The notes under the pieces are model-generated. The model was not told where the DNA came from and did no database searches. It saw nothing but the letters and a program-made list of their open reading frames with translations. The position numbers and the translations under genes were made by a program. From a virus, in the IMG/VR virus record IMGVR_UViG_3300044613_001624, positions 1-23,686 of that record: DNA of 23,686 bases; one strand, 5' to 3'. This document shows positions 1 to 23,686 of this stretch, piece after piece. The stretch's first letter is position 1, and every line of letters starts with the position of its first letter.

Positions 1-14
1 ATGATTGGTTTTTT

Positions 15-302
15 TTAGAATGGTAGATCGTATTCTTCAGCCTGATAATTTCCAGGAGTAGTAGGTATCTTGTTAACCTGTGGGGTATTATTTTCTTCCT
101 TTTTATAATCGTTTAGGTATATAGCGACATCCTTCCCGTATTTATTAGCTTCTTCATAAACATTGATATTAATGTTTACATACTTCTTACCCTCATAGGT
201 ATAAGTGTGTGCCTCAGCATCAGATATACAGATAGCAGCCGTGATCCATGAATCACTTCTTTTCTTTCCGTTACCTAGTCTAGTTTTTGGTTTGTTGTCC
301 AT
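15..302 (-). CDS. Small protein with an SSB-like acidic C-terminal tip
   Basis: A 95-residue protein. The middle (about residues 18-65) alternates hydrophobic and polar residues in a way that suggests beta strands. The C-terminus is a polar linker ending in EEYDLPF. An acidic tail closing in a hydrophobic -PF dipeptide is the hallmark of single-stranded DNA-binding proteins, where it recruits replication and repair partners. The protein is shorter than a full OB-fold SSB (normally 110 residues or more), so it may be a reduced SSB or a different phage DNA-binding protein that uses the same docking tail. It starts with ATG three bases after the stop of the gene upstream and is the last gene of the visible early operon. 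A DNA replication role is inference. Confidence 0.75.
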   Translation of the reverse strand: MDNKPKTRLGNGKKRSDSWITAAICISDAEAHTYTYEGKKYVNININVYEEANKYGKDVAIYLNDYKKEENNTPQVNKIPTTPGNYQAEEYDLPF

Positions 303-305
303 GTG

Positions 306-641
306 TTATGTATTTGGTTTTCTTCTTCTCTTGATCGGCTTGTTTTCAATCACAGGTTCTTCTGTGTTGAAAGGCACTTCTACTACTTCCTCTTGAGGCT
401 GCTCTCTGTACCATGTAGTATTCTCTTCATTCACATACCACCCATACAGGTAGTTGACTAGTTCAGCCCTACAGCTACTGCACCAATGTGAGAAATTATG
501 CTTCTCATTGACATAGGTAGTGTATAGGTGAATCAAATCAGTATAGACTTCCTTATCGTAGTTGCGAATGAAAGCGTGTTTTTTGTAGCATTCGTATAGT
601 TCGAAATGCTTCTTGAATAGTTCTAAATCTTCAGGTTTCAT
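306..641 (-). CDS. Hypothetical protein with a CxxC pair
   Basis: 111 residues from the ATG at 641, which overlaps the stop codon of the gene upstream (ATGA). The reading frame is open further upstream to a TTG at 674, but the coupled ATG is the better start. The first half is rich in charged and aromatic residues (FKKHFELYECYKKH). The middle holds a CSSC pair followed by a helical stretch. The C-terminus is acidic and then strongly basic (KRRRK), which would suit nucleic-acid contact. I do not recognise a family. It sits between an alpha-helical small protein and the SSB-tailed protein. Confidence 0.7.
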   Translation of the reverse strand: MKPEDLELFKKHFELYECYKKHAFIRNYDKEVYTDLIHLYTTYVNEKHNFSHWCSSCRAELVNYLYGWYVNEENTTWYREQPQEEVVEVPFNTEEPVIENKPIKRRRKPNT

Positions 642-871
642 AGTTTTTCTAGTTCGTTTTTTACTTCTTGCCAATATTTTAAATTTTTATTCAAAAGCCC
701 TCCTTCTGACATTATAGAATCAATTTCAATTATCTCTTGAATAATTTCATCTACTGCTATTATTGCACATCTATTAGCAGCGTGTAGATCCCTTACATCA
801 TTAAACCCATTTGTACATTCACTTGACTTAAATTTCATGATCAAGTAGATTGCCTTTGACCTTATTGTCAT
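638..871 (-). CDS. Small alpha-helical hypothetical protein
   Basis: 77 residues. The ATG at 871 overlaps the stop of the upstream membrane-protein gene (ATGA), which supports this start over the internal Met12. After a short hydrophobic N-terminus, the pattern DLHAANRCAIIAVDEIIQEI gives an amphipathic helix of the kind seen in small phage early proteins of unknown function. The C-terminal 15 residues are charged and end in ELEKL. No catalytic motif is visible. Its stop overlaps the start of the next gene in the same way, so it is an internal member of a tightly coupled operon. Confidence 0.65.
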   Translation of the reverse strand: MTIRSKAIYLIMKFKSSECTNGFNDVRDLHAANRCAIIAVDEIIQEIIEIDSIMSEGGLLNKNLKYWQEVKNELEKL

Positions 872-1134
872 AGTTCAAACTTATTGGTGAAATGATCCTC
901 CACATACAGATAGATGAAGGGTACTATACTAGATATAAATATCGCTTCTAGTAAATCCGTTTTTAAGATTAGAAAAAAGAGGCTGATCCAAAAGGACATA
1001 CAGAAGGAACAGCTAAAAGGCTTGACCAAATTCCTACCTGTGACTTCCTTAAAAAATTTAGGAAAGTTTAGTATGTAGAAGTAGATCAGGGTTATCCCTA
1101 TTGATCCTAATATACTAGCTGTGATTTGATACAT
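868..1134 (-). CDS. Small inner-membrane protein with a CxxC motif
   Basis: 88 residues with three likely membrane segments: about residues 5-24, 43-58 and 64-79. Just before the second segment lies CSFCMSFW, a CxxC next to a membrane helix. This resembles the CPFC-x-FW signature of small membrane proteins of the DUF1360 type, although that assignment is only suggestive. The ATG at 1134 lies inside the 3' end of the sigma-like gene, giving a 28-base overlap. There is no closer Met, so I keep this start. The role in the phage is unknown. A host-envelope or superinfection function is possible but not shown. Confidence 0.65.
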   Translation of the reverse strand: MYQITASILGSIGITLIYFYILNFPKFFKEVTGRNLVKPFSCSFCMSFWISLFFLILKTDLLEAIFISSIVPFIYLYVEDHFTNKFEL

Positions 1135-1592
1135 TTTCTGATTTTTTTAATTGTGATGAAAATAGAAGTATGGGGAATGCCTGTCTGCTTTGATACCTTC
1201 CTCACAGATCCTAGTTCCACATACATCTTGAGAATCTCCTGATCATACCAATACAGGGTTTCAATGATCTTAGATATCGAGTCTGCTACCGCTTGACTAT
1301 TATCTATTTCTTCTTCCTCCTTGATGAACTTGACTATATCCTCCACAGGTACTAGGGCTGCATACATCCTGCCGAACTTCCCATATTTGCTATTAGTCTG
1401 ATTGCAGCAGATCCGAACTATCCAAAACTTGAAGACCTGCTTTCCTTTGGCTTCTAGTTCCCTGAGTTTGTCTGCATCATACTCTAGGACTATGACTGCT
1501 ACCTCCTGCCTGAGATCTTCCCAAAGATCTTTTCCTATATTCTGAAATACATATTTGAACTCCTGATCATATAGCCATCCGATCGCTTTCAT
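1107..1592 (-). CDS. Sigma-70-like transcription factor
   Basis: 161 residues. The N-terminal half resembles region 2 of small sigma factors: a run of acidic and aromatic residues with WEDLRQEVAVIVLEY (about residues 24-38), then FKFWIVRICCNQTNSKYGKF, which matches the layout of phage sigma-like proteins. The C-terminus (about 127-156) reads as a region-4 helix-turn-helix: SVRKVSKQTGIPHTSIFITI followed by a basic helix. It is therefore likely to direct host RNA polymerase to phage promoters, or to act as a transcription regulator of that fold. It lies at the distal end of the early operon, a position that suits a switch to later expression. Its start overlaps the upstream stop (ATGA). The sigma assignment is moderately sure; promoter specificity is unknown. 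Confidence 0.6.
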   Translation of the reverse strand: MKAIGWLYDQEFKYVFQNIGKDLWEDLRQEVAVIVLEYDADKLRELEAKGKQVFKFWIVRICCNQTNSKYGKFGRMYAALVPVEDIVKFIKEEEEIDNSQAVADSISKIIETLYWYDQEILKMYVELGSVRKVSKQTGIPHTSIFITIKKIRKCIKSQLVY

Positions 1593-1840
1593 TTTAGGCT
1601 TATTACTTCGCCCGTAGGAAGCCCTGCAAAATCACACAGCCATCCGTTCCATTCAAAGCGTACTTCCTTCTCTCTGCCATTATATGAGGCTGCTAGGACT
1701 CTGATCTGCCTCTGCACTATCTCAATACTTTGAAAGCTACCTTTTCCCTTATTCATCCATGCAGACCATTCACCGCTTGAAAGCCTGTAGCGGATTTCAA
1801 GGGAATAGTCTAGTGGTGATTTGGGTAGCATTCTAGGCAT
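1589..1840 (-). CDS. Hypothetical protein
   Basis: 83 residues, rich in Trp (EWSAWM, FEWNGWLCDF) and Arg, with a predicted beta-rich core. The start is ATG 1840; Met4 is an alternative. The leader contains the downstream copy of a 14-base direct repeat and an A-rich stretch typical of translation starts in this genome. A six-codon open frame (M-T-T-K-T-K) ends one base before the start, which may be chance. No family recognised. Confidence 0.65.
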   Translation of the reverse strand: MPRMLPKSPLDYSLEIRYRLSSGEWSAWMNKGKGSFQSIEIVQRQIRVLAASYNGREKEVRFEWNGWLCDFAGLPTGEVISLK

Positions 1841-1850
1841 TCTATTTTGT

Positions 1851-1864
1851 TTTTGTAGTCATGA
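1851..1864. repeat. Direct repeat, left copy (flanks HNH gene)
   Basis: ttttgtagtcatga, identical to 2282-2295. The two copies are 431 bases apart and bracket the HNH endonuclease gene. On the minus strand each copy reads TCATGACTACAAAA and forms the leader just upstream of a start codon. Confidence 0.8.
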
Positions 1865-1869
1865 CAATA

Positions 1870-2271
1870 TTATTTCAATCTGCACCTATATCTTTTTACC
1901 ATCATATTTTGAATGGCCTTACATTCATTACATCTACATCCTCTATTGTAGGCTCCCTTACTAGGATGTTTTTTAAGTTTACTAGTATCTATTCCTCCTA
2001 ATAATTTTATTCTACCTTTATCAAATCCATCTTGCCAATTATCTTTTGGACTACCCAAAAACAAGTGATTTGGATTTACACAATTTCTAATATCACAAGA
2101 ATGGCAAACAAAAACACCTTCTGGTATTTCTCCTTTATGAATTTGATATGAAAACCTATGAGCACTAATAGTTTTTTTATCTATTTTAAAAATCCCATAC
2201 CCTTGACTTAATGCTCCTTTCCATAACCAACAACTGTCGGTCATATCTATTTTATCAAAGAACCTATTCAT
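1870..2271 (-). CDS. HNH homing-type endonuclease
   Basis: 133 residues of the HNH_3 type found in freestanding phage homing endonucleases. It opens with CWLWKGALSQGYG (14-26), then AHRFSYQIHKGEIPEG, then the core VFVCHSCDIRNCVNPNHL. His57 and the NPNH (66-69) supply the metal-binding and catalytic residues, followed by LGSPKDNWQD. A C-terminal segment, GAYNRGCRCNECK (107-118), adds a second Cys cluster often seen beside HNH domains and probably a small zinc-binding DNA-contact module. The gene is richer in A and T than its neighbours and is flanked by 14-base direct repeats, which fits recent acquisition. It probably cuts related phage genomes lacking the gene. The ATG at 2271 follows an A/T-rich leader and a promoter-like site. 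Confidence 0.88.
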   Translation of the reverse strand: MNRFFDKIDMTDSCWLWKGALSQGYGIFKIDKKTISAHRFSYQIHKGEIPEGVFVCHSCDIRNCVNPNHLFLGSPKDNWQDGFDKGRIKLLGGIDTSKLKKHPSKGAYNRGCRCNECKAIQNMMVKRYRCRLK

Positions 2272-2281
2272 ATATATTCCG

Positions 2282-2295
2282 TTTTGTAGTCATGA
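2282..2295. repeat. Direct repeat, right copy (flanks HNH gene)
   Basis: ttttgtagtcatga, the second copy of the sequence at 1851-1864. On the minus strand it lies immediately downstream of a promoter-like -7 box, so it would be the first transcribed part of the HNH mRNA. Its 8-base core (2287-2294) is also complementary to 2461-2468. Confidence 0.8.
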
Positions 2296-2468
2296 ATATA
2301 CGAACTTTTATTTAATTCAGCAATGAAGAACATGGTATTTCTACCATGCTCAACAATTGCCTAAGTCACGGCAGGTTACGATCCTGCACGCACAAATATA
2401 GGGTTTCTCATTGTGCCATCACTTTTACAAGCAGTTCCGATGTGTGTCTACATTCCACCACATGACTA
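2287..2468 (-). ncRNA. Candidate structured intergenic RNA
   Basis: No gene longer than 24 codons fits between the XRE gene and the HNH gene, yet this stretch is rich in inverted repeats. An 8-bp stem, TAGTCATG (2287-2294) with CATGACTA (2461-2468), can close the whole region. Inside are CATGGTA-TTTC-TACCATG (2331-2348), GCAGG-TTACGAT-CCTGC (2371-2387) and GCACAA/TTGTGC (2390-2395 with 2411-2416). GC content is above that of other gaps. The minus strand is the likely sense because all neighbours lie there. The end near 2455-2440 resembles the D-arm of a leucine tRNA, but a full cloverleaf cannot be drawn. It could be a regulatory RNA, a degenerate tRNA or an mRNA element of the XRE/HNH transcript. 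Confidence 0.4.
2293..2323 (-). promoter_or_regulatory. Candidate Bacteroidota promoter for the HNH gene
   Basis: The minus strand reads TTG (2323-2321), 20 bases, then TATATTCA (2300-2293). This is close to the Bacteroidota -33/-7 pattern TTG...TAnnTTTG. Transcription would start near 2286, inside the right direct repeat, about 15 bases before the HNH start codon. The -7 box has two mismatches to TAnnTTTG. Confidence 0.4.
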
Positions 2469-2666
2469 TTTCTTTTCTCTGATCACTACCTCAAGACCTA
2501 TAGCCTCACAGATCATTCTAAGATTGAACAGGCTTATGCTTTCCCATCCATTCTCTACCTGATTGATAGGTGCATGAGATAGTCCTAGCTTTTTGCATAG
2601 TTCTAGCTGTGTGTATCCGCTTTTCTTTCTTGATCTTCTTATCAGTAGTCCTTCTTCTACGCTCAT
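2466..2666 (-). CDS. XRE-family helix-turn-helix regulator
   Basis: 66 residues, essentially a single Cro/CI-type domain. Helix 2 and the recognition helix are in SGYTQLELCKKLGLSHAPINQVENG (about 16-40), followed by the usual ISLFNLRMICEAIGLEVVI scaffold. There is no dimerisation or sensor domain, so it resembles a minimal Cro-like repressor or an antitoxin-type regulator. No toxin partner is adjacent: upstream is a PP-loop enzyme and downstream a structured non-coding stretch. It has its own promoter-like site and an AACAAACCAAATG leader, which suggests separate control from the operon upstream. Targets are unknown; the inverted repeats at 2287-2468 are candidates. Confidence 0.85.
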   Translation of the reverse strand: MSVEEGLLIRRSRKKSGYTQLELCKKLGLSHAPINQVENGWESISLFNLRMICEAIGLEVVIREKK

Positions 2667-2683
2667 TTGGTTTGTTATTTATT

Positions 2684-2711
2684 CAAATATAGGATAAAAA
2701 TGAATATACAA
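2684..2711 (-). promoter_or_regulatory. Bacteroidota-type promoter for the XRE gene
   Basis: The minus strand reads TTG (2711-2709), a 17-base spacer, then TATATTTG (2691-2684), an exact match to the -7 consensus TAnnTTTG. The box ends 17 bases before the start codon, leaving a very short leader that contains AACCAA. Confidence 0.6.
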
Positions 2712-2731
2712 TTTTAAAAGGTGAATTTTGT

Positions 2732-3535
2732 CTAATCTGTACAGAATCCTGCTTGACATCCGCTACCTGTACCGAAGAAGAAATCCTGCTGCAAACCTAT
2801 TTTTTTGATCTGCTCATAGGACATCTCCTTCTTCCAAGTTCCTTTTTTCTCTTGATTTGCGAACCATTGCATCTTATTGGTTTCGGTATCCCAATTCTTC
2901 CTAAGTTGCTGCACAGGTTTCCAAAAGCAGCCTACACAATTGCTGTCCCCAGGAAATATGATTCCGCTTTTTTGCGCCCATTGGTAAATAGGGTAGTGTG
3001 TTATTTTATCTTCAATCAAAGGAAAGTACCCTTCTCTCCATTCGATTTCTTCCCACCTATTTTTCGTTCCTCTCTTTCCTACTATACCCTTGAATGAAGT
3101 GCTGAATCTTTCTGCTCTTTCCTTTTCATCATATCTAAATCCTACCCCCATCTTCACCTTCTCATTTACATTCTTAAACCACCAATCAAAAATAGGTCTT
3201 AATTTCATTTCAGAAGTACAGAATCTCCATTGCTGATTTGGAATCACAGAAGCCTTCTTATTTACTTGCTCAAAGGTTTTCCCTCCTACCCAAATGATCT
3301 CCCTTCCTAGTAACTGCTCAAGGTCTCTCATGGCATACAAAGTCAAATCACTTTCTGCTGTGGCTATGAAATCCTTTCCTAACTTTTCAGATACATATTT
3401 GACTATGCTTTCATCCTTTGGTTTGCAGTTAGGATCTTCAATCTGAACTAATGCAAAAATATTGAAATCAGCAGGGTAGTGAACTGCTAGGTAAGAAGAT
3501 GTTTTTCCTCCGCTTAAACTATTAATTGTTTTCAT
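2732..3535 (-). CDS. PAPS reductase-like PP-loop enzyme
   Basis: 267 residues of the adenine nucleotide alpha-hydrolase (PP-loop) fold. The ATP-binding loop is SLSGGKTSS at residues 6-14, very near the N-terminus. WRFCTSEMKLRP (103-114) corresponds to the C-TxxxK region of the phosphoadenosine phosphosulfate reductase family. Cys200/Cys203 (NCVGC) and Cys260/Cys265 at the very end could hold a metal or an iron-sulfur cluster. Phage members of this family are not thought to make sulfite for growth. Sulfur transfer to nucleic acid (DndC-like) or nucleotide chemistry is more plausible but unproven. It lies two bases downstream of the RusA-like gene in a block with a DNA methyltransferase, so a role in DNA modification is a reasonable inference. 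Confidence 0.82.
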   Translation of the reverse strand: MKTINSLSGGKTSSYLAVHYPADFNIFALVQIEDPNCKPKDESIVKYVSEKLGKDFIATAESDLTLYAMRDLEQLLGREIIWVGGKTFEQVNKKASVIPNQQWRFCTSEMKLRPIFDWWFKNVNEKVKMGVGFRYDEKERAERFSTSFKGIVGKRGTKNRWEEIEWREGYFPLIEDKITHYPIYQWAQKSGIIFPGDSNCVGCFWKPVQQLRKNWDTETNKMQWFANQEKKGTWKKEMSYEQIKKIGLQQDFFFGTGSGCQAGFCTD

Positions 3536-3537
3536 AT

Positions 3538-3879
3538 TTAAAATGGTAGCATTTTATAGATCCCCATGTGAATAAATTCTTCCCCTTTCTTCACTATGCA
3601 CTTCCTTACATTCATTTCATATACCATCTTATCATTGAATCCGAATTTTTTCTGTGCCAAATCTAGGGTGGCTTTTATTGGATTATCTATGTCCGCTGAT
3701 TTTGTTGAAAAACCAAAGAATAGTTCTACCCTTAGCATATCATCAGGATCTACTTTTCCTTTTGGCATTTTTAAAAGCATAGATCTTTCAAATTCTATGT
3801 AGGCTTTGGTTCGGAATCTTCTACCCCTGTAGGCTTCATTGACTGAAAGAGGCTTCTGCTTTATATTGAATTGTATCAT
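3538..3879 (-). CDS. RusA-like Holliday junction resolvase
   Basis: 113 residues. RusA enzymes are homodimeric, metal-dependent endonucleases that cut four-way DNA junctions during phage recombination and before packaging. The expected pattern is present: N-terminal PLSVNEAYRGRRFRTKAY, then the acidic core SADIDNPIKATLDLAQ (D63 and D65, N66, K69, D73), then GFNDKMV (D83), with a basic C-terminal strand. These match the DxDN...K...D and later Asp positions of the family. The frame extends six bases further to a TTG, but the ATG at 3879 overlaps the stop of the small membrane gene upstream (ATGA) and is the better start. Length is normal for the family (about 110-130). Confidence 0.85.
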   Translation of the reverse strand: MIQFNIKQKPLSVNEAYRGRRFRTKAYIEFERSMLLKMPKGKVDPDDMLRVELFFGFSTKSADIDNPIKATLDLAQKKFGFNDKMVYEMNVRKCIVKKGEEFIHMGIYKMLPF

Positions 3880-4052
3880 TTGCAAGCCTTATAGACAAAG
3901 TCCATTCCTATGGTAACTGCCATGACAATAAACATGAACCAAATTCCACAGTCAAAGTCAAAGTGAATCAAAGCAAAGCTAGTAAGTAGGGTAGTTTGGA
4001 TGCTAAATAGATCCTGCTTTTTAGGTGTTAGGTTTTCAATTAATTTTTTCAT
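3876..4052 (-). CDS. Small two-helix membrane protein
   Basis: A 58-residue gene. Its ATG at 4052 overlaps the stop of the methyltransferase gene (ATGA), and its stop overlaps the ATG of the RusA-like gene the same way, so both ends are locked by coupling. It starts MKKLIENLTPKKQDLF, a basic amphipathic N-terminus. Two hydrophobic segments follow, about residues 17-32 and 36-50, separated by an acidic turn (HFDFDCG), and the C-terminus is YKACK. This is a typical small phage inner-membrane protein of unknown role. Confidence 0.7.
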   Translation of the reverse strand: MKKLIENLTPKKQDLFSIQTTLLTSFALIHFDFDCGIWFMFIVMAVTIGMDFVYKACK

Positions 4053-4966
4053 ATTGTTAGCTGTTTATCTAGTTCGTTATATTGTTGAATGGCTTTGAAT
4101 ATCTGATAGACTACTTGAGGTACTACTGCATTCCCTCCTGCTTTGATTGATTCTTGTCTCCATTTAGAAAAGGTAATTCCGTCCAATCTGTCGGAAAGCC
4201 CATCATCTCCATCACAAATTGGGGGGACAGTTGGGAACATTTGGAAGTTTGTTCTGTAAAATTTATTGCATCTTTCAGACTGTTTGTCATCGGATTGTGG
4301 GATTGTCTTGGAGCATTTCCCCTTCTTCCGTGTTTGTAATCCGATGCTACAGGTGTTGGAATTAATCCCATCGCTAATGCCCTTGTCAATGTGACTGAAT
4401 GCATTGATCCTTCCTTCACCTGTGATGACTTCATCGTGTTGGATGCGTTTGTCGAATCGAAGCAAGTTGGAGTAGGAAGCATTGTAGGCAATGAACCATA
4501 TTCTATCCCTTCTGTGGGGAGCGTTAACACTTGCAGCTGGAAGTAAAAACGGTGTGACTTCGTAGCCTTCAACTTCCAAATCAGATTGCACTTCATCGAA
4601 AACCAACCCTCCGTTCCAATTAGTAAGCCCGCGAACATTTTCGCCCACGATCCAAGTCGGCTGAATCTCTCGAATTGCTCTAAGCATCTCTGGCCAGAGG
4701 TGTCTCTCATCCTCCTTGCCAAGGCGCTTTCCTGCTGATGAATATGGTTGACAGGGGAATCCACCTGTAATGATGTCAATTCTTCCTCTGTGAATAGTGA
4801 AATCTGTCTTTGTAATGTCATGATAAGTGATTGCATTAGGCCAATAATAATTTAGTACTTTTTGTCCAAAGGGATTCCATTCACAATGAAAAACATTTTC
4901 CCACCCCATCCATTCTGATGCTAAGTCAAAGCCTCCTATTCCGCTAAATAATGATCCATGTCTCAT
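4049..4966 (-). CDS. DNA (cytosine-5) methyltransferase
   Basis: 305 residues with the conserved C5-MTase motifs in order: motif I FSGIGGFDLA (7-16, AdoMet binding), motif IV GGFPCQPYS (68-76) with catalytic Cys72, motif VI ENVRG (109-113), motif VIII APHRRDRIW (149-157), and motif X GNAVVPQVVYQIFKA (278-292). The segment from about 160 to 260 is the variable target-recognition region; it is Ser/Lys-rich and short. Motif IX is not obvious in this frame. The enzyme probably methylates phage DNA to evade host restriction; the target site cannot be read from sequence. The gene directly follows the helicase stop without a gap. Nearly four fifths of it is also open in a second frame that encodes a protein with its own family-like features. 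Confidence 0.9.
   Translation of the reverse strand: MRHGSLFSGIGGFDLASEWMGWENVFHCEWNPFGQKVLNYYWPNAITYHDITKTDFTIHRGRIDIITGGFPCQPYSSAGKRLGKEDERHLWPEMLRAIREIQPTWIVGENVRGLTNWNGGLVFDEVQSDLEVEGYEVTPFLLPAASVNAPHRRDRIWFIAYNASYSNLLRFDKRIQHDEVITGEGRINAFSHIDKGISDGINSNTCSIGLQTRKKGKCSKTIPQSDDKQSERCNKFYRTNFQMFPTVPPICDGDDGLSDRLDGITFSKWRQESIKAGGNAVVPQVVYQIFKAIQQYNELDKQLTI
4123..4836 (-). CDS. Overprinted gene nested in the methyltransferase
   Basis: 237 codons lie wholly inside the methyltransferase gene, read in the +1 frame relative to it, with ATG at 4836 (Met6 at 4821 is an alternative). The product does not look like random out-of-frame sequence. It has GSWAKMFAGLL and WFSMKCNLIWKLKATKSHRF, then FQLQVLTLPTEG, two LPTPT-type repeats (MLPTPTCFDS and LIPTPVASDYKHG), and a C-terminus LSPQFVMEMMGFPTDWTELPF. 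From memory, this chain (W..M.C.LTWK.K.T....F.L, LLPTPT.SD.KG, LNP.FVE.MMGFP.GWT) recurs in phage proteins often annotated as methyltransferase-associated or hypothetical. The last part resembles MTase motif IX. It may assist or complement the enzyme, for example in target recognition. Function is unproven. Confidence 0.7.
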   Translation of the reverse strand: MQSLIMTLQRQISLFTEEELTSLQVDSPVNHIHQQESALARRMRDTSGQRCLEQFERFSRLGSWAKMFAGLLIGTEGWFSMKCNLIWKLKATKSHRFYFQLQVLTLPTEGIEYGSLPTMLPTPTCFDSTNASNTMKSSQVKEGSMHSVTLTRALAMGLIPTPVASDYKHGRRGNAPRQSHNPMTNSLKDAINFTEQTSKCSQLSPQFVMEMMGFPTDWTELPFLNGDKNQSKQEGMQ

Positions 4967-6019
4967 TTAAAATGGTGTTATAGTTTCTTGATTCAATTCA
5001 AAATCTTCTATTCCTGATCTGTGGAACTTCTCCACCCTTGGTTCAGGTACTGCTTCAGGCTTTGCATTCTCAAAATAATCAAAGCCATCCTTCCCCATGT
5101 ACCTATTCTTCTTTCTGTTGAAGTCTATGATGATCTCAAAGGGTATCCCTACTAGTTTCTGCTTCTTGATCTTATCGGTTTTGATGATGACTGTGGTATC
5201 ATTCGGATCTGTTGCCCTATTAGGTCTCCATACTGAGATAGAATTGTCGGTGCTATCTGCAAAAGTACCACCTCCTTTGATTTGGTACAGGGAAGGTGGA
5301 GGGTAGTTTCCATCCTTTTCCTTCCTAGGTGTAGTTTGGTGCATCACTAGGTGGTAGGATACATTGTTTTTTCTAGTGAAGTTGATCCTGTCCATCATGA
5401 ACCTAGATGCATACAGGTGTTCAGGTTCTCCTGCTGTCATCTCATGTCTTATCTTGATGTAGGGATCTACTACCACAGCCTTGACATCCTTCTCCCACAC
5501 TAGGAATTCAAATACAGATTCAATCTGATCTATGGTGAAATCAGGCACACCATTCTTCTCAGGGTAGACAAAGAAAAAGGAGTCCTTTACCATGTCAAAA
5601 GCCTTCAAGTATTCCTGCTCACTCACATCAAAATTTTTGTAATACCTATCTGTGCTTTTCCCCAGGATAGTGTGAATTATGTCATCAAAGAATTCATCAG
5701 GTGGGTAGTTCTCAGGTGAAAAGAATGCGAACTTCCACCCTTCATTTATTGCCTTTAGTACACATAGGAAGATCAAGAACTGTGACTTCCCTTCATTGTT
5801 ATAGCCTGTCCACAGATTGAATTCTCCTGCCTTCCATGACCACATCTTATTCTGTATACCTCCACTACTGATTTGGTCTAAGTCTCTCACATAGGTTTTA
5901 GATCCTGCCTCCTTACCCTTCCTGAAGTTCTGTAGCATTGAGTCTCTCTGCCCTGCAAAGGTTTTGATAGATGCCTCACAGAAGTCTAGGTCAAATATCT
6001 TTTCTGATTTCTTTTTCAT
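4967..6019 (-). CDS. Replicative helicase, RecA/DnaB fold
   Basis: 350 residues of the DnaB/Twinkle-like RecA-fold ATPase family, lacking a separate N-terminal primase-binding domain. Walker A is GYNNEGKS (72-79), followed by FLIFLC. FFSPENYP (99-106) matches the glutamate-bearing strand after Walker A. Walker B is AVVVDPY (181-187), and VMHQTTPRK (225-233) is the sensor-like H3 motif. GGGTFADSTDNSISVWR follows as the H4 region. It should unwind DNA ahead of the fork as a hexamer. The C-terminal 60 residues are linker-like and end in NQETITPF; an acidic -PF end may again be a docking tail. Its start overlaps the stop of the small upstream gene (ATGA), placing it in a replication operon. Confidence 0.85.
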   Translation of the reverse strand: MKKKSEKIFDLDFCEASIKTFAGQRDSMLQNFRKGKEAGSKTYVRDLDQISSGGIQNKMWSWKAGEFNLWTGYNNEGKSQFLIFLCVLKAINEGWKFAFFSPENYPPDEFFDDIIHTILGKSTDRYYKNFDVSEQEYLKAFDMVKDSFFFVYPEKNGVPDFTIDQIESVFEFLVWEKDVKAVVVDPYIKIRHEMTAGEPEHLYASRFMMDRINFTRKNNVSYHLVMHQTTPRKEKDGNYPPPSLYQIKGGGTFADSTDNSISVWRPNRATDPNDTTVIIKTDKIKKQKLVGIPFEIIIDFNRKKNRYMGKDGFDYFENAKPEAVPEPRVEKFHRSGIEDFELNQETITPF

Positions 6020-6324
6020 GTAGGGAAGTGTTTATCTATATTCTCTTTCATATCCTGATAGCTTCCTGATCTAGTAGCTACATCCTTAAACCATTGCTTC
6101 TCAAACTTATTCCTCACCCGTATTTCATCTTGAAGCATCAAGGTAGTACCTTTCACTTCATAATCCATTATATTAATTAAATTAATATACTTTTTTTGTA
6201 AGGAGTACAGCCTCTTGAGATTCACTTCCATCAAAGCCCAATTCTTAGTTTGTTGTGCCTGTACTATCATGCCCCAAATATCCCTATTAAGGTCATTCAT
6301 TTTCTGTAGATCTTCCGCTTTCAT
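6016..6324 (-). CDS. Small replication-accessory candidate
   Basis: 102 residues from the ATG at 6324, which comes one base after the stop of the DUF6291-like gene. The frame is open back to 6408, but that would overlap the upstream gene by 83 bases, so I take the coupled start. The product is mostly helical and basic, with MIVQAQQTKNWALMEVNLKR and KFEKQWFKDVATRSGSYQDM. No nucleotide-binding motif is present. Its position between a phage replication protein and the helicase, with overlapping ends, makes a helicase loader or bridging factor plausible. This rests on position only. Confidence 0.65.
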   Translation of the reverse strand: MKAEDLQKMNDLNRDIWGMIVQAQQTKNWALMEVNLKRLYSLQKKYINLINIMDYEVKGTTLMLQDEIRVRNKFEKQWFKDVATRSGSYQDMKENIDKHFPT

Positions 6325-6325
6325 C

Positions 6326-6976
6326 TTACCACCAATTGTTTTCAATAGTTGACTTAGGATATTTAGGTGGTTGTACTTCTGTACTTCCGCTGTATCCTGT
6401 ACTTGCATTATTCTTCAGGTAGAGATTGAATGAGTTCTGTGCTTTACCTATAGTCATGGCTTCTCCTTCCTTTAGGATCTTCCAATTCTTGAAGGCTTCC
6501 TTGATCTTCTTTTCATCTAGGTTATATATCTCCTGCATTCTATTAAAGAATGGTCTATGCATTGGCTTTTCCTTTGCCATCTCTACCTCTACTTCATCCA
6601 AAGAAATCAAAGTCTCTTTATTTATATCATTTACATTACCATTAACATTTACATTAACAGCTAGATTTGCTACATCATTTGTAGCATTGCTAGGTTTTGC
6701 TAGACTTTGCTTAGCATTGCTAGACTTTGCTAGACCTCCCTTCTTTCCTGCCTCTGCCCTTTGCTCTTTCTTTTCATCCCACATCTTCAAATCTCTTTTC
6801 AATTGAGTCTTGATAGGAAGGAATGCTACCTTCAATAGCTTATCCTCTGTGATGGGATCTTCATCATTCACATAGCTGAATATGTGCTTGATCAACTTAC
6901 CTGCATCTTCATCTGAAAGTTCATCAAAAACTTCCCTTTGATCTGTGTACAAAACGAATGATTTTTTACCCTGCAT
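6326..6976 (-). CDS. DUF6291-like phage replication protein
   Basis: 216 residues. The N-terminal 80 match the phage DUF6291 pattern: KSFVLYTDQREVFDELSDED, then AGKLIKHIFSYVND, a Pro/Asp turn, AFLPIKTQLKRDLKMWDE and a basic RAEAGKKGG. A low-complexity linker follows (about 84-118), including SNAKQSLAKPSNA and VNVNVNGNVND, encoded by short DNA repeats. The C-terminal part (about 135-200) resembles helical replication-initiator tails, with EAFKNWKILKEG and NSFNLYLKN. Such proteins sit just before the phage helicase and are thought to help start replication. It begins after a 126-base leader that contains two hairpins, one a terminator, so its expression may be controlled by attenuation. Confidence 0.75.
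   Translation of the reverse strand: MQGKKSFVLYTDQREVFDELSDEDAGKLIKHIFSYVNDEDPITEDKLLKVAFLPIKTQLKRDLKMWDEKKEQRAEAGKKGGLAKSSNAKQSLAKPSNATNDVANLAVNVNVNGNVNDINKETLISLDEVEVEMAKEKPMHRPFFNRMQEIYNLDEKKIKEAFKNWKILKEGEAMTIGKAQNSFNLYLKNNASTGYSGSTEVQPPKYPKSTIENNWW
6682..6733. repeat. Short in-gene repeats encoding the linker
   Basis: tagcattgctag occurs at 6682-6693 and 6712-6723, exactly ten codons apart. gctagactttgct occurs at 6699-6711 and 6719-6731. They encode the SNAKQSLAKPSNA part of the linker in the replication protein and probably arose by slippage or duplication. Confidence 0.75.
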
Positions 6977-6983
6977 TTTTGAA

Positions 6984-7019
6984 AATAAAAAAGCCCAACA
7001 GGTGGTAGACTGTCGGGCT
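6984..7019 (-). terminator. Intrinsic terminator in the replication leader
   Basis: On the minus strand AGCCCGACAG (7019-7010) pairs with CTGTTGGGCT (7001-6992): ten pairs, one of them G-U, with an 8-base loop. A run of six T follows directly. The U-tract ends about 8 bases before the start codon of the DUF6291-like gene, so the terminator lies inside its 5' leader. The loop is complementary over seven bases to the loop of the hairpin at 7039-7072. Confidence 0.75.
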
Positions 7020-7038
7020 AGGTTGAAATAAACCTTTT

Positions 7039-7072
7039 GGAATCATGCTTGCTACCACACAGGAATGATTCT
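7039..7072 (-). promoter_or_regulatory. Leader hairpin with a loop complementary to the terminator loop
   Basis: GAATCAT (7040-7046) pairs with ATGATTC (7065-7071), extended by one G-U pair, with an 18-base loop. The loop contains ctaccac (7052-7058), the exact reverse complement of gtggtag (7002-7008) in the terminator loop. The two hairpins could form a kissing complex, or the upstream strand could invade and open the terminator. Confidence 0.5.
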
Positions 7073-7102
7073 TGAATACACGAATATAATACTTTTTTTC
7101 AA

Positions 7103-7252
7103 TTATCCTACTAGAGAGCGTTTTTTTAATTGATTAAAAATGCACATATAACTCACCCCCATCTCCATAGCTATCACCTTTGTAGGAACTCGATCCTGCC
7201 ATTTTTCAAAGATGACTATCTTCTCGTATTCTGTTAGGTTTCTCCTTCTCAT
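7103..7252 (-). CDS. Small helix-turn-helix protein
   Basis: A 49-residue gene. The ATG at 7252 overlaps the stop of the winged-helix gene upstream (ATGA). The product begins MRRRNLTEYEKIVIFEKW, an N-terminal helix typical of small transcriptional regulators. VPTKVIAMEMGVSYMCIFNQ (about 22-41) then reads as a helix-turn-helix with the Gly turn, ending in a basic tail, KKRSLVG. It probably binds DNA. It is the last of several small DNA-binding proteins in a row and precedes the structured leader of the replication genes, which could be a target. Confidence 0.65.
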   Translation of the reverse strand: MRRRNLTEYEKIVIFEKWQDRVPTKVIAMEMGVSYMCIFNQLKKRSLVG

Positions 7253-7455
7253 TTGTTCAGGTAGTATTTGGCTATTCGCTTATCATTTACATTTACCATG
7301 TCGGTGATGATGTCTAGTCCTTCTTCCCGAAGGTTAGATATCCTTGCTGATAGCCTGAAGCAGCCGAACATATTCAAGGCATCTAGTTGAGTGATCGAGT
7401 AGCCATTCAATAGCCACCCCTTGATCAATGCAGTCTGTGAGTCGGTAGATTTCAT
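7249..7455 (-). CDS. Winged-helix DNA-binding protein (HTH_39-like)
   Basis: 68 residues from the ATG at 7455, which overlaps the upstream stop (ATGA). The frame is open eight codons further, but that would cost the coupling. SITQLDALNMFGCFRLSARISNLREEGLDI matches the small winged-helix family in phages where a -xxDAL-xxFGC-xRLxARIxxLR- core forms the recognition helix and the EGLxI strand begins the wing. The C-terminal DKRIAKYYL completes the fold. Likely a phage regulator or DNA-processing accessory; the operator is unknown. Confidence 0.8.
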   Translation of the reverse strand: MKSTDSQTALIKGWLLNGYSITQLDALNMFGCFRLSARISNLREEGLDIITDMVNVNDKRIAKYYLNK

Positions 7456-7757
7456 AGGCTTGAAATAAATTTCTTGCACTCATTTAGATTGATATTGAAT
7501 TCTTCCTCTGTGATCTCCTTGTAGTTCTCAGCCTTGACCACATACTGAACATAGCGGATATTCTCCACCCGTATGCTAGGGAATAACTCTAGACTAAAAA
7601 TAGTATCCTTTCGGTTCGGGTAGTAGGTTACAGCTAGTACTGTCTTTTCATCTAGCAGTTTGTATAAAGACCAATCATGAATAGTGAAGTATTTAGAGAG
7701 TGTGAATTCACCTTCTACTTCTACGGATTTTAGGATTTTGATTTTTAGATTCTCCAT
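7452..7757 (-). CDS. Hypothetical early protein
   Basis: 101 residues, with alternating beta-type segments and an acidic C-terminal helix (EITEEEFNINLNECKKF). The middle contains IRVENIRYVQYVV, which resembles the RIEDIAYVQELV segment in the protein ending the late operon (11425-11670). The similarity is short and may reflect a shared fold only. It starts with ATG 7757 after a leader of repeated CCAAAA words. No function is assigned. It heads the coupled pair with the winged-helix gene. Confidence 0.65.
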   Translation of the reverse strand: MENLKIKILKSVEVEGEFTLSKYFTIHDWSLYKLLDEKTVLAVTYYPNRKDTIFSLELFPSIRVENIRYVQYVVKAENYKEITEEEFNINLNECKKFISSL

Positions 7758-7779
7758 TTTGGATTTTGGTTTTTGGTGT

Positions 7780-7881
7780 TTAGATTAATTTAAGACCTAG
7801 CATATAGCCAAGTGCAAAGATGGGAGATAGTGCAAGGATCGTGTAGATGATTCTGCCCGTGATCTGAAGTGCTTTTTTCAT
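7780..7881 (-). CDS. Very small single-helix membrane protein
   Basis: 33 codons: MKKALQITGRIIYTILALSP is a basic start running into a hydrophobic helix (about 11-31), with LKLI at the end. It fills the gap between a tandem-HTH gene and the gene at 7757. A promoter-like site 35 bases upstream and a lysine-rich start favour a real gene, but the length leaves doubt. Function unknown. Confidence 0.5.
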   Translation of the reverse strand: MKKALQITGRIIYTILALSPIFALGYMLGLKLI

Positions 7882-7915
7882 GCTGTTTTTTATTGGGTTA
7901 GTGTTTTAGAATGCA

Positions 7916-7945
7916 CGAATCTAAACAATAGTTTAGAATAAACAA
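7916..7945 (-). promoter_or_regulatory. Candidate promoter with an overlapping inverted repeat
   Basis: The minus strand reads TTG (7945-7943), 19 bases, then TAGATTCG (7923-7916), one base off TAnnTTTG. The spacer and -7 box are covered by a 7-4-7 inverted repeat, tctaaac-aata-gtttaga (7920-7937), and by two aaacaata direct repeats (7923-7930 and 7940-7947). The inverted repeat is placed as an operator would be. It would drive the 33-codon gene and the genes after it. Confidence 0.5.
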
Positions 7946-7950
7946 TATTT

Positions 7951-8280
7951 TCAACAAAATTTTTGAATAATTTTTTTATCTGTAGCCTCCTTGATCAGAT
8001 CTCCTACTAGCTTTTCTTTGACTTCTAGGTCTTCTGCTATCTCTTTCTTAGTGTATCCCCAACAGGCTAGGGTCACTACCCTGTTCACTAGTTCCCTAGG
8101 CATCTCATTCACTAGATTAGATCTAGGGTTATTTGAAGACACCCCTAGGATCACATACAGGATGTAGTTCACTACTGCCAATCTCACACCCATGATCTCA
8201 GATATCTGATGCTTGGTATGTCCTTGGGTGTATAGTTCCCGTACTAAAGGAACTAGGCTTTCATGTTTACAAGTTGCCAT
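7951..8280 (-). CDS. Protein with two helix-turn-helix motifs
   Basis: 109 residues holding two similar DNA-binding units. The first is LVRELYTQGHTKHQISEIMG plus VRLAVVNYIL (about 13-42). The second is RVVTLACWGYTKKEIAEDLE plus VKEKLVGDLIKEA (about 67-99). Each has the helix, short turn with Gly, and recognition helix of resolvase- or sigma-region-4-like motifs. A tandem arrangement lets one chain contact two half-sites. It is probably an early regulator, and it sits immediately upstream of a promoter carrying a suitable inverted repeat, so autoregulation is possible. ATG 8280 lies inside the end of the small upstream gene, a 28-base overlap. Confidence 0.75.
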   Translation of the reverse strand: MATCKHESLVPLVRELYTQGHTKHQISEIMGVRLAVVNYILYVILGVSSNNPRSNLVNEMPRELVNRVVTLACWGYTKKEIAEDLEVKEKLVGDLIKEATDKKIIQKFC

Positions 8281-8399
8281 ATTCTTTCAAAGGTTTCATT
8301 GAAGGGTAGCTTCTCAGTTTGGTAGGTAGACTTCACCCCCTTAGGGGCTAGGTCTCCAGGTCTTTTGATGAATTTTCCTAGGTATAGATAGTTGCTCAT
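8253..8399 (-). CDS. Small hypothetical protein
   Basis: A 48-residue gene filling the gap after the Gp157-like gene. Its ATG at 8399 overlaps that gene's stop (ATGA), which is the main evidence. The product is MSNYLYLGKFIKRPGDLAPK followed by a KSTYQTEKLPFNETFERIWQ segment. It runs 28 bases into the tandem-HTH gene. No family recognised. Confidence 0.6.
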   Translation of the reverse strand: MSNYLYLGKFIKRPGDLAPKGVKSTYQTEKLPFNETFERIWQLVNMKA

Positions 8400-8878
8400 T
8401 TGATTGATAGGTTGAAGTTTTCTACTAGTCTAGCACCAAAGACATTCTCCCCTTTTTTGATAGCTTCTTTTATCGCCATCTTATCGGCAGTCACTACATT
8501 CTTCACATTCTGAAAAGAAGTAGGAAGGGCTTCTACTACATCTACCTCCACGGCTTCGGATCTTCTTAAAGAGATCTTGAATAGGGGTGATTCTATCTTC
8601 TCGATTCCGCTTACTAGCATGGCTTTCTTGAGGCTTTCTGTTAGCCATGTGACCTTCTTATCCCTGCTTTCTTTCATCGCCTTGAGTCGCTTGATTTCGG
8701 CATCTATTTGATCACTCTCACTTTGGTAGTTGGCTATGACCTTAGCGTAGTTTATACCCTTGCTCTGTAGCTGCTCCTGATTGATCAGCAGTTCCTGCTC
8801 TAGTTCAGGTGTTAGTTCTTCAGTTTCAAGAAGCGCAGCTAGATACTGCGCCTCCTGGGTGATTTGGTAGAGATTCAT
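8396..8878 (-). CDS. Gp157-like siphovirus protein
   Basis: 160 residues from the ATG at 8878, which overlaps the upstream stop (ATGA); the frame extends to a TTG at 8890. The N-terminal 85 residues form a long helical region: MNLYQITQEAQYLAALLETE, then ESDQIDAEIKRLKAMKESRD, then VTWLTESLKKAML. The C-terminal part ESPLFKISLRRSEAVEVD with VTADKMAIKEAIKKGENVFG and a final strand matches the Siphovirus Gp157 family, described in phages with ERF or other annealing proteins. A role in recombination or resistance to host defence has been proposed for the family. Here it stands two genes from the ERF protein in the same operon. Confidence 0.85.
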   Translation of the reverse strand: MNLYQITQEAQYLAALLETEELTPELEQELLINQEQLQSKGINYAKVIANYQSESDQIDAEIKRLKAMKESRDKKVTWLTESLKKAMLVSGIEKIESPLFKISLRRSEAVEVDVVEALPTSFQNVKNVVTADKMAIKEAIKKGENVFGARLVENFNLSIK

Positions 8879-9210
8879 AGTTCGCTCCAAGTTGGTTTTA
8901 ATACCTTGTATCCTTTTGCCTTCAAGATGTTGATCATGTCTTCATCTGATAGTTCAGCCTTGACAGGAGCAGGTTCTACTGCCTCCACCTTCAAAGGGAT
9001 TTCAATCTGTACTTCTTTCTTTTTCCATAGGAACTTATTAATCCTGTCGCTATTGTTTAGCAGGAATGAAAGATGATAGTCACTCTTGATCTCTTCTTTT
9101 CTGATGCCTGTCTTCCGTAGCTTACCTAGGAATTTGTGACTTGAGAAAACGAAAGGCATTGAACTCATAGCCTTGCTGTAGAATTCTGCTGTGTTTGAAT
9201 TGTTTTTCAT
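8875..9210 (-). CDS. Hypothetical protein of the recombination operon
   Basis: 111 residues. The N-terminal half contains KFLGKLRKTGIRKEEIKSDY and a basic WKKKEVQIEI segment. After an Ala/Pro/Glu linker comes SDEDMINILKAKGYKVLKPT (about 87-106), a compact C-terminal unit of the 'xLKxxGYKVxKP' kind seen at the end of several phage early proteins. It starts with ATG 9210 after a leader of three ACCAAA-type repeats and lies between the ERF and Gp157-like genes, so a recombination accessory role is possible. Confidence 0.65.
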   Translation of the reverse strand: MKNNSNTAEFYSKAMSSMPFVFSSHKFLGKLRKTGIRKEEIKSDYHLSFLLNNSDRINKFLWKKKEVQIEIPLKVEAVEPAPVKAELSDEDMINILKAKGYKVLKPTWSEL

Positions 9211-9236
9211 TTTGATTTTTGGTTTTGGTTTTGGTT

Positions 9237-9788
9237 TTAAATAAGTCCTTCAATAATTTCTTTTTGATCCTTTGATAAGGTGTACTTTTTTAGTGCCTCC
9301 TTGGCTGTCTTCTGCTGATCAGGTGTACCATTCAAGTATTGAACTATGCCTGCGAACTGCGCTTCTGTAGGTGCTACCTTTGCAGGTGCAGGTGCTTGTC
9401 TCAAAGGCTTCATTGCTGCCTCTGCATCATCATCTGAGATGGCTAGGTTAAGGACTGAAGTCAATCCGTACCTTCGAGCATAAGACAGGGCACTACCCTG
9501 TGCCTGTGGATCGTTCTGCCGTACTACCTGAAGTGTGTAGGTAGCTGATAAATACTCCCCACTATCAGCATGAATCAGCATAGTGGTGAGACCATCCCCA
9601 TCAGGGAACTGTGATATCACAAGCCCTGCCTTCTCCATTGGTTCAGAGATCTCTGTGATGATGTGCGGAAGGCTTGCGTAGTTTGACTTGAAGAAGGGGT
9701 TCTTAGCATCCTTAGAGATGCGCCCTACCATAGCGTGAAACTTGGCTAGTCCTTGGGTTAGGTTTTGAATACTCGGTGATCTTTCCAT
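9237..9788 (-). CDS. ERF-family single-strand annealing protein
   Basis: 183 residues from ATG 9788, the first ATG, preceded by the AACCAAATG leader; a TTG at 9824 would overlap the gene upstream. The ERF core is clear: LTQGLAKFHAMVGRISKDAKNPFF then SNYASLPHIITEISEPMEKAG (Ka/NYasL block), VISQFPDGDGLTTMLIHADS, and QAQGSALSYARRYGLTSVLN with the Gs-x-ltYarRY signature, followed by SDDDAEAA. A Pro/Ala linker leads to a small C-terminal helical domain. ERF proteins anneal complementary single strands and allow phage genome recombination and circularisation, often with an exonuclease or resolvase. The RusA-like enzyme downstream is a natural partner. Confidence 0.92.
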   Translation of the reverse strand: MERSPSIQNLTQGLAKFHAMVGRISKDAKNPFFKSNYASLPHIITEISEPMEKAGLVISQFPDGDGLTTMLIHADSGEYLSATYTLQVVRQNDPQAQGSALSYARRYGLTSVLNLAISDDDAEAAMKPLRQAPAPAKVAPTEAQFAGIVQYLNGTPDQQKTAKEALKKYTLSKDQKEIIEGLI

Positions 9789-9807
9789 TTGGTTTGTGTA
9801 TTTGGTT

Positions 9808-10062
9808 TTAGTAGTTTCTTTCAATTTCTAGTTCTAGTTCCATAAGCATGGATCTAGTAGGTACTACCTCAAAGCCGTGTTCATAGGATGACAGGCTTCT
9901 AGTATAGTCTATGGTGATTTGCATCTCCCCATAGGCAGGGGCAAATTCACTTTCATCTTCCCCTGTGTGTTCAATGGTGTAGTCTCCTATCCATAGATAG
10001 TCTTGACCTTCGTAGGTGAATGTGATCTCTTGATCGAAGAAGTTTTCTGAATCGTAGTTCAT
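9808..10062 (-). CDS. Conserved acidic phage protein, function unknown
   Basis: 84 residues, strongly acidic and beta-rich: FDQEITFTYEGQDYLWIGDY, then FAPAYGEMQITIDYTRSLSS, then a C-terminal MELELEIERNY helix. From memory this looks like a conserved small protein that precedes recombination genes in Bacteroidota phages, but no activity is known to me. Its acidity and size would also fit a DNA-mimic or inhibitor, which is only speculation. ATG 10062 follows a run of A on the coding strand. Confidence 0.65.
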   Translation of the reverse strand: MNYDSENFFDQEITFTYEGQDYLWIGDYTIEHTGEDESEFAPAYGEMQITIDYTRSLSSYEHGFEVVPTRSMLMELELEIERNY

Positions 10063-10076
10063 TTTTTTTAGGGTTT

Positions 10077-10096
10077 AAAGTAAAGCCCCGAAGGGC
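10077..10096 (-). terminator. Small UUCG-loop hairpin terminator
   Basis: On the minus strand GCCC-TTCG-GGGC (10096-10085) forms a stem with the stable C(UUCG)G loop, followed by TTTACTTT. It lies six bases after the stop at 10103. The short stem and interrupted T-run suggest partial termination, letting some transcripts continue into the recombination genes. Confidence 0.5.
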
Positions 10097-10102
10097 ATTT
10101 TA

Positions 10103-10321
10103 TTAAAATCTTTGTTGTATTCTAATTGCCTGTTCCAATCCTGTAAGAACTTTGCATTCTTTTGGCTGCTTAGGGAAGTATACTTCTTTCCAAAAATAAT
10201 CTAGGTAGATACAAGCATGAAATGATTTGCCATTTTTAGTGTAAAGTACTTTAGCATTAAAGTTTTCACCTTCTAGTTCTCCGAAATAATTTAAGTTTAG
10301 GATAGTGATTTGAGTTGTCAT
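10103..10321 (-). CDS. Hypothetical early protein
   Basis: 72 residues, beta-rich at the start (MTTQITILNLNYFGELEGEN) with aromatic residues in YLDYFWKEVYFPKQP and a C-terminal helix, LTGLEQAIRIQQRF. It is the first gene of the leftward early region, read from the promoter-like site at 10357-10386 with a leader of about 29 bases that ends CATAACCAAAAGACACC. No family recognised. Confidence 0.65.
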   Translation of the reverse strand: MTTQITILNLNYFGELEGENFNAKVLYTKNGKSFHACIYLDYFWKEVYFPKQPKECKVLTGLEQAIRIQQRF

Positions 10322-10356
10322 GGTGTCTTTTGGTTATGTGTGACTGATTGGTGATA

Positions 10357-10386
10357 CAAGAATACAACTTATTTCTTAAAATACAA
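10357..10386 (-). promoter_or_regulatory. Candidate leftward early promoter
   Basis: The minus strand reads TTG (10386-10384), 19 bases, then TATTCTTG (10364-10357), one mismatch to TAnnTTTG. It lies in the 147-base divergent gap 10322-10468 between the leftward early genes and the rightward island. I see no equally good promoter for the plus strand in this gap, which is very A/T-rich. Confidence 0.5.
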
Positions 10387-10468
10387 TACCTAACTAAAAA
10401 TATTTTAGACAAAATCTTAGATTTTTTTCAAGCCTATCTTTTTTAGCCTATAACTTGCAAATAAAAAC

Positions 10469-10720
10469 ATGGAAGAATCAGAGATCTTGAACCCCTTTGG
10501 ATATGGCAAAGCCTCCAAGGTTATGGATGAAAACCGCAAGCCTACGGAATGGTGGATAGATTACATTTCTATCAATCAAGTAATAGCAGAGAATGAATTC
10601 TACATCCTATTTGAAGATGGCTGCCTAGTAAAGAAGGGAAAGTCAAAGTTTCAAAGCAGTCAATACCTGAAAGGGGATAGGTTCAGATCCTTCAAGGAGT
10701 TCCATGAATCAGCAGGCTAA
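10469..10720 (+). CDS. Hypothetical protein, first of the plus-strand island
   Basis: 83 residues: MEESEILNPFGYGKASKVMD, then WWIDYISINQVIAENEFYIL, then a basic KKGKSKFQSSQYLKGDRFRS. The aromatic, beta-type middle and basic end are compatible with a small nucleic-acid or protein-binding fold. It starts after a CAAATAAAAAC leader. The gene runs opposite to everything around it, so its group is controlled separately from both the early and late transcripts. Confidence 0.65.
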   Translation: MEESEILNPFGYGKASKVMDENRKPTEWWIDYISINQVIAENEFYILFEDGCLVKKGKSKFQSSQYLKGDRFRSFKEFHESAG

Positions 10721-10799
10721 ATCCTTCTTGAGAGTAGTAGGCTTATCTCTTATCTTTGCCTTGATCATTATAGCCATTTATGAATACCTTATCACATGA
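10704..10799 (+). CDS. Very small membrane protein
   Basis: 31 codons: MNQQAKSFLRVVGLSLIFAL followed by IIIAIYEYLIT. It is a single hydrophobic helix (about 10-27) after a short basic head. It overlaps the previous gene by 17 bases and its stop overlaps the next ATG (ATGA). That coupling at the 3' end and the coherent membrane helix are the grounds for calling it. Function unknown. Confidence 0.55.
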   Translation: MNQQAKSFLRVVGLSLIFALIIIAIYEYLIT

Positions 10800-11059
10800 A
10801 TGATTTTTCACATCTAGTATCTGCCTATCTCCTAGAAATCCGTGAACTCCTGATCAACAAAAATATCAAGTACGGGAACTCAGCCCTTGAACCCCTAGGT
10901 GTGTTCTCTCAGATGTCTGCAAAAGAAGGACTACTGATCAGGATAGATGACAAACTGAAGCGGATCAAAAACGGAAGCCTAGAAAAGGATGATGAAGATG
11001 TCATCAATGATCTGATAGGCTACCTAGTCCTTCTCAAGATTCTTGATAAAGTAAAGTAG
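10796..11059 (+). CDS. DUF1599-like (nucleotide-modification-associated) protein
   Basis: 87 residues. ELLINKNIKYGNSALEPLGVF (about 17-37), then GLLIRIDDKLKRIKNG (45-60), then EDVINDLIGYLVLLKIL (67-83) follow the K-x-x-YGNSaL...RIDDKlxRI...EDtxxDLiGYlxLL pattern. That pattern belongs to the DUF1599/nucleotide-modification-associated family, a helical fold related to MazG-type nucleotide pyrophosphohydrolases. The acidic pairs in IDDK and EDVINDL would bind metal. A role in adjusting the nucleotide pool for phage DNA synthesis or modification is likely but not proven. It is coupled to the 31-codon gene upstream. Confidence 0.8.
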   Translation: MNDFSHLVSAYLLEIRELLINKNIKYGNSALEPLGVFSQMSAKEGLLIRIDDKLKRIKNGSLEKDDEDVINDLIGYLVLLKILDKVK

Positions 11060-11132
11060 AGTTTACAAAAAGGGGGTAAAATGTAAGATATCCTACACAT
11101 TAAAGAGAAAAATTAAACTTAATGAATGAAAT

Positions 11133-11345
11133 ATGAGTCCTGATATCACCATGTGCCTAGGGACAAAATGTCCCTACAAAGAAGGATGCTATAGATTCAC
11201 CGCCAAGCCTAGTGAATATCAGTCCTACTTCATGACCCCACCATTCAAAGATGGAAAATGTGAGATGTATTGGGGTGATATTCAATCTGATATTTGGAAT
11301 CAACTCAAGGATATCATGAGAGATGAAAGTGAAAATAATATTTAA
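11133..11345 (+). CDS. Small cysteine-rich protein, possible zinc-binding
   Basis: 70 residues. MCLGTKCPYKEGCYRFTAKP (7-26) with Cys8, Cys13 and Cys19, then SYFMTPPFKDGKCEMYWGDI (about 31-50) with a fourth Cys, gives a four-cysteine arrangement that could bind one zinc. The C-P-x-K-x-x-C-Y-R and P-P-x-x-x-x-x-C signature recurs in small phage proteins of unknown role. It is separated from the previous gene by a 73-base A/T-rich gap and ends the plus-strand island. Confidence 0.7.
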   Translation: MSPDITMCLGTKCPYKEGCYRFTAKPSEYQSYFMTPPFKDGKCEMYWGDIQSDIWNQLKDIMRDESENNI

Positions 11346-11366
11346 ATAAAAAAAAGGAATAGAAGC

Positions 11367-11425
11367 GTAGACAACTTGTCTACACTTGGTAAAAATTCAT
11401 GCAGTTATTCGGTAAAAATCCGAAT
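11367..11425. terminator. Convergent transcription end with two hairpins
   Basis: Rightward genes end at 11345 and the leftward late operon ends at 11425, so both must stop here. Two hairpins lie in the gap: gtagaca-act-tgtctac (11367-11383, 7 bp) and attcgg-taaaaat-ccgaat (11407-11425, 6 bp). Neither is followed directly by a long T-run on either strand; for the minus strand a run of eight T begins about ten bases after the first hairpin. Probable but not textbook terminators. Confidence 0.45.
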
Positions 11426-11670
11426 TAGTCTAGCATTCCTTCCTGATCTAGGTGCAGAAGTTCATCTCTGATCTCCTGGTAGCTACCCCTGATCAAGCAG
11501 GAAGATTTGTCATAGAAGTACATGACCTGTATATCATTCACCAATTCCTGAACATAGGCGATATCCTCTATCCTAACCATTCGCCTCACAAATTCATGCT
11601 TGACATCTAGCCCTAGTTCCTGCCAATCCATTGTACTACCTGCAAGCATGACATCAATCTCAATCCACAT
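11425..11670 (-). CDS. Hypothetical protein, last of the late operon
   Basis: 81 residues from the ATG at 11670, one base after the stop of the upstream gene; a GTG eight codons earlier would overlap it. The product is acidic, with VRRMVRIEDIAYVQELVNDI in the middle and SYQEIRDELLHLDQEG at the end. The first of these resembles a segment of the early protein at 7452-7757. It follows the lysis genes, but no lysis feature is seen in it. Confidence 0.6.
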   Translation of the reverse strand: MWIEIDVMLAGSTMDWQELGLDVKHEFVRRMVRIEDIAYVQELVNDIQVMYFYDKSSCLIRGSYQEIRDELLHLDQEGMLD

Positions 11671-11671
11671 A

Positions 11672-12220
11672 CTAGAATAGCTTTTTAGATACACCTAAGG
11701 TGTGAATTTTTGTCACGGGTTGGTAGCTGTATTCAAACAGATATTTGTTATCCAAGTAGGAAACTTTCGCCAAAGGATCAAGAAGTGAATTGACCCCTGC
11801 ACCTAGGTAGATCCCCTTGGCTTTCTGCACTATTGTTTTTGTTTCCGTGTTGGTTATCGTGTTGGTCACCACAGGAATCTTAAAATCATTCGTAGCAGTC
11901 ATTTTAAGGACTTCTCCAAGGACTTCACCACTTACATGGGTACTTCCATACTCCGAAGGAATGGATGTCTTAAACAGGCTAATTTGAGGCTTATAATCAA
12001 TTAGGACTGTATCCCTAAGAATCTGTGATTTTATACTCATTTTTGGCACATAAACTGTGTCCACTACATGAGAGTAAATTGTATCCGTTTCTACCTTCGT
12101 TTCAAACTTATAGACAGTCTCCTGCTCAGGTCTAGGAAAAACTATAAAAGCTAAGATCACTCCTGCAATAAAAGCTAAAATAGCAATCCTGATCCGTTCA
12201 TCATCTAGCATCTCTTTCAT
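11672..12220 (-). CDS. Membrane-anchored protein of the lysis region, spanin-like
   Basis: 182 residues. A short charged cytoplasmic head (MKEMLDDERIR) leads into one membrane helix (about 11-28, IAILAFIAGVILAFIVFP). The long remainder lies outside the inner membrane and is rich in Thr, Val and Lys with repeated beta-type segments. Its end, KAKGIYLGAGVNSLLDP and KYLFEYSYQPVTK, alternates like outer-membrane or beta-sandwich strands. The N-in, C-out layout next to the endolysin suits an inner-membrane spanin partner or another lysis factor. It lacks the usual spanin coiled coil, so this is a weak assignment. It overlaps its upstream gene by ATGA. Confidence 0.65.
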   Translation of the reverse strand: MKEMLDDERIRIAILAFIAGVILAFIVFPRPEQETVYKFETKVETDTIYSHVVDTVYVPKMSIKSQILRDTVLIDYKPQISLFKTSIPSEYGSTHVSGEVLGEVLKMTATNDFKIPVVTNTITNTETKTIVQKAKGIYLGAGVNSLLDPLAKVSYLDNKYLFEYSYQPVTKIHTLGVSKKLF

Positions 12221-12438
12221 TTGTCTAGGTCTATGTTTTCTTCATAAAGCAAAGTTCTTAGCTGATCTCTGCACCCTTGGTACACCTGATATTGTTCATC
12301 TGTTAGGTCATCATACTTGATCTTAGATCTCAGCCATTGATCATATTCATTCAGTACGCAATGCATATTCACAGCATTCACAGCCTTGTACCATTCTGCA
12401 CTTTCTTCAGGTAGATCAAAAATTAATTTAGCTTTCAT
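12217..12438 (-). CDS. Small conserved phage protein
   Basis: 73 residues: MKAKLIFDLPEESAEWYKAV, then QWLRSKIKYDDLTDEQYQVY and an acidic C-terminal helix. From memory the LxFxLPEE opening and the LRxKxKY-DLTxEQY stretch look like a small protein that follows endolysins in several Bacteroidota phages; its function is unknown to me. Both ends are coupled by ATGA overlaps, with the amidase upstream and the membrane-anchored protein downstream, so it is expressed with the lysis genes. Confidence 0.7.
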   Translation of the reverse strand: MKAKLIFDLPEESAEWYKAVNAVNMHCVLNEYDQWLRSKIKYDDLTDEQYQVYQGCRDQLRTLLYEENIDLDK

Positions 12439-12857
12439 ACTATTCCCCTATATTCTGCCTTCGCATCAAAGCAAGGACAGGCTTTCTTTGCATCAGGAAA
12501 GTCCCTGTGACCTTGGATGATTAGGCACTTGTTTTCACTCCATTCTATTACCTCATTTATGCACAGCAAAATAGCTTTTTTTTGCGCAGCAGTTCGGTTG
12601 TCTATAGGCTTTCCTTGCTTTGTGATTCCTCCAATGTAGCTGATGTGAACTGATTCTTTGTTGAATCCCTTCACCCCATTTGCTACCCCATTAAAATCTA
12701 GTAGCCTGTGGATTGTTCCGTTTGGTTCTATTAGCAAGTGATATCCTGGGGACTTCCATCCTAGCTGATCCTTCCAATGCCTTTGAATAGCTGCCACAGT
12801 TGCTGTCTGCTGTGATGCTGTGCAGTGAATGGCTATATATTTAATAGGTCTTTTCAT
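12435..12857 (-). CDS. N-acetylmuramoyl-L-alanine amidase (endolysin)
   Basis: 140 residues, a single Amidase_2 (T7 lysozyme-like) catalytic domain. It opens KRPIKYIAIHCTAS with zinc ligand His11. Then come WKSPGYHLLIEPNGTIHRLL (34-53), NKESVHISYIGG, and QGHRDFPDAKKACPCFDAK (115-133) with the second ligand His117 and a Cys ligand (Cys127 or Cys129). It cleaves the bond between the muramic acid and the stem peptide of host peptidoglycan. There is no signal peptide and no cell-wall-binding domain, so export depends on a holin, of which two small candidates lie upstream. It is coupled to the metallophosphoesterase gene by an ATGA overlap. Confidence 0.93.
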   Translation of the reverse strand: MKRPIKYIAIHCTASQQTATVAAIQRHWKDQLGWKSPGYHLLIEPNGTIHRLLDFNGVANGVKGFNKESVHISYIGGITKQGKPIDNRTAAQKKAILLCINEVIEWSENKCLIIQGHRDFPDAKKACPCFDAKAEYRGIV

Positions 12858-13735
12858 AGTGGGAACTTATTGGAATCAATTAACAAATCATAATTCTCAG
12901 ATCCATCCTTGACAAGTCTTCTGCCGTGCAAAGTTAGAATTCTACCTCCTACAGGCTTAACAGGTGCGCCCCTTTCAATGTGCCATCCTTGAGATCCATC
13001 TCCATATTCCTCCTTGTATGTTCCCGTGATAGCTAGGTGTATCTGCTTCTGCTGTAATTCATACACCCTCTTACCTTGGTTATATTGAAGGGTATCCCTC
13101 ACATCATTACGGCTAGAGTTCTCATGAATGTGCCCCATGATAAAGATGTCCATGTTCTCATATATTTCTAGTGCCCTAGTCAAGTTGATTGCCCCGCGTG
13201 TAACAATTCCCCCTCCTGCGCTCCCATGAAAATACTTCATAGTTTTTGTCATTAAAGTGCTATGCCGTAATTCATATTTCAGAACCATCCACCCCCCGTA
13301 TCCACCTGTGAATACATTGCTTTTATTCTTGTAGTTGAATAGATCTACAAATCTCTGAAGGATATCAGTCTCTGAGTACTTGATGATAGATGTTTCATGA
13401 TTGCCGTACCCGATCACAGTCAATAGGTGAGCATAAGGTGACCACCATTCTATAGCCGTTTCCACTACACTATCTAAATACTTTGCGTTATTGTGTTCAG
13501 GTCTGATGTCTGATTTGTTGCTTCTCCGATCCATGCGCCCCTGCATACAGCAGAAGAAATCCCCATTGATGAAGATAGGTATCTGATTATCAAGGCAGTA
13601 GTCAAGATGTCGCTTGAGCATATCCCTATCACATTTAGGATTATCCCAATGTATATCCGACAAAAGGGCTACTCTGTTCTCCTCTTTGCTAAGTGAAAGG
13701 CTATGCACATTCCTTGCAATTTTGGTTAGTTCCAT
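12854..13735 (-). CDS. Calcineurin-like metallophosphoesterase
   Basis: 293 residues from the ATG at 13735, which overlaps the stop of the preceding small gene as TAATG. The open frame reaches TTG 13849, but the extra 38 residues have no homology-like features. All metal-binding blocks are present: LLSDIHWD (D27, H29), FINGDFF (D59), GYGNHET (N112, H113) and FIMGHIHENS towards the C-terminus. The family hydrolyses phosphate esters or acts as a nuclease. In a phage lysis/late region the substrate is unknown; damage to host RNA or DNA, or removal of a signalling nucleotide, are options. It lies directly before the amidase. Confidence 0.85.
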   Translation of the reverse strand: MELTKIARNVHSLSLSKEENRVALLSDIHWDNPKCDRDMLKRHLDYCLDNQIPIFINGDFFCCMQGRMDRRSNKSDIRPEHNNAKYLDSVVETAIEWWSPYAHLLTVIGYGNHETSIIKYSETDILQRFVDLFNYKNKSNVFTGGYGGWMVLKYELRHSTLMTKTMKYFHGSAGGGIVTRGAINLTRALEIYENMDIFIMGHIHENSSRNDVRDTLQYNQGKRVYELQQKQIHLAITGTYKEEYGDGSQGWHIERGAPVKPVGGRILTLHGRRLVKDGSENYDLLIDSNKFPL

Positions 13736-13881
13736 TATAATATTAGGTTTGTTATTACGATGTGAAGAAACTCCAAAAATAATTTCAGAGAATCTGTAGG
13801 TAAAAAGTAGGAAGCTATCCCTGCTACTGCTATCAAAGATATAGCCCAAATAGTCAAGCGTTTTCTATCTGCCTTGACCAC
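13735..13881 (-). CDS. Small membrane protein with GTG start, holin candidate
   Basis: 48 residues, starting with GTG at 13881. VVKADRKRLTIWAISLIAVA begins with a basic head and runs into a first helix (about 9-27). SLKLFLEFLHIVITNLIL forms a second hydrophobic helix up to the C-terminus. Its stop shares bases with the metallophosphoesterase start (TAATG), which is strong evidence that it is translated. It overlaps the end of the basic small gene by 17 bases. Small size, two helices and proximity to the endolysin make it a possible holin or antiholin. Confidence 0.55.
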   Translation of the reverse strand: MVKADRKRLTIWAISLIAVAGIASYFLPTDSLKLFLEFLHIVITNLIL

Positions 13882-13990
13882 GATATTTTTTAGGCTTGTT
13901 TAAACTTTTGGAGTAGGCTTTCTTTGCCTTCCCGTTTCTCCTTTTTCCAAAGGTGATTTTTATCTGTGCTACTGCCTTAGCCTTTGCCAT
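13865..13990 (-). CDS. Small very basic protein
   Basis: 41 residues, about one third Lys or Arg: MAKAKAVAQIKITFGKRRNG then KAKKAYSKSLNKPKKYRGQG and a final Arg. The KRRxGKAKK...KxYRGQGR pattern looks like a small family found in late regions of Bacteroidota phages (my recognition, no search). The charge suggests binding to nucleic acid or to the cell-wall polymer; the function is unknown. It starts within the end of the holin-like gene (14-base overlap). Confidence 0.65.
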   Translation of the reverse strand: MAKAKAVAQIKITFGKRRNGKAKKAYSKSLNKPKKYRGQGR

Positions 13991-14165
13991 TGTTTTTCTT
14001 TATTTCTCCCCGTATTTTATAAACCAAATAAACAATTGATAAAATAGAAATCACAGAAGTGAAAACTAGATTAACAAATTGAAGCCCTGCCATAGCAGTA
14101 ACATTTGCAAATATTGCTACAAAGGTAGAAGGTACTCCTAGTTCATCACTTTTCAAGATATTCAT
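13977..14165 (-). CDS. Putative holin
   Basis: 62 residues with two hydrophobic stretches, about 13-29 and 31-50 (LVFTSVISILSIVYLVYKI), followed by a strongly basic tail RGEIKKNNGKG. Two helices with a charged C-terminus is the class II/III holin layout. Holins open the inner membrane at a set time so that the endolysin can reach the wall. The gene starts one base after the stop of a tail-completion-like gene and leads into the lysis cluster, which fits. The assignment rests on topology and place, not on a recognised signature. Confidence 0.6.
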   Translation of the reverse strand: MNILKSDELGVPSTFVAIFANVTAMAGLQFVNLVFTSVISILSIVYLVYKIRGEIKKNNGKG

Positions 14166-14166
14166 T

Positions 14167-14604
14167 TTAGGCTATAGTTGGGATCACACAAAGGTTCAAA
14201 GGCATAGGAGCAGTAACCTGTATAGCAATAGATACTCCTGCTGTAAAATCATCAAAGCGTTCCTGAAAGAATTCGATAGCAGCATTAGGTGCAGTATTAA
14301 AGGTGTAAGAATTATCTAGTTTCAATTTTGCTAGTACATCCAAAGCCACAAGTAGCTGATCACTTTGAATCTGTAGTCTGTTGCTTTTATCTTCAGTCAA
14401 GAGATCCGCAAAGAGAAGCACTAGATCATAGCGCATAGTAGTTCCATTATACACGGAAGGTCGAACCACAGTCCAAAGGACAGGGTATTCAATCTCTCCA
14501 CCATTATCTACATAATCGTAGATATCACCCTCTCCGAAAGTTCGGATCATTGGGTGGGCTTCCTGTATTGCCTTGAGTTTTTTTACTAGGTCTACTAGAG
14601 TCAT
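14167..14604 (-). CDS. Tail-completion/neck-like protein
   Basis: 145 residues. The C-terminal half has EDKSNRLQIQSDQLLVALDV (about 72-91) and later EFFQERFDDFTAGVSIAIQV followed by LNLCVIP. This 'EDKSN...SDxL...ERFxDxxAG...CxIP' series is characteristic of a neck/tail-terminator-type protein in Bacteroidota phages, positioned after the head-tail connector, as here. The likely job is to close the tail or join head and tail. The ATG at 14604 follows a 54-base gap that may itself encode a small peptide. Confidence 0.65.
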   Translation of the reverse strand: MTLVDLVKKLKAIQEAHPMIRTFGEGDIYDYVDNGGEIEYPVLWTVVRPSVYNGTTMRYDLVLLFADLLTEDKSNRLQIQSDQLLVALDVLAKLKLDNSYTFNTAPNAAIEFFQERFDDFTAGVSIAIQVTAPMPLNLCVIPTIA

Positions 14605-14656
14605 CTTGTTTGGATAAATATTCCTTGAGTTTTTTTTCGTTCTTGGAATAGGCCAT
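14525..14656 (-). CDS. Doubtful small overlapping gene
   Basis: 43 codons beginning with ATG 14656, two bases after the connector gene's stop. The product is MAYSKNEKKLKEYLSKQDDS then a Pro/Ser/Asn-rich tail. It would explain the 54-base gap before the next gene, and close start placement is the rule here, but its last 80 bases overlap that gene in another frame. It may be a real leader peptide or a chance frame. Confidence 0.3.
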   Translation of the reverse strand: MAYSKNEKKLKEYLSKQDDSSRPSKKTQGNTGSPPNDPNFRRG

Positions 14657-14658
14657 GA

Positions 14659-15252
14659 TTAGAAAGGTTTTTTATATCTGTTCCCTTGGTATCTTTCGCT
14701 ATATGGTCGGTGATCTTCATAGTCTCCTCTACCCAAGTTGATAGCTACCTTGTACTGATTAGATACAGGTTGGATAGTAGTCACATCAGATCCTGGGTTT
14801 AAGTACTCAGGGTATAGGGTAGAGTTCGCACAAAGGTAATTGATAGCCCGTTCAGCATACCACTCAGCATATCCCTTGTAGTATTGGCTGATGCTCTGTA
14901 ATTCTGCAAAGGTAGGTTCTGTGATGTTCTCTGATTTGCGCTTCACTACTCCCTTATTTACAAATTTGTACTGCATAGCCATAGGCAGTTCACCTAGGAC
15001 ATAGTTAAATAGGGTATCTGTTAGAAAGTTATCAAGGAATGTTTTGTAGACTGCATTCCCACCCTGTCCTATAGTACCTGCTGAAATGAGGGTGAGGATC
15101 TTATCATATAGCGCAGTCCCACAGATAGGATGTATATACCTGTCCTGAGTCATCTTGATGACTTGAGTCACATTCTTTAGGTCAATATTTGCGGAGGCTA
15201 CAGTGAAATCCTTGAAGGACTGCTCACTGATCATTAATACATTTGCGCTCAT
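14659..15252 (-). CDS. Head-tail connector (DUF6712-like)
   Basis: 197 residues from ATG 15252, which overlaps the portal stop (ATGA); the frame extends 12 codons further without support. FTVASANIDLKNVTQVIKMTQDRYIHPICGTALYDKI, given here as its parts FTVASANIDL and QDRYIHPICGTALYDKI, is the signature of the phage DUF6712/gp6-like connector: helical, with the 'I.p.lG..ly..l' motif. WYAERAINYLCANSTLYPEY and PYSERYQG follow at the C-terminus. Such proteins form a ring under the portal to which the neck binds. Its position directly after the portal agrees. Confidence 0.75.
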   Translation of the reverse strand: MSANVLMISEQSFKDFTVASANIDLKNVTQVIKMTQDRYIHPICGTALYDKILTLISAGTIGQGGNAVYKTFLDNFLTDTLFNYVLGELPMAMQYKFVNKGVVKRKSENITEPTFAELQSISQYYKGYAEWYAERAINYLCANSTLYPEYLNPGSDVTTIQPVSNQYKVAINLGRGDYEDHRPYSERYQGNRYKKPF

Positions 15253-17261
15253 CGTGATGTCTTTTCTACCACTACATTCCTTTTCCACTCATGTCTACAG
15301 AATGGAGTTCTTTTGCCTGTGTTCGGGTTGGTATACCATCCCCCACAAAGTTGAAAAACACTATAGCCTAGCTGATTCGATAGGTTTTGAATTTCTTCCC
15401 GTGTGAAGAATAAATCTCTTTTTATTAATTCTGAACACAAAGGTCTTGATGAAGATCCTGGAAGTAAGTCGGGAGCATCTTTTCTTTTCTCATAAGAATA
15501 AAGCACCTTGAAGGAAGTCACAGGTTGTAGCCTTTTGATAGCTGCTACCCCTGATCGAGTCACGGATCTAGTGATCAAGCCATCCCTGTTGATCTTTTCT
15601 ACTAGTACTTGGTCATCTATCAAGGTATTGATTCTAGAGATCACAGATGCTTCATCTATGCCTACTACCTTAGCTATCTGTGGGATAGTTATATTTTCAT
15701 TCCTTTGGATCTGAGTAATGATCTTCTTCTGTACTTCATTGAGCATATACTCAGCAAATAGATCCTGCTTGACAAAATCATCCATGCTAGAGAAGTGAGT
15801 CTTTGAACTTTCAATCACTTTGAATTTATCCTTTGCAATACCTTTGCCTTCAAACTTTGATAGGATATTTGCATCATGTTCTGAGATGCTGCACTCAAGG
15901 TGAAGGTGATCAGAGAATCCTTGGTTAGGATCTGTGATGACTTCTGTAGGGGTGACTATTTCACTCCTTACAGGTAGACCTATCAAGCTACGCAGTTCAT
16001 TCACATCCATAGACTCCACTACCTTGGTGGCGATCAATGGGGATAGGCTGTTCAATGAATTGATGATGTCCTGCGCTCCTGCTGTTTCCTTCTTCTCAAT
16101 TGGTGCAAGTCCTAGCTTCTCTCTGATCTCATCCTGAGTCATGTTAGTGCTGATGATCTGCTCTGTGAATTGGAAGGAGATAGGTTCAGTCTTCTTGATT
16201 TCAAGTTCAGCTATAATGTCATTGAACTTCAAAAGGTAGTTGATGACTTCCTCTAGGGCTTGCTGCTTTGAATTCACATAGGTGTTCTGAAATAACTCAG
16301 AAGCCTCTCTCATTTCAGATCTTCCTCCTAGCTGCCCTTCAGTCTTTACCCCAAAAAGCATAGGTGAAGTTACTTTGTGACCTGTGAAGATCTCCTGCTG
16401 TACTGTCTTATTTAGTAGGTCAAAGTGCTTATCAAGTTCAGTACCTGATAGATCAATGATAGAAGGTTCATTCTCTTTGCTGTCATTGAATGCTAGCATG
16501 AATTTTCCTGCATTCTTAGATCCTGAGAACTTGTCCTTGAATTGTCTTTCAATTCGATCCTCTTCCTCCTGGGATACTTTTCCTCCATTCAAGTTGATCA
16601 ACTTGCTAGAGAACATCCCGTTATTAATCGTGTTCAGGTGGTACTCCCCGATAGAGATGTCTAATTCAATGTAAGAGATTGCACCCCTATAGTCAGGCAA
16701 AGAATAAGTATTCGCTCCCGCTCTGTATTCTTTAAAGTATAGGATCTGTGTACCTGTGGTGTTATTAGGATCAAATGCAGGGTAGGTATCAAAATCAGGT
16801 CTAGGGTTGACATTGTCATTCTTGATCCAATTGTCGGACACATAGAATTCACTATTGTCTGCATTCGTTCTCACCTTGTAGTAGTCTACATGATAGAGTT
16901 CTGCAATCTCACCCGTGCCCTTTGTCCATATCACCTGAAGATAGTAGCCTCCAAAGATGGATAGATCAGTCACTAGCTTCTTAGTCAATTCGTTCAGGCT
17001 TTCCTGCTTGGTGTTGATCCGATCAATCAAACCGAATGCCTTAGCCTTCTGCATTTCATCTTCAGCCTTAACAGTCCACCCATTGCCACAGATGTAGTCT
17101 ACCTTGCCTGTAATGATAGCGTTATTCTTTGCACTATTATTGTAGATCCTTAGTAGGTAGTTTGGGTAGTCATTCTTCTCCCCGTAGTAGATATAGTCTT
17201 TCCCCTTAACTTCTTTGTAAACGGGCAAAGGCACTTGATCGAACTTGAATAATTTTATCAT
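15249..17261 (-). CDS. Portal protein with winged-helix and Cys/His C-terminal domains
   Basis: 670 residues; standard portals are about 400-500. Residues 1-430 form the portal: YYGEKNDYPNYLLRIYNNSA near the start, KLVTDLSIFGGYYLQVIWTK (95-114), LNTINNGMFSSKLINLNGG (209-227), and the clip/crown region with TSPMLFGVKTEGQLGGRSEM (298-317). Portals form the dodecameric DNA channel of the capsid. Residues 503-575 read as a winged helix-turn-helix: ITIPQIAKVVGIDEASVISR and INTLIDDQVLVEK. Residues 583-661 form a third unit with SRPLCSELI, FFTREEI, LCGGWYTN and FCRHEWK, a conserved Cys/His/Trp set that resembles MuF-like C-terminal modules. Such a fusion might contact packaging DNA or be injected. 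It overlaps its neighbours by ATGA on both sides. Confidence 0.85.
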   Translation of the reverse strand: MIKLFKFDQVPLPVYKEVKGKDYIYYGEKNDYPNYLLRIYNNSAKNNAIITGKVDYICGNGWTVKAEDEMQKAKAFGLIDRINTKQESLNELTKKLVTDLSIFGGYYLQVIWTKGTGEIAELYHVDYYKVRTNADNSEFYVSDNWIKNDNVNPRPDFDTYPAFDPNNTTGTQILYFKEYRAGANTYSLPDYRGAISYIELDISIGEYHLNTINNGMFSSKLINLNGGKVSQEEEDRIERQFKDKFSGSKNAGKFMLAFNDSKENEPSIIDLSGTELDKHFDLLNKTVQQEIFTGHKVTSPMLFGVKTEGQLGGRSEMREASELFQNTYVNSKQQALEEVINYLLKFNDIIAELEIKKTEPISFQFTEQIISTNMTQDEIREKLGLAPIEKKETAGAQDIINSLNSLSPLIATKVVESMDVNELRSLIGLPVRSEIVTPTEVITDPNQGFSDHLHLECSISEHDANILSKFEGKGIAKDKFKVIESSKTHFSSMDDFVKQDLFAEYMLNEVQKKIITQIQRNENITIPQIAKVVGIDEASVISRINTLIDDQVLVEKINRDGLITRSVTRSGVAAIKRLQPVTSFKVLYSYEKRKDAPDLLPGSSSRPLCSELIKRDLFFTREEIQNLSNQLGYSVFQLCGGWYTNPNTGKRTPFCRHEWKRNVVVEKTSR

Positions 17262-17617
17262 GTTGTTGTATAGGTCTTATAAGTACCATTATAGCCGTTA
17301 TATCTTACCACTCCTGTAGTAGATAGATTAGGTGCTGTCAATTCCATTTTTCCTGTGGCTATGATATCAGCACCGCTTCCCGTTTGGGTTACATAGTACC
17401 GCCAAAAGCCTACAGTAGAAGAACTGAAGGATGCTTCACTAATTGCAAATTCTGAATATCGATCCTTGAAATCACTCACATCTGTAAGGTTTAAAGTCAC
17501 CTCTTCCTTTGTTACTTCATGCTGAAATAAAAAGGTGTAGGCATTGCTGCTTGTTTCTCTTTTATCAAATAGGGCTATATAGATCACGCTATCTGCCCCC
17601 TGCTCGATTATCACCAT
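17258..17617 (-). CDS. Small structural protein
   Basis: 119 residues, beta-rich with many Thr and Ser: SVIYIALFDKRETSSNAYTF, FLFQHEVTKEEVTLNL, and GFWRYYVTQTGSGADIIATG, which is a strand-turn-strand 'G.w.Y.v......G.m.L' pattern typical of small beta-sandwich virion proteins. It ends in a Gly/Tyr/Thr-rich tail. It may be a head decoration or baseplate component. It is the first gene after the internal terminator and is coupled to the portal (ATGA). Confidence 0.65.
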   Translation of the reverse strand: MVIIEQGADSVIYIALFDKRETSSNAYTFLFQHEVTKEEVTLNLTDVSDFKDRYSEFAISEASFSSSTVGFWRYYVTQTGSGADIIATGKMELTAPNLSTTGVVRYNGYNGTYKTYTTT

Positions 17618-17641
17618 ACCTATAAATAGAAAAAACTAGAA

Positions 17642-17653
17642 TTGTGTACACAA
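17642..17653. promoter_or_regulatory. Perfect 12-bp palindrome after the terminator
   Basis: ttgtgtacacaa is fully symmetric and lies where the U-tract of the terminator at 17652-17679 ends, 25 bases before the start of the next gene. It could be a regulator-binding site or extend the RNA structure. No -7 box is apparent next to it. Confidence 0.4.
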
Positions 17654-17679
17654 AAAAAACACCCCCAATATTGAGGGTG
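17652..17679 (-). terminator. Strong intrinsic terminator inside the late region
   Basis: On the minus strand CACCCTCAA and TTGGGGGTG pair over nine positions (one G-U) around a tight loop, followed by eight T in a row. It follows the tail-tube-like gene's stop at 17708 by about 28 bases and comes before the small structural protein and portal genes. Confidence 0.85.
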
Positions 17680-17707
17680 CTTTCACATCTAAACAACAAA
17701 CCAAATA

Positions 17708-18211
17708 TTAGTCCAAAGGAACAGATCCTGTAAATAGTGGAGCAAGTTCCTTCTCGTTACCCGTGAAGGTCAAGGTGTAGCCATTTCGATCACCGAAAGC
17801 AGTACCTGATCCTGATCCGCCACCTGTCAAGTCAAGTCCATTCACCTCACCCAATGCCCACATCTTGTCATTGTTATCTTTCACTAGGGCTACTAGTCTA
17901 TTCTTAGCAAGTAGAAGGATCTCATTTCGAGTGTTCACTTGCAATTTGTTTAGGATGATCTCCAAAGTTTGAGCGTAGAATACAGTGCCATTTTGAACAT
18001 TGGTATTGACAGCCTCTGCAAAGTTTGAACTTTCTTTCACTAGTTCGTACTTCCAAAAGTATTTGCCTGAATCCATAGTCACTCCTGTGTAAGTGCCTGC
18101 TGATCCTGTCCAAGATGCAATATCTTCTACGGCTGCGAAATATACTTCCTTCAAACCGCCGATAGAATCTTTGCAGTCAAGGGTGTAATTCTGAGTTAAT
18201 GCGCAAGCCAT
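17708..18211 (-). CDS. Tail-tube-like major structural protein
   Basis: 167 residues. The start MACALTQNYTLDCKDSIGGL (short N-terminus, 'C-K-x-x-I-G-G-L/V'), the middle NVQNGTVFYAQTLEIILNKL then TRNEILLLAKNRLVALVKDN, and the end MWALGEVNGLDLTGGGSGSG plus TAFGDRNGYTLTFTGNEKEL are characteristic of an abundant tail protein in Bacteroidota siphoviruses. It probably polymerises into the tail tube around the tape measure. Placement between the capsid gene and a strong terminator suits high expression. A baseplate-hub role cannot be excluded. Confidence 0.75.
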   Translation of the reverse strand: MACALTQNYTLDCKDSIGGLKEVYFAAVEDIASWTGSAGTYTGVTMDSGKYFWKYELVKESSNFAEAVNTNVQNGTVFYAQTLEIILNKLQVNTRNEILLLAKNRLVALVKDNNDKMWALGEVNGLDLTGGGSGSGTAFGDRNGYTLTFTGNEKELAPLFTGSVPLD

Positions 18212-18240
18212 ATGTTATAGTATTTTAAGATTAGTAAATA

Positions 18241-18263
18241 GGGTAGGGGTGAATCCCCTACCC
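18241..18263. other. Perfect hairpin between capsid and tail-tube genes
   Basis: gggtagggg-tgaat-cccctaccc is a perfect 9-bp GC-rich stem with a 5-base loop, ten bases past the capsid stop codon. On the minus strand it is followed by TATTTACTAAT rather than a T-run. It may be a partial terminator, or a structure that protects the 3' end of the capsid mRNA. Confidence 0.65.
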
Positions 18264-18273
18264 GTGATTTGAA

Positions 18274-19230
18274 TTAAGGTGCTACATACTTCTTCCAGAA
18301 TACCACCTCATCAGGGAAGGCAATCTGAACACCTAGTTTGAATTCTACTACGAATCTCATCTCATCCGCCTCTTTTGCATAGAATAGCTCAAATCTTTCT
18401 TGCTCTCCTAGAAGGTCAGTACCTAGGTACATATTGCTCATAGACAAACCTACTAGGTAGTCAGTACCATTCAATCCGTTCACACCGATCAACTTCACAT
18501 TTGTACCTGGGATCACCAACTCCATGTTGGCAGCATCTACAGGGTAGTGATACAAGTTAGCATCTCTCAAAGCAAGAACATACTCACGGAAAGTATCATT
18601 ACCTGCAAAGATCACTACATCATCCTTGTCCAAAAGGGCAGCAGGAAGGGCAGCGAATACTGCATCAACAGCAGCGATCACATTGGAAGAAGTCAAGGTA
18701 GTAACATTAGCAGAGTTACCATTGATAGGATCACCTGATCCACCAAAGCCTAGAGCATTGATGATAGTAGCGAATCCTTGGAACTTGTTCAATTGACCAT
18801 CAGAAGATGCAGTATTTCCCTGCCAAATAGCAGTTTCAAGGGCTGCACCGATTCTAGCTACTTTCTGAGCAGAGTACTCAGAAGCGTATGCCATGTAGTC
18901 ATAGGTAGATCCTTCTCTCAAAGCCTTCTGAGTGTACTTAGCTTCGAATGCCTTAGGGCAGATGCTTTCCTGAATCTTGATTTTACCTACAGTGATAGTT
19001 CTCTGAGTGATAGTAGTAGTTCCGCTTGAGTTGAACCCGCAAGTTCCGCCTGCTTGGAATACTGCATCAGTAGTCATGATGTTGATAGTCTCAGCAGATT
19101 TTACACCTACCTGAACGTTTCCGAGAGCCTCAATCAAAGAGGCAGTTTTTGCAGAGAAGATAGCTGCAGAAGTCAACTGCAATTCATTCTCCTTAACATA
19201 GTTTGTTAATGCTGATAAATCTAGTGCCAT
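18274..19230 (-). CDS. Major capsid protein (HK97-like)
   Basis: 318 residues, a size usual for the group. The N-terminus MALDLSALTNYVKENELQLT, then ETINIMTTDAVFQAGGTCGF, TITQRTITVGKIKIQESICP (74-93), and a central ALETAIWQGNTASSDGQLNK (about 129-148) lead to the A-domain-like DDVVIFAGNDTFREYVLALR (201-220). The C-terminal AKEADEMRFVVEFKLGVQIA then FPDEVVFWKKY closes the fold. These blocks are those of Bacteroidota phage capsid proteins with the HK97 fold. It is preceded by a scaffold-like gene one base away and an XkdF-type protease, the expected head-assembly set. Codon choice and Ala/Gly richness suit a highly expressed protein. Confidence 0.88.
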   Translation of the reverse strand: MALDLSALTNYVKENELQLTSAAIFSAKTASLIEALGNVQVGVKSAETINIMTTDAVFQAGGTCGFNSSGTTTITQRTITVGKIKIQESICPKAFEAKYTQKALREGSTYDYMAYASEYSAQKVARIGAALETAIWQGNTASSDGQLNKFQGFATIINALGFGGSGDPINGNSANVTTLTSSNVIAAVDAVFAALPAALLDKDDVVIFAGNDTFREYVLALRDANLYHYPVDAANMELVIPGTNVKLIGVNGLNGTDYLVGLSMSNMYLGTDLLGEQERFELFYAKEADEMRFVVEFKLGVQIAFPDEVVFWKKYVAP

Positions 19231-19231
19231 T

Positions 19232-19828
19232 TTATTTTTGTTTTAATTTTTGAAATGCGTTTTGAAGGTTGCTATACCTTTGATCTTTTTCTAATTTCAA
19301 CTGCTTTGCAAATTGGTTAGGGGCAGTGATTGCTTTATCACTTGGTTCTTTTGCAAGAGACTCAAGGACTACTGCGGACATCTTTACCGCTTCCTCTACA
19401 CTACCTGCTTTTTCTTCCATTGCCTTAACTTTTGCAACCAATTCTTCTACCTTTTTTTCAAGGTCACCCATGGCTTGTTCTACCTTTGCCATTGCTTCAT
19501 CCTTCTTAGGTTCTTCTACAGGTACTTCTTCAGCAGATGCCTCAATCTCAACTTCGATTTTAGCTTCTTCTTCTGCCTTCTTTACTTCTGCAATTTTACC
19601 CTCTTCAAGGACTACTACTACTTCACCTGAGTCTAGCTGATGCTCTCCAATAGGTGCAGGGATCTGTGCCCCATCTTCACCAATCACAAAGATATCTCCT
19701 GCCTCAAGATCATAGGCAACCATAGTGCCATCTACTAGCTTACCTTCAACCAATGCGAAGGCTGCCTGCTTTTCTGCCTCTGAGAAAAGTAGTTTTTTGA
19801 TTTCTACTAGTGCTTCTTTTGCGTTCAT
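19232..19828 (-). CDS. Scaffold-like head assembly protein
   Basis: 198 residues, highly acidic. Residues 1-80 include VEGKLVDGTMVAYDLEAGDI and an IPAPIGEHQLDSGEVVVVLE beta-type domain. From about 85 to 165 a Glu/Lys/Ala-rich coiled coil follows (DLEKKVEELVAKVKAMEEKA). The basic C-terminus (KLEKDQRYSNLQNAFQKLKQ) resembles the capsid-binding helix of scaffold proteins. Scaffolds guide capsid assembly and are removed or cleaved by the prohead protease, encoded here by the preceding gene. The capsid gene starts directly after it. Confidence 0.75.
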   Translation of the reverse strand: MNAKEALVEIKKLLFSEAEKQAAFALVEGKLVDGTMVAYDLEAGDIFVIGEDGAQIPAPIGEHQLDSGEVVVVLEEGKIAEVKKAEEEAKIEVEIEASAEEVPVEEPKKDEAMAKVEQAMGDLEKKVEELVAKVKAMEEKAGSVEEAVKMSAVVLESLAKEPSDKAITAPNQFAKQLKLEKDQRYSNLQNAFQKLKQK

Positions 19829-19848
19829 AATTGTAAATATTTAGTTAA

Positions 19849-20892
19849 TTAATCTTGTTCAATTTGGGATAGAATTTTGAAGATCTGCTGCATGATCTGT
19901 TCCTCCTGGGTGATCACCTTATTTGTCTTCTCATATCTGAAAAGTCCCTCCACAGAGAACCCTTTGAAAGTACCTGCCTTCACTTCATTCCATATCTTCT
20001 CATTATCTACTTTGAAGCTACCGAACCATGAGCCATTTGAGATATCTTCAAAACCTTTAGGAGGCATGATTCCCTTCTCCCGATCAATGATAAAAGATTC
20101 AAACATATATACCCCATCTACAGGGGTAGAGTGTTCTACATTTACCTTGGATTGGTAGCCCTTCTTAAAGAACCGCTGCACTATCTTCTTAATCTCAGCA
20201 GCAGAAAAGGATACATAGTATTCCTCATCTTCATCCCTTCTGTAGATCGGCAGATCCGCAATCATCAAAGCACCTGTCACGATTCTCTGATCTTGATTCT
20301 CTATTGAAAATTTGTTGAATCCTACAGATCTGAAATCCTCTTGATTCATTTTGCTTTCTGCCCATCTAAGCATAGGTTCACCACCCCAAAGAAGGTAGGA
20401 TATAGTACCACAGGCTTCCGTATCTTCAGGGTTGTAGTATTCGGCAGCCCTGCTTAGGTAGGAGTAAGTTCTTTTTATGGTCTCCCTAGAAAGGTTCTCA
20501 CCATTCATGATTTGAGTAGCACGAACTTTTCCTACCTGAGTAGCGCATCTATTCCCTATTGCCTCATTCAAACGGATTCCCCTTTCGGCATTATCCTTTG
20601 CTGATTGTGGGTAGTCATTATATGAATCTTCTTGAAATCTACCTTCCCATAGATTGGAGCAGATAGCTACTGCCTGCTCTGATTCCTTACCTTCATTGAT
20701 CACATACTCGATACATCTAGGCAAAAAATCTTCTTTGCTTTCACCTTGGCTAGGTTCTACAAATTGCTGAGAAAAGGCTAGGAAGTTTTTCTGAATAGCA
20801 GGGTATTCTACTAGGGCAATGAAGTCTACTTCTTCTTCACCTTCGATAGTATCCCCGATCATCATTTCATATAGTGGTAGTTTCTTATCCAT
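19849..20892 (-). CDS. XkdF-like prohead protease with an inserted domain
   Basis: 347 residues. The N-terminus EVDFIALVEYPAIQKNFLAF (21-40) and the C-terminal half, QRIVTGALMIADLPIYRRDE (202-221), EYYVSFSAAEIKKIV, KVNVEHSTPVDGVYMFESFI (249-268) and NGSWFGSFKVDNEKIWNEVK (286-305) with KGFSVEG, match the XkdF/Peptidase_S78_2 family. His254 and a Ser in the GSWFGS or FSVEG motif are the likely catalytic residues. Between the two halves lies an insert (about 53-185). It has EDFLPRCIEYVINEG...AVAICSNLW, then SAKDNAERGIRLNEAIGNRC, KVRATQIMNGENLSRETIKR and TISYLLWGGEPMLRWAE, two helical modules that elsewhere occur in phage head proteins. The protease probably trims the scaffold and capsid. Confidence 0.8.
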   Translation of the reverse strand: MDKKLPLYEMMIGDTIEGEEEVDFIALVEYPAIQKNFLAFSQQFVEPSQGESKEDFLPRCIEYVINEGKESEQAVAICSNLWEGRFQEDSYNDYPQSAKDNAERGIRLNEAIGNRCATQVGKVRATQIMNGENLSRETIKRTYSYLSRAAEYYNPEDTEACGTISYLLWGGEPMLRWAESKMNQEDFRSVGFNKFSIENQDQRIVTGALMIADLPIYRRDEDEEYYVSFSAAEIKKIVQRFFKKGYQSKVNVEHSTPVDGVYMFESFIIDREKGIMPPKGFEDISNGSWFGSFKVDNEKIWNEVKAGTFKGFSVEGLFRYEKTNKVITQEEQIMQQIFKILSQIEQD

Positions 20893-20903
20893 ATCTGTAA
20901 GTA

Positions 20904-23018
20904 TTAAAATCCTGCCCTTCGTTCAATATCCGCTACTCGCTTCTGAGATCCTGTCACTTCGCTTTCTACCACATAGGCTTTGATAGGCTGTGCAGGAGTC
21001 ATAGCAGCACCTAGTGCCGTGATAGGACTATTCCCTATAGTAGGTACTTGAGCAACTGAAGCAGGAGCAGCAGCAGAAATAGAAGGAGCAGATCCTGCAC
21101 CACCTCCTGGGACTTTCGTTTTAACAATCTCCCTCACATTTTTGATACCACCTGCCACCGCAATAGCAGCAGCGATAGCAGCACGAATAGGGGAAGAAGG
21201 ATCTCCTGGGATTAGCTGAGAAGTATAGGCTTTCTGTGCCCCTAGGTAGGTATCAATTGTAGTAGCAGCTATAGCCGTAGCCTTTCCTGCTGCCGTATTC
21301 TTTCCTACTAGGGTAGAGACTGTATTCAAGAGACCTGCTGCCATTGCTGCGTTCTGCATCTTAGCTTCATTCTCCTTTCGATCAATCTCGATTCTTGCAT
21401 CTGAATATCCTTTCAAGGCATCATTGTACTGCTGTTCATTGATCAATCCATTTTGGAACTGCTCAAGGGATAGGGCTTCTTTTTTGTCAATCAAATCCTT
21501 CTGAATTTGGAAGCTAGCATCTGCCTCCTTCATCTGCATATCCAATTCAAGGAGTGCCTTCTCTGCATTCTGCTGATCAATAGTCAATTGAAGGGCTGCT
21601 AGTTGCTGCTGCTCCTGTTGTGCTAGTTCTAGCTGAAGTGCAATCCTTTGTTCTCCTGTTAGCTTTTCATCTTTTAGGACATCCTGCCTTTTGCTTTCAA
21701 AGTCAAGTAGAATCTGCTGCCTAGCTTTCTCATTTTCATCCTTGATCCCTGCAAGCCTGATCTCAGTCCTGATATCATTTAGCCTCTTTTGGAATTCCTG
21801 CTCCCTAGCATCTTCTTCATCTTGGTACTGCTTCTTGATCTGTGCAAGTCTGTTCTGCCGTGCCATCTCTAGGCTGCCGTCATCTTCAATTCCTGCCTCT
21901 TTTAGCTTCTTTCTTTTCTCTTCAAATTCCTTTTCTACCGCTGCTTCTTCCTGCTGTCTTTGATCTAGCAATTCTAGTTTTGATTCCTCTAGGATTCCCT
22001 GCGCTTCAAGTTCTAAAGCCCTTCTTTTGTCTGCTTCTGCCTTTGCCTTCTCACCTGCTGCCTTGCTCTTTTCCGCTGCTGCTTTCTCCTGCTCACTTTG
22101 GAACTTCAAGAAGTTGTAAGCCTCCGCAGTTCTTTCTGCGTTCAGTTCCTTCTGCCTTTTCTGTTCTTCATCGGATAGTTCACCCTTTACCTTTTGGCTT
22201 TCCTCTAAGAGTGCTATTTCACTATCTATCTGCTTCGCTCTAAGTTGGTAGATCTCCTTCTCTTTTCCACCTTGGGCAGACAATATCTTGATCTTGTTAT
22301 TGATATCATCATTCAACTTTTCGTTTGACTTTCCAAGGGCTTCAAGATTTCTCTCTGCCTCATTTGTCAATCCTATAAAGTCTGTGAATCCCGTGATCAG
22401 CCCACCAATGAATTTGCCTACTTCCTCAAATACAGGGAATAGCTTCATCATCACCTCCTTCACCTTGTCAAAGTTGGCTATCAATAGACCTAGGGCAGCT
22501 ACTAAAGCACCTACACCTGTGGCTATGATTGCCTTTCCGAATCCTTTGGTACTTTTTGTCAAGCCATCTGTAGAAGATGTAGCACCCTTTGCTGAAGTTC
22601 CTAGTCCCTTAAATGTGAGTTTTAATTGCTCACCTACTTTCCCCACATCTTTTAGTTGAGAAAGTCCTTGAGAAAGTGCCATAGCCCCCTGTACTTTTAG
22701 GAGTGCCTTTTCTACTTCCTCTGATTCACCACCGAATAAAGCCATAGCACCCTGAACCGCTGCTATACCTCCTGCTGCTGTGGAGGCTGCCGTAGTTAGT
22801 GCCTGAAATCTTTTCCCTGGATCAAATAGCTGAGAGGCTTCATTCGCATCTTCTATAGAATCACGGATAGTAGCTACTTTCTTAGCAGCATTGACAGCCT
22901 CATTGGAAAATTCCCCGTACTTCTGCCGTGCAAGTTGTAGTTCTTGAGTCGCTTCCCTTAATTGTTTCTTTAGGGGTTTGACATCTGCGTCAAGTATGAT
23001 CTTATTTTCTTCAGCCAT
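20904..23018 (-). CDS. Tape-measure-like tail protein
   Basis: 704 residues. The N-terminal 230 hold a helix with KPLKKQLREATQELQLARQK, then an Ala/Gly-rich hydrophobic region (ALTTAASTAAGGIAAVQGAM) and a membrane-like stretch GKAIIATGVGALVAALGLLI (about 162-181), as in tape measure proteins that cross the host membrane during DNA injection. Residues 230-560 are a long charged coiled coil full of Glu, Lys and Gln. The C-terminus returns to Ala/Gly/Pro-rich segments with a second hydrophobic patch (AAIAAAIAVAGGIKNVREIV). At about 1.5 angstrom per residue for extended helix this would set a tail of roughly 100 nm. It lies upstream of the head genes, an unusual order. Confidence 0.8.
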   Translation of the reverse strand: MAEENKIILDADVKPLKKQLREATQELQLARQKYGEFSNEAVNAAKKVATIRDSIEDANEASQLFDPGKRFQALTTAASTAAGGIAAVQGAMALFGGESEEVEKALLKVQGAMALSQGLSQLKDVGKVGEQLKLTFKGLGTSAKGATSSTDGLTKSTKGFGKAIIATGVGALVAALGLLIANFDKVKEVMMKLFPVFEEVGKFIGGLITGFTDFIGLTNEAERNLEALGKSNEKLNDDINNKIKILSAQGGKEKEIYQLRAKQIDSEIALLEESQKVKGELSDEEQKRQKELNAERTAEAYNFLKFQSEQEKAAAEKSKAAGEKAKAEADKRRALELEAQGILEESKLELLDQRQQEEAAVEKEFEEKRKKLKEAGIEDDGSLEMARQNRLAQIKKQYQDEEDAREQEFQKRLNDIRTEIRLAGIKDENEKARQQILLDFESKRQDVLKDEKLTGEQRIALQLELAQQEQQQLAALQLTIDQQNAEKALLELDMQMKEADASFQIQKDLIDKKEALSLEQFQNGLINEQQYNDALKGYSDARIEIDRKENEAKMQNAAMAAGLLNTVSTLVGKNTAAGKATAIAATTIDTYLGAQKAYTSQLIPGDPSSPIRAAIAAAIAVAGGIKNVREIVKTKVPGGGAGSAPSISAAAPASVAQVPTIGNSPITALGAAMTPAQPIKAYVVESEVTGSQKRVADIERRAGF

Positions 23019-23040
23019 TGGTGTGGGTTTTTAAAGGTTA

Positions 23041-23068
23041 GGGGAATCGATTTGATTCCCCATTTTTT
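23041..23068 (+). terminator. Hairpin with a T-run on the plus strand
   Basis: ggggaatc-gattt-gattcccc (23041-23061) is a perfect 8-bp stem followed on the plus strand by a and six t. In the sense (minus) direction there is no T-run after it, so as an intrinsic terminator it would act only on rightward, antisense transcription. On the late mRNA it is a plain hairpin before the tape-measure start. Confidence 0.6.
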
Positions 23069-23207
23069 ATTCTGTTTCTTCCTTCGGGTTCTGCTCCTGA
23101 ACCTGTTGGGCTAGGAATTGGATGAAGGACATCCCGTACTTGGTAGGCAGTTCTTGTGCCCATGCTTCTAGCATTTTGATTTGGTCTTCTGTTAGTGTGA
23201 TTTTCAT
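23067..23207 (-). CDS. Small acidic protein
   Basis: A 46-residue gene. Its ATG at 23207 overlaps the stop of the S74 tail-fibre gene (ATGA). The product is MKITLTEDQIKMLEAWAQEL, then SFIQFLAQQVQEQNPKEETE: two amphipathic helices, glutamine- and glutamate-rich. It lies immediately before the tape-measure gene, where tail assembly chaperones are often found; the small size leaves that open. Confidence 0.65.
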   Translation of the reverse strand: MKITLTEDQIKMLEAWAQELPTKYGMSFIQFLAQQVQEQNPKEETE

Positions 23208-23686
23208 TTCATTTGGTTTTTAAGTGAATCGATTTGTATTTGCTGTTCTTGAATTGCCTTGATAAGTACGGGTACTATTTTATCATAATCTAATCCCCAA
23301 AGTTCAGTATCATTTCCAACACCTACCGATTCAGGAATTAAATCATAAACCTCTTGTGCGATTAATCCAATAGTTGGCTTATATGTTTCCTTCAATACTA
23401 TTTCACCATCAATCACTTCTGAATCGTGTTGATTATATGAAACAGGATTCAATTGCATTAATTCTTTTAATCCATAAGTCAAAGAATTTACATCTTCTTT
23501 AATTCTTTGGTCTGAATAGGTGTTCCAAGCATAACATTTTGCAGCAGCTACAGAAGTATTTGGTCCTTGAAAACGAGTATTTGCATCTAATGTAGTTTGA
23601 TTTGCAAAACCTCCACCATAGTACATTACCCCTAAACCTGATGCACCTGAATCCGCTGAACCTAAATATATCAACCCCCCCGAAGT
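23204..23686 (-). CDS. Tail fibre with S74 chaperone domain, 5' part outside the window
   Basis: At least 160 residues; the frame remains open to the window edge, so the N-terminal fibre part is missing. The visible start shows a Gly/Ser/Ala-rich beta stretch, as in fibre shafts. Then comes the intramolecular chaperone (Peptidase_S74) domain: SDQRIKEDVNSLTYGLKELM with the Ser-Asp-x-Arg-x-Lys catalytic site, LMQLNPVSYNQ, KPTIGLIAQEVYDLIPESV and LDYDKIVPVLIKAIQEQQIQ, ending in a short coiled coil. In known members the domain trimerises the fibre and then cuts itself off at the Ser, whose hydroxyl attacks the bond before it with the help of the Lys. It is the host-recognition fibre or spike of the virion. 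Confidence 0.88.
   Translation of the reverse strand, partial: TSGGLIYLGSADSGASGLGVMYYGGGFANQTTLDANTRFQGPNTSVAAAKCYAWNTYSDQRIKEDVNSLTYGLKELMQLNPVSYNQHDSEVIDGEIVLKETYKPTIGLIAQEVYDLIPESVGVGNDTELWGLDYDKIVPVLIKAIQEQQIQIDSLKNQMK

Follow-up and report, generated by a model that had tools for sequence, protein, structure and literature searches.

The window analyzed here, 23,686 bases long, makes up an entire viral-contig record, although we cannot exclude that it is a fragment of a phage genome. Its minus strand encodes a cytosine-5 DNA methyltransferase (MTase), called alpha here, whose gene (4049-4966) fully encloses a second open frame of 237 codons (4123-4836) in +1 relative to alpha, just as the original prediction had described. 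The features quoted for that frame, namely WKLKATK, two PTP blocks and LSPQFVMEMMGFPTDWTELPF, are all found in its translation, and we call its product beta (Table 1). Phage-type neighbors of the pair include genes for a RusA-type resolvase, Gp157, ERF and an amidase. The frame at 2732-3535 looks PAPS-reductase-like by eye, with an SGGKTS start and no Pfam match. Similar genes lie near alpha/beta in locus L006, where one is annotated, and in L378, where one was recognized by eye, and the PF01507 and DndC models match two neighbors each elsewhere; a PAPS-reductase-like gene is possibly a recurrent neighbor of the pair. Two phage frames, 6016-6408 and 6326-6976, adjoin with an 83-base overlap, the second being a DUF6291 protein, and the C-terminal DQRIKEDVNSLTYGLKELMQL encoded at 23204-23686 looks, by eye, like the self-cleaving chaperone domain of phage tail spikes.

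Table 1. Features of the alpha/beta locus, in window positions
Feature	Positions	Strand	Remarks
Alpha, cytosine-5 MTase, predicted catalytic subunit	4049-4966	minus	305 codons/aa; PF00145, E 4e-45; phrog_363, E 1e-71
Alpha motif I	4928-4957	minus	
Alpha motif IV (PC)	4739-4765	minus	
Alpha motif VI (ENV)	4634-4645	minus	
Alpha motif VIII	4484-4522	minus	
Alpha motif X (GGNAVVPQ)	4109-4138	minus	
Beta, proposed overprinted subunit, frame +1	4123-4821	minus	probably 232 aa, from the conserved ATG; phrog_1008, E 9e-22
Catalytic overlap, both frames constrained	4484-4821	minus	alpha motifs IV-VIII; N-terminal half of beta with ARRMRDTSG and WKLKATKSHRFYFQL
Beta cassette 1, family A, MLPTPTCFDSTNASNTMKSSQVKEGSMHSVTLTRALAMG	4366-4482	minus	59 members in 110 betas; relatives in other phyla
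Beta cassette 2, family D, LIPTPVASDYKHGRRGNAPRQSHNPMTNSLKDAINFTEQTSKC	4237-4365	minus	24 members in 110 betas
Beta motif IX-like block, SQLSPQFVMEMMGFPTDWTEL	4174-4236	minus	same DNA in the alpha frame reads CDGDDGLSDRLDGITF
Alpha residues 175-254, predicted disordered linker (putative passenger reading of the cassettes)	4205-4444	minus	pLDDT < 50; frame 0 dN/dS 1.05

The catalytic motifs of C5 MTases, I, IV (PC), VI (ENV), VIII and X, are all present in alpha. Across 61 alphas, E109, N110, V111, R153, R155, G278 and N279 are invariant, and P71 and C72 are nearly so. We recognized no motif IX in the 305-residue chain of the window, and an in-frame target-recognition domain and motif IX are absent between motifs VIII and X, with no consensus there in the 61 alphas. 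Over about 170 columns, an AlphaFold2 model of alpha matches the large domain of the MTases HaeIII and HhaI; it is confident except mainly at residues 175-254, which are predicted without secondary structure.

The second frame is not an accident of the MTase sequence. Shuffling synonymous codons of the window MTase while preserving alpha never reached the observed +1 run (0 of 2,000), and the same shuffles across 113 loci, drawn from scans with either protein and five annotated phage records, recreated it in just 2 of 11,300. The nested run is open in all 113 distinct homologous genes, over 184-355 codons, with only 20-80 codons open in +2; stops in the +1 frame in close relatives, which would have refuted dual coding, were seen in none. 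We conclude that chance is excluded and that a genuine second gene is overprinted on the MTase in +1, as first proposed. Wider searches gave 160 further loci from scans with a beta alignment, 25 from a family search in Pseudomonadota and 48 from Enterobacteriaceae, E. coli and K1G-type sequences. Each of these 233 classified loci has the beta frame in +1 overlap with an alpha-type MTase, and none contains a stand-alone beta or a beta fused in frame to the MTase. The original prediction had described this chain as familiar from phages, in separate genes or as misnamed methyltransferases; the former does not survive the count, and 'DNA methyltransferase' is a label found on the matching family, phrog_1008. 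It had also offered a lack of +1 homologues outside MTase loci as grounds for refutation. Such a lack is what we observe, but an obligate subunit predicts the absence of stand-alone betas, and we read the nesting in that way.

Hosts of alpha/beta belong to the Bacteroidota, Bacillota, Pseudomonadota, Acidobacteriota, Chloroflexota and others, and named carriers include Paenibacillus larvae phages, Lc-Nu, K1G, SEN4, Fayden, Ssp-JY39 and mycobacteriophages. About 6-7% of sampled genomes contain the pair (24/398 for Pseudomonadota, 28/392 for Enterobacteriaceae), and over their length most betas from other phyla share only 27-39% identity with that of the window. Some records already annotate the nested gene, as 'g50 internal gene' (Redbud) or 'Mte8-like protein' (K1G), and annotation frequently leaves it out or misnames it. 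In two prophages (L374, L375) and a phage (L333), alpha/beta stands directly before a 'replication endonuclease' or 'replication protein' gene and near a DNA adenine methylase, which suggests that a position beside a replication gene is recurrent. Families listed among the neighboring frames include replication genes, further MTases and the type IV model mREase_IV, which two members match; no type II endonuclease was among the matches listed (25 most frequent families per library; 74 neighbor frames from genome loci).

Three loci deserve separate mention. On a Megaera plasmid (L410; AP017967.1, 1183-2208), LNPDWVEWLMGYP lies in the alpha frame, the PTP cassettes are still in +1 and the N-terminal half of beta is full of stops; this copy probably decayed following an indel. 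Mycobacterium phage Ochi17 (L328, 1558-2317) has a broken alpha, annotated as two 'DNA methylase' genes, with the beta motif intact in another frame. On the Nostoc plasmid pC052_A (L409, 1156-2139), a distant MTase contains a 247-codon +1 run with a PTP block and LNPHLVEAMIGVPQGWTD, and this pair is likely a divergent member of the family.

The beta frame offers two candidate starts. Its first ATG (4836) is often missing in relatives, while the second (4821), 5 codons ahead of a QISLF motif, is conserved, so the product is probably 232 residues long. An ATG lies five codons upstream of a QISLF-type motif in 85 of the 113 genes and within nine codons in 104. A 4-nucleotide ribosome-binding sequence precedes a beta-frame start in 28 of 31 loci from Bacillota and Actinomycetota, and several internal sites in Bacillota are near perfect (for example, AAAGGAGGATTTTTATG). 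Counted per start codon, however, the beta frame has no clear excess of such sites over the neighboring frame, and we therefore take them as supporting evidence only.

Substitution patterns separate the roles of the two frames. Between the closest pairs, 81% of the changes in the N-terminal part of alpha that lies outside the overlap fall at codon position 3. Over the catalytic overlap the third-position rate is about halved and its share drops to 0.67-0.56, the reduced synonymous variation expected of the MTase frame under dual coding. Across alpha residues 166-248 the closest pairs have 64% of their changes at position 1, which is position 3 of beta, and just 15% at position 3. We estimated dN/dS by overlap-aware counting on 38 disjoint pairs, without a full evolutionary model. 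Alpha and +1 values are 0.05 and 1.45 outside the overlap, 0.13 and 0.37 in the catalytic overlap, 1.05 (0.91-1.21) and 0.32 (0.24-0.41) in the recognition region, and 0.59 and 0.23 in the motif block; the control frame +2 ranges from 0.97 to 2.1. In other lineages (52 disjoint pairs) the recognition region gives 0.82 for alpha and 0.49 for +1, unchanged in direction with a weaker contrast. The catalytic overlap there gives 0.18 and 0.57, a weaker +1 signal when set beside the 0.75 of the control, presumed to lie outside the overlap; the +2 frame of these pairs gives 1.2-1.4.

We conclude that both frames are under purifying selection in the catalytic half, and that where target recognition is presumed to be encoded, the MTase frame drifts neutrally while the second frame is conserved. 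The expectation that both frames would be constrained holds, with the constraint over the recognition region falling on beta. That part of the main frame is not the target-recognition region of the enzyme that it had been taken for: the predicted disordered stretch of alpha coincides with its neutrally evolving part. Because frame 0 is neutral and predicted to be disordered there, the second frame probably carries target recognition in full. We infer that beta probably houses it, together with motif IX, in keeping with the suggestion that the second protein supplies target recognition; the specificity itself is inferred.

Toward its end beta carries a block, LxPxxVxxxMGFPxxWT, that resembles motif IX (LTPRECxRxMGF), and its L, P, V, MG, P, W and T are nearly invariant in 91 betas. 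The original prediction had noted an ending of this kind that is not obvious in the main frame, and the resemblance of the block holds. It is a motif-level likeness only, as a profile comparison of beta with canonical MTases, made without the atypical Megaera sequence, is weak (P 0.04). A first profile match (P 9e-6) was dropped since the set contained the Megaera copy, whose alpha frame has taken over the beta motif. Window beta matches phrog_1008 at E 1e-21 to 9e-22, 91 of 91 betas match the same family, and we found no meaningful match to beta in Pfam, NCBIfam, PADLOC or PDB sequences. Modeled alone, beta is predicted poorly (pLDDT 64, pTM 0.32), and a fold search from this weak model returned chance matches only and no fold. 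Such a poor prediction may be what is expected of an obligate subunit.

Between its N-terminal half and the motif IX-like block, beta is built of units that open with a PTP-like motif, mostly 30-50 residues long (~40) and usually 1-5 per protein. In 110 betas we counted 298 units, which fall into 74 families (39 of them singletons) and make up 74 distinct arrays; the window protein carries families A and D. One apparent cluster, 'J' (LPTEGIEYGSLPTM), proved to be a splitting artefact. The same cassette family occurs at different positions and with different neighbors. Even where the catalytic DNA of two loci is 95-98% identical and their C-termini ~95%, the stretch between can be almost entirely different. 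Outside the array, loci L086 and L121 hardly differ. Cassette sharing correlates only slightly (r = 0.17) with how similar the backbones are. Of the pairs below 85% catalytic identity, about half to two thirds have no common cassette, some pairs at 70-74% have one that is more than 92% identical, and certain cassettes reappear in betas of other phyla at 65-70% identity. Judged from these sequence comparisons, phages appear to shuffle the cassettes almost independently of the enzyme backbone.

We consider it very likely that the locus encodes a two-subunit phage C5 DNA methyltransferase, one DNA read in two frames, with beta as a specificity subunit made of cassettes; complex formation, methylation, the recognition role, the role of motif IX and the purpose are all inferred. 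Frame 0 would yield alpha, a catalytic large domain (motifs I-VIII and X) in which a disordered linker replaces the target-recognition domain and motif IX. From an internal start, frame +1 would yield beta, whose N-terminal half, encoded over the alpha catalytic region, is probably the docking part, followed by the array of ~40-residue PTP cassettes as putative target-recognition modules and then by the motif IX-like block. Beta would dock on alpha, complete the small domain and determine the sequence or sequences to be methylated. Cassettes could be swapped or added without harm to alpha because alpha would read their DNA only as linker, provided that both frames stay open. The likely benefit would be to shield phage DNA from varied host restriction enzymes. 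With less assurance, though as more likely than not, we propose that frame 0 is a catalytic subunit with a throw-away linker, that frame +1 is a specificity subunit with a mobile array of ~40-residue cassettes, and that phages widely reprogram or multiply their methylation targets by exchanging cassettes.

Could the +1 frame nevertheless be a mere by-product, arising passively from the codon usage and the conserved motifs of the MTase? The MMGFP of its conserved block is indeed the +1 reading of GDDGxxDRxD in alpha. A by-product would not withstand the shuffles, would not reverse the codon-position signal or be under purifying selection where frame 0 is neutral, and should show stops in many close relatives, of which the 113 genes have none; we regard this explanation as practically ruled out. 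Programmed ribosomal frameshifting, by which motifs I-VIII of alpha would continue into the recognition region and motif IX read in +1, as a single fused chain without a separate beta, has in its favor that the +1 recognition region starts right after motif VIII and is conserved in +1. A frameshift has no need of the +1 constraint that extends upstream over the catalytic region, nor of the conserved internal ATG, and the fusion would lose motif X, so that we hold it to be highly improbable.

Beta might instead be an independent protein, overprinted but with a different function such as anti-restriction or host interaction, that merely shares DNA with the MTase. Phages frequently overprint accessory genes, and beta has no assignable fold or activity. 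Yet beta never occurs without the MTase in 233 loci, alpha has no folded recognition region of its own, beta has a motif IX-like block at its end, and M.EcoHK31I is a precedent for an enzyme of two polypeptides; we give an independent protein little credence. Somewhat less easily dismissed, and still unlikely, is that beta is a subunit whose cassettes are fast-evolving interaction or linker modules, with specificity residing elsewhere, for instance in the beta N-terminal half. We have no cassette structure and no specificity data for any member, which leaves room for such an arrangement. Against it, cassettes of one family are conserved across phyla. Recognition domains of multispecific phage C5-MTases lie between motifs VIII and IX, measure ~40 residues, occur in tandem and are exchangeable, and the beta cassettes fit them in position (between the motif VIII equivalent and motif IX), size, tandem number and exchangeability.

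Long same-strand overlaps are thought to freeze evolution. In the two-subunit methyltransferase that we propose, variation is greatest within the overlap itself, since one frame governs one half of the DNA and the other frame the other half. If the proposal is true, it corrects the location of target recognition in this class of split MTases, it makes many proteins annotated as 'methyltransferase' the partner subunit instead, and it provides a large natural set of ~40-residue candidate recognition modules. We found no description of the overlap in phages in the literature searched, which covered few subscription papers.

An overprinted two-polypeptide MTase is a kind of enzyme known since M.EcoHK31I, and the frame is already catalogued as phrog_1008. 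M.EcoHK31I is an E. coli C5-MTase (YGGCCR) whose small polypeptide is reportedly encoded in an alternative frame inside the large gene. It has motifs I-VIII and X on the large polypeptide and motif IX on the small one (Lee, Kam and Shaw 1995, cited in PMC3404938), and the predicted recognition domain is assigned to the large subunit (PMC3404938). Alpha likewise has motifs I-VIII and X without IX, and the second polypeptide likewise sits in an alternative frame within the large gene. In contrast to that assignment, selection and predicted disorder appear to place the recognition region of alpha/beta in the small subunit; alpha/beta also differs in having cassette arrays and in that no partner restriction enzyme was recognized in the loci examined. 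M.EcoHK31I itself, accession X82231, was not found in E. coli and Enterobacteriaceae, where the matches examined are prophage copies. In M.AquI, a consecutively split C5-MTase, the recognition region and motif IX lie partly on the second chain, which also has motif X (PMC3404938). Alpha/beta would share the placement of the recognition region and motif IX on a second chain, but the beta gene is nested and motif X remains on alpha.

Phrog_1008 and the nested genes of Paenibacillus larvae phages and Escherichia phage K1G are of the same family as window beta, and those genes likewise lie in an MTase; the entries, where not labelled as methyltransferase, are called hypothetical, and none records the role of a cassette-bearing specificity subunit. 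The C5-MTases of Bacillus phages SPR, phi3T and SPbeta contain several exchangeable recognition modules of ~40 residues, gathered in a single variable region that motifs VIII and IX flank. Alpha/beta has tandem exchangeable modules between the equivalents of the same motifs, in a separate overprinted +1 subunit rather than in the catalytic chain, and a shuffled array of putative recognition cassettes in a second frame is apparently, on a provisional view, an undescribed variation. Type I systems pair a catalytic MTase, HsdM, with a separate modular specificity subunit, HsdS, for adenine methylation and without overprinting. Alpha/beta, as proposed, resembles them in keeping a modular specificity subunit apart from the catalytic MTase, and differs in that its subunits are overprinted, unrelated to theirs in sequence and directed at cytosine instead of adenine.
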